From Pseudomonadota bacterium (GTDB lineage: Bacteria > Desulfobacterota > Desulfobulbia > Desulfobulbales > Desulfurivibrionaceae), in contig JAHJRQ010000015.1 of assembly GCA_018830485.1 (NCBI GenBank), positions 248,001 through 312,000 of the forward strand: a DNA stretch of 64,000 bases. Direction: 5' to 3'. Shown in pieces: positions 1 to 64,000 of the stretch; within the stretch, counting starts at the first letter, position 1; each line of letters starts with the position of its first letter. The notes beneath the pieces were generated by a model. It made no database searches. It saw nothing but the letters and a program-made list of their open reading frames with translations, and was not told where the DNA came from. The position numbers and the translations under genes were made by a program.

Positions 1-228
1 CTCGTGCGCGCTCATCGCAAGCGCCGGAGTCTGACGCTTGAGACCGTTTCCGGGCTTGGCAATATGAGCCCCCGTTTTTTGTCCGAGTTTGAACGGGGCA
101 AGGAGACTGCCGAGATCGGCAAGATTTTGAAGGCGCTTCGCACCCTTGGCCTGGAGGTGGTAATTCAGCCGCGCGGACGAGGGGCGTCCGGGGTTTGCCC
201 GGGCCAGACCGCAGGGGAATCCCAATGA
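1..228 (+). CDS. hipB: HipB-like XRE-family antitoxin, 5' end outside window
   Basis: The reading frame is open to the window edge, so only the C-terminal part is visible. It contains a helix-turn-helix of the Cro/CI (XRE) type, with the recognition-helix stretch MSPRFLSEFERGKETAEIGK followed by a KALRTLGLEVVI tail, which is the usual end of HipB antitoxins. Its stop (226-228) overlaps the start of hipA (225-227) as ATGA, so the two are translationally coupled. In known systems HipB dimers repress the hipBA operon and neutralise the HipA kinase. The promoter and operator would lie upstream of the window. The assignment rests on the HTH plus the adjacent hipA. Confidence 0.85.
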   Translation, partial: LVRAHRKRRSLTLETVSGLGNMSPRFLSEFERGKETAEIGKILKALRTLGLEVVIQPRGRGASGVCPGQTAGESQ

Positions 229-1478
229 GTGTGGTTGATGCCCTGAATGTCTGGCATGCGCAGCGCCTGGCAGGTCAACTCCGGCGCAACCCGTTTGGAG
301 CCATGGGGTTTCATTACGACCCGGAATGGCTTGCGGGCGGGGGCTTTGCCATCTCCCGCAGCCTGCCGCTCACGGCCCGCGAATTTGCTCCCGAGAGCGG
401 CATCGCCCATCGTTTCTTCGCCAATCTGCTGCCCGAAGGGACGGTGCGCGAGCGCCTTGTCCGCGACCTCAAGCTGCCAGATACGGATTTCGATCTGCTG
501 CTCGCTTTCGGCGGCGAATGCGCCGGGGCGCTGTCGGTCTTGCCGGAAGGCCTTCGGCCTGCACAGGAGGAGCAGTACAGGGAGCTAACGGAAAAGGAGC
601 TGGTCGACCTGGTGGCGCGACGGGGCGCGATCCCTGCGGCTTGGCCGGCGGGCCAGCGTCCGCGGCTGTCGCTTGCCGGAGCCCAGGACAAGTGTCCGGT
701 GCTGGTGCATGACGGCCGGTATTTCCTGCCGCAAGGCGAGGCGCCCTCCAGCCACATCCTGAAATTCGAGCTGGCGGACTATCACCATCTACCCGCGTAT
801 GAAACTTTCACAACCAGACTCGCAAGGGCCATCGGTTTGCCGGTGGTGGACATCGTCATGCGCTCAAGCGGGCGGACCCGCTATGCGCAGATCACCCGCT
901 ACGACCGACTGCGGAATGAAGGCGGCGGGGTGTGGCGGTTGCATCAGGAAGATTTCTGTCAGGCCCTGGGCCTTGGACACGAAAAGAAATACCAGGAGCA
1001 CGGTGGCCCGTCCTTTGCCGAGTGTTACCGCCTGGTGCAGGAGGCTTCCAGCGAACCGGCCATTGACGCGCAGCACCTGTTGCGCTGGCAGATATTCAAT
1101 GTCCTGGCGGGCAACTCGGACGGTCACGCCAAGAATCTCTCCCTGCTGCACTTGCCGGATGGCCAGACCCGTCTGGCGCCGTTTTATGACCTGGTGTGTA
1201 CCCGCGCGATCGAGCGTATTGATCAGCATCTCGCCTTTGAGGTCGGGAGCGAGCGCAACCCCTGCCTGATCACCCCGTCTCACTGGGAAGCACTTGCCAG
1301 GGCGTGCGATGTACGACCTCGGTTTCTCGGCAATCTGCTGGAAGAGGCTGCTTCACTGCTTCAGGAACACCTCGTGCCCGTACGCGAGGCATTCGAGGCT
1401 GATTACGGCGTCTATCCGGCCCTGCAACGCATCGAACAGATCGTATCTAAACAATGCCGGCGGTTCGCGAAAAGATAG
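225..1478 (+). CDS. hipA: HipA serine/threonine kinase toxin
   Basis: 417 aa, the usual HipA length. The N-terminal subdomain begins MSVVDALNVWHAQRLAGQL. The motif LSLAGAQDKCPV is the conserved loop of the HipA N-lobe, and GNSDGHAKNLSL (about residues 295-306) is the catalytic N-x-D-x-H-x-K-N motif, followed by LAPFYDLVCT with the metal-binding aspartate. HipA kinases phosphorylate translation targets such as glutamyl-tRNA synthetase and cause growth arrest. The start at 225 is chosen because it overlaps the hipB stop as ATGA. An in-frame upstream start at 195 would overlap hipB more and lacks support. No truncation is seen, so the toxin looks functional. Confidence 0.92.
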   Translation: MSVVDALNVWHAQRLAGQLRRNPFGAMGFHYDPEWLAGGGFAISRSLPLTAREFAPESGIAHRFFANLLPEGTVRERLVRDLKLPDTDFDLLLAFGGECAGALSVLPEGLRPAQEEQYRELTEKELVDLVARRGAIPAAWPAGQRPRLSLAGAQDKCPVLVHDGRYFLPQGEAPSSHILKFELADYHHLPAYETFTTRLARAIGLPVVDIVMRSSGRTRYAQITRYDRLRNEGGGVWRLHQEDFCQALGLGHEKKYQEHGGPSFAECYRLVQEASSEPAIDAQHLLRWQIFNVLAGNSDGHAKNLSLLHLPDGQTRLAPFYDLVCTRAIERIDQHLAFEVGSERNPCLITPSHWEALARACDVRPRFLGNLLEEAASLLQEHLVPVREAFEADYGVYPALQRIEQIVSKQCRRFAKR

Positions 1479-1486
1479 CCGGAAAA

Positions 1487-1523
1487 TTCATCCGCTGAAT
1501 CCGTGGATGAACCTGTTTTTTTT
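1487..1523 (+). terminator. Probable rho-independent terminator of hipBA
   Basis: A perfect 7-bp stem (TTCATCC 1487-1493, GGATGAA 1505-1511) with an 11-nt loop is followed after a few bases by a run of T. It starts 8 bp after the hipA stop. Confidence 0.5.
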
Positions 1524-1961
1524 ACCGTCTGGAGAGCGTAAGCCGCGCTAAGAGCTTTGCCTCGGCAAGCCGACTTGTCTTCAGCGTAATTTTTATTTCC
1601 GATTTTTTCATGGCCGGACGGAGGGAAATGGGTACCCGACGTCGGAAGTGGCAATGCCCGCAGGAATCGCGCACAAAATAGTTCGGCATTGCCTCCTCCA
1701 TGGACTCGATTATCTACCGGCACGGTGTACAAGTCGTCGAATCCACAGAGAATATGTCGAACAAAATCTAATAGTTGGCGAAAAAATGGTGGGAGGATCG
1801 CCGCGCCTGTGAGTGATTGGGCCACACAGGGCTCCTCTCTTGCCTAACAATATTTTTTACAGCCATGGGGATAACTGCCTTGCACATGGCACCATATACC
1901 CCCAATGTTACCCCCCAGTTACCCCCGGATTGCAATGGTTTTCCTTGCACAACCCCGGACA
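1524..1961. other. Gene-poor stretch between hipA and tmRNA, possible decayed integration site
   Basis: No convincing coding region is seen. On the minus strand a 32-codon frame (1768-1866) starts MAVKN, a typical opening of P4-type tyrosine integrases, but the rest shows no integrase motif. Just upstream of that ATG (plus-strand 1897-1926) lie three TACCCCC repeats spaced 12 and 11 bp apart. See the findings. Confidence 0.35.
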
Positions 1962-1997
1962 CAAAAAAGCCCACAAACCTTATGGAATGCGGGCTTT
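1962..1997 (-). terminator. Terminator of ssrA
   Basis: Reading the minus strand, AAAGCCC at 1997-1991 pairs with GGGCTTT at 1972-1966, and the second arm runs into a T tract (A run at 1963-1968 on the plus strand). It lies about 35 bp after the 3' CCA end of tmRNA. Confidence 0.7.
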
Positions 1998-2030
1998 CTG
2001 TACTTCTTCGGTCTGTACTGGACCATGAAA

Positions 2031-2384
2031 TGGTGGAGGCGGCGGGAGTTGAACCCGCGTCCGAAAATACTCCCCTCCCGATATCTACATGCTTAGTTCT
2101 GTTTAGTTGCTTATCGTGCCTTACCCCCTCCAGAACAAGAGGCTTTCGGCACTATCCTACTGAATTTCGCCATTCGTGCGGCAGGCGCGCGCGAAAGGCT
2201 ATCCCGCTAGTCGACGTTCTTTCCGGCCGCGCAGGAGTAGGCCGGAAGACCGGTAGCATTAAGCTGCTACAGCGTAAGAATAGTCGTCTGCGACTATATT
2301 TTGCTCTACCTATTTTACGAGGTTGGTAGAAACCTCGGCATGCAACCTGAGCTTACATATCCCCGTCGAACCCGTTTCGCCCCC
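2031..2384 (-). ncRNA. ssrA: tmRNA (transfer-messenger RNA)
   Basis: The minus strand begins GGGGGCGAAACGGGTTCGAC at 2384 and ends with a T-arm and acceptor ending CGCCTCCACCA at 2031. The 7-bp acceptor ends pair (GGGGGCG with CGCCTCC, one G-T), so the tRNA-like domain is complete. The tag reading frame is at 2291-2259: resume codon GCA, giving the peptide ADDYSYAVAA and a TAA stop, preceded by the conserved TAGTC. With SmpB, encoded just upstream, it rescues stalled ribosomes and tags the nascent chain for proteolysis. Length is about 354 nt, normal for a one-piece tmRNA. The remaining pseudoknots were not folded in detail. Confidence 0.96.
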
Positions 2385-2437
2385 CTTATTTTAGTGTTGA
2401 GCGCTGAGTACTCGGAACTGTGTACTCAGCACTGGTT

Positions 2438-2893
2438 TTACTTGTATTTCAACATGGCCCGATCAATCTCGCGGTCCGTGTCTTTTTTCTTCAGCGATTC
2501 CCGCTTGTCGTACAGTTTCTTGCCCTTGGCCAGCCCAAGAACAACCTTGGCCTTACCCCGCTCGTTGAAATACATCTTGAGGGGAATCAGAGAATACCCT
2601 CTTTCCTGGGTTTTGCCAACGAGCTTGAGGATCTCGCGCTTTTTGAGCAGCAGCTTGCGCTCCCGCACAGGGTCCGGCGCATCGTAGGTGGCGTGGCTGT
2701 AAGGCGAGATATGCACATGCAGAAGAAAAACCTCTTCGTTCTTGATCCTGGCATACCCGTCGCGCAGATTGGCCTTGCCGGCCCGGAGCGACTTTACCTC
2801 CGAGCCCAATAATTGGAGACCTGCCTCGATTTCCGCTTCAATGGTAAAATCGTGGTAGGCTTTTTTATTGGTGCAGACAACCTTGGCAGCCAC
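2438..2893 (-). CDS. smpB: SsrA-binding protein SmpB
   Basis: 151 aa, family length 150-160. Diagnostic segments are NKKAYHDFTIEAEIEAGLQL near the start, GSEVKSLRAGKANLRDGYA (about 30-48), and the basic tail GLAKGKKLYDKRESLKKKD that inserts into the mRNA channel of stalled ribosomes. SmpB is an OB-fold protein that binds the tRNA-like domain of tmRNA and delivers it to the ribosome. It lies directly upstream of ssrA on the same strand, about 50 bp away, the classical smpB-ssrA arrangement. Confidence 0.97.
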   Translation of the reverse strand: MAAKVVCTNKKAYHDFTIEAEIEAGLQLLGSEVKSLRAGKANLRDGYARIKNEEVFLLHVHISPYSHATYDAPDPVRERKLLLKKREILKLVGKTQERGYSLIPLKMYFNERGKAKVVLGLAKGKKLYDKRESLKKKDTDREIDRAMLKYK

Positions 2894-2930
2894 ATGTTCA
2901 CCCGCGGGCCCGTACCCGCAAAAACTTCAA

Positions 2931-2961
2931 GAAAAAAACCCTTGCTCCGGAGGAACAAGGG
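2931..2961 (-). terminator. Terminator downstream of pilB
   Basis: On the minus strand CCCTTGTTCC pairs with GGAGCAAGGG (10 bp with one G-T pair, 3-nt loop) and is followed by a run of seven T (A run 2932-2938 on the plus strand). It separates pilB from smpB. Confidence 0.75.
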
Positions 2962-3017
2962 GATTGTGTTTACACTATAATACATCCTGCCCCAAAAAGC
3001 GAGGGGCCCGGGCGCGG

Positions 3018-4823
3018 CTAATCTCCGCCGGTTACGCGCAAGGCCTCCTCCGGGGTGGTGATCCCGCTTTTCACCTTTTGCCAGGCATCCTCCTTGAGCG
3101 TGGTCATGCCTTCCTCCATGGCGGTTTGCCGGATCTCCGTTTCCGAGCTTCCGCCGCTGATCTGCTTGCGGATCCTGTCGCTCATCGCGAAGATTTCAAA
3201 GATGCCGCTCCGGCCAAGGTAGCCGGTCCCCCGGCATTGCTGGCACCCCTTGCCCCGCCGCAGTTCGATCTCCCCGTCCTCGGTCACGGGCAACCCGAAG
3301 CCGCGCAGCTCGTCCGCGGACATGCGGTAGGTTTCGCTGCAATGGGGGCAGATCCGCCGCACCAAGCGCTGGGCCATGGCCCCCAACAAGGTCGAACCGA
3401 TCATGAACGATTGCACCCCCAGGTCCAGCAACCGGCTGATGGAGGCAACGGCATCGTTGGTGTGCAGGGTGGAAAAAACCAGATGCCCGGTAAGCGCAGC
3501 CTGCACGGCATTTACGGCGGTGTCCAGATCGCGGATCTCGCCGATCATGATGATGTCCGGGTCCTGGCGCAGGATGTTGCGCAGGATGGTGGAAAAGGTC
3601 ACATCCAGCAGCGGCTGCACCGGAATCTGGTTGAACTCCTCATGCACCATCTCCACCGGGTCCTCCACGGTGACCACGTTCTTGTCCGGGGTGGCGATCT
3701 GCTTGAGGGTCGAATACAAGGTGGTGGACTTGCCGCTGCCCGTTGGCCCGGTAACGAGGAAAATGCCATGGGGCGCGGACATGAAGCTCTTGTACACCGC
3801 AAGATCGCGCGCTGAAAAGCCGATCGTGTCCACATCCTGAAACAGGATGTCCGGGTCCAGAATCCGCAGCACCGCCTTTTCGCCAAAGGCCACCGGCACG
3901 GTGGAAACCCGGATCTCCGCCTCCTGGCCGGAGCGATCCACCTTGATCCTGCCGTCCTGGGGCCGCCTTTTTTCGGCGATATCCAGACGGGCCAGGGACT
4001 TGATCCGGGAAACCACCGCAGCATGAACCACCTTGGGCAGCTTGTAGATGGTGTGCAGCACCCCGTCGATGCGCAAGCGGACCAGGGCCTGCTCCCGCTT
4101 GGGCTCGATGTGGATATCGCTGGCCCGCTGCTCAAAGGCATAGTTGAACATATGGTCCACTGCCGAGGTCACATGCTGGTCCGAGGAGGCCGCCTCCTCG
4201 GTGGAGGAGATGCGCACATACTGCTCAAGATTGCCCAGATCCACCAAGGGTCGGGCCAGATGGCTTTCCGCCGCGGTGATGGAGGATTGGAAGCCATAAA
4301 ACTCTGCCAGCAGTTTGCGAATGTCGCCCTTGCTGGTGAGGTAGGGCTTTACGGTAAGCTGATTGGCTCGCTCGATCTCGGCCAACACTGCACTGTTGTC
4401 CGGGTCGCAGACCGCCACCTCCAAGATGCCGTTGGCAAAAGCAAAAGGCAGCAACAGGTGGCGGAAGGCAAAGGTGCGGGGGATGGTCTTGGTGACCACC
4501 TTGATATCAAGCTTCAGGGGATCAAGTTTGACAAAAGGCAGACCGCGGTCCTCGGCAATGGCTCGGAAAACCAATTCTTCCGTAAGCGGCTGCCCTTTTT
4601 TGTCACTAAGCTCCAGGTTCATGGAGATGATAACATCCACCAGCGTCAAAGTGGTATCACTTGTGCGTACTGCCTTGTTCTTATGGTCCTCGGCATGCTG
4701 TCGAAGAAGAATTTGCCGTTGCTGCGCCTTGTGGTCGGCGATGAATTTACGCTGGGCTGGAGTAATAAACCGGCGGTGCGCCAATAGATCGAGGATATAT
4801 TTTTCATCGTTGAGAAGCGGCAT
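3018..4823 (-). CDS. pilB: Type IV pilus assembly ATPase PilB (GspE/PilB family)
   Basis: 601 aa. An N-terminal regulatory domain (about 1-170) resembles T2SSE_N and MshEN. The ATPase core carries the Walker A motif GPTGSGKSTTLYSTL (about 358), an Asp box in VVTVEDPVE, Walker B in DPDIIMIGEIRD and a His box in GHLVFSTLHTNDA. A tetracysteine zinc element follows (CPHC near 488, CQQC near 526), typical of extension ATPases and absent from PilT. It hydrolyses ATP at the inner-membrane base to polymerise pilin. The ATG at 4823 is preferred over a TTG 14 codons upstream, because the family begins near MPLLNDEKYILD. It is divergent from the pilY1/minor pilin operon. The GspE alternative is less likely given the pilus neighbours. 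Confidence 0.9.
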   Translation of the reverse strand: MPLLNDEKYILDLLAHRRFITPAQRKFIADHKAQQRQILLRQHAEDHKNKAVRTSDTTLTLVDVIISMNLELSDKKGQPLTEELVFRAIAEDRGLPFVKLDPLKLDIKVVTKTIPRTFAFRHLLLPFAFANGILEVAVCDPDNSAVLAEIERANQLTVKPYLTSKGDIRKLLAEFYGFQSSITAAESHLARPLVDLGNLEQYVRISSTEEAASSDQHVTSAVDHMFNYAFEQRASDIHIEPKREQALVRLRIDGVLHTIYKLPKVVHAAVVSRIKSLARLDIAEKRRPQDGRIKVDRSGQEAEIRVSTVPVAFGEKAVLRILDPDILFQDVDTIGFSARDLAVYKSFMSAPHGIFLVTGPTGSGKSTTLYSTLKQIATPDKNVVTVEDPVEMVHEEFNQIPVQPLLDVTFSTILRNILRQDPDIIMIGEIRDLDTAVNAVQAALTGHLVFSTLHTNDAVASISRLLDLGVQSFMIGSTLLGAMAQRLVRRICPHCSETYRMSADELRGFGLPVTEDGEIELRRGKGCQQCRGTGYLGRSGIFEIFAMSDRIRKQISGGSSETEIRQTAMEEGMTTLKEDAWQKVKSGITTPEEALRVTGGD

Positions 4824-5236
4824 GGTGGTGGATTTCCCCTGGTCGTGGCCTCCTGGCCGCGCCAACTACTGTTTGGGATGTGCCAATAATTTCATAAGCA
4901 TAGCTCAGGTACTATACTATCATTTCTAAGTACTGTCCGATTAGAAAATTGCAGTGCGTATTTTCACCCTCACCCCAGCAGCGGCAATACTAAAAAAGAA
5001 ACGTTTAATCACGGCATGGAATATGCAAAACTTTTTTTTGGATTTAACGCCCATACTCTCTTAACGCAACCCGGAAAAATAGTCCGCGAAAGCGGTGAGA
5101 ATAGCTACCAGAAATGGAACACAGCGCAAAAGGTACGGCACCAAAACGGCAGCCAAACAGTCTCGAAATGAATTTTCCTTGTGCGAGACCACCTCTGCAT
5201 TATATAAAAAAATTTTACACTCCAGTCGAGGCAAAC
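4824..5236. other. Divergent intergenic region between pilB and the pilY1 operon
   Basis: No gene is seen in these 413 bases. It should hold the promoters of both divergent transcription units. Two short hairpins with GAAA tetraloops occur on the plus strand (stem CCGC/GCGG at 5084-5095, CCA/TGG at 5108-5117) in what would be the leader of the pilY1 operon. I could not match them to a known riboswitch class. Confidence 0.4.
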
Positions 5237-5623
5237 ATGAAAAATAATAACACTCCGTATCGTGCACCAAGCAATGGCAGACACGTTTTGATCTTCCTGT
5301 CGGCGATCATGCTCATTTTTTCGTCAACCGCCCTATGCTTGGCGGCAAGCGGTGAACCCCGAAGATATCAAGAAAGTGGGATATTAACCGCCGTGGAAGG
5401 CAAGAACTCCGTCACGATAAACGAAAAAGGATATGATGTTTACTCCTCCGTAGTTGTTGAGAGTGCGAAAGGTAAACAAATACCTCTAAACACACTTACA
5501 ATTCCCAGCAATGTCGCCTTTGAGTACAGCTATATGTCAAAAGACACCAAAACCATGGTCCCGGTCATCGTGTACATCAAGGAGACTAAAAAGCCAGCAG
5601 GGAACAAAAGGAGTCCAAGATGA
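5237..5623 (+). CDS. Small exported protein encoded directly before pilY1
   Basis: 128 aa. The start ATG 5237 has a GAGGC ribosome site upstream, and longer in-frame starts lack one. Residues about 15-40 form a hydrophobic segment ending LCLAASG, consistent with a cleavable signal peptide. The rest is a small beta-rich domain (GILTAVEGKNSVTINEKGYDV...), with a basic tail. No family is recognised. The stop overlaps the pilY1 start by 4 bp (ATGA), implying coupled expression, so a role in the pilus tip or in PilY1 export or folding is a reasonable inference. Such small proteins beside pilY1 recur in deltaproteobacteria, but this was not checked by search. Confidence 0.8.
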   Translation: MKNNNTPYRAPSNGRHVLIFLSAIMLIFSSTALCLAASGEPRRYQESGILTAVEGKNSVTINEKGYDVYSSVVVESAKGKQIPLNTLTIPSNVAFEYSYMSKDTKTMVPVIVYIKETKKPAGNKRSPR

Positions 5624-8600
5624 AAAAAAATACATCTATTGCCAAGATGGCATTACTGCCCCTGCTTTTCCTGCTACTGACAGTACCCGTTGCCCCGGCG
5701 CTCGGTGCCATGACCGATTACTGCGTTTCTCCGCCCTTTGTGGCCCAGGCTATTTCGCCAAACATCCTGATCGTTCTCGACAATTCAGGGAGTATGTGCG
5801 GCCAGGCCTATCCTACCGCCTACGACCCCACACAATTCGCCAATGGCATGTACTACGGATATTTTGATGGGACAAAAAATTATAAATACAACAACGTCAG
5901 CGGCATATGGGAAGTCACCACCGTCGCCATGAACACAGGCACTGTCGCCAACCCCATTGCCAACGGCGGTTTTCTCAACTGGGCCACCATGCGCCGAACC
6001 GAAGTATCTAAAAAACTCCTCATCGGCGGCAAGGCAGACCCTCGTACGTCAACTGGCACTCCCACGGTAAAACTGTATGGCGAAAGCGCTAACTGCAATT
6101 ACACCTCTTTCGACAAAGACTTTGTTACAACCGCAGCGCATATCTTTCCGTTTGTGGGCAATTATAATTTTGTCCGAGACACCTCGGACAACCTCACCAT
6201 AAACGCCAATGGGACGGCAGCCCAATTCATTGTCAGGCCCGAGGCCGATATCTCTATGCCAACGGGCTGGAGCGAATATCCAGTCTCCGGAGGAGTCATT
6301 GCTTATACCAAGGTGGATGAGGCCGTTGCTGATGATGGCGCAACATATATCCAAAATAGCAACACCAGCAGTCCCGTTATCATGGACTACACCTATGCCC
6401 AGGCGGAACCGGCCGGGGCAATCACGGTCAAGCTATATGTTCGCGCGGCAAAATCGACATATAGCACCACCACACGGAGGATAAACGGTGTACTCAGAAT
6501 CAATGGAACAGATTATTCTTCAACGTATAGCAACCTGGCCTACAGCAGCTCCTACAGCACATATTCATTTACCTTTACAAACAATCCTGCCACCTCCGCC
6601 CCCTGGACATGGGCGGAAATAAAACAACAAGTCGCCACAGGGATACAGGGTTTTGGCGTGCGAGCGAATACGGCTTATTCCGGATCCCCTTACATCCGTG
6701 TAACCCAGGTATATCTTCAGGTTGAGGTTCCGCAACTCAACGGCGGCCCATACAACATCATTGTCGATCAAGGCACAACCAAGGCTGAAGGCATTATCGA
6801 CAGTCTCAACAGCGAGGTCAGATTCGGTCTTGGTTATTATAACACCGACAATGGCGGCAGGGTCGCCAACTACGTTGGCTACAACTCAGTGCCCACCATG
6901 ATTACCTCCATCCACAACATGGTCCCGAGCACATGGACTCCTCTGGGCGAAACCCTGCGGGAGATGGTGAGTTATTTCAGGCAGGACACCCCCCAGTACC
7001 TCGCCGCTGATTACACTGTGGGCTCAGGCACCTTTGCCGCCACCGATATCTATAGGGATCCCTACGCCTATAAGTTCACCGATGTGGACGCCAACCTGAC
7101 AAATCAGTATGTGCCGTGCGCCAAGTCGTTCATCCTCTTCCTGACGGATGGCGAATCCACCCAGGATCTCAGCATGCCAGGCACCACAACCACCGCACCC
7201 TATGCTGCCTGCACTGCGACAAACATCAAAGCCTGTTCCGGGTATGGGGGGGCACCGAATAACCCCAATCCCAGATTCGCGGGCACCCCCGTTGGCCAGA
7301 CGTATTCAAGCTCCGGCACGGATTACATAATCGACGTAGCCTACTGGGCCAGAACCACCGACATGCGTCCAGGAACAGAGACCGATGTCCCGACCACGTG
7401 GCGAAAAAGCCTCCCCGGAATGCAGAATGTCTTTCTTTATCCTGTGTTCCTGTTTGGCTCCGGCTCGACTTTACTCAAGGACGCTGCCATCTATGGCGGA
7501 TTTGAAGATCTCAAAGACAGCGCCGGCAACTACAACAACAAAGCCGATTGCACAACAACCCCGGCGGAGTGCTACAGGGATTCAAACGGCGACGGCGTAA
7601 TCTCGTCCGATGGGACCGATGACCCCATCACCTATTATGAAGGAAATGACGGCTATGCTTTGTCGCAGAATATACGGCAAGCGATTTATGATATCGTCAA
7701 AAGAGCGGCGTCAAGTACTGCGGTTTCGGTGTTAAGCTCCAGTGAAGGAAGCGGAGCCACTCTTGTCCAATCCCTGTTCTATCCCAGCCGCTCCTTTCTT
7801 TCTTCCGCCGATATCACCTGGACAAGCGACCTCATGAATTACTGGTATTATCTGGATCCGTTTTTCGCGTCTTCGCAAATCCGTGAAGACACTGTCAGGG
7901 ATAGTAGCACCTATACAATCCTCAACCTGAAAAGCGATTACATCACGAACTTCTATTTCGATTCCGCACAGGAAAAAACTTTGGCCGCACGCTACCAGGA
8001 TACTGATGGCAACGGCACTGCAGATATAAACAAAGGCAACATCCCCATCGAGGACGCCAAGGCAATCTGGCGGGCTGGGGTCAATCTCTGGTGGACAACG
8101 CCATCATCCCGAACCATTAAAACCTCGCTAAATGGCTCAAGTCTTATGTCGTTCGATGCGACAAATCGCCCAGAACTTGATGATTACCTGGGACAGATCG
8201 CAAGCGCCGTTGCAGCCAATGCAACCATCAGTTATGTTCGAGGGGACGATTGCGTGGACGCAACCGGGGCCGGCTGTGCCTGCGGCACTGTTGGCTGCTT
8301 TGCCAAGCTCTGCTTAACCGGGAGAACCCCATGCTCCGTTGATGCTGATTGCGCTCTGGGCGATACTTGTGTGCCCCCCAGAAACAGGATCGCGACATTG
8401 AAGGTCTGTTCCTCAAGCAGAATGGCCTGCAATATCGATGCGGATTGTACCGGAGGAGGAGGCTCATGTGTTGAAGAAACGCACATCTGGAAACTGGGGG
8501 ACATTATTTCCTCAACCCCCCGCATTATGGGGCCGAGCCCTTCGAACAATTTCAATATTCCGTCACCGTACGGCTACGGAGACCAAACATACAAAGACTT

Positions 8601-10371
8601 TATCTCCAGCCTTGATTACAAGGACAGACAGCGCGTCTTTGTGGGTGCCAATGATGGCATGTTCCACTCCTTCAGGCTTGGTAAAATCGTACAGAATTGG
8701 AAAGTTTGCTCTTCAAGTGGAACTCCCTGCACTGCCGACACGGATTGTACTGGAGGCAGCGACCTCTGCAAAACCAGCAAACCTTGGTATCAGCCAGGAA
8801 AGCTTGATGGGGCCGCTGGCATCGGAGGCATAGGCACCGAGAGCTGGGCCTTTATCCCTAAAAATGTCCTTCCGTATTTGCAATATCTCTCCCAACCTGA
8901 CTACTGCCATATCTACATGGTGGACGGCCCGGTGGTTATGACGGATGCAAGCATAAACAAAATTAATGCTCCCCTTGCCCCTCTAACCTGTGGACTCACA
9001 ACAGATTATTGGGATTGCCCAAAACAAACCACCTCCACAAGCGGCTTGCTGAATCTTGCCAATACAAGCTGGCGCAGTATCGTAATAGGCAGCATGGGCA
9101 TTGGCGGGGCAACAAGCAGCGGCGTCGACGCTGCTTGCGTCAAAACCCCCCTGGATGTTGGCGGCACCCCTATAGGCTGGTCATCATACTTTGCCCTTGA
9201 TGTGACCGAGCAGGACAATCCTACGCTCTTGTGGGAGTTCAATAATTCAAACCTTGGTGTCACCAACGTCGGCCCGGCGATTGTCAGGGGAGGCGTCCGA
9301 CGTTGCGCAAAAAGCCGGACTGCCTGTAGCAATGACGTTGATTGCGGCGCTACCGCCACGAATGGCAGATGCGTTGATGATGCAAATGGCCGGTGGTTCG
9401 CCATCCTGGCTTCAGGAGCAACCGGCCCCATTACCGCCAAGGACTTCAAAGGCACCTCAAATAAAAACCTGCGGCTCTTTATTCTTGACCTCAAGACAGG
9501 TGCTCTGTTGCGCACCATCGACACCGGCATCACCAATGCCTTTGCTGGCTCCATCTCCACCGGTTCGCTTGATCTGGAAAAAGACAGGCCCACCAATGTC
9601 GGCAACTACAAGGATGATGTCGTTTACATCGGCTACGTTAAAGACACCACCAGCGGCGGTGTGCTGCGACTCGTAATCAATGATGATCTCGATCCCGCCA
9701 ACTGGACGGTGAGCCCGGTTATTGACAATATCGGACCGGTCACTACCTCCGTGGCTAATCTTATTGACCGAAACCGCGGAAAACTCTGGCTCTACTTCGC
9801 GGAAGGCCGGTATTTCCACAAACAGGATGACCTGACCACACAACGCAAGCTGTTCGGCATTGAAGACCCCTGCTTTGTTGCGACGAGCAACACCATATCT
9901 CCCGCCTGCTCGGACACGTTGCTATTGACCGACTTGAGAAATCAAACAACATCGCCAACCACCGCGTTAACGGCCACGGAGAAAGGTTGGTATATCAACC
10001 TTGATGCTGCGGCTTCGCCAAAGGGCTCGGAGCGCGTGATATCAAACCCCACGCCAGACCCCCTTGGCGCCGTTTATTTCCTGAGTTTTGCCCCGACTTC
10101 TGATATCTGCAGCTTTGGCGGCACAACCTATCTCTGGGCGCTGGACTACAAAACCGGCAACAAAGTCACTTTTGTCATGCAGGGAAAAGCCCTGGTGCAG
10201 GTTTCCACCGGTGAAATCAAGGAACTGAGCCTGCATGATCCCGGAGTCCTCAGCCAAAAGGATAGCCGCCGCAGTGCTGGTTTCGAGGGCATTCCTCCCG
10301 CAGGACAAGGCCTCATGGTGGTAACCAACCCACTCCCCATAAAAAAATTCATGCACATTCAAGAACGATGA
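5620..10371 (+). CDS. pilY1: PilY1-type pilus tip adhesin
   Basis: 1583 aa with a signal peptide (LLPLLFLLLTVPVAPALGA). The N-terminal half holds a von Willebrand A domain: the MIDAS motif DNSGS at about 55, and the ILFLTDGEST strand near 505. The C-terminal half (about 990-1520) carries the PilY1 beta-propeller signature, with RVFVGANDGMFHSF, ESWAFIPKNVLPYL and YHIYMVDGPV-like blocks and a DDVVYIGYVKD blade. EF-hand-like acidic loops (DSNGDGVISSDG near 652, DTDGNGTADINKG near 795) suggest calcium binding. Four short cysteine-rich repeats interrupt the C-terminal half (about 898-950, 1028-1052, 1226-1250). PilY1 sits at the pilus tip with minor pilins, supporting assembly, adhesion and surface sensing. 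It overlaps fimT by 4 bp. Confidence 0.93.
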   Translation: MKKNTSIAKMALLPLLFLLLTVPVAPALGAMTDYCVSPPFVAQAISPNILIVLDNSGSMCGQAYPTAYDPTQFANGMYYGYFDGTKNYKYNNVSGIWEVTTVAMNTGTVANPIANGGFLNWATMRRTEVSKKLLIGGKADPRTSTGTPTVKLYGESANCNYTSFDKDFVTTAAHIFPFVGNYNFVRDTSDNLTINANGTAAQFIVRPEADISMPTGWSEYPVSGGVIAYTKVDEAVADDGATYIQNSNTSSPVIMDYTYAQAEPAGAITVKLYVRAAKSTYSTTTRRINGVLRINGTDYSSTYSNLAYSSSYSTYSFTFTNNPATSAPWTWAEIKQQVATGIQGFGVRANTAYSGSPYIRVTQVYLQVEVPQLNGGPYNIIVDQGTTKAEGIIDSLNSEVRFGLGYYNTDNGGRVANYVGYNSVPTMITSIHNMVPSTWTPLGETLREMVSYFRQDTPQYLAADYTVGSGTFAATDIYRDPYAYKFTDVDANLTNQYVPCAKSFILFLTDGESTQDLSMPGTTTTAPYAACTATNIKACSGYGGAPNNPNPRFAGTPVGQTYSSSGTDYIIDVAYWARTTDMRPGTETDVPTTWRKSLPGMQNVFLYPVFLFGSGSTLLKDAAIYGGFEDLKDSAGNYNNKADCTTTPAECYRDSNGDGVISSDGTDDPITYYEGNDGYALSQNIRQAIYDIVKRAASSTAVSVLSSSEGSGATLVQSLFYPSRSFLSSADITWTSDLMNYWYYLDPFFASSQIREDTVRDSSTYTILNLKSDYITNFYFDSAQEKTLAARYQDTDGNGTADINKGNIPIEDAKAIWRAGVNLWWTTPSSRTIKTSLNGSSLMSFDATNRPELDDYLGQIASAVAANATISYVRGDDCVDATGAGCACGTVGCFAKLCLTGRTPCSVDADCALGDTCVPPRNRIATLKVCSSSRMACNIDADCTGGGGSCVEETHIWKLGDIISSTPRIMGPSPSNNFNIPSPYGYGDQTYKDFISSLDYKDRQRVFVGANDGMFHSFRLGKIVQNWKVCSSSGTPCTADTDCTGGSDLCKTSKPWYQPGKLDGAAGIGGIGTESWAFIPKNVLPYLQYLSQPDYCHIYMVDGPVVMTDASINKINAPLAPLTCGLTTDYWDCPKQTTSTSGLLNLANTSWRSIVIGSMGIGGATSSGVDAACVKTPLDVGGTPIGWSSYFALDVTEQDNPTLLWEFNNSNLGVTNVGPAIVRGGVRRCAKSRTACSNDVDCGATATNGRCVDDANGRWFAILASGATGPITAKDFKGTSNKNLRLFILDLKTGALLRTIDTGITNAFAGSISTGSLDLEKDRPTNVGNYKDDVVYIGYVKDTTSGGVLRLVINDDLDPANWTVSPVIDNIGPVTTSVANLIDRNRGKLWLYFAEGRYFHKQDDLTTQRKLFGIEDPCFVATSNTISPACSDTLLLTDLRNQTTSPTTALTATEKGWYINLDAAASPKGSERVISNPTPDPLGAVYFLSFAPTSDICSFGGTTYLWALDYKTGNKVTFVMQGKALVQVSTGEIKELSLHDPGVLSQKDSRRSAGFEGIPPAGQGLMVVTNPLPIKKFMHIQER

Positions 10372-10904
10372 AGAAAATGGAAAGACAACATGACACCCCG
10401 AGGCAGGACATGATGAAAGCTCAATCGGGCTTCTCCTTGGTCGAACTCTTGACAGTTATTGCCATAATCGGGATCGTTCTGGCAATTGCAACCATGAATT
10501 TCAAGCAATGGAATGATAAATATACGGTGGAATCTTACACCAAGGAGATATACTCCATATTGATGCGAGCCAGAAACGATGCGGCAAACACCAACACCCA
10601 AGTGCGGGTCACTTTGGCTGCTAATCTAGTGACTACCCACCAGGATGCTGACGGTGATGGCGTTGTCGATGCAGGCGAACCCACTACACCAAAACCCTAT
10701 CCCAGCTTTGTCCTGAACTCGACTGTCTTGGGCGGCCTTCCCACGACGATTGTTTTCGACAGAAGAGGCATGACAGGAAACCAACAGACCTTAAGTGTTA
10801 CTGGTTATTCTCCAAATGCCTCGCCTGGCGTGGATTGTATCGTAGTCGCGCCAACTCGCATCAATATAGGCGTAATGACGGGAGGTGCTTGTGTTCAACA
10901 ATAA
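10368..10904 (+). CDS. fimT: Minor pseudopilin, GspH/FimT family
   Basis: 178 aa from the ATG that overlaps the pilY1 stop (ATGA). An internal ATG at 10410 has the better ribosome site (GAGGCAGG) and would give 164 aa with a short leader. The prepilin motif is QSG|FSLVELLTVIAIIGIVLA, with Gly at -1, Phe at +1 and Glu at +5, the site for PilD cleavage and N-methylation. The remainder is a GspH-like beta-sheet domain (RGMTGNQQTLSV). As a minor pilin it is expected to help prime the pilus at the tip with PilV, PilW, PilX and PilY1. FimU is an equivalent name in Pseudomonas. Confidence 0.86.
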   Translation: MKKMERQHDTPRQDMMKAQSGFSLVELLTVIAIIGIVLAIATMNFKQWNDKYTVESYTKEIYSILMRARNDAANTNTQVRVTLAANLVTTHQDADGDGVVDAGEPTTPKPYPSFVLNSTVLGGLPTTIVFDRRGMTGNQQTLSVTGYSPNASPGVDCIVVAPTRINIGVMTGGACVQQ

Positions 10905-11373
10905 TAAACAGCAATCCCACGAGCACCAAGGATTTACCCTGGTGGAAATCATGATTGCCCTGCTTGTCTTCATGGTGGTCATGCTGGGCGTGGCTGGTGG
11001 ACTTATTCAGGCCCTCCGCAGCAACAGCGGAAACGTGGTGCGCGCCGAGGCTCTCAGGCTGGCTGAAGAGGAATTGAATCGGCTGCAGGTCGAACGGTTT
11101 TCCGTGTTTGGCACTTCGGCAGCCCTGACTGCGGCAGCCTGGCCCGCCGACCCAACGACCGTTCAAGATGTTCTGGTCAATATCCGCGGGGGCGTCATGC
11201 CTTTTGAGCGATTGTCGCAAGTCACCGATCTGGTGACTGCCGCCGTCGCGCTCAAACGCATCGATGTGGTCGTGGGCTGGGACGATCCCGGTGCCGGGGG
11301 AGCTGTTCTGGTGCCCACCAACAGGAATCGCCAAATATCCTTAAGCACAATAATCGTGCGCAGTGATCAATGA
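10891..11373 (+). CDS. pilV: Minor pilin PilV
   Basis: 160 aa from a GTG at 10891, chosen because GGAGG (10881-10885) sits 5 bp upstream. It overlaps the fimT end by 14 bp. The leader is followed by QG|FTLVEIMIALLVFMVVMLGV, a prepilin motif with Glu +5, and then ALRLAEEELNRLQVERF, as in PilV proteins where this amphipathic helix follows the transmembrane helix. It sits in the fimT-pilV-pilW-pilX order and would form part of the tip complex. No odd features. Confidence 0.87.
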   Translation: MFNNNKQQSHEHQGFTLVEIMIALLVFMVVMLGVAGGLIQALRSNSGNVVRAEALRLAEEELNRLQVERFSVFGTSAALTAAAWPADPTTVQDVLVNIRGGVMPFERLSQVTDLVTAAVALKRIDVVVGWDDPGAGGAVLVPTNRNRQISLSTIIVRSDQ

Positions 11374-11481
11374 TGGCTGCGCAAAACCAAAGGATAGTGC
11401 CTAAATACCATAAGAGTTACACAGTACAAACTGATGCAGACACGGCTTTTCAGGCGCCGCCATCTGTATTAAGGGGCAGAC

Positions 11482-12630
11482 ATGGAACAACACGGTAAAA
11501 TCTTGTGCCGGGCAGAAGCCGGCTTCTCCCTTGTAGAACTGTTGATCTATATGGGCCTTCTGGGTATCCTGATGGCCATGGTATTTAGCAGTTTCTCTCC
11601 GGTTATGCAACAAAGCTCCCGACAGTGGCGGATAGCAGAAACAAAGATTGAAACAGGACTCGGCATGGATTTACTGCGTTTCGACCTTGAACATACCGGC
11701 TTCGGCCTTCCATGGGAGTTTCCGGCCGGGGTGGTGCCCAGTCCTTATTTTGAACCTGCGGCGCCGGCCGGAATGAATGATGCCCCCGGTGCACCACGAG
11801 CATTGGCCTCTGAAGACACCTCTGCTTCCAGCATGAATGGTTCCGATTATCTGGCTATCAAGGCCTTCAATGTGATACGGGATGATGCCAGCCAAAAATG
11901 GGGCTGGCTGAGCAGGGATGCCGCGCACGCAGTCACCGTCCAATCCATGAGCGCCGAAGCGTTCGTTAACACGGACTGGGTAGTCGTCATTCGTCCCCAA
12001 ATCAGCACAGGAGAAACCCGCCAGCTTGTCCTGGATGGCGCGAACTATGCTGTTAACCCGACGGCAGGCGACTTAACCCCCTTTGCTCCTCCCGACACGC
12101 CCAACGACCCAAACGGCGACCGGTATCTCATTTACGGGATTGATAACATCGCCCCAAGAAGGCCATTCAACCGCACCGATTATTACATCAACAACGCAGG
12201 GGTATCGGCTCAATGTGCGCCGGGCACGGGAACCCTGGTCAAGGCTACGCTCAACCAGGCCGACGAAAACTTTACAATTTTGCCCATCGTGGATTGCGTG
12301 GCCGATTTCCAGGTCGTCTATTATCTCGACACCGATGGCGACGGGGGGTGGGATACGAGGACCGAAGCCAATGGCCTCAACGGCCTGACAGCCCAACAAA
12401 TACGCGACCAGGTAAAGTCCATCCGGTGTTATGTCCTCACCCATGAAGGGAGGGTGGATCAAACATATACGTCTCCCAATGCCAACATTAATGTTGGCGA
12501 AGTCGCTGCAGACGGGGTTACCCTGGTGGCTGGCCGGACATTTGACCTGAACGCGAACATCGGCGCAACCTGGCCCAACTACCGCTGGAAGGTAAATAGC
12601 CTGGCAGTGACGCCCAGAAATCTACAATGA
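11482..12630 (+). CDS. pilW: Minor pilin PilW
   Basis: 382 aa, start at ATG 11482 with AAGGGG upstream. The prepilin motif EAG|FSLVELLIYMGLLGILMAM has Gly -1 and Glu +5. Length fits PilW (about 270-400 aa). The globular part is Asp/Asn rich, including VYYLDTDGDGGWDTRTE (about 274-290), which looks like a Ca-binding loop typical of these proteins. Gap to pilV is about 110 bp, the longest within the operon, so a secondary promoter is possible but not seen. It is expected to connect PilX/PilV to PilY1 at the pilus tip. Confidence 0.86.
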   Translation: MEQHGKILCRAEAGFSLVELLIYMGLLGILMAMVFSSFSPVMQQSSRQWRIAETKIETGLGMDLLRFDLEHTGFGLPWEFPAGVVPSPYFEPAAPAGMNDAPGAPRALASEDTSASSMNGSDYLAIKAFNVIRDDASQKWGWLSRDAAHAVTVQSMSAEAFVNTDWVVVIRPQISTGETRQLVLDGANYAVNPTAGDLTPFAPPDTPNDPNGDRYLIYGIDNIAPRRPFNRTDYYINNAGVSAQCAPGTGTLVKATLNQADENFTILPIVDCVADFQVVYYLDTDGDGGWDTRTEANGLNGLTAQQIRDQVKSIRCYVLTHEGRVDQTYTSPNANINVGEVAADGVTLVAGRTFDLNANIGATWPNYRWKVNSLAVTPRNLQ

Positions 12631-12649
12631 CAATATGGAGGAACACCCT

Positions 12650-13297
12650 ATGCGGCTGATTAACCACCCCCCCCCCGGGCTATCCGCAACAATGTACAGA
12701 GTACCAGGTGCCGCAATAGTTGGGAACGAGAGAGGAGTAGCACTGGTCATGGCTTTGATCTTGGGCCTTATCGGCATGCTCATGATTGCATCTCTTCTCT
12801 ATATGGCAGGGACTGGTATTTGGACGACCGGCTCACAGAAACGGTATAAGGAGGCGCTGGAATCCTCCCATGGGGGGATGAATTTTTTTGCCCGAGAAAT
12901 CATACAAACAGGCTTGGGAGGGACCAACCTCAGCGCCATGGGAACCTATGGTGGCGTGTTAACCCCACTGATTACCGATGCGAATTTCACCGCAAAACTC
13001 ACGACAACCGGCAATATTAATGATGGAGGTTATCCTGCCGATCCAGTGGATGCGACCTTGACCCTGACATTCACGGCGCCAACTCCCAACATAATAGTCA
13101 ACACCTCCATATTAAGCTCGAGCCTCGGCAATAGCGGCACCTCTTCCAATAGCCTGGTCGGGGGAGGCGTTGTCAGCAACAGCAGCGGCACGGTTACCCC
13201 TCAACATATCCCCTATCTGTTCCAGACGGAAATCCAGGCCCAAAGCTCCACAGGTACTCGGGAAAGGGCTACGTTATCAGCAATATACGCATATTGA
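12650..13297 (+). CDS. pilX: Minor pilin-like protein PilX
   Basis: 215 aa. ATG 12650 is preferred to 12635 because GGAG (12637-12640) lies 9 bp upstream of it. The N-terminal region shows NERGVALVMALILGLIGMLM, the PilX_N motif in which the usual prepilin Glu +5 is missing and the helix is followed by GTGIWTTGSQKRYKEALESS, as in PilX/PilX_N proteins. The C-terminal part is Ser/Gly/Asn rich and poorly conserved, ending TRERATLSAIYAY. It ends the minor-pilin operon. No terminator is evident before the convergent pilR. Confidence 0.78.
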   Translation: MRLINHPPPGLSATMYRVPGAAIVGNERGVALVMALILGLIGMLMIASLLYMAGTGIWTTGSQKRYKEALESSHGGMNFFAREIIQTGLGGTNLSAMGTYGGVLTPLITDANFTAKLTTTGNINDGGYPADPVDATLTLTFTAPTPNIIVNTSILSSSLGNSGTSSNSLVGGGVVSNSSGTVTPQHIPYLFQTEIQAQSSTGTRERATLSAIYAY

Positions 13298-13460
13298 GGA
13301 CACCACGCACCGTGGATATTCACTCCTATTTGCTCACGATTGCGGGTAACTCAAGACGACTTGGAAGGTAAAAATGGATCATGCCCAATCCTCTACCGCA
13401 GTGGGTCCAGACCTGCCCCTCGGGCGAGACTACCGTTCCGCGCATTATAAACATTCTTTA

Positions 13461-14843
13461 TCACAGCCCGTACTCCTTCATCTTGCTCAGCAAAGACGGG
13501 TAACTAATCTCAAGCAAAAGACCAGCCTTGGTCTTGTTGCCGCCGGTGGCTGCCAGAGCTTGGGCGATAAGGGCACGTTCCATTTCCTTCTGCCCCTTTT
13601 TTAAGGAGTAAGTGCCCAAAGTTTTTTCGATCCCGGCTCTGCAAGGCTCTGTCAGCCCAACAAAATTTTCAGGCAAATGCTCCGTCATGATCAGACTTCC
13701 ATCGGATAGTACCAACGCCCGCTCCAAGACGTTTTCCAATTCCCGAACGTTGCCGGGCCAACGGTGGCGAAGCAGCACCGCCAAGGTGGCCGGGGGCAAT
13801 TCCGGGGGCAGCCTGTCGAGCTTGGCCGCGATCCGGTCCAGCAAACGGGTGCAAAGTAGGGGGATATCCTCCATGCGTTCGCGCAGCGGCGGCACATGCA
13901 GCCGGATTACATTAAGCCGGTAAAACAGATCCTCCCTAAACCGGCCCGCCGCCACCTCCTCTTCCAGATCGCGGGCTGTAGCGGCAAGCACCCGCACATC
14001 GACGCGCACCGTCCGCGCCCCGCCCACAGGCCGCACCTCCCGCTCCTGCAATACCCGCAGCAACTTCACCTGGGCATCGGGAGGGAGTTCACCGATCTCA
14101 TCCAGAAAGAGGGTGCCGCCATGCGCCTCCTGGAATATGCCCTTACGGTCTTTTTCCGCGCCGGTGAAAGCGCCTTTCACATACCCGAACAACTCGCTTT
14201 CCAGCAGGCTCGACGGCATCCCGCCGCAATTGACAGCCAGAAACGGCTTGCCGGCCCGGCCGCTTTTGTGGTGAATCCCCCGCGCCACCAGCTCCTTGCC
14301 GGTGCCGGATTCGCCGGTGATGAGCACCGTGGTGTCGTATTGCGCCACCTTGACCACTGTTTGCAGAAAGGAGGCCATGACGCCGCTCTTGCCGACCATG
14401 TCGTCAAGCCCTTGCTCCCGCTGCAAATCATCGATCTGCCTCCGCAGCAGGAGATTTTCCCGCCGTAACCGCATATGCTCCGCGGCCCTGCCCAGGGTCA
14501 GGAGCACCTCATCCGCCTTGAACGGCTTGGTGATAAAATCATAGGCCCCGGCCTTTATCGCGGCCACGGCATCCTCAATGGCCGCATAGGCGGACATCAT
14601 TATAATAGGCGCCTCAATGCCCTGTTCCTTGGCTTTTTCCAAAAATCCCATCCCATCAAGGCGGGGCATCTTCAGATCGCACAACACCAGGGAAAAACTC
14701 CCTTTTCCCAGGGCACCGAGGCCTTCCTCGCCGTTTCTGGCCAGGGTTACCTGGTATCCCCCCTTGGAGGTGACAATGGAAAGCATCTCCAGCATGCTTT
14801 CCTCATCATCGATTATCAGCAACCGCCCTCCATCACCCGCCAT
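13461..14843 (-). CDS. pilR: Sigma-54-dependent response regulator PilR
   Basis: 460 aa. The receiver domain has the acidic pair DD (12-13), the phosphoacceptor Asp56 in VLCDLKMP and Lys106. The AAA+ domain has Walker A GESGTGKE (177-184) and the sigma-54 contact loop GAFTGA (224-229), followed by a C-terminal Fis-type HTH ending [18 protein letters not shown] 14843 is preferred to 14849 because AGGAG sits 6 bp before it. It is 12 bp after pilS. Phosphorylated PilR should activate pilA from a -24/-12 promoter, and a matching sequence lies before pilA in the same locus. The NtrC-family name is certain and the PilR name follows from context. Confidence 0.93.
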
Positions 14844-14855
14844 GCCCATCTCCTG

Positions 14856-16409
14856 TCATGCCGCCTTGCCCGTGTCGGCAAGGCCTTTTTCCGTATTCAA
14901 GGATGCGGCCAAGGGCAGCGAAATCCAGATCGCCGCACCCCCGCCATCTTCAGCCCGGACGTTTTCAGCCCACATTTTTCCACCCCAATTCTCGACAAGC
15001 GAACAGGACACCGCTAACCCCAATCCTGTTCCTCTGCCCGGCTCCTTGGTGGTGAAAAAAGGCTCGAACACGCTCTCCAGATGTTCTTGTGCAATTCCCG
15101 GACCGTTATCCTTGATAACCACCCGGATGTATCGCCGATCCCCCTCCTGCCCATTAAGGCACCGCGCAACGACTCTTCCTTCCGGAAGCGTGCCAAGAGC
15201 ATCAACCGCATTCATGATGCAATTCACAAAGACCTGCCGCAAACCGTCGGCGTCGGCCAGAACCAGATCGTCTTCCGCCTCCGATTCAAGGAAAAACCCG
15301 ATGTGGGCATGGTTGCCATGGCGAAACAGCTCCAGGCTCTCAGCCAAAAGCTCCCGCCCCCGCACCGGCGCGGGGGCGCCTTCAATCGGCCGGGCATAGT
15401 CGAGCAACTGCCGGATCAGTCTGCCCACCCGCGCCACCTCCTGTTCGGCGCGCCGCGCGAACTCCTTTCTTTCCTCGGAAGAGACGGCCCCTTGCCCGAG
15501 AAGATCCAGATATCCCTGCACAACACCCAGCGGATTGCCGATCTCATGGGCAAGACCGGCTGCCAGCCGGCCTATGGAGGCCATCTTTTCCGCCCGCACC
15601 ATCTCCCGCCGGTTCCGCTCCAACTCCTCGTTTGCGCATTTCAGCGAGGCAACCTTGTCCAGCAGCGCTCCCCGATCCTCTTCAAGTTGCGCGATCATCC
15701 GATTCAAGCTGGAAGAGAGACGGCCGAACTCATTTCCGGGCCGCCCTGGAAAAGGCAAAAAATCATGCCGCAGGGAATACGTATCCGCCTGTTCGGCAAG
15801 GCGCTCCAAAGGGCGGACAACGAGCTTGACCATGCGAAAAAGGCCGACAACCGCCAACACCACCGCATTGGCAAGCATATAGGCCAGGATGATTTTTTCA
15901 TTTTCCCACAATTGGGCATCAATCGGACCGGTGGAACGGACCATGGCCATGGCGCCCCTCGATCCGTCCGGGGATGAAAAAGGCTGCGCGACAAGCAACA
16001 GATTGCTTCGCGGGCCTGAACCCGCGCCGGGGGGAGGCGAAAGCCGGCGGCTGCTCGCAACCCCGGAGTGGGCGGCGTTCGTCAAGGCGCTCTCAAGAGC
16101 TGTGGCATAATCAGCGCATCCCGCCGAGAGGGTGATGGTTTTGCCCCGTCCAATTACCGCGCCGGCGCAGACAATGGCTTCCTCCGACCGCACCATCTGC
16201 TCGATTTCGACCCGGAACCCTTCTTCTCCGCCAACCGCAGGCCCAAGCCTGGCCATGACCGCCAGCAGGCGCCGGGCATGATCCAGTTCGGCGCCCACAG
16301 CCTGCCGTTTCCAGAGTTGCATGGACACAACGTTTACCAGCAGCATGCCAACCCCGAGAACCAGAAAAAAGGCGAGAATAGTCTGCACCTTCAAATTCCA
16401 GATCCGCAT
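14856..16409 (-). CDS. pilS: Membrane sensor histidine kinase PilS
   Basis: 517 aa. Transmembrane helices at about 8-30 and 172-192 enclose a roughly 140-residue periplasmic sensor region. A HAMP-like linker (195-250) and a coiled coil (245-275) follow. The HisKA box AAGLAHEIGNPLGVVQGYLD places the phosphorylated His at 288. The ATPase domain shows NCIMNAVDAL (N box), DNGPGI and GRGTGLGLAVS. It transfers phosphate to PilR encoded 12 bp downstream. Pseudomonas PilS has six transmembrane helices and contacts PilA directly, so this two-helix form with a periplasmic domain may sense something else. It is divergent from pilA. Confidence 0.88.
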   Translation of the reverse strand: MRIWNLKVQTILAFFLVLGVGMLLVNVVSMQLWKRQAVGAELDHARRLLAVMARLGPAVGGEEGFRVEIEQMVRSEEAIVCAGAVIGRGKTITLSAGCADYATALESALTNAAHSGVASSRRLSPPPGAGSGPRSNLLLVAQPFSSPDGSRGAMAMVRSTGPIDAQLWENEKIILAYMLANAVVLAVVGLFRMVKLVVRPLERLAEQADTYSLRHDFLPFPGRPGNEFGRLSSSLNRMIAQLEEDRGALLDKVASLKCANEELERNRREMVRAEKMASIGRLAAGLAHEIGNPLGVVQGYLDLLGQGAVSSEERKEFARRAEQEVARVGRLIRQLLDYARPIEGAPAPVRGRELLAESLELFRHGNHAHIGFFLESEAEDDLVLADADGLRQVFVNCIMNAVDALGTLPEGRVVARCLNGQEGDRRYIRVVIKDNGPGIAQEHLESVFEPFFTTKEPGRGTGLGLAVSCSLVENWGGKMWAENVRAEDGGGAAIWISLPLAASLNTEKGLADTGKAA

Positions 16410-16525
16410 GCCTTTCCTCCAAGATTCTGTACGGTTTTACAACCATGAAAAAACAGTATCGCCACCTATCCAGCATACACGCCATACTCTTTTCCTAGAA
16501 TAAAAATACATTGGGCATGACCGCG

Positions 16526-16564
16526 CTGACACAGAACGTCAGTGAGAGCTGACAAACTTTGTCA
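16526..16564. promoter_or_regulatory. Possible PilR enhancer sites upstream of pilA
   Basis: CTGACACAG (16526-16534) contains GACAC, the complement of the GTGTC core reported for PilR sites in Pseudomonas. A perfect 15-bp palindrome TGACAAACTTTGTCA lies at 16550-16564. Both lie about 95-135 bp upstream of the -24/-12 element, a usual enhancer distance. This is inference from motif similarity. Confidence 0.4.
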
Positions 16565-16658
16565 CAACACACCCCGCACCTCGTTTCCTTTTTTTATCTT
16601 TCGAGGCAACACCCTAAAATCAAAACACAAATCCAAATTTTCAAAATAATAACCACGC

Positions 16659-16674
16659 TGGCATGAAAATTGGA
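16659..16674 (+). promoter_or_regulatory. Sigma-54-like promoter of pilA
   Basis: TGGCATGAAAATTGGA has GG at 16660-16661 and GG at 16672-16673, separated by 10 bp. The consensus is GG-N10-GC, so the -12 element has one mismatch. It lies about 80 bp before the pilA start and fits control by PilR. Confidence 0.5.
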
Positions 16675-16755
16675 TTTGACCCAAGCCGTGGCTAGACCAT
16701 AAAACGGAGTAAGTTTTTAATTTTGCAAGGCACCACACACACAAAGGAGCGTATC

Positions 16756-17370
16756 ATGAAGAACCAAAAAGGTTTTACCCTCGTAGAGTTGATGATCGTT
16801 GTCGCGATCATCGGCATCCTGGCGGCCATCGCCATCCCGCAATTCGCTGCGTATCGTATCCGGGGCTTTAATGCTTCCGGCAACAGTGATGTCCGAAATG
16901 CTGCCACCTCTCAGGCAGCTTTTTTTAGTGACTGGCAGCGGTTTGGCAATTCTCAATCAGCTGCAAATCAGGTCGCCGCTCTTGCGCTTGTTCCTGCGGC
17001 TGGCCCTGGAGCACCAGTAACGGGTGGCGTTGCTGCTTTACTTCCATTTGTTATCGCTTCAGACGGCGGCGGCACCACACGGGCCTTGCAGATCGGCCTG
17101 GGTAACGGCGTCAGCATCCAGATTGACACCAATATTGCTATTGCTGGTCCTCCCCCTGTGGCGGCCGATACCACTTTTGTAGCAGTATCAAAGCATGTGC
17201 AGGGTGACACCTATTTCGCCACCGATGGCGATGCAACCCTCTTCTATAGTGATCTGGTTGCAGGCTCGAACGGCACTGTGCTGGCCGCGAACCTTCCTCC
17301 GCTCTCCACGGCTGCTGACGATTTTGTCGGCGTTAACGGCCCCAGCGGCAACCCTTGGACGCTGAGATAA
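16756..17370 (+). CDS. pilA: Major type IV pilin PilA
   Basis: 204 aa. The ATG at 16756 follows AAAGGAG by 6-7 bp and gives a short leader MKNQKG. Cleavage after G6 leaves mature FTLVELMIVVAIIGILAAIA, with Glu5. Beyond the helix, PQFAAYRIRGFN with Phe24 and Tyr27 of the mature protein closely resembles Geobacter PilA. Unlike the 61-residue Geobacter pilin, this one has a further 140 residues of Gly/Ala-rich globular domain and no cysteine, so no D-loop disulfide. It is the single monocistronic pilin, with a sigma-54-like promoter and its own terminator, and is the likely main fibre subunit. Confidence 0.92.
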   Translation: MKNQKGFTLVELMIVVAIIGILAAIAIPQFAAYRIRGFNASGNSDVRNAATSQAAFFSDWQRFGNSQSAANQVAALALVPAAGPGAPVTGGVAALLPFVIASDGGGTTRALQIGLGNGVSIQIDTNIAIAGPPPVAADTTFVAVSKHVQGDTYFATDGDATLFYSDLVAGSNGTVLAANLPPLSTAADDFVGVNGPSGNPWTLR

Positions 17371-17392
17371 CCGACCTCGTTGCATAAACACG

Positions 17393-17431
17393 AAAAGCGC
17401 TGGTTGACGTAGTCGACCAGCGCTTTTTTTT
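17393..17431 (+). terminator. Terminator of pilA
   Basis: A 16-bp stem (17393-17408 with 17412-17427, one G-T pair, 3-nt loop) ends in an uninterrupted T tract. It is placed 23 bp after the pilA stop. It is strong enough to isolate pilA from the ABC genes. Confidence 0.9.
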
Positions 17432-17546
17432 GCCATCCCTTTCAGGCTTGCACTACATAATAAAGTACGAGGGGACGCTCCTTGCTATCTTTCTATCCCC
17501 CCATTTTTTCATTTGACTTCCTTTGTAGGCCTTGTAACATTTCTGC

Positions 17547-18290
17547 ATGATTACATTTAATACTGCTTCAAAGACCTATGCGAAAGAGCTTACAACCGCA
17601 GCGCATACCGCACTTGCTGCCATCTCTTTTTCTGTCTCCCGAGGAGAAACCCTGGGCCTTATCGGCGCAAACGGCGCTGGGAAAAGTACGGCTATAAAGC
17701 TGCTCATGGATTTTATCCGACCGGATACGGGTTCCATCTCGATCTTAGGATCATCTCCGAAAAATCCAGAAATCCGCCGCCGGATCGGCTACCTGCCGGA
17801 AACCGCCAATTTTCCCTCGAACCTTACCGTCCTTGATATGCTGCGCTTCACCGGCCAAGCCTGCAACATGGTACGCCAGGAGATTTGCCTCGCCTCTGAA
17901 AAATGGCTCCGCCGTCTTGGCCTCTGGGAAGCACGAAAAAGACCTCTCCGCAATTACTCCAAAGGCATGCAACAGCGGGCCAATTTTGCCATCGCCCTGC
18001 TCAATGAGCCGGAACTACTGATCCTCGACGAACCCATGAGCGGCTTAGACCCCATTGGCCGGGCCGATATTCTCGCACTCATTACTGAACTGAAGGGCGA
18101 GGGAAGGACCATCCTCTTCTGTTCGCATATCCTGGAAGATGTGGACCGACTGGTGGACCGGGTTCTGGTGCTGCACCAAGGACAAAAAATCTTTGAAGGC
18201 CAACCCCACTTATTGGCGGAGCAACAGGGATGCCCCACCTTTGTTGAGGGGTATCTCCACCTTGTGCAGCAGGTGACTAAAAATGACTAA
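17547..18290 (+). CDS. ABC transporter ATP-binding protein, PilH-like
   Basis: 247 aa. Walker A GANGAGKSTAIKLL (about 42-50), Q-loop region replaced by IGYLPET, signature NYSKGMQQRANFAIAL and Walker B LLILDEPMSGLDPIGR, then the H-loop FCSHILEDVDRL. This is a CcmA/ABC-2 type cassette. It overlaps the permease gene by 8 bp. In Myxococcus xanthus pilA is followed by pilG, pilH and pilI, an ABC system needed for pilus assembly or export. The arrangement here (pilA, ATPase, permease, exported protein) matches it in content, so a PilH-like role is inferred, not proven. Confidence 0.82.
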   Translation: MITFNTASKTYAKELTTAAHTALAAISFSVSRGETLGLIGANGAGKSTAIKLLMDFIRPDTGSISILGSSPKNPEIRRRIGYLPETANFPSNLTVLDMLRFTGQACNMVRQEICLASEKWLRRLGLWEARKRPLRNYSKGMQQRANFAIALLNEPELLILDEPMSGLDPIGRADILALITELKGEGRTILFCSHILEDVDRLVDRVLVLHQGQKIFEGQPHLLAEQQGCPTFVEGYLHLVQQVTKND

Positions 18291-19110
18291 CGCCTTAAAG
18301 CGCATAAGCGCCCTTGCCCGACTCGTACTGATCGACGGTCTTCGCCGTCACGCGCTCATAGGCCTCATCGTCCTAGCCGTGGCGGCCCAGGCCGGGGCGC
18401 TCCTGTTCTTTGAATTCATCCCCCGCGACATCGGTCGGGCCTCCAGTGACTTCATCCTCTCCCTGGCCTGGCTTTCTGGCTTTATCTTCCTTTTTTTCCA
18501 CGGGGTGCAGGTTATTGCCCTGGACGAGGAAAGAAAGGTTATCTATTCCCTGCTGGCGCGGCCTATCTCGCGGGGTGAATATGTCCTCGGCATCTTTACC
18601 GGCCTTGCCGGACTCCTCCTGCTGCTGAACCTGCTTCTGTGCGGACTGGGCTTTGGCTCCCTGATGATTATTAAACAGATGGTGGACCCAGCGTACTTCA
18701 ACCAGTTCAACATGGCACCTTACCTGCTGTCCTGGTTCGGCCTTGTTGCCATGGAGCTGATGCTGCTTTCCGTTATCCTCCTGTTTTCCGGTTTGATTCG
18801 CGGCAGCTTTCCGGTGCTGCTCATTTCTCTTTCCTTTTATGCCATCTGCTCCGGGTTGCCCGTAGTGCGCGAGGCCACGGTCCAGAGTGCCGCAAAAGAA
18901 GGCGCTCAACCGATATTAGAAAATCTGCTGCGGTGGATGACCGCATTTTTTCCGAATTTTGACCGGCTGGATTTCAAAAACATGATCGCCTCTACCACCC
19001 CGCTACCGGATCTCTCACTCATGCTGGTCAACTTCGGAATAACCCTCTCCTATGTTGGCCTATTTCTCTGGCTTGCCTGCCTTGTCTACCAGCGCAGGGA
19101 CCTGCAATGA
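18283..19110 (+). CDS. ABC-2 type permease, PilI-like
   Basis: 275 aa with about six hydrophobic segments: near 22-42 (LIGLIVLAVAAQAGALLFF), 58-78 (SLAWLSGFIFLFFHGVQVIA), 100-128 (FTGLAGLLLLLNLLLCGLGF), 145-170, 178-200 and 250-270. This is an ABC-2 permease layout. Conserved LARPISRGEYVLG after helix 2 is the usual motif (YSLLARPISR). It is sandwiched between the ATPase gene (8-bp overlap) and the next gene (4-bp ATGA overlap). Likely forms the membrane channel of the cassette. The substrate is unknown. The PilI comparison rests only on position. Confidence 0.8.
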   Translation: MTNALKRISALARLVLIDGLRRHALIGLIVLAVAAQAGALLFFEFIPRDIGRASSDFILSLAWLSGFIFLFFHGVQVIALDEERKVIYSLLARPISRGEYVLGIFTGLAGLLLLLNLLLCGLGFGSLMIIKQMVDPAYFNQFNMAPYLLSWFGLVAMELMLLSVILLFSGLIRGSFPVLLISLSFYAICSGLPVVREATVQSAAKEGAQPILENLLRWMTAFFPNFDRLDFKNMIASTTPLPDLSLMLVNFGITLSYVGLFLWLACLVYQRRDLQ

Positions 19111-19940
19111 GCATCAGGCTACCTCTGTTTTTCCTCCTGCTTTTCTGCTATGGAACTTTCTTTTCCCTCCAAGAGGCCCGTTTTTCCGCAAGCAGCCAAC
19201 AGCTTGCCCACCCTTTGCCTCCGACAATCCAGAAAATAGCCCTCGGCTATCTTCGCCAACTGGGCGGGGAAATGCAGTTCATCAAGGCCAGCGTCTTTTA
19301 TGGCGGAGTAAAGCCGGGCCGCGATCCGCTGGAATATGCAGACCCTCTTACCCAACACTTTACCGCCGCCGCCACCCTGCATCCGCACTTCATCGACACA
19401 TATTTTCTTTGCCAAGCAGCCCTACCCCATATCAACAATGATTACGCCCGGTACGCAAACACCGTGCTTGCCCAGGGAATTACCGCACTGCCGGACAACT
19501 TTGTGCTGCCTTTTTTTGCCGGATTCAACCACATGTACTACCTTGACGAACCTCTAGAGGCTGCACAACTCTTTCACCTTGCCGCCGCAAAGCCAAATGG
19601 CCCCATCATGCTAGAGCATCTTGCCAACATCCTCTCGGCCGAAGGGGGGAATATTTACGCCGCTCTGATTGGGTTGCGGGGATTATACGCTAACGAAAAA
19701 GATGAACAGGTCAAAAACCGGTATGCCGAGGAAATCATTGCCTTTGAAAAAGCGGTTACGGTTCTTGAGGCCATACGCCGCCACGAAAAAATAAAAGGGA
19801 CGCCCCCTGCCGCCTTAAACGATCTCGTCCCGGAGTATCTGCCCGCGATCCCTGATATCGGTCCGATTTTCACACTCGAATGGAAGCCGCCTCATCTTGG
19901 CGTTGTGCGGGTTGCGAAGAAAAAAAACCCACGTCGATGA
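19107..19940 (+). CDS. Exported helical-repeat protein of the pilus ABC cassette (PilG-like)
   Basis: 277 aa with an N-terminal hydrophobic signal or anchor (LPLFFLLLFCYGTFFSL). The middle region (about 40-215) is rich in paired amphipathic helices such as EAAQLFHLAAAKPNGPIMLEH and AALIGLRGLYANEKDEQVKN, suggesting TPR-like repeats. The C-terminal segment HEKIKGTPPAALNDLVPEYL resembles the end region of some pseudopilin-type proteins. It overlaps the permease gene (ATGA). PilG of Myxococcus is a non-ABC partner of PilH/PilI, so an equivalent role is plausible. No enzymatic motif is seen. Confidence 0.72.
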   Translation: MSIRLPLFFLLLFCYGTFFSLQEARFSASSQQLAHPLPPTIQKIALGYLRQLGGEMQFIKASVFYGGVKPGRDPLEYADPLTQHFTAAATLHPHFIDTYFLCQAALPHINNDYARYANTVLAQGITALPDNFVLPFFAGFNHMYYLDEPLEAAQLFHLAAAKPNGPIMLEHLANILSAEGGNIYAALIGLRGLYANEKDEQVKNRYAEEIIAFEKAVTVLEAIRRHEKIKGTPPAALNDLVPEYLPAIPDIGPIFTLEWKPPHLGVVRVAKKKNPRR

Positions 19941-20084
19941 CCTTTTGCCGGGGTTATTGCTCCCCGGCAAGATTGTTGAAATCGCAAAAAGCCGCGATCA
20001 CAACGGGTATTCGCTGGTAACTTGTTGATTTTGTGTTGCGACTCTGTGGCCTTTTTCCTTTTTTGCGAGTGCATCAAAATTAAT

Positions 20085-20373
20085 GGACTCGTAACAACTG
20101 CCCTTCGACATGCTCAGGCCGAACGGAAATTGTCTTAATATGTCCTGATTAGCGCTAATCTTCCGCTGGACACTAAAAGTGTCATTCCCGAAGCGCTTCT
20201 AATCGGGAATCCAGTTTCTAACTGACCGAAATCATGGATCCCCGATAAAGACATTCGGGGATGACGGATTTACTGCGGAAGATTAGCGCTAATCAGGTAA
20301 TATATTGATATTCCGTTCGCGCTGAGCCTGTCGAAGCACTTGTCTGAAGCAAATTTCGAGTTGTTACGCGTCC
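20085..20373. repeat. Nested palindromic repeat element, about 290 bp
   Basis: Four nested inverted-repeat pairs share one centre: 20085-20099 with 20359-20373 (14 of 15), 20103-20128 with 20311-20336 (23 of 26), 20144-20166 with 20275-20297 (23 of 23), and 20181-20192 with 20254-20265 (11 of 12). The second pair carries the TTCGACAGGCTCA-type core also found at 33042-33116. The innermost pair is of the GTCATTCCCG type also found at 23510. Confidence 0.88.
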
Positions 20374-20424
20374 AGCAAAATTCATCTATTGCACGCTCCC
20401 CACCCGGCTTTCCCATTGGGACTT

Positions 20425-20462
20425 GCTATTTTGTAAATTGAATTGCCAATCTACAAAATAGC
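20425..20462. promoter_or_regulatory. Inverted repeat upstream of the DUF4143 ATPase gene
   Basis: 16-bp arms (20425-20440 and 20447-20462, 15 of 16 matching, 6-bp spacer) built on CTATTTTGTA. The distance to the start codon is 15 bp, where an autoregulatory operator would sit. It lacks a T tract, so a terminator is less likely. Confidence 0.5.
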
Positions 20463-20477
20463 TGCTAACATACCATC

Positions 20478-21647
20478 ATGATTACAAGAAAAGCCGTCGA
20501 CACAATTCTGCGGTTGTGCAAGGGATTTCCCGTTTTGGCCATTACCGGCCCACGTCAATCGGGAAAAACAACCTTGGCACGGACGGTTTTTCCCGAAAAG
20601 CCCTATGTATCCCTGGAAGACCCCGATACCCGCGCCTTTGCCGATACTGACCCAAGGGGTTTTCTGGGCCGCTATCCTGACGGTGCGATCCTTGACGAGG
20701 TTCAACGCTGTCCGGACCTGTTCTCCTATATCCAGACCATTGTTGATCAGGACCAGAGAATGGGGCTGTATATTCTGACCGGTTCTCAGCAGTTCGGCCT
20801 TCGCTCAAAAATCACCCAATCCCTGGCGGGGCGCGTCGGCATGGTGCAATTGCTGCCATTCAGCCACGGCGAACTCGTTGACGCAGGACGGGCCCATGCC
20901 GAGCTGGAAACGGCGATTTATACCGGCTCCTACCCTCCCCTCTATGACAGGGCGGTTTCCCCGGCCGACTGGTACCCCGGTTACGTCAGCACCTATGTGG
21001 AACGGGATCTCCACCAGTTGATTCAGGTTCGGGATCTGAAAAGCTTTCAACTGTTCCTGCGCATGTGTGCGGCCAGAACCGGGCAGTTGCTGAATCTTTC
21101 CTCCCTGGCCAACGATTGCGGAATTACCCATAATACAGCGAAAGCCTGGCTCTCCGTGCTCGAAGCAAGCTACATTGTTTTTTTGCTGCAACCCCATTAC
21201 CGAAATTTCAACAAGCGGTTGATCAAATCGCCCAAGCTCTATTTTTTCGATACCGGCCTTGTTTCGTGGCTGTTGGGGATCAAGGAGCACCGTCAGATAA
21301 CGATTCATTCCTTGCGGGGAGCCCTCTTTGAAACCTGGGTCGTGGCCGAGCTTATCAAGGGGAGATTAAACCGCGGGCTGCAACCGAATCTGTATTTCTG
21401 GCGAGATAGTACGGGCAATGAGGTTGACGTGCTGGCCGAACAGGGGGAACGTCTGCTTCCCATAGAGATTAAATCCGGACAAACGGTTACCGCCGATTAC
21501 TTTGCCGGCCTGAACAAGTGGCTTCAACTTGCCGCAGACAGCTCAGGGCCCGCCCATCTTGTCTATGCAGGAGATAACAGCCAGCAAAGGGCGCGGGTCA
21601 ACGTGATCCCGTGGCGGAATATCTCTATCCTGGCGGAGCAGCTTTGA
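20478..21647 (+). CDS. AAA ATPase with C-terminal DUF4143 domain
   Basis: 389 aa. Walker A GPRQSGKTTLAR (about 24-35) and Walker B AILDEVQRCPDL (about 68), sensor LTGSQQFGL, then the DUF4143 region with FFDTGLVSWLLGI (about 255), RGALFETWVVAELIK and YFWRDSTGNEVDVLAEQ. The E/D-x-D...EIKSG pattern (LLPIEIKSGQT near 330) is the PD-(D/E)XK-like nuclease remnant of this family. These proteins are widespread, horizontally mobile and of unsettled function. It sits alone, flanked by repeats and a toxin-antitoxin pair, which suggests transfer. Start supported by position and by the palindrome just upstream. Confidence 0.9.
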   Translation: MITRKAVDTILRLCKGFPVLAITGPRQSGKTTLARTVFPEKPYVSLEDPDTRAFADTDPRGFLGRYPDGAILDEVQRCPDLFSYIQTIVDQDQRMGLYILTGSQQFGLRSKITQSLAGRVGMVQLLPFSHGELVDAGRAHAELETAIYTGSYPPLYDRAVSPADWYPGYVSTYVERDLHQLIQVRDLKSFQLFLRMCAARTGQLLNLSSLANDCGITHNTAKAWLSVLEASYIVFLLQPHYRNFNKRLIKSPKLYFFDTGLVSWLLGIKEHRQITIHSLRGALFETWVVAELIKGRLNRGLQPNLYFWRDSTGNEVDVLAEQGERLLPIEIKSGQTVTADYFAGLNKWLQLAADSSGPAHLVYAGDNSQQRARVNVIPWRNISILAEQL

Positions 21648-21731
21648 TATATCTGCCGTTGAAAATGGCGGTTACGGGGCTTGAAAGAAAAAGAGAGGCG
21701 CGGCCAAAAGGATTGAGGATGGATCCCAGCC

Positions 21732-22004
21732 TTAATGCCCGCCATAGACCTTGCTTCTGTGGCCGATCATCAGGACAAGAACCAAAACTTTTTCATCCTG
21801 AATGTCGCAGATGAGTCGATACGCCCCAACCCGATACTTCCACCGGTCAAGCAATTCCCTGCGCAGCGGGGCGCCATGCCGACGCGGATCTTCTTCCGGG
21901 GCGATCTTCTCCCGCAGATACCGCACAATCTCAATCTGTGCCTGCCGGTCAAGCTTGGCCAACTGTTTTTTGGCGGTACCCGTTACTTCAATCCGCCAGA
22001 CCAA
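21732..22004 (-). CDS. RelE/ParE-family toxin
   Basis: 90 aa from a TTG at 22004 (VWRIEVTGTAKKQLAKLDRQ...), preferred because GGAG lies 8 bp upstream. An ATG at 22022 adds six residues without a ribosome site. Family features: AKKQLAKLDRQAQIEIVRYL helices, WKYRVGAYRLICDIQDEKVLVLVLMIGHRSKVY, matching the RelE mRNA-cleaving core, with conserved Arg and the terminal Tyr. It overlaps the antitoxin end by 17 bp. Expected to cleave mRNA in the ribosomal A site when the antitoxin is degraded. Confidence 0.88.
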   Translation of the reverse strand: MVWRIEVTGTAKKQLAKLDRQAQIEIVRYLREKIAPEEDPRRHGAPLRRELLDRWKYRVGAYRLICDIQDEKVLVLVLMIGHRSKVYGGH

Positions 22005-22212
22005 GCTCGCGCTCCAATTCATCAAGAGTAAAGGCCCGCTCCTGCCCCGATTCGACACGCTTCAGTATCTCGTCGGAAAGATACGCGGCTTCCAGATCGT
22101 CCAGATGTTCGAGTATGGCCTCGCGGGCGTAAAATGATTTTGAGCGGCCTGACCTCTTGGCCAGAGCAGCCAGCCGTCGCTCGATTTCTTCCGGTAAACG
22201 CAGTGCTAGCAT
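21988..22212 (-). CDS. RelB-type ribbon-helix-helix antitoxin
   Basis: 74 aa from ATG 22212, with AAGGAG 7 bp upstream. The MLALRLPEEIERRLAALAKRSG start is a ribbon-helix-helix DNA-binding domain, followed by SKSFYAREAILEHLDDLEAAYL and an acidic C-terminal TLDELERELGLAD that would wrap the toxin. It precedes and overlaps relE, the usual antitoxin-first order, and should autorepress the operon. A longer upstream frame exists but has no ribosome site. Confidence 0.87.
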   Translation of the reverse strand: MLALRLPEEIERRLAALAKRSGRSKSFYAREAILEHLDDLEAAYLSDEILKRVESGQERAFTLDELERELGLAD

Positions 22213-22393
22213 GGCATTCTCCTTTTTGCTATACATGTATAATACTATGCCCAATTGAAACTTCAAAGGCCAGTGTGTTTTTCCTTTCAAGCACGATAGG
22301 CCATTCCAAAATGTTGTTGCCTTTGGTATGGTTCCTTCTCATCATAAAATCGACGTCATTCTTACCCAAAACAGAAGTTATAAGTGCTGCCAC

Positions 22394-23437
22394 ATGACAA
22401 CAACCAACAAAACCATTCAAATAAAAGAAATCACCGACGGCCAGGCAATCCACGACCTTTTTCTGGTCCGGGAGATGAGCCGGGGAGAGACCAAGGCTGG
22501 CAAGCCATACCTGAGCCTGGCCCTGATGGACGCCAGCGGCGAGATTTCGTGCCGGGTCTGGGAAAATGCCGATCAGCTCATGGGCGAGTGCCCGAACGGG
22601 GCCATTGTTTTGGTTTCCGGGCAGGCCCAGGCATACAAGGGCATCCTCCAGCTCCGCATCGACTCCCTGAGCCGAGTTGCGGAGAGCGAGGTTGACCTGG
22701 CCCTGTTTGTCCCTTCCACCAAGGGCAATGTCAGCCAGATGGCCAAGGAGCTGGTCAAGCTGGCCACCAGCGTGGAAAACCCTTTTTTGAAAGAGCTGCT
22801 CCTTTCCCTGTTCGGCGAACGCAAGCTCATGGCCGCCATGAAAAAAGCGCCCGCGGCCAAGGCGATGCACCATGCCTATGTGGGCGGGTTGCTGGAGCAC
22901 ACCCTCGCTGTGACCCGACTGGCGGAGAGCGTCTGCACCCTCTATTCAACCCTGGACCGCTCGTTGCTCCTGGCCGGGGCGCTTCTCCACGACATCGGCA
23001 AGCTCAAGGAGTTCAGCTTCGATTCCTTTCCCTTCGACTACACGGACCGGGGCAGATTGGTGGGGCACATGGTACTGGGTATCGAGATGATGCAGGAAAA
23101 AATCAATGAAATCCCAGGCTTTCCGGAAGATCTGGCTGACCGGCTCAAACATCTCATCCTCAGCCACCACGGACGGCATGAGTTCGGCTCCCCCTCCCTG
23201 CCCATGATGCAGGAGGCGTTTGCCTTGAATTTTCTCGATGACCTCGACGCCAAGATCAACTATCTGGATCGCTTGTCCGGGCAGGTAAAAGGCGAGGGGT
23301 ATCAGTGGACGGAGTTCCAGCGCAACCTGGAACGGTTTCTTTTTGTGCGGGGCCATCAGGCTGAAGATGGCTTGCCCTCCGATCAGGGGCAGGATAATGG
23401 GGTTGACCCGCGCCAGCGCTCGCTTTTTGGGCTGTAG
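22394..23437 (+). CDS. YhaM-like 3'-5' exoribonuclease, OB and HD domains
   Basis: 347 aa. The N-terminal OB-fold (about 1-100: VREMSRGETKAGKPYLSLALMD, ISCRVWENAD) is followed by an HD phosphohydrolase domain, with HAYVGGLLEHTLAV, LLHDIGKLKEF and LSHHGRHEFG giving the metal-binding H...HD...HH...D pattern. This OB-HD order and length are those of Bacillus YhaM and relatives, which degrade RNA (and ssDNA) 3'-5' with Mn2+. Start codon choice (22394) is by family length, as no strong ribosome site is visible. It stands alone, and a repeat element follows. Confidence 0.85.
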   Translation: MTTTNKTIQIKEITDGQAIHDLFLVREMSRGETKAGKPYLSLALMDASGEISCRVWENADQLMGECPNGAIVLVSGQAQAYKGILQLRIDSLSRVAESEVDLALFVPSTKGNVSQMAKELVKLATSVENPFLKELLLSLFGERKLMAAMKKAPAAKAMHHAYVGGLLEHTLAVTRLAESVCTLYSTLDRSLLLAGALLHDIGKLKEFSFDSFPFDYTDRGRLVGHMVLGIEMMQEKINEIPGFPEDLADRLKHLILSHHGRHEFGSPSLPMMQEAFALNFLDDLDAKINYLDRLSGQVKGEGYQWTEFQRNLERFLFVRGHQAEDGLPSDQGQDNGVDPRQRSLFGL

Positions 23438-23488
23438 GCGCAAACACGGCGAGTAATCTGTTTTCACAATCTATTCAGTCACACGAGG

Positions 23489-23624
23489 CTCTTGCACAAT
23501 GACCAATATGTCATTCCCGAGTGTTTTTATCGGGAATCCATTTTTGTAAATTCAGTGCGTTATGGATTCCCGCCTACGCGGGAAGGACAATTATTGAGCT
23601 TCATTCGTCATTTTGCACGAGGTT
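23489..23624. repeat. MITE-like palindromic element, about 135 bp
   Basis: The ends are inverted copies of one another (about 20 bp, CTCTTGCACAATGAC against the reverse complement of GTCATTTTGCACGAG). The inside holds GTCATTCCCG, TCGGGAATCCA and ATGGATTCCCGCC, a palindromic set. Related to the core of the 20085-20373 element. Confidence 0.7.
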
Positions 23625-23632
23625 CACACAAC

Positions 23633-23668
23633 AAAAAAAGGGCATCTCAACGAGACGCCCCTTTTTTG
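23633..23668. terminator. Bidirectional terminator
   Basis: The 9-bp stem GGGCATCTC/GAGACGCCC (one mismatch, 3-nt loop, 23640-23660) has an A run before and a T run after, so it can work in both directions. It lies between the YhaM-like gene and the convergent glycine-zipper gene. Confidence 0.8.
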
Positions 23669-23694
23669 TGTCTGCAATTCCAAATTATTGCCGA

Positions 23695-24021
23695 TCAATC
23701 GTCGTGGCCATGGCCCTTACGATGCTTGTAATGGCCGCGATGCCGGCCATTGTCATGGTGGCCGCCTTCAACAACCACTACCTTTTCCCGCACCACCGTT
23801 TTGTTATCCGAGGTGGCAATCGCAGCGCCTGTTGCGCCGCCTAAGCCGGCCCCCACAATAGCGCCGGTCTTGCCGCCGACCGCGGAGCCAACCGCGGCCC
23901 CAGCCGCGCCGCCGATGGCGCCGCCGAGCACGGCCTTGCCATCGATACCCTCGGCCAAAGCCGAGGTAGAGATACTGGAAATCATCACGCTTAACGCCAA
24001 AATTCCCACTCGCTTCATCAT
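23695..24021 (-). CDS. Glycine-zipper exported protein with a His-rich tail
   Basis: 108 aa. Signal peptide about 1-23 (MMKRVGILALSVMISSISTSALA). Residues about 28-68 are a glycine zipper: GGAIGGAAGAAVGSAVGG, TGAIVGAGLGGATGAAI, with Gly/Ala spaced for helix packing, as in Gly-zipper_2 / outer-membrane lipoprotein-like proteins. The C-terminal tail HHDNGRHRGHYKHRKGHGHDD is rich in His and may bind metal. No lipobox is seen. It may form oligomeric membrane-associated structures, but the role is unknown. Terminator just downstream and a gene-poor gap to purL. Confidence 0.82.
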   Translation of the reverse strand: MMKRVGILALSVMISSISTSALAEGIDGKAVLGGAIGGAAGAAVGSAVGGKTGAIVGAGLGGATGAAIATSDNKTVVREKVVVVEGGHHDNGRHRGHYKHRKGHGHDD

Positions 24022-24131
24022 GATTCGGTCTCATCAAAAAGATTACACGAAATCGCTTGCGCCAACAGGCGGCAAGCGGACTCAATCACGCATTGATATA
24101 CCATTTCACCGCACAGCCGTAAATATTTTCC

Positions 24132-27100
24132 CTACTTCATGCACCATTCATAGGCATTCTGGAACATCCGCAGCCAAGGCGAGACCTCAAGCTGCTGCAT
24201 CTCCTCGGGCAGCCAATGGCATTGCCAGGGCAAAAAGGCCCGTTCCGGATGGGGCATCATGGCCAAGTGCCTGCCATCGGGCGAGCAGAGGCCGGTGAGG
24301 CCGCCGGGCGAGCCGTTGGGGTTGAAGGGATAGGACTCGGTGGGCTGGCCCGCATCGTCCACATAGGCAATGCTGGCCAGGTTTCCGGCCAGCACCTCTG
24401 CCTTGATAGCCGGGTCGGGAAAATGAAGAAACCCTTCGCCGTGGTCCACATGGATGCCGAAGGTCAGACCCTCCATGCCCTTGAGCATCATAGCCGGGCT
24501 CTGCAACACCTTGACCGTGACCCAGCGCGACTCGAACCTGCCGGAGAGGTTGTGGATAAAGCGGGGCTGCTGCTCAGCCGGCAGCTTCCCCTGCCAGGGC
24601 ACCAAGCCCAGCAGCCCGAAGAGCTGGCAGCCATTGCAGATCCCCAGGGTAAAGGTATCGGTCCGGTCGTAGAATGCCTGAAACATCCCCTTGAGCCGTT
24701 CGTTGAAAAGAATAGTCGCAGCCCAGCCCTTGGCGGACTCGGGCACATCGGCGTAGGAAAAACCGCCCACCGCGGCCAGGCCGCGGAAACCGTCCAGGGT
24801 GATGCGGCCGGCCAGCAGATCGGTCATGGTCACATCCCAGGGCTCAAACCCTGCGGCGTAAAAGGCCGAGCTCATCTCCCGGTCGGAGTTGGAACCCTCA
24901 TCGCGCAGGATGGCGACCTTGGGCTTGTTTGTTTTCGCCAGGACCTCGGCACCGGTTTTTTCCGGAGCAAAGGTCAGGTGGTAGCTCGGGCCCTGACGAT
25001 CATAGATATTCTTCTTTTCCTCCTCGGCGCATTCGGGCTTGATCTGGAGCCGCTCCAGCTGGTAGCTGGTCTCCTCCCACCACTGGCGCAAAAGCCGCAT
25101 ATCCTCGCTAAGGACCATTGTCCCGTTGTGGCTGATCCGGATTTCCTTGGCCGGGGTGGTTGTGCCGAGCAGCACACAGGGAACCCCGTACTTGGCCAAG
25201 GTCGCCTGCACCGCCGCTTCCTGCCCGGCCACGCATTCCAACACCATCCCCAGCTCCTCGCTAAAAAGAGCTTCGATGGCCGTACCCGCACCGGTCATGG
25301 TTAAATCCAGACCACAGTTGCCGGAAAAGGCCATCTCCAGCACGGTGGTGATCAGGCCGCCGTCGCTGCGGTCGTGGCCCGCCGCGATCATTCCTTTTTC
25401 GATCAGCTCCTGCACCGCGTAGAAGGATTTTTTCACCAGGGCCGGGTTATCCATGTCCGGAGACTCGTTGCCGAGTTGCCCCAGGGTCTGAGCCAGGGCC
25501 GTGCCGCCGAGCCGGTTCTTGCCTTCGCCCAGATCCACGAACAGCAGGGTGGAGCCAGGCTGCTTGATGTCCGGGCTCACCACCTTACCGATATCCGCCA
25601 CCGCCCCGTACACCGAGATCACCAGCTCCCGGGGCGACTTGACCGTTTCCTTGCCCACCTTGGTGGCCATGGAGAGGCTGTCCTTGCCGCCGTCCACACC
25701 GATGCCCACGCCGAGCATGGCCTCGCGCATGGCCAGGGCCGCGTCGTACATGGCCGCGCCCTCGCCTTCCAGCTTGGGGGCCCACATCCAGTTGGCCGAG
25801 CATTTGACCTGCTCCAGATCCACCACCTTGGCCCAGACCAGATTGGTCAACGCCTCGCCCACGGCCATCCGCGCCCCGGCTTTGGGGTTGACCAGCATCT
25901 TAATGGGCTGCTCGCCGATGGCCGTGGCCACGCCGGACTTGGCAAAATGGCTCTGGGCCAGAACGGCCACGTCGCTCACCGGCAACTGCAGGGGGCCGCA
26001 GCATTGCTGCCGCACGATCAAGCCGGTCACGGCCCGGTCCACCTTGTTGGTAAGAAAACGCTTGGAGCCCACGGAAACAAGGCGCAAGACATTGTGCAGG
26101 GCGTCTTTTACGTTGAGATCCTGCACCGACAGAGGCTTCAATCCAGGCGCGCGCCGGTTGTCGGTGAAGGTCTTGACCGGCACATTGCCCAGCAGCTCGT
26201 TGAGCTCGATATCCACCGGGGTGGAGCCATCCTGGCTATCATGCACCACAAAGCGGAGATCGCCGGTCACCTCGCCCAGCACCTCGCAGGCCACCTTTTC
26301 CCGCGCGCAGATCCCCTGGAACTGTGCGATATTCTCGGGCCGGATCAGAAAGCCGTTGCGCTCCTGGTACTCGGCCACGTAAATCTCCAGCACGCTCATG
26401 GTGGGGTCGCCCACCCGGATGTTGCGGATCTCGATGCGGCCGCCGGATTTTTCCACCAGCTCTTTTAAGACATTGGCCGGGCCGCCCGCGCCCTGGTCGT
26501 GGATCACGTCGATCAGGGTCTTGTCGCCCATCTCGTTGCAGGCCCGGATCACCCGGTTCATCTTCTGCTCCATCTCGGCGTCGCCGCGCTGGACCGCATC
26601 GAAATCAAGCTCAGAAACATTCTCGCCCTGGAGCATGCTGGAGGCGGCCCCGCCGCCGAATCCGACCCTATAGGCCGGGCCGCCCACCTGAACGATGAGC
26701 ATGCCCTTTTCCTCCTTGGCCTTGACGGTGTGCCTCGCGTCGATTTGGCCGACGCCTGCGGTGAACATGATGGGCTTGAGAAAGCCCCAGCGCTCGCCGT
26801 CATCCAGGCGCAGGTCAAAGGAGCGGGTGAAGCCCAGGACCAGGGGCTCGCCGAATTTGTTGCCGTAATCCGAGGCGCCATTGCTGGCCTCGATCTCGAT
26901 GGTAAGCGCGCTGGCCAGGTTGTCCGGGCATTCGTAGCGGTTTTCCCAGGGCAGGTCATAGCCGGGGATGTGAAGGTTGGCCACGCAGTAGCCCGCGGTC
27001 CCGGCCATGACAAAGCCGCCCTTGCCGGTGCCCTGCACGTCGCGGATTCTGCCGCCGGTGCCGGTTTCGGCCCCTGGGAACGGGGCGACCCCGGTGGGGA

Positions 27101-27932
27101 AGTTATGGGTCTCGGCGGTGAGCAGCACATGGTAGACCACCTCTTGGGCGGCGAGGGGAGACGGCGCGCCGGGCTCGTCGGGGATGAGGGTGGTGATTCT
27201 GTGCCCCTCCACGGCGCTGGAGTTATCTTTAAAGGCGATGACGCTGCCCTTGGGATGGGCGGTGAGGGTGTCGGTGACCAACTGGAAGAGGTTGCTCTTC
27301 TGCTCCACGCCGTCGATGATCTGCCTGCCCCGGAAAAAGCCGTGCCGCGAATGCTCGGAGTTGGCGTTGTTGAGGTCCATGATCTCGACGATGGTGGGGT
27401 TGCGCTTGTGCTTGGTGACAAAGTAGTCGTAGTAGAAATTGCGGTCCCACTCGTCCATGGAGATGCCGGGGATTGCAAGCAGCCCGTCCGGCCCCTGGCC
27501 CACGAGATCGATTTCATACACCGGCTCCGGGGTCACCCCGGTTTCAAAGGTGGTGAGCGGCGCCAAATATTGGCACTCGGTCATCCGGTCGTGGTTGGCC
27601 GCGACAAAGGCCCCGAGGTCCTCGCCCGCATCCACCAGAAAACGGCGGGAGCGTTCGACCCTGGTCACCGCATCAAGGCCGATGGCCCGGCAGATGGAAA
27701 CCAGGTTCGACGACCAGGCCGTGGCGAAATTGAGCCGCGGCCCCAGCTCCACCACCCGCTCTCCGGCGAGATTGGGGGTGCCTGTGACGGTTCCGGCCAA
27801 AAAGCCGTCCGCCAGCACAAGCCGGAGCCTCTCCAGCTCGGCGGCGGCAAGGGGGGAGGTGCTTTCGATGTTGAAACAGTATTCACAATTGCCGTCAATG
27901 GCGCGGTATAACTGACTGACTGTCGTTCCCAT
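24132..27932 (-). CDS. purL: Phosphoribosylformylglycinamidine synthase, single-chain form
   Basis: 1266 aa, close to the E. coli enzyme (1295). It converts FGAR, ATP and glutamine to FGAM in purine synthesis. The N-terminal PurS-like region is followed by two AIR-synthase-type halves (for example TAETHNFPTGVAPFPGAETGTGGRIRD near 275, and AGHDRSDGGLITTVLEMAFSGN near 830). The C-terminal glutamine amidotransferase has the nucleophile in LGICNGCQLFG (about 1097) and His in PHPERAFLPW (about 1227). Many relatives use separate purS, purQ and purL, so the fused large form is noteworthy. No other purine gene is adjacent. The start is supported by TAGGAT before the ATG. Confidence 0.97.
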   Translation of the reverse strand: MGTTVSQLYRAIDGNCEYCFNIESTSPLAAAELERLRLVLADGFLAGTVTGTPNLAGERVVELGPRLNFATAWSSNLVSICRAIGLDAVTRVERSRRFLVDAGEDLGAFVAANHDRMTECQYLAPLTTFETGVTPEPVYEIDLVGQGPDGLLAIPGISMDEWDRNFYYDYFVTKHKRNPTIVEIMDLNNANSEHSRHGFFRGRQIIDGVEQKSNLFQLVTDTLTAHPKGSVIAFKDNSSAVEGHRITTLIPDEPGAPSPLAAQEVVYHVLLTAETHNFPTGVAPFPGAETGTGGRIRDVQGTGKGGFVMAGTAGYCVANLHIPGYDLPWENRYECPDNLASALTIEIEASNGASDYGNKFGEPLVLGFTRSFDLRLDDGERWGFLKPIMFTAGVGQIDARHTVKAKEEKGMLIVQVGGPAYRVGFGGGAASSMLQGENVSELDFDAVQRGDAEMEQKMNRVIRACNEMGDKTLIDVIHDQGAGGPANVLKELVEKSGGRIEIRNIRVGDPTMSVLEIYVAEYQERNGFLIRPENIAQFQGICAREKVACEVLGEVTGDLRFVVHDSQDGSTPVDIELNELLGNVPVKTFTDNRRAPGLKPLSVQDLNVKDALHNVLRLVSVGSKRFLTNKVDRAVTGLIVRQQCCGPLQLPVSDVAVLAQSHFAKSGVATAIGEQPIKMLVNPKAGARMAVGEALTNLVWAKVVDLEQVKCSANWMWAPKLEGEGAAMYDAALAMREAMLGVGIGVDGGKDSLSMATKVGKETVKSPRELVISVYGAVADIGKVVSPDIKQPGSTLLFVDLGEGKNRLGGTALAQTLGQLGNESPDMDNPALVKKSFYAVQELIEKGMIAAGHDRSDGGLITTVLEMAFSGNCGLDLTMTGAGTAIEALFSEELGMVLECVAGQEAAVQATLAKYGVPCVLLGTTTPAKEIRISHNGTMVLSEDMRLLRQWWEETSYQLERLQIKPECAEEEKKNIYDRQGPSYHLTFAPEKTGAEVLAKTNKPKVAILRDEGSNSDREMSSAFYAAGFEPWDVTMTDLLAGRITLDGFRGLAAVGGFSYADVPESAKGWAATILFNERLKGMFQAFYDRTDTFTLGICNGCQLFGLLGLVPWQGKLPAEQQPRFIHNLSGRFESRWVTVKVLQSPAMMLKGMEGLTFGIHVDHGEGFLHFPDPAIKAEVLAGNLASIAYVDDAGQPTESYPFNPNGSPGGLTGLCSPDGRHLAMMPHPERAFLPWQCHWLPEEMQQLEVSPWLRMFQNAYEWCMK

Positions 27933-28148
27933 GGTGGTATCCTAAAAGTATATATGCACACGTAGCGGCGGAAATAAGCAAGCACCCAACCTATCATTAA
28001 ACCACACTTTTTTCCGCAGGAAATTGCGCTCCCCCGGCAAAAAGACCTTTTCCTCCACCCGCCTCCCCTCACACCCCGCGGAGGCTCGCCTTGCTCTCTT
28101 GCAGCCTTTCATCTTGCGCCTTTCCCCGTGCCCCTTTATGATACGGGC

Positions 28149-29156
28149 ATGAAACCGCGCCAGGAGAACACCGCCCTTTCTTTTGCCGAAATCATCGGCC
28201 AGGACAAGGCTAAAAAAATGCTGCACCGCGCCGTGGAACAAGGGAGGCTGGCCCACGCCTTTCTCTTCAAGGGCCCCATGGGGGTTGGCAAAAAAACCTT
28301 TGCCCGGACCTTTGCCGCCGCCCTCAACTGCCAAAACCCGGCGGGCCACGAGCCCTGCGGCCGGTGTTCCTCCTGCCTCAAATTTCACGCCGGCAGCCAC
28401 CCGGACTTCCTGGTGCTCGAGCCGGATGGGGCTGCCATCAAGATCAATCAGGTGCGCGAACTGAAAAAAACCTTGGCCTTCCCTCCCCTGGAGGCGAAAA
28501 TCCGGGTGGCGCTGCTCTGCGATATCCACACCATGCGGCGGGAGGCGGCCAACAGCCTGCTCAAAACCCTGGAAGAACCGCCCGATCAGACCATGCTGAT
28601 CCTCACCGGTGACGAAGCGGGGGGTATTCTGCCCACCATCCTCTCCCGCTGCCAGACCGTGCCTTTTTTCCCGCTCCCCCAGACAGAGGTGACCAGAATC
28701 CTTTGCCAGGAGGCGGACCTCGAGCCGGAAAGCGGCGCCGCCTTGGCGGCCATGGCCGAAGGCAGCCTGGGCCGGGCCAGACTCCTGTTGGCCAAGGATC
28801 TGCTGACCATGCGCCGCGAGATTGTCGACACCCTGCTGCAGCTTGAGCCGGACACCCCGGCCGCTGTCCAAGCCCTGACCAAACTGGCCGAATCAGCGGC
28901 CAAGCTCAAGGAGGATCTGGGCGAACTCCTGGAATTGCTCACCACCTGGCTCCATGATCTTCTCCTCTTGAGCCGCGGCGCGCCGGGGTCGATCATCAAC
29001 CGCGATCTGAGCCCGTCTTTTCCCGCTGCCTGCCGCCGCTGGTCCGGCACCCAGCTCGCCGACCGGCTGCGGCTCGTGGAAACGGCCCGAAAACAACTGG
29101 CCCGCAACTGCAACCCCACCGCAGTATGCGAAGTACTTTTCTTTGGGCTGCTTTAA
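28149..29156 (+). CDS. holB: DNA polymerase III delta' subunit
   Basis: 335 aa. A clamp-loader AAA+ fold: P-loop GPMGVGKKTFAR (about 42-53), a zinc knuckle C61-x8-C70-x2-C73-x2-C76, LLKTLEEPP, and the sensor SRC of the loader family (ILSRCQTVPFF). Delta' is the stator of the clamp loader and usually does not hydrolyse ATP. The start ATG 28149 is preferred to a GTG seven codons earlier. It precedes ricT with a gap of about 180 bp, and holB-ricT-metG is a block also known in Bacillus (holB-yaaT-...metS). Confidence 0.92.
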   Translation: MKPRQENTALSFAEIIGQDKAKKMLHRAVEQGRLAHAFLFKGPMGVGKKTFARTFAAALNCQNPAGHEPCGRCSSCLKFHAGSHPDFLVLEPDGAAIKINQVRELKKTLAFPPLEAKIRVALLCDIHTMRREAANSLLKTLEEPPDQTMLILTGDEAGGILPTILSRCQTVPFFPLPQTEVTRILCQEADLEPESGAALAAMAEGSLGRARLLLAKDLLTMRREIVDTLLQLEPDTPAAVQALTKLAESAAKLKEDLGELLELLTTWLHDLLLLSRGAPGSIINRDLSPSFPAACRRWSGTQLADRLRLVETARKQLARNCNPTAVCEVLFFGLL

Positions 29157-29172
29157 TGGTATGATCGCCTTT

Positions 29173-29280
29173 TGTAAGTGTTCCGCAGCACCACATCTGC
29201 TTTGTCATCGGCCTGCTCATGTGCAACAGCACACTTCGCAGACCTCTTCCTCGCATCTGTGGCACTTCGAAACACTTACA
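29173..29280. repeat. Inverted repeat element in the holB-ricT gap
   Basis: The 28-bp arms 29173-29200 and 29253-29280 are reverse complements at 22 of 28 positions, and a small hairpin (TGTGC/GCACA) lies between them. It could be a MITE-like element or a structured leader of ricT. There is no coding sequence here. Confidence 0.65.
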
Positions 29281-29335
29281 TTCCATGAATATTACTATAC
29301 TATTTCTCAGCCTGAAGGCTGTCTGAGCGCGATAC

Positions 29336-30337
29336 ATGAACGAAACACCGGAAACACCTCCTGCTGAAGAGCTGGTGCATGAAGACCAGCACAATGCGCC
29401 GGAAACCTGCTACACCATTCATTTCCGGCCAGGGGACCAATTTTTCTCCGCCGTCTCCCGCATCCAGAACCTCAAGGTGGGTGAGCTGGTCATGGTCCAG
29501 ACCGAACACGGCCTGGAGCCGGCCACGGTCCGGGCCCGGACCTTGCCCTGCCCCGGTCGAACCGCGCCGGAAGGGTTGGGCAGCCACCTCATCGTCCGGC
29601 GGGGAACCAGGGACGAAACCGAGAAATTCGCCCGCCTCCTTGATCGCGAACGGGAGGCCTTTGAGGTCTGCACCCGCTTCATCGGGACCCATGGCTTGCC
29701 CATGAAACTCATCAAGGTGGAGCGTTTTTTAAACGGCAGCAAGATCATCTTCTTCTTCACCGCCGACACCAGGGTGGACTTTCGCGAACTGGTCAAGGAT
29801 CTGGTCCAGGAGTTCCGCACCCGGGTGGAGATCCGCCAGGTCGGGGTCCGCCACGAAACCAAGATGATCGGCGGCCTGGGCTGCTGCGGCCGGGAGCTCT
29901 GCTGCTCGTCCTATCTGAAAAACTTTGCCCCGGTTTCCATCAAGATGGCCAAGGAGCAAGGGCTGCCGCTCAATCCGGCCAAGATCTCCGGCATCTGCAA
30001 CCGGCTGCTCTGCTGCCTTACCTACGAGTACGACACCTACCACGCCATGCGCAAGCAAATGCCCAAACCGGGCAAGACCATCACCGTGGGCGAGAAGAAT
30101 TACAAGATCATCAAGGTCAACGCCCTGGAGGAAACCCTCGAGGTCAACTGGCTGGAGGGCCAGGAGCGCAATATCATCCTCACCAAGGAGGAATGGAGCC
30201 AGGCCCGAGCAGCGCAGCCCGCCCAACAGGGGCAAACCCCGGCCCAGGCCCAAGCGCCTGAGCCGGGAGCCCAGCCGAGCCAGCCCCGAAAGAAAAAGCA
30301 TAAACAGCACAAAGCCCCGGAAGGGCAGAACCAATGA
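29336..30337 (+). CDS. ricT: PSP1-domain protein RicT (YaaT family)
   Basis: 333 aa. The PSP1 core includes VDFRELVKDLVQEFRTRVEIRQVGVRHETKMIGG-type sequence, then CCGRELCC and ICNRLLCCLTYEY, the cysteine pairs that bind an Fe-S cluster in RicT. In Bacillus RicT works with RicA and RicF in RNA maturation with RNase Y and in development. The C-terminal 45 residues are a low-complexity Ala/Gln/Pro tail, a lineage addition. Its stop overlaps the metG start by 4 bp. Confidence 0.88.
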   Translation: MNETPETPPAEELVHEDQHNAPETCYTIHFRPGDQFFSAVSRIQNLKVGELVMVQTEHGLEPATVRARTLPCPGRTAPEGLGSHLIVRRGTRDETEKFARLLDREREAFEVCTRFIGTHGLPMKLIKVERFLNGSKIIFFFTADTRVDFRELVKDLVQEFRTRVEIRQVGVRHETKMIGGLGCCGRELCCSSYLKNFAPVSIKMAKEQGLPLNPAKISGICNRLLCCLTYEYDTYHAMRKQMPKPGKTITVGEKNYKIIKVNALEETLEVNWLEGQERNIILTKEEWSQARAAQPAQQGQTPAQAQAPEPGAQPSQPRKKKHKQHKAPEGQNQ

Positions 30338-32271
30338 ACCCGTATTATCTCACCACCCCCATCTTTTACGTCAACGCCCAGCCCCACCTGGGCCATGCCT
30401 ATTCCACCGTGGTGGCTGACACCGTCTGCCGCTACCAGCGCTTGCTGGGCAAGGATGTCCGCTTCCAGACCGGCACCGACGAGCACGGCGACAAGATCGT
30501 CCATGCCGCGGCGGACGCCGAGGTTTCCGTGCATGAGTACGTGGACAGGATCAGCGCCATGTTCAGGGCGGCCTGGCCGGTGCTTGCCATCGCGCCGGAC
30601 ACCTTTGTCCGCACCACCGACCCGGCCCACATGGCGGTGGTGCAGGGCATCCTCCAGCAGGTGTACGAGCGGGGCGACATCTATTTCAGCGAGTACACCG
30701 GCCTCTACTGCAAGGGGTGCGAGCAGTTCCTCACCGAAAAGGAGTTGGTGGACTCCAAATGCCCGGACCATCTCACCGAACCGGAGCGGATCAGCGAGCA
30801 GAATTACTTTTTCCGGATGGGCAAGTACCAGGAGTGGCTCATCGACCATATCAGCAAGCACCCGGAATTCATCACCCCGGAGCGCTACCGCAATGAGGTG
30901 CTCTCTTTCCTTAAGGAGCCCCTGGAGGATCTCTGCATCTCCCGGCCCACCACCCGGCTCACCTGGGGCATTCCGCTCCCGTTTGACAACCGCTTTGTCA
31001 CCTATGTCTGGTTCGACGCCCTGATCAACTACCTCTCCGGCCTGGGCTACCCGGCGGGCCCGGATTTTGCCCGCTACTGGCCGGTTGCCGAGCATGTCAT
31101 CGCCAAGGATATCCTCAAGCCCCACGCCATCTACTGGCCCACCATGCTCAAGGCCATGGGGCTTGAGCCCTACAAACGGCTGCATGTCCACGGCTACTGG
31201 AACATGAACGAGACCAAGATGTCCAAGAGCCTGGGCAACGTGGTGCGCCCCGGCGAGCTGGTGGCGGAATTCGGCGCGGATTCGGTGCGCTACTTCCTGC
31301 TCCGCGAGATGTCCTTCGGCCTGGACGCCGGATTTTCCCACGAAGCCCTGGTGGCCCGGCACAACTCCGATCTGACCAACGACCTGGGCAACCTCTTCTC
31401 CCGTTCGCTGACCATGGTGAAGAACTTCGCGGCAAGTGCGGTGCCGCAGCCGGGCACCCCATCGGAGCAGGACCGGGAACTGGCCGAGGCGGCCCTGGCC
31501 ATGCTGACCCACTACCGCGAACACCTGGACCATTTCGCCTTCCACCGGGCCCTGGCCGCGGTGTGGGAGGTGATCAGCCGGGCCAACAAATACATCGTTT
31601 CCACCCAGCCCTGGGAACTGGCCAAGGATCCGCAGCAGGCCGACCGTTTGGGCACGGTGCTCTACACCCTGCTGGAGACCCTGCGGCTCATCACCCTGAC
31701 CCTGCGCCCCATCATGCCGGAAACCGCGGCCAAGATGGCCGAGACCCTGGGGGTGACGGGTGAAACCAATCTCAATGACTGCGGCGTCTGGGGGAGGCTC
31801 GTTCCAGGCAGTGCCATCACCCCCGGGGCGCAGCTTTTCCCCAGGCTGCAACGGGAAGAAAAAGATAAAACCCAACCGCCGAAGGCAAAAGCCATGAAAG
31901 AACCAGCCGCAGCCAAAGCATCCGCCCCGGAGGCCACTCCGGAGGATGAGGGGCTCGTCACCTTCGACGCCTTCCAGAAGCTGGAACTGCGGGTGGCGGA
32001 GATCATCGCAGCCGAAAAGATCGCAAAATCCGACCGCCTCCTCAAGCTGACGGTCAAGGCCCCGGAGGAGCGCACCATAGTGGCGGGCATTGCCCAGCAT
32101 TATCAGCCGGAAGAGCTCATCGGTCGTCAGGTTATCATTGTCGCCAACCTCAAACCCGCCAAATTGATGGGCGTGGCCTCCCACGGCATGGTCCTGGCCG
32201 CCAAGGAAGGCGACCGGCTGGTGCTTTCCGCCCTTTCCGGCCCGGTCGCGCCCGGCAGCAGGGTGGCATGA
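30334..32271 (+). CDS. metG: Methionyl-tRNA synthetase with C-terminal tRNA-binding domain
   Basis: 645 aa. Class I catalytic motifs PHLGHAYS (HIGH, about 17) and KMSKSLGN (about 294), with a zinc-type knuckle CKGC...CPDH (about 128-150). A Pro/Ala/Lys-rich linker (about 505-540) leads to a Trbp111-like domain (about 543-645: FDAFQKLELRVAEIIAAEKI, ANLKPAKLMGVASHGMVLA) that binds the outside of tRNA. It charges initiator and elongator tRNAMet. Translationally coupled to ricT upstream and to the next gene (ATGA overlap) downstream. Confidence 0.97.
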   Translation: MNPYYLTTPIFYVNAQPHLGHAYSTVVADTVCRYQRLLGKDVRFQTGTDEHGDKIVHAAADAEVSVHEYVDRISAMFRAAWPVLAIAPDTFVRTTDPAHMAVVQGILQQVYERGDIYFSEYTGLYCKGCEQFLTEKELVDSKCPDHLTEPERISEQNYFFRMGKYQEWLIDHISKHPEFITPERYRNEVLSFLKEPLEDLCISRPTTRLTWGIPLPFDNRFVTYVWFDALINYLSGLGYPAGPDFARYWPVAEHVIAKDILKPHAIYWPTMLKAMGLEPYKRLHVHGYWNMNETKMSKSLGNVVRPGELVAEFGADSVRYFLLREMSFGLDAGFSHEALVARHNSDLTNDLGNLFSRSLTMVKNFAASAVPQPGTPSEQDRELAEAALAMLTHYREHLDHFAFHRALAAVWEVISRANKYIVSTQPWELAKDPQQADRLGTVLYTLLETLRLITLTLRPIMPETAAKMAETLGVTGETNLNDCGVWGRLVPGSAITPGAQLFPRLQREEKDKTQPPKAKAMKEPAAAKASAPEATPEDEGLVTFDAFQKLELRVAEIIAAEKIAKSDRLLKLTVKAPEERTIVAGIAQHYQPEELIGRQVIIVANLKPAKLMGVASHGMVLAAKEGDRLVLSALSGPVAPGSRVA

Positions 32272-33011
32272 GCCGGAAAACGCCATCGGATACCGCCCTT
32301 CTGTACCGCAGCCTGGAAGAACAGGCCAGCCGCCACCCGGTCCGGACCATCAGGCTCACCGGCAAAGGCGCTGCCCCCCTGGGATTGCTGCTCATCGACG
32401 ACACCGTTCCCGAACCCGAAGTCGCTTCCCTCTTGGCAGGACTCCGTTTTCCGGACCAGCCCCGGGCAACACTCCTCGGAGACGGGGCCGAAACACTGCC
32501 GGACCTGGGCCGGCTCCGTCGGCAACTGGCCATGGAGCTGGCCCAGGTCCGGCAGACCAGATTGCCATGCGCCCTCCTCCTGATCACCCTTTCCGGGGGC
32601 GCCGGCCTGGCCGGTCAGGCGGCAGCGCTGGCGCCCTGCCTGCATCCAGGGGATCTGCTCTCCGGCTTTCAAAAAACCGGCCTGGCCCTGATCATGCCCG
32701 GCGCCTCGGTGGGCAAAGCACGAAAACGGGCGGAAGAGATCAGGACTCTTCTGCGCACTACTGCTTCCGGCAAGGGCACAAGCCTGGCCCTGGGCATTGC
32801 CGTGTGCCATGCCTATGAGACCATCCCCCCGGATCATTTTTTGGCTCTGGCCGAAGCAGAGCTGGCCCGGGCCGTCAAGATGGGCAACGACGCCATCTGC
32901 CAAAGCGCCGCCGCCCGATCCGAGGATTCCTGTCAAGTGACCGTGGAGGAACGCGCCCAGTTGTGGATGCAGCCGCGGAAGAGCTCACGGGCAGCGGGGA
33001 TGGCGGCATAA
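32268..33011 (+). CDS. Degenerate GGDEF-domain-like protein
   Basis: 247 aa. The region LRRQLAMELAQVRQTRLPCALLLITLSG (about 85-110) through IRTLLRTTASGKGTSLALGIAVCHAYETIPPDHFLALAEAELARAVKMG resembles the fold of GGDEF diguanylate cyclases, including the ALGIAV and AEAELARAVKMG helices, but the catalytic GG(D/E)EF loop is replaced by GFQKTG. So it is probably not a cyclase, and may be a c-di-GMP or nucleotide sensor, or vestigial. Coupled to metG by an ATGA overlap. Function uncertain. Confidence 0.6.
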   Translation: MSRKTPSDTALLYRSLEEQASRHPVRTIRLTGKGAAPLGLLLIDDTVPEPEVASLLAGLRFPDQPRATLLGDGAETLPDLGRLRRQLAMELAQVRQTRLPCALLLITLSGGAGLAGQAAALAPCLHPGDLLSGFQKTGLALIMPGASVGKARKRAEEIRTLLRTTASGKGTSLALGIAVCHAYETIPPDHFLALAEAELARAVKMGNDAICQSAAARSEDSCQVTVEERAQLWMQPRKSSRAAGMAA

Positions 33012-33041
33012 TTTTAGGCACTTGCGATAATCTTGTTTGTG

Positions 33042-33116
33042 GTTCGACAGGCTCACCACGAACGGAAAAAAGAAATGAATTTACGATGACTACCGTTCGC
33101 CTTGAGCCTGTCGAAG
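33042..33116. repeat. Palindromic repeat, second copy of the TTCGACAGGCTCA family
   Basis: Arms 33042-33065 and 33093-33116 are inverted copies (about 20 of 24), with a 27-bp centre. Each arm holds TTCGACAGGCTCA or its complement, as in the outer arms of the 20085-20373 repeat. Confidence 0.85.
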
Positions 33117-33207
33117 GGTGTTTCCAAAGTGTTGAAAAATACTCTTTAACGGATGTCCCGTTGAGATATCCGTCACTTTTACAGCTTTTTGCAGAGGAAA
33201 ATCGACC

Positions 33208-33966
33208 ATGACCGCGAAAACCAAGCGCTCTCCGAAAATCATCTGTATCAGCAGCGGCAAGGGCGGAGTCGGCAAGACCTCCTTTTCGGTGAACGTGGCA
33301 GAAGCCCTTTCCCAGAAAGGCAAATCGGTCCTGCTCATCGACGGCGACCTGGGGCTGGCCAATGTGGATGTGGTGCTGGGGCTCAACGTCCGGCACACCA
33401 TCCGTGAAACCATTGAAGAAGGACGTGAGCTGGCAAGCTCCCTGGTGGAGATCAACCCGGGATTCCATGTCCTGCCGGCCAGTTCGGGTGTGCCGGAAAT
33501 GGCCAACCTCTCCTACGAGGAGCAGGCCTTCCTCACCTCCAGCCTGGAAGAGATCATCGACCGCTTCGATTATGTCTTGATCGACACCGCTGCCGGAATC
33601 GGCGATTCGGTTCTCTGGTTCAACACCTGGAGCCAGGAGAACATTGTCATCCTGACCCCGGACCCGACCTCGCTCACCGATGCCTACGCCCTGATCAAGG
33701 TGCTCCATTCCCGCCACGACAGAAAGCGCTTTCACCTGCTGATAAACAGTGTACAATCCAAGAAAGAAGGCCAGGATGTCTTCGCCAACATGCGCATGGT
33801 TCTCGAACGCTTCCTGAAGATCACCCCCCTGGCCCTTGGCACCATGCCGCACGATAAAAGCGTCTCCATGGCCATCCGCCAGCAGAAGCCTTTTTTGCTG
33901 GGGGCGCCGGACAGCAAGGCCAGCCTGGAGATTGTCGCCGTGGCGGAGCGCATTATCAATCTGTAA
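33208..33966 (+). CDS. MinD/ParA-family ATPase, FlhG-like
   Basis: 252 aa. A deviant Walker A SSGKGGVGKTSFSVN (about 15-29) with the signature Lys, DGDLGLANVDVVLGL (switch I), and VLIDTAAGIGDSV (Walker B). The overall pattern is that of FlhG/YlxH proteins, which act with FlhF on flagellum number or placement, but no flagellar gene is nearby. It heads a cluster of division-related genes (yggT, divIVA), so a role in polar or septal positioning is an alternative. There is no MinC or MinE in the window. Confidence 0.86.
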   Translation: MTAKTKRSPKIICISSGKGGVGKTSFSVNVAEALSQKGKSVLLIDGDLGLANVDVVLGLNVRHTIRETIEEGRELASSLVEINPGFHVLPASSGVPEMANLSYEEQAFLTSSLEEIIDRFDYVLIDTAAGIGDSVLWFNTWSQENIVILTPDPTSLTDAYALIKVLHSRHDRKRFHLLINSVQSKKEGQDVFANMRMVLERFLKITPLALGTMPHDKSVSMAIRQQKPFLLGAPDSKASLEIVAVAERIINL

Positions 33967-34033
33967 CCTAACCGGTTTTTTTTGCGCAACAGCGCACCCG
34001 GTTGCATATTTTTTTCACCAAGAGAGGTTTGTT

Positions 34034-34333
34034 ATGTTTGTCGTCGGCAATTTTGTAAGCGCCATGGCCACCCTGGTGGACTTTGCCCTGAGCGCCTATA
34101 TGTGGGTTATCATCGGCCGGGCCATCATTTCCTGGGTGAACGCCGATCCCTACAACCCCATCGTCCGTTTTCTGCATGAGATCACCGAACCGGCACTCTC
34201 CCGCATCCGGAGGGTAGTGCCGGTTTTTGGTAGCGGCCTGGATCTTTCCCCCATGCTGCTTATTCTCGCCCTGATTTTTTTGCGGAGCTTTCTGGTCCCC
34301 ACCTTGCAGCACCTGGCGAGGAGCATGGGGTAA
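34034..34333 (+). CDS. YggT-family integral membrane protein
   Basis: 99 aa from ATG 34034 (AGAGAGG upstream). Two hydrophobic helices, about 8-30 and 70-90, with the family motif NADPYNPIVRFLHEITEPALSRIRR between them. YggT/YlmG proteins occur next to division genes in Gram-positives and cyanobacteria and affect osmotic stress tolerance or nucleoid/septum behaviour. Here it precedes divIVA, as in the ylm cluster. A longer upstream frame is a shadow. Confidence 0.9.
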   Translation: MFVVGNFVSAMATLVDFALSAYMWVIIGRAIISWVNADPYNPIVRFLHEITEPALSRIRRVVPVFGSGLDLSPMLLILALIFLRSFLVPTLQHLARSMG

Positions 34334-34370
34334 ACCATGAAGTTTTGAGGCACACACAAGGAGCCGAGGC

Positions 34371-35273
34371 ATGATACTCACAGCGCAAGACATTCAATCC
34401 CAGCAGTTCCATGTTCGTTTTCGCGGTTTTGATGTGGAAGAGGTGGACGATTTTCTGGAAAAAATCGCCGCGGCTTTCCAGACGGTTTCCGAAGAAAACC
34501 AGAAGCTCAAAGGGCGGCTGGAAACCATGGAAAAGGATCTTGCCACCTACCAGAATCAGCAGAAAACCTTCCAGTCCGCCATCATCGCTGCCCAGAATGT
34601 CGCCGACGGCATGAAGGAAAAAAGCCGGGAAGAGGCGGAAGCCATCGTGGCCGAAGCCCAGGAAGAAGCGCGGCTGCGCAGGGAAGACGCCAATCTCGAG
34701 ATTGGCGAACTGAAAAGAAAAATCGAGGATCTGAAATCGCTGCGGGAACAGGCCAGACAGGAGCTCCGCCAGCAGCTGCAATCCTACCTGCACATGCTGG
34801 AGACGGAGCCCGCAGACAGCGGGCGGGCGATGGAGCATTTCAGCTCCCCGTCCCGCAGGCCGGAGCCCCAGCGGACTGCCGGCTATGGCGGCCGCGCCGC
34901 AGCCGGGATGCAGAGCGAAAGCCGGCGCCAGGGCAGCGGCCTTGGAGCCTCCGAGGAGGCAGACCTCAGCGACCTCTACGTCAAGATCGACATCCCGGAG
35001 AAGGGCCTGGGCGCCATGGCCGTAAGCAGCGAAAACGACTTCTCCCCCCAGGACATTGCCCTGACCTCGTCATTCTCGGCGCACAAAGATATCCTGGTCA
35101 TGGATGAGGACGACGAGGTTCCGGATTCCATTCTCCCGGACCTTGACGGCGACATGTCCTTCAGCCTGGAAGATCCACTGGAGAGCAATGAGCCTGCCGT
35201 ATCCTTCGCCGGAAACCTGTCGGAGGCCAAGAAAAAAGCGAAGGAATTCAACCCCGATGAATCGCCCCTATGA
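34371..35273 (+). CDS. DivIVA-domain coiled-coil protein
   Basis: 300 aa. Residues about 1-60 (LTAQDIQSQQFHVRFRGFDVEEVDDFLEKIAAAF) form the DivIVA lipid-binding N-terminus with the conserved FRGFDVEEVD. A coiled coil covers about 35-145, and the C-terminal 150 residues are low-complexity acidic and Ser-rich. DivIVA proteins gather at negatively curved membrane, poles and septa. The coiled-coil part is intact. It overlaps the DUF167 gene by 4 bp. Its exact role in a Gram-negative is uncertain. Confidence 0.88.
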   Translation: MILTAQDIQSQQFHVRFRGFDVEEVDDFLEKIAAAFQTVSEENQKLKGRLETMEKDLATYQNQQKTFQSAIIAAQNVADGMKEKSREEAEAIVAEAQEEARLRREDANLEIGELKRKIEDLKSLREQARQELRQQLQSYLHMLETEPADSGRAMEHFSSPSRRPEPQRTAGYGGRAAAGMQSESRRQGSGLGASEEADLSDLYVKIDIPEKGLGAMAVSSENDFSPQDIALTSSFSAHKDILVMDEDDEVPDSILPDLDGDMSFSLEDPLESNEPAVSFAGNLSEAKKKAKEFNPDESPL

Positions 35274-35575
35274 CCTATCTGCGGGAACAGGCTGACAGCG
35301 CCTCGGTCAGCCTCTCCATCCATTTGCAGCCCAAGGCCTCCCGCACCCGCCTCGCCGGGCTCCACGGCGAGGCGCTCAAGCTCTGCATCACCTCCCCGCC
35401 GGTGGATGGCAAGGCAAACGCGGCGGTGATCGAGTTTTTTGCCAAGCTCTTCAAGATCCCCAAGGGAGCCGTCACCATTGCCAGCGGCGAGGCCAGCCGC
35501 GACAAACGGATTATCCTCGCCGGAATCTCGGCCGGCCAGGCCGAGGCCGTGCTGCACCCCCTCCTGCATCCATAA
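35270..35575 (+). CDS. DUF167 (YggU) family protein
   Basis: 101 aa, the standard length. LSIHLQPKASRTRLAGLHGEALKLCITSPPVDGKANAAVIEFFAKLFKIPKGAVTIASGEASRDKRI contains the family hallmark PPVDGKANAAVIEFFAKLF. Function is not established for this family. It sits in the yggT-divIVA-DUF167 order and overlaps divIVA (ATGA). Confidence 0.95.
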   Translation: MTYLREQADSASVSLSIHLQPKASRTRLAGLHGEALKLCITSPPVDGKANAAVIEFFAKLFKIPKGAVTIASGEASRDKRIILAGISAGQAEAVLHPLLHP

Positions 35576-35589
35576 TGGCGGGTTGAATA

Positions 35590-36090
35590 ATGACTCCTCT
35601 TACGATCGGCATCCTTTCCGACACACATCTTTCCCAACCCACCGAGACCTTCAAAAAGATCGCGGACGCCTGCTTCCATGGGGCGGACATGATTCTCCAT
35701 GCCGGAGACCTCACCGATCCCGCGATTCTCACGGTATTTTCCGGCAAGGAGGTGCATGCCGTGCACGGCAATATGTGCTCCGCCCTCTCCTGCCAACATC
35801 TGCCCACCCACAAGGAGATCAGGGTGGGTGGCTTCACCATCGGCCTGATCCACCGGTTTGGCAACACCTATGATTTTGAGTCCCGCCTCATCGAGATCTT
35901 TCCGGAGGCGGACTGCATTGTTTACGGCCATACCCACCGGCCGGTCTGCCATCGCCTCGGCGGGGTTCTCTACATCAACCCCGGCAGTTTCACCGGCACG
36001 GGATATTCCGGGGCAGGCGGCACCTTTGCCATCCTTGAGGTGGGGGAAACACTGCAGGCGCAAATCTATCAGATTCAGGCAAAGCTATGA
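35590..36090 (+). CDS. YfcE-type metallophosphoesterase
   Basis: 166 aa, family length. Motifs ILSDTHLS (metal-binding D-x-H), GADMILHAGDLTD (GD), VHGNMC (GNH-like, here GN-M-C, so the usual GNCD is changed), and IYGHTHRPV-like VYGHTHRP (about 115), with GSFT following. It is a small calcineurin-like phosphodiesterase, such as MJ0936/YfcE. The absence of the Asp after GN could change the metal site. Overlaps the HIT gene by 4 bp. Confidence 0.9.
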   Translation: MTPLTIGILSDTHLSQPTETFKKIADACFHGADMILHAGDLTDPAILTVFSGKEVHAVHGNMCSALSCQHLPTHKEIRVGGFTIGLIHRFGNTYDFESRLIEIFPEADCIVYGHTHRPVCHRLGGVLYINPGSFTGTGYSGAGGTFAILEVGETLQAQIYQIQAKL

Positions 36091-36575
36091 AAACCCTCTG
36101 GACGCCCTGGCGGATGGAATACATCGAAGGCAAGACAGGCAGGGATTCGGGCTGCATCTTCTGTGCGGCCCCGGAACAGACTCATTCGGCCCAGGATCTG
36201 ATCCTGCACCGCAACGGAGCCCTGGTGGTAATGATGAACCGTTTCCCCTATGCCAACGGCCATCTGCTGGTGGCCCCGGCCCACCATCTCGCGGATCTCG
36301 GCGATCTCAGCGAAGAGGAAAATGGAGCCATCGCCGCCATGCTGGCCCGTTGCACCACCATTCTGCGCAAGACACTCCAGCCGGACGGCTTCAATATCGG
36401 CCTGAACCTGGGCGAGGTGGCGGGGGCCGGGATCGCCGGCCACCTGCACTGGCACATCGTCCCCCGCTGGCATGGGGACCACAACTACATGACCGTGCTG
36501 GCCGAGGTCCGCACCATTCCGGAACATATCGAGAAGACCTTCGCGCGGCTGCTGCCGGAGTTCGAAAACAGGTAA
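36087..36575 (+). CDS. HIT-family nucleotidyl hydrolase or phosphorylase
   Basis: 162 aa. CIFCAAP (zinc-binding CxxC near 30), MNRFPYANGHLLVAPAHH, and the histidine triad GHLHWHIVPRW (about 120), with YMTVLAEVR after. The CxxC plus WHxVPRW type is typical of the Ap4A phosphorylase-like HIT branch. Nucleoside-polyphosphate substrate is inferred. Forms the last gene of the yggT-to-HIT operon (4-bp overlap with the phosphodiesterase gene). Confidence 0.92.
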   Translation: MKTLWTPWRMEYIEGKTGRDSGCIFCAAPEQTHSAQDLILHRNGALVVMMNRFPYANGHLLVAPAHHLADLGDLSEEENGAIAAMLARCTTILRKTLQPDGFNIGLNLGEVAGAGIAGHLHWHIVPRWHGDHNYMTVLAEVRTIPEHIEKTFARLLPEFENR

Positions 36576-36609
36576 GCGGGCAAACAACCCGCCTTACCCT
36601 GAGCCGTGC

Positions 36610-37113
36610 TTACTCGGTCATGAAATCCCACGCCTTGCCGTGGATCTTCTGCTGCAACTCCCAGATATCCTTGCGTTTTCTTAAGAGATCCTTTTTGTCC
36701 GCCTTGGCATTGCGGGCCGCCTCGGCATACTCGAACTGCTTGTCGTGGAGCTTCTTGCGCAGCTCCTTGGTTGCGTCCAGAAACTGTTGCTGCGCCTCCG
36801 GGCTCAGGCGGCCCATGCCGGGGGCCATCATGCCGCAGCCCATGCCGCAGCCCATGCCGGAGTCCATCGTCCCGCACATGCCTTTGTTGCCCTTCATGCC
36901 GCCCTGGCCGCCCATCTTGCCATGCATCTTGCCATGCCCCATTGCGCCGCCCATCATGCCCGAAGCCATGGGGGCGGCCGCCGCGGCGGGAGCTGCATCG
37001 TGCTCTGCCGCCGGTGCCGGGCCGTGCGCGCCCGCATGCCCGGTCTGGGCCGAAACAGCGGAGGCGGCAAGAAAAGATGCCAGTACGGATGCCAACAAAA
37101 TTCTTTTTTTCAT
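36610..37113 (-). CDS. Periplasmic Met/Gly/His-rich metal-binding protein, Spy/CpxP-like
   Basis: 167 aa from ATG 37113, with GGAGGGA upstream. Longer frames lack a ribosome site. Signal peptide MKKRILLASVLASFLAASAVSAQ. The middle (about 45-100) is a low-complexity Met/Gly/His/Lys region (MGGAMGHGKMHGKMGG) with CGTMDSGMGCGMGCG, so thioether, His and thiol ligands for soft metals. The C-terminal helical part LSPEAQQQFLDATKELRKKLHDKQFEYAE fits the ZraP/Spy/CpxP fold. Such proteins chaperone or buffer metals (Cu, Zn, Ag) under envelope stress. The metal cannot be assigned. Confidence 0.72.
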   Translation of the reverse strand: MKKRILLASVLASFLAASAVSAQTGHAGAHGPAPAAEHDAAPAAAAAPMASGMMGGAMGHGKMHGKMGGQGGMKGNKGMCGTMDSGMGCGMGCGMMAPGMGRLSPEAQQQFLDATKELRKKLHDKQFEYAEAARNAKADKKDLLRKRKDIWELQQKIHGKAWDFMTE

Positions 37114-37453
37114 TTTTCCCTCCTGTGGGAATGTGGTGGTTGGGGCGGGCCTGTTCCAGGCGTTGCCTCCTGTTCGAATAGTACAGTCCGCATCATTAAT
37201 CATGCAGTATATAAAATATGTGACACCCCTGGCGCAGATTGGTTCCATTTTTCCGGCACGGCCAACACATTCCGGAGTCCGGATCGCTTCCCTGCCTGCG
37301 GATCGACGCGCCAAATACAGCCGCTCCACCCCTGCATATGCGGCCTGTGCTTGACTTTTCCCCAAAAACCTCCTATCAATCGCTACAGGAGCCTACAGGA
37401 TCGCTTCGAAACGCCACAGCACAAGGGACAATCCCCCTCTCGACCACTTATTT

Positions 37454-40093
37454 ATGACCACGACCACATCCGCCTCCGTCAAGATCACCCCCATGATGCA
37501 GCAGTACCTTGAGATCAAGGCCCAGCATCAGGATGCCATTCTTTTTTACCGTCTGGGCGATTTCTACGAGATGTTCTTCGACGATGCCGTAACCGCCTCG
37601 CGCGTGCTGGGCATCACCCTCACCTCCAGAAACAGCAAGGATTACGAGAACCGGGTGCCCCTGTGCGGGATTCCGTACCACGCGGTCTCCTCCTATCTGG
37701 CCAAAATGATCAAGGCCGGCTTCAAGGTCGCCATCTGCGAGCAGGTGGAGGACCCGAAAGAGGCCAAAGGGGTGGTGCGGCGCGAGGTGGTCCGGGTGGT
37801 GACTCCGGGCCTTGTCACCGACGAGCAGCTCCTCGACGGCAAGGACAACCGGTATCTGGCCGCCATCTGCCAGAAGGGCAAGGAGTGGGGCTTGAGCCTG
37901 CTCGATCTCTCCACCGGCGAATTCCTGGTGAGCGAGCGGGAAGACCTCCCGGCCCTGCTGGATGAACTCGGCCGCCTGGCTCCTTCCGAAATCCTGCTGC
38001 CGGAAGAACCCGGGGAAGATTCGCCCCTGTCCGACGAACTGCTGGGCCTTCTGCCGCAAAGCTGCCTGACCGGACGACCGGTTGCCGGTTTTCATCCGGA
38101 GACGGCCCGGAAGAGGCTGCTGGAGCATTTCCGGGTGGTCAACCTGGCCGGGTTCGGCTGCGAGGAGATGCGCGCCGGCATCGGTGCGGCAGGCGGACTG
38201 CTCCTCTACCTGCAGGAAACCCAAAAAACAGCCCTTGATCATATCGAGCGGCTCACCCCCATCGAATTCGAACACCTCCTGCTCATGGACGAATCCTCCC
38301 GCCGCAATCTGGAACTCACCCAGACCATCACCGACGGCACCAGGGAGGGTTCGCTGCTGGACACCCTGGATATGTGCGAAACCCCCATGGGTGCCCGGCT
38401 GCTCAAGAAAAACCTCTTGTTTCCCCTGCGGGAGGTCGAAGGTATCCGGCGGCGGCTGGACACGGTGGAACAGCTCTGCCTTGCCCCCCGGTTGCGGGAG
38501 GAGCTCCGGGAACTGCTGGGCAAGGTCTACGATCTGGAGCGCCTCAACGGCCGGGTGGTGCTGGGCACGGCCAATGGCCGCGATCTCACGGCCCTCAAGT
38601 GTTCCCTGGCCCAACTGCCCCAGCTCAAAGAAAAATTATCAGGGACCAGCGGCCTGCTGGCCGACCTGGGCGCCATGGACGAGCTGGCCGAACTCCGCGC
38701 CCTGCTGGAAACGGGTATCCGCGAGGACGCCCCGGTGACCCTGCGGGAAGGCAACCTGATCCGGCCCGGCTACAACGCGGAGCTTGACGAACTGGTCAGC
38801 CTGCTGCGCGACGGCAAGGATCTGATCCTGGGGTTGGAGGCCCGCGAACGCCAACGCACCGGCATCAGCAACCTCAAGGTCGGCTACAACAAGATCTTCG
38901 GCTACTACATCGAGATCAGCCGGGGCCAATTGGCCCATGTGCCGGACAACTTCATCCGCAAGCAGACCCTGGTCAACGCCGAACGTTTCATCACCCCGGA
39001 GCTCAAGGAGTTCGAGGAAAAGGTCACCGGCGCCCAGGACAAACGGCTGGAGCTGGAATATCGGCTTTTCAGCGCGATCAGGAGCACGGCGGCCGAGGCC
39101 TCCTCCCGGATTCTCCACACCGCCGCCCGGCTGGCCCGGATCGATTTTTTCTGCTGCCTGGCCGAGGCGGCCCAGCGATACCGCTACACCAAACCGGTGA
39201 TCAACGCAGGCGAGGCGATCATCATCACCGAGGGCCGCCATCCCGTGATCGAACGCGCCCTGCCCCCGGGCCGCTTTGTGCCCAACGATATCCATCTGGA
39301 TCAGGAAAGCGAAGAGGTTCTGATCATCACCGGGCCCAACATGGCCGGCAAATCCACGGTGCTGCGGCAGACCGCGCTCATCACCCTCATGGCCCAGATG
39401 GGCGGCTTTGTCCCTGCGGCCGCGGCGGAGATCGGGGTGGTGGACCGCATCTTCACCCGGGTCGGGGCCTCGGACAACCTGCGCCGCGGCCAGTCCACCT
39501 TCATGGTGGAGATGAACGAGACGGCCAACATCCTCAACAACGCCACCGAGCGGAGCCTGGTGATCCTCGATGAGATCGGCCGGGGCACCTCCACCTTTGA
39601 CGGCCTTTCCATCGCCTGGGCCGTGGCTGAAGACCTGGTCAACAAAAACGGCAAGGGGGTCAAGACCATCTTCGCCACCCACTATCACGAGCTGACCGAG
39701 CTGGCCGCCACCAACCCCCGGGTCAAGAACTACAACATCGCGGTGCGGGAGTGGAACGACACCATCATCTTTCTCCACAAGCTGCTGCCCGGCGGCACCA
39801 ACCGCAGCTACGGCATCCAGGTGGCCGCCCTGGCCGGGGTTCCGGCCAGGGTAGTTGCCAGGGCCAAGGAATTATTGCATAATATCGAACAGGGAGAGTT
39901 CAACCGGCAGGGCGAACCGCGCATCGCCACCTCGCCCAGAAAAAAGAAGCCCCAACCCGGCCAGCTCTCCCTCTTCGGCCTCGGGGAATCGCAGGCTGTG
40001 CGCAGGCTGCGGGAGATCAATCCCGATGGACTGTCGCCCCGCGAGGCCCTGGATCTGCTCTATGAACTCAAGAGGTTGAACGATGCGGAGTAG
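37454..40093 (+). CDS. mutS: DNA mismatch repair ATPase MutS
   Basis: 879 aa. The N-terminal mismatch-binding domain contains FYRLGDFYEMFFDDA (Phe-x-Glu of the wedge, about 40). The ATPase has Walker A GPNMAGKSTVLRQ (about 629), STFMVEMNETANIL, Walker B LVILDEIGRGTSTFDG and the HTH-like ATHYHELTELA. It recognises mismatches with MutL. It overlaps the amidase gene by 11 bp. mutL is not in the window. Confidence 0.98.
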   Translation: MTTTTSASVKITPMMQQYLEIKAQHQDAILFYRLGDFYEMFFDDAVTASRVLGITLTSRNSKDYENRVPLCGIPYHAVSSYLAKMIKAGFKVAICEQVEDPKEAKGVVRREVVRVVTPGLVTDEQLLDGKDNRYLAAICQKGKEWGLSLLDLSTGEFLVSEREDLPALLDELGRLAPSEILLPEEPGEDSPLSDELLGLLPQSCLTGRPVAGFHPETARKRLLEHFRVVNLAGFGCEEMRAGIGAAGGLLLYLQETQKTALDHIERLTPIEFEHLLLMDESSRRNLELTQTITDGTREGSLLDTLDMCETPMGARLLKKNLLFPLREVEGIRRRLDTVEQLCLAPRLREELRELLGKVYDLERLNGRVVLGTANGRDLTALKCSLAQLPQLKEKLSGTSGLLADLGAMDELAELRALLETGIREDAPVTLREGNLIRPGYNAELDELVSLLRDGKDLILGLEARERQRTGISNLKVGYNKIFGYYIEISRGQLAHVPDNFIRKQTLVNAERFITPELKEFEEKVTGAQDKRLELEYRLFSAIRSTAAEASSRILHTAARLARIDFFCCLAEAAQRYRYTKPVINAGEAIIITEGRHPVIERALPPGRFVPNDIHLDQESEEVLIITGPNMAGKSTVLRQTALITLMAQMGGFVPAAAAEIGVVDRIFTRVGASDNLRRGQSTFMVEMNETANILNNATERSLVILDEIGRGTSTFDGLSIAWAVAEDLVNKNGKGVKTIFATHYHELTELAATNPRVKNYNIAVREWNDTIIFLHKLLPGGTNRSYGIQVAALAGVPARVVARAKELLHNIEQGEFNRQGEPRIATSPRKKKPQPGQLSLFGLGESQAVRRLREINPDGLSPREALDLLYELKRLNDAE

Positions 40094-41891
40094 TGTAACG
40101 ACAGAGGCACGGAAACAGCGGAGAGGCCTTTTTCCTTGCTGGCCGCTTGTGCTTGCCGTGCTGCTCCTGCTCACCCCCCCGGCCTGGGCCGGGCTGGAAC
40201 CGGACGACATCGCCCGGCAATACGGGCAGGCCAAGGCCTACTACCAGGATCTGCTCAACACCGGCAAGGGCACGAATCGCAAAAGCTGGCTCACCTCCGT
40301 CACCGCCTTCCGCAGCATCTACAAGGCAGCGCCCGATCATCAGGTTGCCCCAAAATCCCTGTTCATGCTGGGGCAGATCCACCAAACCATGTTCCGGCAG
40401 AGCGGCTTGGCCAAGGATCTTGACCAGGCCATCGCCTCCTACGAAGAGCTGAGCGCTAAGTACGCGGGAAATTTCCTGGCCGATGACGCCTTTTTTATCC
40501 TGGGCACCATCTACCTGACCGAGAAAAAGGATCCGTCAAAGGCTGCGCGGGCCTTTACCAAGATCATCGCCATCTACCCGGAGGGAGACATGGCGGCGGC
40601 GGCGGAAGAAAAGCTGTTGCAGATCAAGCATGGCGCAATCGCACCGGACCCGGCCTCAACCCCGGTAAAAGAAGAGCCTGGAGAAAAATGCATCACCCCC
40701 CAGATCGCCGAAGAACCGGCTCCCCCTGAATCCGCCGCAAAAAAAACCGGGCTGGCCACGGTGCTGCCCATCCGCCACTGGTCCAACAACCGTTACACCC
40801 GTCTCATCGTTGAAACCACCGGGCCGGTCACCTTCAAACACCAGGTACTCTCCGGAGACGAGGCTTCCCAGCGAAGGATTTACATCGACCTGCACAACAC
40901 CCGCCTCGGTTCGGAAAACGTCAAAACCATCCCCATTGAAGACGGCCTCTTGCGCCGGGTCAGGAACGCCCAGTTTGATCCGCAAACCGTGCGCGTTGTC
41001 CTGGACACCCAAACCACGATCTCCGACTACAAGGTATTCACCCTGACCGATCCCTTCCGGGTGGTGATCGATGTGATGAGCAGCACCGCCCCTGACAAGG
41101 TTGCAAAGAACGGCGGGAAGAAGAGCGCGGACAAGAGCAAAAAAGAAGGCGCCGGGAGCAAGGCTCCCCCCCCAAGCCAGGCGATGCAGGCAGGGGTGGG
41201 GATTAAAAAGATCGTCATTGATCCGGGCCACGGCGGCAAAGACCCTGGCACCTGCAGCCCGAGCGGCCTCAAGGAAAAAGACATCGTCCTGGATGTGGCC
41301 CTCAGGGTCGCCAAAGCCCTCAGGGAAAAGCCCGGCTACGAGGTTATCCTCACCCGGGACCGCGATGTCTTCATCCCCCTGGAAGAACGAACCGCCATGG
41401 CCAATGCCCTGGAAGCTGACCTGTTCCTTTCCATCCACGTCAATGCCGCGCCGAACCATGACGCCAGGGGGATAGAAACCTATGTCCTCGACCTGGCGAG
41501 CAACAAGGATGCCATGCGGCTGGCGGCCATGGAAAACGCCACCTCGGCCAAGCAGATCAGCGACCTTCAATCCATCCTGCTGGATCTGATGCAGAATTCA
41601 AAAATAAACGAATCGTTGAAACTCGCCGGACTGGTCCAGGAAGGGATGGTGACCGGGCTGAACAAAAAATTCAGCGGGGTCTCCAATCTTGGGGTCAAAA
41701 AGGCGCCTTTCGTGGTGCTCATAGGCGCCCAGATGCCTGCCGTCCTCACGGAAATCGCCTTTCTGAGCAATCCGGAGGAGGAAAAACGGCTTAAGGACGA
41801 CGCCTATCTTACCGGGATTGCCAATCACCTTGCCGGTGGTGTAGCCCAATATGTGGACAGCATGAGCCTGGCCACCAACCTCACGCGCTGA
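40083..41891 (+). CDS. N-acetylmuramoyl-L-alanine amidase with AMIN domain
   Basis: 602 aa. Signal peptide to about 38 (WPLVLAVLLLLTPPAWAG). A TPR-like N-terminal region (about 45-165: YYQDLLNTGKG..., FMLGQIHQTMFR, FFILGTIYLTEKKDP) precedes an AMIN domain (about 235-330) that targets septal peptidoglycan. The amidase_3 catalytic domain (about 375-595) has the Zn motif DPGHGGKDPG (about 379), SIHVNA and AFLSNPEEEKRL. It cleaves the lactyl-alanine amide in peptidoglycan, with a role in daughter-cell separation (AmiC type). Transcriptionally tied to mutS by overlap. Confidence 0.92.
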   Translation: MRSSVTTEARKQRRGLFPCWPLVLAVLLLLTPPAWAGLEPDDIARQYGQAKAYYQDLLNTGKGTNRKSWLTSVTAFRSIYKAAPDHQVAPKSLFMLGQIHQTMFRQSGLAKDLDQAIASYEELSAKYAGNFLADDAFFILGTIYLTEKKDPSKAARAFTKIIAIYPEGDMAAAAEEKLLQIKHGAIAPDPASTPVKEEPGEKCITPQIAEEPAPPESAAKKTGLATVLPIRHWSNNRYTRLIVETTGPVTFKHQVLSGDEASQRRIYIDLHNTRLGSENVKTIPIEDGLLRRVRNAQFDPQTVRVVLDTQTTISDYKVFTLTDPFRVVIDVMSSTAPDKVAKNGGKKSADKSKKEGAGSKAPPPSQAMQAGVGIKKIVIDPGHGGKDPGTCSPSGLKEKDIVLDVALRVAKALREKPGYEVILTRDRDVFIPLEERTAMANALEADLFLSIHVNAAPNHDARGIETYVLDLASNKDAMRLAAMENATSAKQISDLQSILLDLMQNSKINESLKLAGLVQEGMVTGLNKKFSGVSNLGVKKAPFVVLIGAQMPAVLTEIAFLSNPEEEKRLKDDAYLTGIANHLAGGVAQYVDSMSLATNLTR

Positions 41892-41916
41892 TCCGGGCGC
41901 AGGCACGCACCCCTCC

Positions 41917-43005
41917 TTATTGTTTCCAGTTTTTCTCCTCCCGGTACAGGGGAGAATCCGTATCCCGGAACTCTTCTTTTATTCTGACAAACTCCGATTC
42001 CTGGCGAAGAAAGGCCGCAACAACCTTGGGATCGAACTGCTTGCCTGTATTGCGCAGGATCTCCTGTTTCGCCTCCTCGTGACCCAGGGCGATACTGTAG
42101 CTCCGTCTGCTGGTCATGGCGTCATAGGCATCGGCCAGGGCAACAATGCGGGCGCAGAGGGGAATTCTCTCGCCGGCCAGACCGTAGGGATACCCCTTGC
42201 CGTCCCAGCGTTCGTGATGCAGTTGGGCTATCTCCTGGGCAAGAAAGAGATATTCCGATTCGGTCTGTGCATACACGTCCTCAATGAGGCTGCCGCCCAC
42301 CCTGGCATGATCCTGCAGGGAACGCACCTCCTCATGATTCAATTTTTCCACCTTGTGCAGGAGCTCCACCGAGATGCCAACCTTGCCAAGGTCATGCATC
42401 GGGCTGACCTTGGCGATTTCTTCCGCCACGGCAAGAGTGAGGCCAAGTTCCGGAACATTGGTGGCAAGATCCCGGGCCAGCGCCCGGGTGAAATGGTACA
42501 TGCGGTCCAAATGGCTCCCGGTTTCCTTGCTTTGCAGGGCTGCAAGCTTGGTAAGAAAAAAGATCAGCTCCTCGAATTTTTCTATCTTGAGCACCCTGAA
42601 TCCTCCGGCGACACGGAGACAGAGCTCGACCGGCCGCACGGGCTTTCGCAAAAAATCGTCCGCCCCCAGGGAAAGGGCGCGGATCAGGGTCTCCTCGTCA
42701 TCGCGATGTGTTTGGACCAGAATATAGACATAGTGGAGTTGCTTTTCCCTGATCGCGCTGATGAGTTCAAACCCGTCCATCCTGGGCATCTTCAGATCGG
42801 TAATAACGAATCGGACTTCAGGATCAACGGCTAATTTCTCCATGGCCTCTTTGCCATCAACCGCTTCAATCACCTCATATCCAGCCTCGCTGAGGTATCC
42901 CCGCAGTAAATGGCGCTGTAACGCTTCATCTTCGACGATCAGGATCTTTGTATGGTTGCTCGAGAAAATGTTGCACCCCAGGTTTTCGGTCATGGCTGCC
43001 CTCAT
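41917..43005 (-). CDS. Response regulator with HD-GYP domain
   Basis: 362 aa. The receiver domain (about 19-140) has ILIVEDE and a phosphoacceptor Asp in FVITDLKMPRMDG. A helix joins it to an HD-GYP output domain (about 170-345) with MHDLGKVGI (HD) and HHERWDGKGYPYGLAGE (H...GYP), plus ALADAYDAMTS. HD-GYP domains hydrolyse c-di-GMP. The HD and GYP residues are intact, so activity is expected. No cognate kinase is adjacent. The start could also be 42993, where AGGG precedes the ATG. Confidence 0.93.
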   Translation of the reverse strand: MRAAMTENLGCNIFSSNHTKILIVEDEALQRHLLRGYLSEAGYEVIEAVDGKEAMEKLAVDPEVRFVITDLKMPRMDGFELISAIREKQLHYVYILVQTHRDDEETLIRALSLGADDFLRKPVRPVELCLRVAGGFRVLKIEKFEELIFFLTKLAALQSKETGSHLDRMYHFTRALARDLATNVPELGLTLAVAEEIAKVSPMHDLGKVGISVELLHKVEKLNHEEVRSLQDHARVGGSLIEDVYAQTESEYLFLAQEIAQLHHERWDGKGYPYGLAGERIPLCARIVALADAYDAMTSRRSYSIALGHEEAKQEILRNTGKQFDPKVVAAFLRQESEFVRIKEEFRDTDSPLYREEKNWKQ

Positions 43006-43126
43006 GGATTCCTTGAAAACAGATTGTTCATTATTCTATGATATCTCTTTTCATAAATGCAATGGTTCATTGCCCAGGACAAATCCCCCTTGCACGGGGA
43101 GTCCTCTCCCGCCAGAGTCCGCGCGG

Positions 43127-43168
43127 GAAAAAAAATCCCCGCCGGCAAAACTACCGGCGGGGATTTTC
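43127..43168 (-). terminator. Terminator of the GltD/NfnB-like gene
   Basis: A 14-bp stem AAAATCCCCGCCGG with CCGGCGGGGATTTT (8-nt loop), with a long A run on the plus strand (43128-43135) that is a T run on the minus strand. Placed right after the end of the oxidoreductase gene. Confidence 0.85.
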
Positions 43169-43191
43169 AGGCATTGTTGCCAGAGAGATCC

Positions 43192-44598
43192 TTATGCAAG
43201 TGAAAAGCTTTGGCGCCCCTCCTTGAGGTCCGCGCCTTCCAGGAAACGACGGATGGACTCAGCGGCCTCCTTGGCCTGGAATACCGCCTTGGCAACGGTC
43301 TGCGGCCCGAGCACCGCGTCACCCGCGGCAAAAACCCACTCCACCGAGGTCTGCATGGTGACCTCATCCACCACATAGGTACCCCAGCGGGTCATGGTGA
43401 AGTCGAGGCCGGAGCCGGCGGTGGGGTCAACATCCTGGCTGATGGCCGGTATGATGGCATCCGCCTCGATCATGAAGTTGGAGCCCTGGACCACCTCCGG
43501 CCGGCAGCGGCCGGAAGCGTCGCACTCGCCAAGCTTCATCCGCAGACACTCGATCCTGGTGAGCCGTCCGTTTTCGCCGTGGATCCTCACTGGCGCGGCC
43601 AGCATTTCTATGCGCACTCCTTCTTCCTCCAGGTGGTGGATCTCTGCCTGGGCCGCCGGCATCTCCGCTTTGGTACGGCGGTAGAGGATGAACACCTGAT
43701 CCGAACCGGTGCGCAACGCGGTGCGGGCGCAGTCTATGGCCACGTTGCCGCCGCCCACCACCACCACGTTGCGACCAAGGTTGAGCTGTTCGCCGACATT
43801 GACCCTCCGGAGATAATCGACCCCATGCAGCACACCGGCAAGCTCCTCGCCCTCGACCCCGAGCTTGCGGCTGGCATGTGCGCCGGGGCCGAGGAAAACC
43901 GCGGCAAACCCCTCTTTCTGCAAATCCCGCAGGCTCTTATCCTTGCCGATGGTAACGTTATTGACCATGGTGACCCCGCAGTTTCGCAGGGCGGCGAATT
44001 CCGCCTCGATAATCGGCCTTGGCAAGCGATAGGCCGGAATGCCCACGGTCAGCATGCCGCCGGAAACCGGCAGGCTCTCGAAGATGGTGCAGTGGTAGCC
44101 CAAGTGGGCGAGGTAATAAGCAACCGACATTCCGGCAGGGCCGGAACCGACAATGGCCACTTTTTTATCCTTGGGCAGGGCGCAGGCCAGGAGCAGATTC
44201 TTGTTGTTGGCCACCATCCAGTCCACGATATAGCGCTCGAGCATGCCGATGGCCACCGGCTCTCCCTTTTTCCCCCGGATGCAGTGCCCCTCGCATTGGA
44301 ATTCATGGGGGCAGACCCGCGAACAGATGGCGGGAAGCGAATTGGTCTCGCGATCCAGCCAGTAAGCCTCCTCGATTTTGCCTTCGCGCAAGAGCTTGAT
44401 AAAGCCGGGAATATCATTATGCACCGGGCACCCTTCCCTGCACTTGGGCTTTTTGCATTGCAGGCACCGCTCCGCCTCCAGTTGCGCTGCTTCGGCCTCA
44501 TAGCCGGAAACAACCTCGTCAAAATTCTTGATCCGCCCGGCCACGGACAGTTCCCGAGAAAATTGACGGGGAATGTTCATTCTTTCTTTTGTTTCCAT
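43192..44598 (-). CDS. GltD/NfnB-like NADPH oxidoreductase (glutamate synthase small-subunit family)
   Basis: 468 aa from ATG 44598, with GAGGAGG upstream. The N-terminal Fe-S region CLQCKKPKCREGCPVHNDIP (about 45) binds 4Fe-4S clusters. FAD site GSGPAGMSVAYYL (about 150) and NAD(P)H site VVVGGGNVAIDCARTALR. The C-terminal segment ends AAGDAVLGPQTVAKAV. It stands alone, with no large gltB-type subunit or nfnA beside it, so either a homotetrameric GltA-like flavoprotein or the NfnB subunit of ferredoxin:NADP+ transhydrogenase is possible. Confidence 0.9.
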   Translation of the reverse strand: METKERMNIPRQFSRELSVAGRIKNFDEVVSGYEAEAAQLEAERCLQCKKPKCREGCPVHNDIPGFIKLLREGKIEEAYWLDRETNSLPAICSRVCPHEFQCEGHCIRGKKGEPVAIGMLERYIVDWMVANNKNLLLACALPKDKKVAIVGSGPAGMSVAYYLAHLGYHCTIFESLPVSGGMLTVGIPAYRLPRPIIEAEFAALRNCGVTMVNNVTIGKDKSLRDLQKEGFAAVFLGPGAHASRKLGVEGEELAGVLHGVDYLRRVNVGEQLNLGRNVVVVGGGNVAIDCARTALRTGSDQVFILYRRTKAEMPAAQAEIHHLEEEGVRIEMLAAPVRIHGENGRLTRIECLRMKLGECDASGRCRPEVVQGSNFMIEADAIIPAISQDVDPTAGSGLDFTMTRWGTYVVDEVTMQTSVEWVFAAGDAVLGPQTVAKAVFQAKEAAESIRRFLEGADLKEGRQSFSLA

Positions 44599-44626
44599 CA
44601 CTGCCTCCTCCCCTGAAGACTGAAGC

Positions 44627-44644
44627 ATCGGTACTAGTACCGAT
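44627..44644. promoter_or_regulatory. Perfect 18-bp palindrome upstream of the GltD/NfnB-like gene
   Basis: ATCGGTACTAGTACCGAT, a perfect palindrome, centred 37 bp before the start codon and close to the ribosome site. It is a candidate repressor operator. Confidence 0.55.
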
Positions 44645-44896
44645 ATGTGTCATGATAACGACAGGTTAGACCATAATCTCCATATGGTAAACTGTTTCAC
44701 TGCGTATTTCATGCATAAATTATAGTTCCAGCCTCCGCGGACGCAAAAATTCGCCACGCCACTGAGACTTTTCAACGGAAAAAAGCGCTTCTTTCAGGGA
44801 AATCAGGCAAATGACGCTTGACAATTTCTCGGATAACCCGCAAGTTATACAATATATATCATCAAATCAGCAGAATACATGCGAGCGACATACTTT

Positions 44897-45370
44897 ATGA
44901 AAGCAGAGTTTATCAACCCATTTTTGACCGCAGCCAAGAATGTTCTTGAAACAATGGCGCAAACCCAGGTAACTCCACAAAAACCCCGCCTGAAAGAGGG
45001 AAACACCTCCTATGGCGAGGTCACCGGCATCATCGGCATGACCTCCGAAGAAATCACCGGGTCCATGATCGTCAGTTTCACGGAAAAATGCATCCTGAAA
45101 ATTGTCGCCAACATGCTGATGGAAGACCCGAAGGAAAAAATTGACGACGAGGTCGTCGATGCGGTTGGCGAACTGACCAATATGATCTGTGGCGGGGCCA
45201 AGGCCCAGTTGGCCAAGCTTGATCATAAATTCGCCTTGGCCACCCCCAACATGGTTGTCGGAAAGGGGGTGGAAATTTCCTATTACTCCAAGGCGCCGAC
45301 CATTGTCATTCCCTTTGAAACCGCAGCGGGTTCTTTTGTTGTTGAGGCGAATCTCAACGAAAAATCATAG
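44897..45370 (+). CDS. CheX-like chemotaxis phosphatase
   Basis: 157 aa from ATG 44897 (MKAEFINPFLTAAKN...), matching CheX starts; ATG 44879 adds six residues. The CheX fold shows TGIIGMTSEEITGSMIVSF and the catalytic ExxN motif in VDAVGELTNMICGGAKAQL (about 92-110). CheX dephosphorylates CheY-P. No other che gene is near, so the cognate regulator is elsewhere, and a role in pilus-based motility is only speculation. Terminator follows directly. Confidence 0.88.
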   Translation: MKAEFINPFLTAAKNVLETMAQTQVTPQKPRLKEGNTSYGEVTGIIGMTSEEITGSMIVSFTEKCILKIVANMLMEDPKEKIDDEVVDAVGELTNMICGGAKAQLAKLDHKFALATPNMVVGKGVEISYYSKAPTIVIPFETAAGSFVVEANLNEKS

Positions 45371-45393
45371 GATTATCCCCAGCCTTTCCCTAT

Positions 45394-45427
45394 AAAAAAA
45401 GCCGCTCGTTTCCGAGCGGCTTTTTTT
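45394..45427. terminator. Bidirectional terminator between cheX and atpC
   Basis: An 8-bp GC-rich stem GCCGCTCG/CGAGCGGC with a 4-nt loop is flanked by A7 and T7, serving the cheX-like gene and the convergent atp operon. Confidence 0.95.
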
Positions 45428-45447
45428 ATTCCGTTTTTCTCTTCTTC

Positions 45448-45870
45448 TCAGGAAGGCTTGTGCCTTTCGGCAACCTTCAATCGGCTCAAGGCCCGCTGCA
45501 AGGCGGCTTCAGCCCTGGCGCGGTCAAACTTTTCCTTCTGGGCCTGCGCTTCGGCCAAACGTTTTTCCGCCCGCTCCTTGGACCGCATTGCGCGCTCGAC
45601 ATCAATATCCGCGCCACGCTCCGCCGATTCAACGAGAAAGGTCAGCTTATTATTGGATACTTCACAAAACCCGCCACTCACCATCAGGGTTTCTTCCTGG
45701 GCACCGGTCTTATAGGTCAGAACACCTGTTTTGATCGTGCTCAGGAAAGGGGCGTGGTTGGCAAGGACTCCAAATTCACCGCCGTAGCCGGGAGCGGTGA
45801 CAATGTCAACCTCCTTGCTTACTACTGCCCCTTTGGGAGTTACCACTTCCAATTTTAATTTTTCAGCCAT
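45448..45870 (-). CDS. atpC: ATP synthase epsilon subunit
   Basis: 140 aa. Beta-sandwich N-terminal part ([39 protein letters not shown]) and a helical C-terminal part ([29 protein letters not shown]) that can regulate ATP hydrolysis. Last gene of the operon. Confidence 0.96.
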
Positions 45871-45936
45871 GGGTAATCCTCAAGTCCTTGCCGAACCCTC
45901 CCCAGGAGGATTGGGTCCGGCAAGTCAGTCAGTTCC

Positions 45937-47370
<1,434 letters not shown>

Positions 47371-47431
47371 TCAGCTAGTACGTACATTGACAATCTATGA
47401 TTGCTGAATGATTCAGCCTGATTTCACCTGG

Positions 47432-48304
47432 TTACTTCAACGCTTCCGCGCCGCCGACAATGTCCATCAGTTCAGCGGTGATGCCAGCCTGCCGGGCCTT
47501 GTTGTAAATCAGGGTCAGGCTGTGGATGATATCCTTACAGGCGTTGGTGGCGTTGTCCATGGCGCTCATCCGGGCGGCATGCTCGCTGGCGCTGACTTCC
47601 AGCATGGCGTGGTAAACCATGACATTCATGTACAGCGGCAGCAGCACTTCCATGATTTCCTCGGTGCTCGGCTCATAGATGTATGCCCCGGCCGCCGAAG
47701 AGGTAGCCTCGGTTGCCGCTACGGCATCCGGCTGGATGGGCAAAAACATCTGCTCTGCCGGACGCTGCACGGCGACACTTTTGAATTTCCCGTAAACAAT
47801 CCGGACTTCATCACTCTCGCCGGTGAGGAAATTTCCGGCGATATCCTGGGCAATGGCCCGGGCATTGAACATCTGGAAGGTGCCCATCAGATCCAAGTAA
47901 CGCTGACGGACCTTTCCGGTCTTCCGGAAGTAGCTGGCACTCTTCTTGCCGACACAGACCAGGGTTACCTTCTTGCCCTCTCCTTCCAGACGAGCAATCA
48001 GCTTCTCGGTCATCTTCAAAATATTGGAGTTGAAGCTTCCGCACAGGCCGCGATCCGAGGTGACCACCAGGATCTCCACGGTCTTGACCTCACGTTTCTC
48101 CATGAGGGGAAACGCGCCGGAATCCATGGCCGAAGACAGATTGCCCATGGCCGCGTTGAACTTCTCGGCATAGGAACGGAAATCTTCCATCTTCTGCTGC
48201 GCTCCGCGAAGCTTGGCCGCAGCGACCATGTTCATGGCCTTGGTGATCTGTGAAGTTTTCTTCACGCCACCAATTTTCGTTTTTACATCTTTTAGGCTCG
48301 GCAT
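47432..48304 (-). CDS. atpG: ATP synthase gamma subunit
   Basis: 290 aa. Starts MPSLKDVKTKIGGVKKTSQITKAMNMVAAAKLR and ends with ARQAGITAELMDIVGGAEAL, the two coiled-coil ends of the rotor shaft. Gene order between atpA and atpD is standard. Confidence 0.97.
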   Translation of the reverse strand: MPSLKDVKTKIGGVKKTSQITKAMNMVAAAKLRGAQQKMEDFRSYAEKFNAAMGNLSSAMDSGAFPLMEKREVKTVEILVVTSDRGLCGSFNSNILKMTEKLIARLEGEGKKVTLVCVGKKSASYFRKTGKVRQRYLDLMGTFQMFNARAIAQDIAGNFLTGESDEVRIVYGKFKSVAVQRPAEQMFLPIQPDAVAATEATSSAAGAYIYEPSTEEIMEVLLPLYMNVMVYHAMLEVSASEHAARMSAMDNATNACKDIIHSLTLIYNKARQAGITAELMDIVGGAEALK

Positions 48305-48320
48305 GAGACCTTACCCCCCC

Positions 48321-49844
48321 TTATTTAAGGCCTTTGGCAGCCTTGAAAGATTCCCCGAAAGCCTGCAGCGTGGCCCTGATTTTCTCTTCCAGGGCAGCAT
48401 CGATGGCTTGCTTTTCTTTCAGGTCGTCATAGATGCTGGGCTGGTTTTTCTCGATATGGGCATAGAGCTGCTGCTCATACTCAGCCAGGCTGTCAACAGG
48501 CAGGGTGTCGAGATAGCCGCGGGTGCCGGCAAAGAGGATGCAGATCTGTTTTTCCATGGGCAGCGGCTGATACTGGGGCTGCTTCAGGATCTCAACCAGA
48601 CGGGCGCCACGGGTCAACTGGGCCTGGGTGGCGGCGTCAAGGTCGGAACCGAAACCGGCAAAGGCGGCGAGTTCGCGATACTGGGCCAGATCCAGACGGA
48701 GAGAACCGGCAACCTGCTTCATGGCCTTAACCTGGGCAGCGCCGCCTACGCGGGATACGGAAAGGCCGACGTTGATCGCCGGACGAACGCCGGCGAAAAA
48801 GAGGTTGGGCTCAAGGTATACCTGACCGTCGGTGATGGAGATAACGTTGGTCGGGATAAAGGCGGAAACGTCACCGGCCTGGGTCTCGATGATGGGCAGG
48901 GCGGTCAAAGAACCTGCGCCCAGGGCATCGTTCACCTTGCAGGAACGCTCCAGCAGACGGGAGTGGTTGAAAAAGATGTCGCCGGGGTAGGCTTCACGTC
49001 CCGGCGGACGACGCAGAAGCAGGGAGAGCTCGCGGTAGGAAACCGCCTGCTTGGAAAGATCGTCATAGATGATCAGGGCATGCTGGCCGTTGTCTCGGAA
49101 GTACTCGCCCATGGCGCAACCGGCAAAAGCGGCGACATACTGCATGGGCGCCGGATCGGAGGCGCAGGCCGCTACCACGGTGGTGTATTCCATGGCGCCG
49201 TGTTTCCGGAGCGCTTCAACAACCAGGGCCACCGTTGATTTCTTCTGGCCGATGGCCACATAGACGCAGTGCACGTCGGTGTATTTCTGGGCGATGATCG
49301 CGTCAACGCAGAGAGCGGTCTTGCCGATCTGCCGATCGCCGATGACCAGTTCGCGCTGGCCGCGGCCAACAGGGGTCATGGCGTCAACGGCCTTGGCGCC
49401 GGTGTAGCAGGGCTCGTGCACGGACTTACGGGCGATAACACCGGGAGCCAAAACCTCGATCTTGGAGCTGTGCTTGGCGTTCAGGGGGCCCTGGCCGTCA
49501 ATGGGGTTGCCCACGCCGTCAACGACGCGGCCTTCCATCTCGGGGCCGACGGGAACCTCGGCAATACGACCGGTCCGTTTGACGGTGTCGCCTTCTTTGA
49601 TCTTGCGCACGTCGCCAAGAATCGCGCACCCGACGTTGTCCGCTTCCAAGTTCAGGGCGATGCCCAAAATGCCGCCGGGGAATTCAAGCAGCTCCATGGC
49701 CATGCATTTTTCAACCCCGTACACACGAGCGATACCGTCACCAACGGAGATTACGGTGCCGGTTTCACTCAGATCAACTTTACTTTCGTAATCCTTGATC
49801 TGCCCCTTGATGATTTGACTGATCTCTTCGGCTTTGATCTGCAT
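48321..49844 (-). CDS. atpA: ATP synthase alpha subunit
   Basis: 507 aa. P-loop [16 protein letters not shown], with Ile where GDRQTGKT is commonest. IGQKKSTVA and the arginine-finger region [19 protein letters not shown] follow. Forms the non-catalytic nucleotide sites with AtpD. Gap to atpG 16 bp, to atpH 8 bp, so one operon. Confidence 0.98.
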
Positions 49845-49852
49845 TTGTCGTA

Positions 49853-50395
49853 TTAACTCCCCTTAATGGATTCTTTTAAACCAGCAAGCTGTGACTTGAT
49901 GCTTCCATCGAGCACCAGATCACCGACCTTGGCCACGATCCCGCCGATAATGGACGGATCGACCCGGGCCGTAAGGACGACCTGCTTGCCGGTTATTTTT
50001 TCCAATGTTGCTTTCACCTTTGCACTGAGTTCGGGGGTCAGCTCCATGGCCGAAACCACCGTTCCCTGACACATATTATTATCCGCATCGACCATCGCCT
50101 GAAACACCGCTGCGATGTCGGGGAGGATGTTCGCACGTTTTTTCTGCACCAGCAGCTTGAAAAAGTTGCCCAAAACCTGGGAAACCTGCATGGAGGCGAG
50201 GAGATGCTCCATGACCTTCTCCCGCGCCTCAACGGGATACAACGGGTTGGTCAGGGCATCGGCCACCTCAGGCATCCCGGCGAAAAGCTCGGACATGGCG
50301 TTGAGGGTCTTGGTGAAATCCGCGAAGGCATTGCCTTCCTTGCCGACGGCAAACAACGCCTTGGCGTACCGCTTGGCTATTACCGTGTTCTTCAC
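49853..50395 (-). CDS. atpH: ATP synthase delta subunit
   Basis: 180 aa. N-terminal six-helix OSCP domain ([22 protein letters not shown]) and the C-terminal [29 protein letters not shown]. Part of the peripheral stalk connecting F1 to the b subunits. It overlaps atpF by 4 bp. Confidence 0.95.
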
Positions 50396-50979
50396 TGAAT
50401 ACCTCCCACCTTTTCAAGAGACAGCTCAACCATCCTGCTTTGATCCGCAGGCTGGATATTCTTTTTCACCAGCTCTTCCGCCAGCAGCACGGCTTGCTCG
50501 GCAATCTCGCCCTTCAGGCGGGCCTTGGCCTCGGCAAGCTCATGGGCCACGGCCATCTCGGCCTGACGCTTGATATCGCCCGCATTGCGCTCGGCATCGG
50601 CGATGATCTTCTCCTTCTCGGCCTCGCCCTGCTTGACCGCCTCGGTGATGATACTGTTCACCTCGTCATCGAGTTTGGCAAGTTTAGCTTCGGCCTCCTT
50701 GTACAGATGCTCTGCTTCGGCCTTGCGGGACTCCAGGGCCTCAAGCTGATCCTTGATCCCGTCCCGCCGGCTGCTTAAGCCGTTGGTAAAGGGTTTTTTC
50801 AAAAAGAAGACCAGGATGAAGACCAGCCCGGCAAAGTTCGTGGTCCGCCACAGGAGATCCAACCACTTCTCCTTGGGGATGGGGCCATCTCCGGCCGCAT
50901 AGGCGGTTGCGGCAACCGCCAGCGCCATGAGCAAGGACAGGGCTGCGGAGCTGATTTTTTTCCAGGATGCGTTTTTCAT
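50392..50979 (-). CDS. atpF: ATP synthase subunit b
   Basis: 195 aa. The N-terminus has an unusual extra hydrophobic segment (LSLLMALAVAATAYAAG), like a signal peptide, before the membrane anchor at about 48-66 (TTNFAGLVFILVFFLKKPF). A long charged coiled coil follows. The stator pair b/b' is typical of bacteria with duplicated, divergent b genes. Directly adjacent to the b' gene upstream and overlapping atpH. Confidence 0.94.
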   Translation of the reverse strand: MKNASWKKISSAALSLLMALAVAATAYAAGDGPIPKEKWLDLLWRTTNFAGLVFILVFFLKKPFTNGLSSRRDGIKDQLEALESRKAEAEHLYKEAEAKLAKLDDEVNSIITEAVKQGEAEKEKIIADAERNAGDIKRQAEMAVAHELAEAKARLKGEIAEQAVLLAEELVKKNIQPADQSRMVELSLEKVGGIQ

Positions 50980-51405
50980 TTACAGAGCCCTCCCCAAAAC
51001 CTTGCCGGCCATGTCATTGGCAAACCCGGAGATCTGCCCCTGCAACTCTGCCTGGGCCGCGGCAAACTCTTTCTCTATTTCGGCAAGCTGACCGGTTTTC
51101 TGCGCGTCAACCTCCTTGCGGATCCCGGCCAGTTTTTCCGTGCTTTCGGCAAGGGCGGCATTGCGGGCAGTTTCGTACTCTTTCTTGGCCCTGATCCTGG
51201 CCTCCTTCATCTTCTGACCAAACTCATCGAGACGCAGCACGGCATTCTTCTTGAATTGGTCGATGCCCTCATCAAGGCCGGTGGTCTTCTTCTGCCGCTC
51301 TTCGAGAATCGAACGGATCGGTTTGTACAAGACTGCATTCAAGACGACAATAAGCAAGAGCATATTGGCGATCTGAATGAGCATGGTCAGGTCGATAGTA
51401 ATCAT
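50980..51405 (-). CDS. ATP synthase subunit b'
   Basis: 141 aa from ATG 51405, with GGGGGGC upstream; a GTG one codon earlier is not preferred. Membrane helix at about 7-28 (MLIQIANMLLLIVVLNAVLY) and a coiled coil to the end. This short form is the b' partner of atpF, which begins right after its stop codon. First gene of the operon. The genes for subunits a and c (atpB, atpE) are not in this operon, so they must lie elsewhere. Confidence 0.92.
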   Translation of the reverse strand: MITIDLTMLIQIANMLLLIVVLNAVLYKPIRSILEERQKKTTGLDEGIDQFKKNAVLRLDEFGQKMKEARIRAKKEYETARNAALAESTEKLAGIRKEVDAQKTGQLAEIEKEFAAAQAELQGQISGFANDMAGKVLGRAL

Positions 51406-51592
51406 CACTGCCCCCCGTTTTCTTTACAATTTATATGTGAAAAAATCTCGGTATGTGCACTTGAAATGAATGCCTGTTCATTAACAATTGAACGGTTCTA
51501 ATCGAATTTTTTTTGCCTGTCAACACATTTTCCCGTTGCTTTTTCCCCGTTTTTCCATGGGTATTTCTACTGTTTTTTCATCGGTCCGGTTT

Positions 51593-54250
51593 TCAGGAGG
51601 ACGCTTTCGCTCCTTGGGCGGTGATGATGCCCGGCACTGCCGCGAGCGCTTCGGGCAGTTTATCCGCCATGGTTCCTCCGGCCTGGGCCATGTCCGGGCG
51701 CCCGCCCCCGCTGCCGCCCACCATGGCGGCCACCTCTTTGACAATCCGGCCGGCATGGAAACGGATGGACAGATCCTTGGTCACCATGGCCAGCAGGCTG
51801 ACCTTTCCTTCAAAGACGCCGCCCAAAACCGCGATGCCGCTGCCCAGCCCGTCGCGCACCCGGTCGCCCACCTCGCGCATGGTTTTCGGCGAATCCATGG
51901 CGATCTGGGCGACAACCACCTTCACCCCGTCGATCACCTGCGCGTTGCCGAGCATGGAGTCGAGATCATTGACGGAAAGATCCGCAGTGAGGCGACTGAC
52001 TTCCCGTTCCAGCTCCTTCTGCCGGGCCAGAATTTTTTCTATCTTTCCGGGTAATTCCTCCGGGGAGGTCTTGAGTTTGGCCGCCAGCATTCCCAACTGC
52101 GCTTCGACCTGCTGGAACCGTTCCATGGCGCCTGGGCCGGTTACCGCCTCGATACGGCGCACCCCGGCGGCAATGCCGGTTTCACTGACAATCTTGAACA
52201 AACCAATCTCTCCGGTGGCCCCCACATGGGTGCCGCCGCACAGCTCCCTGCTGACCTCGCCGACGGAAACAACCCGAACCTTTGCCTCGTATTTCTCGCC
52301 GAACAGGGCCGTGGCCCCGTTCTTAATCGCTTCCTCCCGGTCCAGCACCGCGGTGGACACCTGGGTATTGGCCCGGATTCCCTCATTGACCATCTTTTCC
52401 ACCCGGACAAGCTCCTCGCGGCTGAGCGGGGAAAAATGGGTGAAATCGAAGCGCAGCCGATCCGGATTGACCAGGGAGCCGGACTGCTTGACATGCTCGC
52501 CCAGCACCTCGCGCAGGGCGGCCTGCAGGAGATGGGTGGCGGTATGGTTGTTGGCCGTGCGCCGGCGCTTGCCTTCCGCCACCTTGAGTTCGACACCCTC
52601 GCCGAGGGAGAGGCTGCCCTCGATGACCTCGGCCTGATGGAGGATGAGCCCATCCCCCACGGCCACGGTATTTTCCACCCTGGCCTTGCCCTGCACCCCG
52701 ATGATCATGCCCCGGTCGCCGCTCTGCCCGCCGGATTCGGCATAAAACGGGGTTTCCGGGCAGACCAGGGAAATCTGCTCCCCGGTGCCGGCCTGCTCCA
52801 TGCTTTCACCGCCGGCGCTCACCAGCCCGCTGATGACCCCGTGGTGATGCCGGGTCTCATAGCCGACAAAACGGCTGCGCGTTCCCGCTTCGAGCAGGGC
52901 GCGGACCCCTGAGCCCATTTCGGCGAGCGAGGTGGCTTTCCAGGATTTCTTGGACTGATTGCGCTGCACCTCCATGGCCGCGTTGAATCCTGCCTCATCG
53001 GCCAGCATGCCTTTCTCGATGGCGATGTCCTTGACGATATCCACGGGGAAGCCATAGGTATCGTAGAGCTTGAAGATAAAATCCCCGGCCACCATCTTTT
53101 CACCAGCCTCCTGTAGCCGCTTCATCTCCTGATGGAGCATGGCCAGGCCATTGTCCAGGGTTTCCAGGAAGCGCACCTCCTCGTTGTGCACCACCTTGGC
53201 CAGCAGTTCCCGCGCCCCGTGGAGATGGGGATACGCCTCGCCCATCTCGGCGATGACCGCGGAGGTCACCCCGGTCAGAAACGGTTTTTTCAGCCCCAGC
53301 GAGCGGCCGAACCGGATGGCCCGCCGCATGATGCGGCGGAGCACGTAGCCCCGCCCCTCGTTGGAGGGCAGCACCCCGTCGGCCACCAGAAAGGTGGTGG
53401 CCCGGCTGTGGTCGGCGATGACCCGCAGGGCCGTGTTGGTTGCAGCATCCTCGCCGTACTTCACCCCGGCGGCAGCGGCGATGGCCGCGATGATGCCGGC
53501 AAAGAGATCGGAGTCGTAGTTGGTGAATTTCCCCTGGGTTACGGCGGCAATGCGCTCCAAGCCCATGCCGGTGTCGATGCTCGGCTTGGGCAGCGGGGTC
53601 AGGGCGCCGTCCTCGCTGCGGTTGAACTGCATGAACACCAGATTCCAGATCTCCAGGAAACGGTCGCAGTCGCAGCCGAGCTTACAATCGGGCCTGCCGC
53701 AGCCCGCCTCCACCCCCTGGTCGATGTGGATCTCCGAGCAGGGGCCGCAGGGGCCGGTGTCGCCCATGGCCCAGAAGTTGTCTTTTTCCCCCATGCGGAC
53801 AATGCGGCCCTGGGGCAGATCCTTGACCTTTTCCCAGAGGCCGAAGGCCTCGTCGTCATCGTCAAACACCGAAACCCAGAGCTTCTGCGGGTCCAGGCCT
53901 ATCTCCTTGGTGAGAAAATCCCAGGCATAATGGATGGCGTCTTTCTTGAAATAATCGCCAAAGGAAAAATTGCCGAGCATCTCGAAAAAGGTGTGGTGCC
54001 GTGCGGTGTAGCCCACGTTTTCCAGGTCGTTGTGCTTGCCGCCGGCCCGCACGCAGCGCTGGCTGGTGACCGCCCGGACGTAATCCCGCTTGTCCTCGCC
54101 CATGAACACCCGCTTGAACTGCACCATCCCCGCATTGGTGAACAACAGGGTCGGGTCGTCGTGGGGCACCAGGGCAGAGCTTTCCACCACCGTATGGCCC
54201 TTGTCGGCAAAGTAGGTCAAAAATCGCTTGCGTATGTCGCTTCCGGTCAT
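51593..54250 (-). CDS. alaS: Alanyl-tRNA synthetase
   Basis: 885 aa. The class II catalytic core starts LTYFADKGHTVVESSALVPHDDPTLLFTNAGMVQFK. The editing domain has HTATHLLQAALREVLG and the zinc ligands in CGGTHVGATGEIG. The C-terminal C-Ala domain includes GGSGGGRPDMAQAGG. Full length. Lies downstream of recA by about 80 bp on the same strand, as in many bacteria where recA, recX and alaS cluster. Confidence 0.98.
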   Translation of the reverse strand: MTGSDIRKRFLTYFADKGHTVVESSALVPHDDPTLLFTNAGMVQFKRVFMGEDKRDYVRAVTSQRCVRAGGKHNDLENVGYTARHHTFFEMLGNFSFGDYFKKDAIHYAWDFLTKEIGLDPQKLWVSVFDDDDEAFGLWEKVKDLPQGRIVRMGEKDNFWAMGDTGPCGPCSEIHIDQGVEAGCGRPDCKLGCDCDRFLEIWNLVFMQFNRSEDGALTPLPKPSIDTGMGLERIAAVTQGKFTNYDSDLFAGIIAAIAAAAGVKYGEDAATNTALRVIADHSRATTFLVADGVLPSNEGRGYVLRRIMRRAIRFGRSLGLKKPFLTGVTSAVIAEMGEAYPHLHGARELLAKVVHNEEVRFLETLDNGLAMLHQEMKRLQEAGEKMVAGDFIFKLYDTYGFPVDIVKDIAIEKGMLADEAGFNAAMEVQRNQSKKSWKATSLAEMGSGVRALLEAGTRSRFVGYETRHHHGVISGLVSAGGESMEQAGTGEQISLVCPETPFYAESGGQSGDRGMIIGVQGKARVENTVAVGDGLILHQAEVIEGSLSLGEGVELKVAEGKRRRTANNHTATHLLQAALREVLGEHVKQSGSLVNPDRLRFDFTHFSPLSREELVRVEKMVNEGIRANTQVSTAVLDREEAIKNGATALFGEKYEAKVRVVSVGEVSRELCGGTHVGATGEIGLFKIVSETGIAAGVRRIEAVTGPGAMERFQQVEAQLGMLAAKLKTSPEELPGKIEKILARQKELEREVSRLTADLSVNDLDSMLGNAQVIDGVKVVVAQIAMDSPKTMREVGDRVRDGLGSGIAVLGGVFEGKVSLLAMVTKDLSIRFHAGRIVKEVAAMVGGSGGGRPDMAQAGGTMADKLPEALAAVPGIITAQGAKASS

Positions 54251-54331
54251 TGGTCCATTCCTTCAAAGTACAGAAGCGGAACGCTTCCGCATCCCGCTTC
54301 TCAATAATGATATGTGTTGCCTGAATTCAGA

Positions 54332-55372
54332 TCAGTCTGCGATCGCAGCCTTTGCAACCGGGCCTTTTTCTCCGACCGCGGGCAAACCATACCCGAGGCG
54401 CACCTTTCTTTCAAGGTCCTCGCACATCTCCGGATGCTCTTTGAGGAAGATCTTGGAGTTCTCCCTGCCCTGGCCGATGCGCTCGCCGTTGTAGGAGTAC
54501 CAGGCCCCGCTTTTCTCGACAATGTCCTGGGCCGTGGCCAGATCGAGCAGATCCCCTACCTTGGAGGCGCCTTCCCCATAAATGATGTCGAACTCCGCCT
54601 CTTTAAAGGGCGGGGCCATCTTGTTTTTCACTATCTTGACCTTGGTCCGGTTGCCGATCACCTCCACCCCGTCCTTGATCGCGGCCTGGCGCCGGATATC
54701 GATGCGAAGCGAGCTGTAAAACTTGAGGGCATTGCCGCCGGTGGTGGTTTCCGGATTCCCGAACATGACCCCGATCTTCATCCGGATCTGGTTGATGAAG
54801 ATGATCGCGGTATTGGTGCGCTTGAGCACGCCGGTGAGCTTGCGCATGGCCTGGGACATGAGCCGGGCCTGGAGGCCGACATGGGAGTCGCCGGCGTTGC
54901 CGTCGATCTCCGCCTTGGGCACCAGGGCCGCCACCGAGTCGATAACAATAACGTCCACCGCCCCGCTGCGGATGAGGATCTCGGCGATCTCCAGGGCCTG
55001 CTCGCCGAAGTCGGGCTGGGAGACCAAAAGATCGTCCACCTTGACCCCGAGGCGCTCGGCATAGCCGATGTCCAGGGCATGCTCGGCATCGATGAAGGCC
55101 GCGCTGCCCCCTGCTTTCTGAGCCTCGGCGATAACATGCAGGGCCAGGGTGGTTTTGCCGGAAGACTCCGGTCCGTAAATCTCCGTGATCCTCCCCCTGG
55201 GAACGCCGCCGATGCCGGTGGCGATATCAATGCTCAGGGTGCCGGTGGGGATGACCGCCACCGCCTCGCGCTCGTCGCTGCCGAGCCGCATGATCGACCC
55301 TTTGCCGAACTGCTTCTGGATTTGAAAAATCGCGGTATCAAGGGTTTTGTTCTTATCGTCGGCAACGGCCAT
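54332..55372 (-). CDS. recA: Recombinase RecA
   Basis: 346 aa. Walker [14 protein letters not shown] (about 64-76), [13 protein letters not shown], loop L2 region [28 protein letters not shown]. The C-terminal acidic tail is short. Strand exchange, SOS induction through LexA cleavage. No recX was found between recA and alaS. Confidence 0.99.
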
Positions 55373-55537
55373 GTTTCAAGTCTCCCTTCGAGTAGTATGA
55401 AGAATCGTAACAACCTGTTGGTTTCTCGCCAAGACGCAGGGACCGGAAAGGAAAAACCATGATCAGAAAGTTTCGCTGCGCGCTTTGCGTCTCCGCGAGA
55501 GTTGCTGAGTTGTTGCGGGTCCGGCCAGGGTGAAAAA

Positions 55538-56830
55538 TTATTGTCGGTTCTTTTTACTCTGTCCTGCATCCATTATCAAGACCAAGCTATTCAGCCCAAG
55601 CAGGTGACGGCGCAAAAGATCAAGCGCCGTCTGGCTGGCCTGGGCCTGTACCTGGCCGCGCTCCCCGAAAAAACGAAAGAGGAAGGTCTGGGTTTTTTCC
55701 GGGCCGGCCAGGCCGAAATAGACCGTGCCCACCGGCTTGTCTTCGCTGCCGCCTCCCGGTCCGGCAATACCCGTTACGGAAAGGGCATGGTCAGAGGCGG
55801 TTACCCGCCGCATCCCCTCGGCCATGGCCCGGGCACAGTCGGCGCTGACCGCGCCGGACCGCAGGAGAATCTCCCGGTTGACCCCGAGCAGCCGCTCCTT
55901 CAGGGCATCGCTGTATGCCACCACCCCGCCGAGGAAATACCCGGAACTCCCGGCTATTTTGGTCAGGGTATGGCCGATGAGGCCACCTGTGCAGGATTCC
56001 GCCACGGCCAGTGTCTGACCGCGGTCTCCCAGCAACCTCCCCACCACGGACTCCAGGGTGTCAGCCCCGGAACCGTAGAAGCAATCACCAAGAGACTCCG
56101 ACATCTTCCCATCGTATTTTTGCATCGCCGTCTCGGCCTCCCGGCCTGTCGCGCCGGTGACGGTGAGGCTGACATGCACCTCGGGAAACACGGGATAATA
56201 GCCGATCCGCACCCGCGGGTCGCGGCCTTCCAGATGGGCAAGCCGCCGGTTGATCTCGGATTCGGCCAAGCCCACCACCTTGTACACCTTCTGGCGCACC
56301 TGCCGGACCTCCTCGCCTTCCCAGACAGCAAGCCGGGTGATCACCGTTTCCAGAAGCAGATCCTCCATCTCCTGCGGCACCCCCGGCAGAAAAAAGATGG
56401 GTTTGCCGTCCTGGACCAGAAAATATCCGGCCGTCTGTGCTTCCGTATGCAGGGCGTGGGCGCCCGCCGGCAACCAGGCGAGTTTTTCCAGGGAAACCCG
56501 CTGACCGGCGGGCAGATCCTTGCCGTGGGCCTGGATCTTTTTCAGTATTTCCGGATACAAGGTGGCGGGCCGGGCAAGGGCCGAGGAGACCGCGGCATTG
56601 GTCAGATCATCGGTGGTCGGGCCCAACCCCCCGGTGACAATAACAAAATCCGCCCGCTGCAAAGCCCGTTGCAGGGTGCGGCCGATGAGTTCCGGTTCAT
56701 CCCCGATGGTGGTCATGGCCAGAATCTCATGGCCTGCGGCAAAAAGATGGCTTGCCGCAAAATAGCTGGTGGTGTTCAGCACACGCCCGGAGGTGAGCTC
56801 ATCGCCGATGGCAATTATTTCCCCAAACAT
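55538..56830 (-). CDS. cinA: CinA-like protein, nicotinamide-nucleotide amidase
   Basis: 430 aa from ATG 56830, with GAGG close upstream; a longer frame starting at 56869 lacks a ribosome site. The N-terminal MoCF-like domain (MFGEIIAIGDELTSGRVLNT, TGGLGPTTDDLTNAAV) is a pyrophosphatase-type domain. The C-terminal domain (about 270-420) has AVAESCTGGLIGHTLT with the nucleophilic Ser and GVVAYSDALKERLLGV, the NMN deamidase. Just upstream of recA, as in several bacteria. Its first 5 codons overlap the end of a truncated DUF1016 gene. Confidence 0.93.
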   Translation of the reverse strand: MFGEIIAIGDELTSGRVLNTTSYFAASHLFAAGHEILAMTTIGDEPELIGRTLQRALQRADFVIVTGGLGPTTDDLTNAAVSSALARPATLYPEILKKIQAHGKDLPAGQRVSLEKLAWLPAGAHALHTEAQTAGYFLVQDGKPIFFLPGVPQEMEDLLLETVITRLAVWEGEEVRQVRQKVYKVVGLAESEINRRLAHLEGRDPRVRIGYYPVFPEVHVSLTVTGATGREAETAMQKYDGKMSESLGDCFYGSGADTLESVVGRLLGDRGQTLAVAESCTGGLIGHTLTKIAGSSGYFLGGVVAYSDALKERLLGVNREILLRSGAVSADCARAMAEGMRRVTASDHALSVTGIAGPGGGSEDKPVGTVYFGLAGPEKTQTFLFRFFGERGQVQAQASQTALDLLRRHLLGLNSLVLIMDAGQSKKNRQ

Positions 56831-57471
56831 CCCCGCCTCATAAGAAAAGATTTTTGCCCAATATAACACGGAATGAACGCTTCATGATAGTGGTCGTTCA
56901 GTTCCAGGAAATCGAGCACATAGGGATCTTTCAGGACCATGGCCGGGGTCAGGTCGCCCTTGACGACCAGGGCTTGCAGTTCAAGGCGGATGGTCTCTTC
57001 CGGCTTTCTCGACAGGGCGGTGCGCTCGAACAGCATGGCGTCGATGCGTTCGCTCAAGACCCGGGTGGACCAACCTTCGAGCTGTGCCATCTGGGTATAG
57101 AACTCACGTTTGAGGGGATCGTCGATCCCGATCAGGGTGCGAAAATGAGTCCAGCTCAATTTTGCACTCAGTGCGTGCAAAATGTTTAGATCGCTGAAAG
57201 ACTCGGAGAAAAGCACCATGTTCGCCAAGTTCCGCTGCGTCCAACCTTTGCCATACAAGGCGGTGAGCTGTCTGGCCAGGTGAGGGATGATCTCTTTGCC
57301 GTACTCGGCGCGTTCACCTTTGAGAACCTCGGCATGTATGCGCTGTCCCACCTGCCAGTAGAGCAGGGTCAATTCGGCATTGACCGCCACCGCCGCCCGC
57401 TGCCGGGCGGAGTCGATGAGAGTTTTGATCTCATGGAACAAGGGGAGAGGTTTCGGAGGCTTGGCAATCAT
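56815..57471 (-). pseudogene. Truncated DUF1016 (YhcG-type) PDDEXK nuclease gene
   Basis: 218 aa, versus roughly 330-370 for the family. Conserved N-terminal DUF1016_N segment ALTLLYWQVGQRIHAEVLKGERAEYGKEIIPHLARQLTALYGKGWTQRNLANMVLFSESF-type sequence and LSWTHFRTLIGIDDPLKREFYTQMA are intact. The start of the C-terminal domain (YVLDFLELNDHYHE) is present but then changes to an unrelated tail that ends inside cinA. The PD-(D/E)XK nuclease is therefore lost. It is coupled to the upstream 51-aa gene (ATGA overlap). Confidence 0.85.
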
Positions 57472-57623
57472 GCGCTGGCCTCCCTGGGGATTTCGGCTTG
57501 GGCGGGTTGCCAGTTGCGGACGTCTATCTTGCCGGTGACGGCGGCGGAGATGAGAACGGGCTGGAAGCTCTTGTCCTGATACTGTTGTTTGTAGCTGCCG
57601 GAGACAAATTCTTCGAATTTCAT
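57468..57623 (-). pseudogene. Chimeric remnant: Fic-type N-terminus fused to an HsdS-type C-terminus
   Basis: 51 aa. MKFEEFVSGSYKQQYQ resembles the usual start of a Fic-family protein, while PVLISAAVTGKIDVRNWQP is the usual end of type I specificity subunits (HsdS). The junction is near residues 20-25. It looks like a recombination scar. Start at 57623, with AGATACGAT upstream; coupled to the DUF1016 remnant. Confidence 0.65.
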
Positions 57624-57638
57624 CGTATCTCCCCTTAC

Positions 57639-57915
57639 GCCACCGCGACCTGGCCGTTCATCAGTATAGGCAGGAGCCAGTCGCGGAGATGGTGAGGTGT
57701 TGGTTTTCCTGCTCAAGAACATCCTGGCGCTTGAAGATGGAATCGACCTTGTTTGTGAATCGTTCCACAACTTCAGACGCAGGCAGGCAGACTTTTACGG
57801 TCTTCAGCACCGTTCCGGAAACCTCCTTGAAGGTAGAGCCGAAAGCATACTGTAGTGATAGCCTTCAAAGATTTTTTACGGTGTAGTAAATGCGAAAATA
57901 TTGGGCTCCGCCCCC
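57639..57915 (-). pseudogene. HsdS 3' fragment, copy 1 (frameshifted)
   Basis: Nearly identical over about 250 bp to copy 2 at 59979-60271. It encodes the end of a type I specificity subunit, with the KRQDVLEQENQHL-type coiled coil and LRDWLLPxL. Relative to copy 2 it has an extra base near 57853, which breaks the frame. No upstream HsdS domain is present. Confidence 0.78.
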
Positions 57916-58065
57916 ATTTGTCCATCTTGCCGTCGGTTGGCGGATGATGTTTGATTTTAGTAATACAAATATCAAACAACCGCACTCCGAACAACACACT
58001 GTAACAGATTATAAGCATTAGATATTTTCCAAATAACCCAGACGAAACTCTTCAGGCGGCTTTGA

Positions 58066-59771
58066 TTAATCCTTTGACTCTCTTTGATAATTTTCATTTC
58101 CGATCATAGTTGATTGCCATAGAGGTTTACTCCTGGAACCACTGTTGCAAATCACCTGCTCACGTGATAATTCCGACAACAGGTTGTGGATTTTGACATT
58201 TTTCTGCTTCTCACTCATCACATCCGGTAACTTTCCGGAAAGAAGCTGGTCTATTTTTTTGCGGCTCACCGGACCATGTTCTTTAACGAGTGCGACAATT
58301 AAATCCAGATAATATCTTTTGTTGAATCCTCGTTCGAGGATATGGCGTGCCTCTTGCCCCGTCAAACGCGCCACCGGACTTGCTATGAAAAGGTTAGGAT
58401 AACGTCCTTCAACAACTCCCGCATTTTTCAATCGCCGATGGTCTTCATGGGTTACAGGCACTCGCTTCTGGATTTTATCCAGCAGAATCACCTGCCAAAG
58501 ATCCAAGTCAGATCTCTTCATCAGTAAGTTGCTATATTTCTCGTCGAGAATTTCACCGCGCACGATTACGGCGACTCGGTCCGGTTTGGATAGGTCATAG
58601 TCAGGAAGAGGAAAGAATCGTCTCATCTGGGTTTGAAACATTCGCTTGATTCCGCCACCCTGGGTGTCGATCATGTTGAGGTTTACCATGGCTTCCGCAA
58701 GAAACGGGTTACGGTAAACCTCCAGCGGCGCATCTTGTCGGATCACGGTCTCAACATCCCCCGGGATAAAACTCCCCATATTCGATAACAAAATCGAGCT
58801 CGGTGTCTCCACGACATTGATCCGCCCTCGTATAAACCGTAGTCTTGGTGGGCTATACAGTTATGCAGGCTTTCCCGGATAACCCATGGGTCATACTGTG
58901 AAGTTTCCTGAGGGAAAAGGGTGCCGCTGGGGAGGGTCCGAAGGGTCAGGTTGCGAATCCTCAGCAGTATACGATCAACTTGTAGAAGAAATGGCGGCCC
59001 GAAATGATCATAATCCAGCTCATGGTTTTGAGCATCTTTTAAGATCCAGGAAATTTTTACCACCGCCGGACTTAACAGGCTGGACGCTTCAGGCTTACCC
59101 AGCAAGACAATTGCCGTGTTGGTTATCGCGCCATGGATAGTGAGTTTCGCTTTATTCAGAAAAGTCTTGTCATCCCAAGCAGCCTGGTCATCCTGATTTT
59201 GAGGGTGTTTTATCCTGAATTGTTCCCGGGGCTTGGCAATCGCCTCCGGTTCAAGATCATCCAAAGAGGCACGTTCGCAGACCTCGGCAGACCAATCAGT
59301 CCGGCGGCTCCAGATGGCGCGCTCTTTGTCGGGATGTTTCGCAAGCTTAGTCCGGCTCGACCCAACCCGTATATATGCCGTACCATAGAAGCAGACCGGG
59401 CGGTCCCATGCCGCACCGATCTCAAAAAGGACAACTCGACCGGACGGGTGATCAAAAATATGGGTTTCAAAGCCGACATTTGGTTGCAGGCCGACACTCA
59501 GCCAGAGGAGGAGATCCTGACTGCCTTTAGCTTTCACGGCATAAGGGTCAAAGTTGGTACCGACTACGTCATGGGTGGCATCGGCAATGCCAAAAACGAG
59601 ATACCCTCGACTCTTTCCGGCGAGGCAGGCGCCATTGGAAAGTGCGGAAAAATATTCCCCAATTACCTGGGGTTCATGCCAATTTTCCTTGAATTCAAGC
59701 CATTCAGTCTCATTAGGTTCCCGACGCAGACGATCAACCAAGGATATCAACTCTGATCTATTCAGGGCCAT
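58066..59771 (-). pseudogene. AlbA/Schlafen-type ATP-binding protein, frameshifted near 58824
   Basis: Two adjacent frames make one gene. The upstream part (58743-59771) starts MALNRSELISLVDRLRREPNETEWLEFKENW, an AlbA_2 domain, and continues to ESLHNCIAHQDYGLYEG. The downstream part (58066-58812) continues with ETPSSILLSNMGSFIPGD and TQGGGIKRMFQTQMRRFF, the ATPase-like region, then a winged-helix-like C-terminus. The join reads in register if one base is restored near 58824-58827, so a 1-base deletion in a G run is likely. Such proteins often accompany type I restriction genes. If this is a sequencing error the product would be about 565 aa. Confidence 0.82.
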
Positions 59772-59976
59772 TCGCCCCTCCTACGGCTGAGATAATAAGG
59801 ATCATCATGCAAAGCCCAGATGATTGGTGCTCGCTCCTGATTTACCGCGAAATGTTCGCCCACCTGATGCAAAGTCAACACAGGCATCGGCCACGGAAGA
59901 GAATTCAACCCTTTTCAGGCGCTTCAAAATGGCATTCTTCATAGAAACTCCGGATCAATTTCACTTGTACTGTGGT

Positions 59977-60210
59977 TCACGCCACCGTGACCTGGCCGTT
60001 CTTCAGCATGGGCAAGAGCCAGTCGCGGAGTTGGGTGAGGTGTTGGTTTTCCTGCTCCAGCACATTCAGGCGCTTGAAGATGGAATCGACCGTGTTTGTA
60101 AATCGTTCCACAACGTCAGACGCAGGCAGGCAGACTTTTACGGTCTTCAGCACCGTTCCGGAAACCTCCTTGAAGGTCGAGCCGGAAGCATACTGAGTGA
60201 TAGCCTTCAA
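59977..60210 (-). pseudogene. hsdS: HsdS 3' fragment, copy 2
   Basis: 77 codons are open: ITQYASGSTFKEVSGTVLKT (end of TRD2), then VERFTNTVDSIFKRLNVLEQENQHLTQLRDWLLPMLKNGQVTVA (coiled coil and tail of HsdS). The N-terminal TRD1, spacer and most of TRD2 are missing. It cannot work alone, and no hsdM or hsdR is present in the window. Confidence 0.8.
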
Positions 60211-60271
60211 AGATTTTTTACGGTGTAGTATAATGAAGGACGAGGAGCGAAAATATTGGGCTCCGTCCCCA
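59979..60271. repeat. Direct repeat copy 2 of the 57639-57915 segment
   Basis: Both copies run from the HsdS stop to a shared ATTGGGCTCCG motif and are over 90% alike by eye, with about 15-20 extra bases in copy 2 near 60230-60250. They lie in the same orientation, 2.3 kb apart. Confidence 0.85.
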
Positions 60272-60311
60272 TTTTTTTAATTTTTTCCTACATTTTTTCC
60301 TAATTTTTTTC

Positions 60312-61286
60312 CTAAAGCTGCCATTCCTGTCGATGTAATGCCAGATACTCTTGAGCCGGCCATAAATCATGGTCCAGAGGGAGAATTGCTCCACGATCGG
60401 CGAGGGTCACAAGAAATCCAGGAACATTTGCATTGGCTGAAATCTTACGGGAAACAATCACGTTGTAGCTATTAGAAATTCCCAGCAACCCTTTATCAAA
60501 ATTCCAGTGACAGAGCTTGCAAAGAGCCATGCCGTTTCGTGCGTCGTCATTCTGGCTGGTACTCCATGGGACAATATGCGCGGCATCTACAACAGTATGT
60601 CCTTCTGGGGTAATAATTCGCACACCACACAGGGCACAGCGATGATCATAAGTGCGGACAATAAGCCGCCGAAACCCCTGATCGCGCGCAGATGCCCGAT
60701 ATTGCCCGAAAACCTCCTCGACCTTCGGTTGATGTGCTTTGTTGAAAAGTTTCTGGCTATATATGTATGCCTCCCCATTGATAGCGGCCTGGTCCGCGAG
60801 ATCCAACCTTGCCTGTTCAGAGAAACAAGAACGCAAGAGTATTTCTCGTAGAGCATTACGGTTTTCCGGTTGGATCATTAAATAATAAAGAGCTTCGTCA
60901 AGACGAGCTCCAGAGGATATCCGCCGTAACTGGTTGACACTGCTGACATTGTTGATAACAGCCTGGGTTATTTCTTTGCCTGGTACAGGGATAAGTTTCC
61001 AGAATGGCTCATTGTGCAGACGGGAAAAAGGGAAAGCGATACTGCTGGTCTGTGCCAAAGGAACTATACGCCGCCAATAGCCAGTAAAAAGATCGTTTAA
61101 TTCTACAAGATCACCGGTAACATCAAAAACAGGGGATGTGATTACTCCGCGTGCGACAAGGTCCAGCACAGCCAAGAGGAGGATGGGCTTGTGCGGGGCA
61201 CGGTTTTGGGTGGCCGCCGACCAGACTGGCCCTGGAGCTCTCCTTAATGCGCTAAAATATTCAATGTATGTATCAAGTGTGCTCAT
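60312..61286 (-). CDS. HNH endonuclease with an N-terminal domain like phosphorothioate-binding restriction enzymes
   Basis: 324 aa. N-terminal NRAPHKPILLLAVLDLVARG (about 28-47) resembles the APHKPLLLL motif of sulfur-binding restriction domains (ScoMcrA-like). The C-terminal HNH nuclease (about 205-285) shows CALCGVRI, HTVVDAAHIVPWS, NGMALCKLCHWNFDKGLL, with the catalytic His and zinc cysteines. A type IV (modification-dependent) restriction role is inferred. It overlaps the upstream HIT gene by 4 bp (ATGA), a pair worth noting. The start at 61286 is set by the overlap. Confidence 0.82.
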   Translation of the reverse strand: MSTLDTYIEYFSALRRAPGPVWSAATQNRAPHKPILLLAVLDLVARGVITSPVFDVTGDLVELNDLFTGYWRRIVPLAQTSSIAFPFSRLHNEPFWKLIPVPGKEITQAVINNVSSVNQLRRISSGARLDEALYYLMIQPENRNALREILLRSCFSEQARLDLADQAAINGEAYIYSQKLFNKAHQPKVEEVFGQYRASARDQGFRRLIVRTYDHRCALCGVRIITPEGHTVVDAAHIVPWSTSQNDDARNGMALCKLCHWNFDKGLLGISNSYNVIVSRKISANANVPGFLVTLADRGAILPLDHDLWPAQEYLALHRQEWQL

Positions 61287-61690
61287 CGACTCCAGTATAC
61301 CGCCTTCTGGGGGAAGATCCAGCGGACTCCTCCACGTGGGTCGGGCATGTCGCCCGAGAAACGCGGGATAAGATGGATGTGCAAGTGCAAAACAGTCTGA
61401 CCGGCCGCCTCGCCGTCGTTGATTCCGACATTGAATCCATCGGCCTTTTTTTCTTGAACGAGCTTTTCGCGCATTATTGTTAGAAGCGCAAACAGATCAC
61501 GCCGTTCTTCTTTCGAGACATCAAAAAAGGACGCCACATGCCTTCTTGGGACAATTAACACATGCCCTGGAGAAATCGGAAACCCGTCAAAAAATGCAAC
61601 GGCATGGTCGTTCGCCGCTACTATCCGATCTTGTACAAGGTTGCAGAACGGACATCCATCTTGACTTTCTTGCGATTTTTCCTGATCCAT
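61283..61690 (-). CDS. HIT-family protein paired with the HNH nuclease
   Basis: 135 aa. CPFCNLVQDRIVAAND (zinc CxxC near 13), DGFPISPGHVLIVPRRH, and the triad LHLHIHLIPRF (about 100). Family: HINT/HIT nucleotide hydrolases. The ribosome site is weak. The gene order HIT-HNH with translational overlap suggests they act together, perhaps as a nucleotide-processing partner in defence, but this is inference. Confidence 0.9.
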   Translation of the reverse strand: MDQEKSQESQDGCPFCNLVQDRIVAANDHAVAFFDGFPISPGHVLIVPRRHVASFFDVSKEERRDLFALLTIMREKLVQEKKADGFNVGINDGEAAGQTVLHLHIHLIPRFSGDMPDPRGGVRWIFPQKAVYWSR

Positions 61691-61772
61691 CAGCTACTTC
61701 CACATTTTTCTTCGAAGGCGAAATTAGGAAATTAGGGACACTCCCCACTTTTATACGACATGCCCACATATT

Positions 61773-62672
61773 TTATGTGGTTATTGCAATCACATTTTTA
61801 CACTTTGGGTACTGCGAGCACCCCCAAAACTCTTTCCCGGCATTCGTCCCCTGCCTGGCGGTTCTTTTCACCATAGCATTATTACATTTCGGGCAAAACG
61901 GTGATGCGCTCGTCTCTTTGTTTTGCCGGGGGGTGTCTTTAATTCCCGGCGGAGAAACATTTTTCTTTTCCAGCGGATGAGCGGCGAGGACAGCATTGAT
62001 TATCTTCACCAACTTACCGCCGTCGATGAGTGTAATATCCTTATCTTCAGCAAAGCTCACTGCGTCATCGGTAAAGACGCCGGAGGTAACGACAAATCCC
62101 CCTTTTGCATCATTGGCCACCATTACCCCAAAGAATTCCCGGACCACCTTCACCCCTACCTTAAAAGCCTTCCATTGCTTGCATTGCACCAGATACTTCT
62201 GGCCGTTCAAACTCATCTCAAGATCAATGCCGCCGTCAGCACCGCCACCACCTGTTTCTTTTACCGTGTAGCCCTTGCGCCGGAAGGACTCTCCGACAAG
62301 CATTTCGAATTCCTGCCAGGTTAACCGTTCAACTGCCTGCAAGGCGGAATTTTTCGTTTCCGTTGGTGAATGGGTGGCTATGGATTCGTAGAGTTGTTTG
62401 TTTTTTCGCTGCTTAAAAAAAGACAGCACTGCGCCGAACAGGAATGCAAGAGGCAGAAGCATTTGGGCAAAAACGGCGACCGTCACAACTAATTGGGTGA
62501 AAACAACATTGCCCATGTTACCAACAGTGGCTGGCTGGTCAACTGTAATCCCCGTGACAGCATGCAAAACTATATAAGATCCCACAGCCAGAAGCAGACA
62601 AGTTTTCCATGAGAATTTTGATGCAATTTCAACAAGATCCTCAAAACCACTTTGTCTTTTTCGCCTAGCCAT
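61773..62672 (-). CDS. Membrane-anchored Mrr-type restriction endonuclease with a zinc ribbon
   Basis: 299 aa. Two hydrophobic segments at about 22-42 (WKTCLLLAVGSYIVLHAVTG) and 62-84 (FTQLVVTVAVFAQMLLPLAF). The PD-(D/E)XK nuclease (about 115-225) has ERLTWQEFEMLVGESFRRKG, GGGADGGIDLEM (Asp), QCKQWK (Q-x-K) and a conserved GFVVTSGVFTDDA. The C-terminal topoisomerase-type zinc ribbon has CPKC and CSQYPKC near 265-290. ATG 62672 is preferred to a GTG two codons upstream, with GGGGGTGGG before it. Such proteins are linked to defence or to membrane-associated DNA processing. Confidence 0.85.
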   Translation of the reverse strand: MARRKRQSGFEDLVEIASKFSWKTCLLLAVGSYIVLHAVTGITVDQPATVGNMGNVVFTQLVVTVAVFAQMLLPLAFLFGAVLSFFKQRKNKQLYESIATHSPTETKNSALQAVERLTWQEFEMLVGESFRRKGYTVKETGGGGADGGIDLEMSLNGQKYLVQCKQWKAFKVGVKVVREFFGVMVANDAKGGFVVTSGVFTDDAVSFAEDKDITLIDGGKLVKIINAVLAAHPLEKKNVSPPGIKDTPRQNKETSASPFCPKCNNAMVKRTARQGTNAGKEFWGCSQYPKCKNVIAITT

Positions 62673-62817
62673 ACCCACCCCCAGCTTATTTTTTATCTAC
62701 ATCCCATAGCGCCGGAATATCCTCGCTGGTTTTACCCTCTATACCAATACAGAAAGAATACGGATCGCCTATCCCATTCAGGGGTTGGGGCGAAACGCCA
62801 AACCCAACTACCACTAT

Positions 62818-62905
62818 GGAAATCAGGGACATCCCCCATAGTTTTGTTTTTTGAATTTGCTCAAATAAAAACCGCCGGGAAATCAGGGGCGCTCCCCAGT
62901 AGTTT
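62818..62905. repeat. REP-like short sequences of the GGGACxxTCCCC type
   Basis: Two related short segments (AATCAGGGACATCCCCCATAG near 62820 and AATCAGGGGCGCTCCCCAGTAG near 62880) flank the Mrr and Fic genes. Related forms occur at 61729-61755 (TTAGGGACACTCCCCACTTT), 57900 and 60258 (GGGCTCCG...CCC) and 17470. Confidence 0.55.
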
Positions 62906-62919
62906 CCTGATAATTTCGT

Positions 62920-64000
62920 TTATTCTCCACGCAGGCTGTCACGCGTCAAAATCGCGTTGAGCGCCAGATTGATATAGTAGTTGGAGCGGCCGATTTTCCG
63001 TTTCTCAAGAAAACCTCCCTCGGTCAGGGCGTTAAGGTACTTGGTGGCGGTCAGCCGGGAGACCTTCAGATCGCGTTCGATGAATTCGATCTTGGTGTAA
63101 GGATGGGTAAAGAGATTATTGATGAGATCCTGGCTGTAAAACTTGTACCGGCTGCGAATACGGTGCTTGGCATCCAGCAGGGCAGCCTTGATGGCATGGA
63201 TGGTGGTGATGGTTTCCCCGGCGGTTTGCTCCACCGCGGTCAGCATGTAGGCGACCCATTCCTCCCAGGCATCCCGGTCGCGCACTGCTTGCAACAGGCG
63301 GTAATAGTCGGTTTTGGTCCGCACGATATGGCGGCTGAGGTAGAGCACCGGGATGTCCAGCAGCCCTTCTTTTACCAGGTAGAGGACATTGATGATCCGG
63401 CCGGTGCGGCCATTGCCGTCATAAAACGGATGGATGCTTTCAAACTGGAAATGGATGAGGGCCATTTTGATGAGCGGGTCGGCGTCAAAAATCGCCGGGT
63501 CGTTGATGAACCGCTCAAGGTCGCGCATCAGGGCCACGATGGTGGCGTGGCCCTGGGGCGGGGTATAGACGGTGTCGCCGGCCCCGTTTTTCAGGGCGGT
63601 TCCGGGCAGCCTGCGCATCCCGGCGCTGTTTTGTTCCAGCTCCGCCTGGATCGCCTCGATATGATTCAGGGTAATGATGCCATTCTGCCGCACGGCCTCA
63701 AAGCCGACCCGCAGGGCCTGGCGATAACGCAAAACTTCCTTGGTTGCCGGATTGGCAGGGCCTTCGGGGAAGGCATCGTCTTTGAACAGCTCGTCGTGGG
63801 TGGTGACAATGTTTTCGATGGCGGAACTGTCCTTGGCCTCCTGCATGCCCAGGGCATTGATGAGAATGCCCTGGTTGGGGATGGAAGCGGCCACTCCCTT
63901 GAGTTCGGCCAGTTTGCGACTGGCGGCAGCCATCTTTTTTAAGATGGTTGCCGTCTCGAAACGATCAGGCGGCAGGTGGTGTAAATGCGGAATCTCGATC
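62920..64000 (-). CDS. Fic-family protein, N-terminus beyond the window edge
   Basis: The frame remains open to the window end. The visible 360 residues include the N-terminal Fic_N region with the antitoxin-like inhibitory helix ALGMQEAKDSSAIENIVTTHDELF, the Fic motif HPFYDGNGRTGR (canonical HPFxDGNGRxxR, about residue 170 from the visible ATG at 63933), and a C-terminal winged-helix (FIERDLKVSRLTATKYLNALTEGG). Such Fic proteins transfer AMP to target hydroxyls, with the (S/T)xxxE(G/N) segment SSAIEN as intrinsic inhibitor. The real start is not seen. Confidence 0.93.
   Translation of the reverse strand, partial: IEIPHLHHLPPDRFETATILKKMAAASRKLAELKGVAASIPNQGILINALGMQEAKDSSAIENIVTTHDELFKDDAFPEGPANPATKEVLRYRQALRVGFEAVRQNGIITLNHIEAIQAELEQNSAGMRRLPGTALKNGAGDTVYTPPQGHATIVALMRDLERFINDPAIFDADPLIKMALIHFQFESIHPFYDGNGRTGRIINVLYLVKEGLLDIPVLYLSRHIVRTKTDYYRLLQAVRDRDAWEEWVAYMLTAVEQTAGETITTIHAIKAALLDAKHRIRSRYKFYSQDLINNLFTHPYTKIEFIERDLKVSRLTATKYLNALTEGGFLEKRKIGRSNYYINLALNAILTRDSLRGE

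Follow-up and report, generated by a model that had tools for sequence, protein, structure and literature searches.

The window, by which we mean the whole stretch of 64,000 nucleotides analysed here from a bacterium of the Desulfurivibrionaceae, carries on its minus strand two overlapping genes, of which the first encodes a HIT protein of 135 aa (61283..61690) and the second a nuclease of 324 aa (60312..61286) with an N-terminal sulfur-binding domain (SBD) and an HNH domain. An earlier note on this DNA had described a 4-bp overlap between the two, and both minus-strand ORFs indeed lie at exactly the positions it gave, with the ATGA at 61283..61286 serving as stop of the HIT frame and start of the HNH frame; together they probably form a translationally coupled two-gene defence operon. 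The G+C content of both genes is 0.49-0.51, compared with 0.61 for the nearby recA, and the genes around the pair (56815-63933) encode Fic, Mrr-like, AlbA_2, helicase-C-like and DUF1016 proteins along with hsdS remnants, surroundings that are typical of a defence island. Upstream of HIT and on the same strand, at a distance of 82 bp, is a Mrr_cat restriction endonuclease with a topoisomerase-type zinc ribbon (61773-62678, minus strand), and a SoFic-like Fic protein is likewise encoded upstream of the pair and on the same strand (62920-63999, minus strand); Fic-like proteins, recognized by eye, are also present upstream of SBD-HNH in two other genomes (G024 and G600). Two copies of the hsdS 3' end with its downstream sequence (57637-57919 and 59979-60274; pieces 89-100% identical), about 2342 bp apart, enclose the AlbA_2 and helicase-C-like ORFs, which lie in overlapping frames and are possibly one broken gene.

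The earlier note had assigned the N-terminus of the HNH protein to the sulfur-binding type from an APHKPxLLL motif, and this assignment is confirmed by sequence, by the fold of a model and by the pocket residues. The motif is found as APHKPILLL at residues 30-38, and residues 28-152 match the SBD of Hga (8h0l) at the sequence level (E 1.8e-5). An AlphaFold model of the nuclease, built from seven sequences, is reliable over the N-terminal half only (block means mostly 65-89), and for this half 8h0l ranks first in Foldseek (E 1e-5, TM by target 0.77). VIA-align of the model, which supports an SBD over approximately residues 1-168 (60783..61286), gave Z 14.4 for 8h0l (148 aligned, rmsd 3.0), 10.9 for 7ccd and 10.7 for 5zmo, with values of 10.1-10.9 for the SBDs of SprMcrA and ScoMcrA; SBD entries outrank all others, the seven best structural matches all being SBDs of Hga, SprMcrA and ScoMcrA and the best unrelated chain reaching Z 6.1. 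The sulfur pocket of ScoMcrA comprises H116, R117, Y164 and P165 (PMC6224610), and all four counterparts are there in the window protein, namely H32 and K33 (61188..61193) and F85 and P86 (61029..61034). Across an alignment of 17 homologues K33 and P86 never vary, and position 32 holds H or Y; the position of Y164, taken by F85 in the window protein, varies among SBDs, and a Y164-to-F mutant of ScoMcrA lost 65% of its binding (PMC6224610). R89 is the equivalent of ScoMcrA A168, and the A168R mutant still bound (PMC6224610).

The nuclease also matches Pfam HNH_2 (E 1.4e-12), and the alignment indicates an intact active site, with C217, C220, C256 and C259 as the four cysteines and H237, N251 and H260, in a domain of approximately residues 205-270 (60477..60674); because the structural model has low confidence over the HNH domain, the integrity of this site rests on sequence. 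The closest curated model is NCBIfam NF045808 (phosphorothioated DNA-binding restriction endonuclease), and the match to it over residues 21-321 (129.6 bits, E 1.2e-37) falls under the curated 180-bit cut-off, and we therefore name the protein SBD-HNH and keep it out of that model. With the PT-dependent type IV enzymes of SBD-HNH architecture (EcoWI, SprMcrA, the Hga SBD; NF045808), where PT stands for phosphorothioate, it shares the domain order, the SBD fold, the H-K...-P pocket, the Cys4/HNH site, the lack of a detected SRA domain and a host without DndC, but it is longer (324 aa, the model having 284 positions), scores under the cut-off, has F for Y at the lid position and is coupled to a HIT gene. 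ScoMcrA (SBD-SRA-HNH) has the SBD fold, the pocket and the HNH nuclease in common with it, and differs by the SRA domain, which was not detected in the window protein. No DndC (TIGR03183) was found in the host genome, which is 97.9% complete, as expected if a PT-dependent nuclease must spare its own DNA; dnd clusters lie near less than 3.6% of such enzymes (PMC7461809). On a Ca. Chlorohelix plasmid an SBD-HNH gene is located directly beside dndB, dndE, dndD and dndC (L070:6995-14122), where self-harm would be expected unless the specificities differ. Given the SBD fold, the pocket, the intact Cys4/H-N-H site and the host without DndC, sequence and model make it very probable that the window nuclease is of the modification-dependent kind (type IV). 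We propose that SBD-HNH would recognize phosphorothioate, or some modification like it, in DNA entering the cell and that its HNH domain would cut nearby, as in EcoWI and SprMcrA; we have considerable confidence that it is a modification-dependent DNA nuclease as predicted, and find it reasonably probable that PT is the modification in question, against which stand the NF045808 score and the F85 in place of Y164.

The HIT protein belongs to the HIT superfamily by its Pfam score (91.7 bits, cut-off 21.5, E 5e-26) and by its intact triad HLHIHL (HLHIH at residues 102-106, 61373..61387). It is minimal, Pfam finding the HIT domain alone, and carries the C-terminal motif DPRGGVRWIFPxKAxYW; this motif and the genomic coupling to nucleases set it apart from the HIT hydrolases of the HINT1, Fhit and Hit type, with which it shares the family and the HxHxHx triad. 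A second HIT match lies in the window at 36147-36485, so the HIT of the pair need not be the housekeeping one.

A neighbourhood survey, proposed in the earlier note as a check, found homologous pairs co-located: HIT lies directly upstream of SBD-HNH, its recurrent downstream partner, at seven loci in five genomes (the window; a Geobacteraceae MAG, L021; two contigs of a Trichlorobacter MAG, L024 and L025; G458; and G475, L042), and the frames overlap in all seven, by 4 or 8 bases. The whole pair is duplicated in tandem in G458 (L064, L041), with an early in-frame stop in one HNH copy. Random placement would be expected to yield about 0.002 pairs by a rough estimate, and seven loci with overlapping frames thus place the pairing beyond chance. 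About as many close homologues of SBD-HNH (58-65% identity) have no HIT beside them (three Geomonas, L022, L023 and L026; G013, G024, G019 and G600), the partner counts being per genome and some loci appearing under several ids; since HIT is missing beside about half of these homologues, it is dispensable, and the idea of HIT as a fixed partner has to be abandoned. HIT-bearing rows are dispersed in one clade of the nuclease tree and are the first to branch, so that loss or regain of HIT must have happened repeatedly. The pairing of HIT with SBD-HNH is real, yet not fixed. Just upstream of the HIT gene on one Trichlorobacter contig, residues 9-40 of a second SBD-HNH N-terminus survive as a remnant (L025:4878-4973), as if pairs duplicate and then decay.

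In G400 (L040), Polaromonas (L065) and Aromatoleum (L066), HIT proteins of the same clade (58-67% identity) also adjoin an unrelated nuclease, HNH_4, which has about 340 aa and a motif resembling ATYKFAL, and more distant HIT proteins (about 41-44% identity) come after HNH_4 in Hymenobacter (L068) and Persicobacter (L073); the combination is seen in Desulfobacterota, Betaproteobacteria and Bacteroidota and in both gene orders. A third HNH type carries a still more distant HIT fused to its C-terminus (G244, G114, G595), and in G380 HIT is fused to a short fragment that shares 46% identity with the beginning of a PLD-SF2 helicase and on which Pfam made no PLD call. The nearest relative of the window HIT (66-67% identity) in the poorly resolved HIT tree pairs with HNH_4, a hint, not well supported, that SBD-HNH and HNH_4 may have exchanged partners. 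HNH_4 might also have an SBD-like N-terminus, since ATYKFAL resembles APHKPLLL; profile comparison aligned the HNH part only, and the AlphaFold model of HNH_4 (pLDDT 46) was too poor for a meaningful fold search. SBD-HNH and HNH_4 are divergent neighbours on Nostoc plasmids (L135, L136, L141), about 640 bp apart in two of them, and there the gene downstream of SBD-HNH, with a 4-bp overlap, encodes an uncharacterized product.

These neighbourhoods bear on whether HIT is simply a hitch-hiker, a common small gene that shares these islands by coincidence and that the nuclease can do without. Such a reading agrees with the existence of HIT-less close homologues of SBD-HNH, with the ubiquity of HIT proteins and with some close HIT homologues that have no nuclease neighbour (L043, L087, L088), but we consider it improbable: the frames overlap in 7/7 pairs, a whole pair has been duplicated in tandem, HIT has paired independently with HNH_4, in either gene order, and HIT fusions occur. 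This recurrence, the joint duplication, the association with other nucleases and the fusions are the genomic evidence that HIT is likely to be a functional accessory of the nuclease and no bystander.

SBD proteins without HIT often adjoin a small class-I SAM methyltransferase (11 genomes: G102, G602, G024, G128, G605, G594, G055, G030, G625, G106 and G047), which is fused to Nudix in G594 and G055; the SBD of G106 is joined to NOV_C, not HNH, and has a 4-bp overlap with the methyltransferase, and G047 is alike. Among individual loci, a methyltransferase overlaps by 4 bp an SBD protein ending in NOV_C at L018:848-2742 and L019:667-2561, and a shorter SBD-HNH with a methyltransferase is adjoined by a PAPS-reductase-like gene at L015:181-2574. 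HNH_4 is also adjoined by a methyltransferase, in phage contigs (L097-L100), in G076, G111, G134 and G538 and in Acinetobacter and Roseomonas plasmids, and PLD-SF2 helicases come after a methyltransferase at L105 and L117. When viral contigs were searched, the HNH_4 query retrieved four contigs, 4/4 with the methyltransferase, and the SBD-HNH and HIT queries retrieved no relative. None of the sampled loci combines HIT with the methyltransferase, and neither was found among the genes, read by eye, beside the cyanobacterial, Hymenobacter swuensis and Variovorax SBD-HNH. The methyltransferase is weakly similar to the mad2 methyltransferase domain of MADS (E ~1e-13 to 1e-16), from which it differs in being stand-alone or Nudix-fused and in lying beside SBD-HNH or HNH_4; it is absent from the window.

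Owing to this alternation with the methyltransferase and to its pairing with other nucleases, HIT looks like one exchangeable accessory, drawn from a single pool that serves several nucleases. A PT-specific partnership does not fit a protein that is also found beside, or fused to, nucleases of other families and that a methyltransferase or Nudix-methyltransferase often replaces; that HIT has partners which are not known to respond to sulfur makes a role confined to PT less likely and argues for a broader modified-nucleotide or signal substrate. Aprataxin is a HIT enzyme, and the coupling of HIT to several DNA nucleases, together with its fusion to HNH, might point to an aprataxin-like protein that removes 5'-AMP or 3' adducts at failed-ligation nuclease breaks and thereby steers the repair of host or incoming DNA. 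We regard this as very improbable, because so small a HIT protein is without the zinc-finger DNA-binding domain of aprataxin and because the replacement of HIT by a methyltransferase would be left unexplained.

As for what HIT may act on, we suggest that it would hydrolyse a nucleotide released or accumulating on destruction of the modified DNA, such as (d)NMP-phosphorothioates, and that the methyltransferase or Nudix-methyltransferase in its place would provide an equivalent clean-up or signalling step. The HIT enzyme HINT1 converts dGMPS to dGMP and H2S in vitro (PMC8775712), an activity that would suit clean-up after the cutting of PT-DNA, but HINT1 is slow on the deoxy substrate (kcat ~0.02 per second) and only a distant relative of the window HIT, and by this analogy we put the proposal forward as tentative and somewhat doubtful. 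Alternatively, HIT might make or destroy a signal nucleotide (a dinucleoside polyphosphate, a nucleotide adduct or an ADP-ribose derivative) by which the activity of the nuclease is turned on or off. The HIT and Nudix families each include Ap4A hydrolases, the two occupy equivalent settings here, and a signal would account for the pairing of HIT with unrelated nucleases. A HIT protein already known as a defence accessory is ThsC, found with 2.4% of the Thoeris systems, which defend by way of signal nucleotides (PMC8565338); as in type II Thoeris, HIT would be an occasional accessory of a defence effector, but the partner in the window is a DNA nuclease, and a search of the genes of 56815-63933 for TIR (ThsB) and ThsA neighbours found none. 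Since no conserved sensor or signal-making gene lies beside the pair, target recognition is already supplied by the SBD, and many SBD-HNH genes have no such partner, we consider a signalling role unlikely.

Taken as a whole, the explanation that we favour, a coupled operon in which SBD-HNH would cut modified DNA and HIT would process a nucleotide, has in our judgement an even chance of being right. The original reading of the pair as a defence module stands with respect to the SBD, the intact HNH site and the recurring pair, and needs amending in that HIT is neither an obligate nor a PT-specific partner. SBD-HNH enzymes themselves are already known (PMC7461809, PMC6224610, PMC7470945); a published study of their neighbourhoods searched for dnd genes (PMC7461809), and a more recent survey, of the surroundings of Dnd, names HNH and HKD-SF2 nucleases but does not contain the terms HIT and Nudix (PMC10853773). 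In the literature we searched, outside which most subscription papers lie, we found no description of the exact HIT-HNH pair, in line with the earlier note, and no report in which HIT, a methyltransferase or Nudix is a partner of these nucleases, which is a weak negative. What is new here would be the accessory partners of known SBD-HNH enzymes and, possibly, a broader system behind them. We can imagine, with a confidence that stops short of even, an undescribed modular defence family in which unrelated DNA nucleases each work with one exchangeable small-molecule enzyme acting on nucleotides from the attack on modified foreign DNA. The nucleases might then include, just as tentatively, SBD-HNH, the HNH_4 'ATYKFAL' type, the HIT-fused HNH and the PLD-SF2 helicase, and the accessories might, at a like level of caution, be HIT or else a mad2-like methyltransferase, alone or together with Nudix, for clean-up or sensing of nucleotides.

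To our knowledge, PT-dependent type IV enzymes are regarded as single-gene systems. The recurrence of HIT, methyltransferase or Nudix-methyltransferase partners would imply that a step of nucleotide handling is required by, or of benefit to, many of these enzymes, and it raises the testable question of what becomes of phosphorothioate or otherwise modified nucleotides once modified DNA has been destroyed, and whether their reuse harms the host. In addition, the shared accessories offer a handle on the uncharacterized HNH_4 nucleases.
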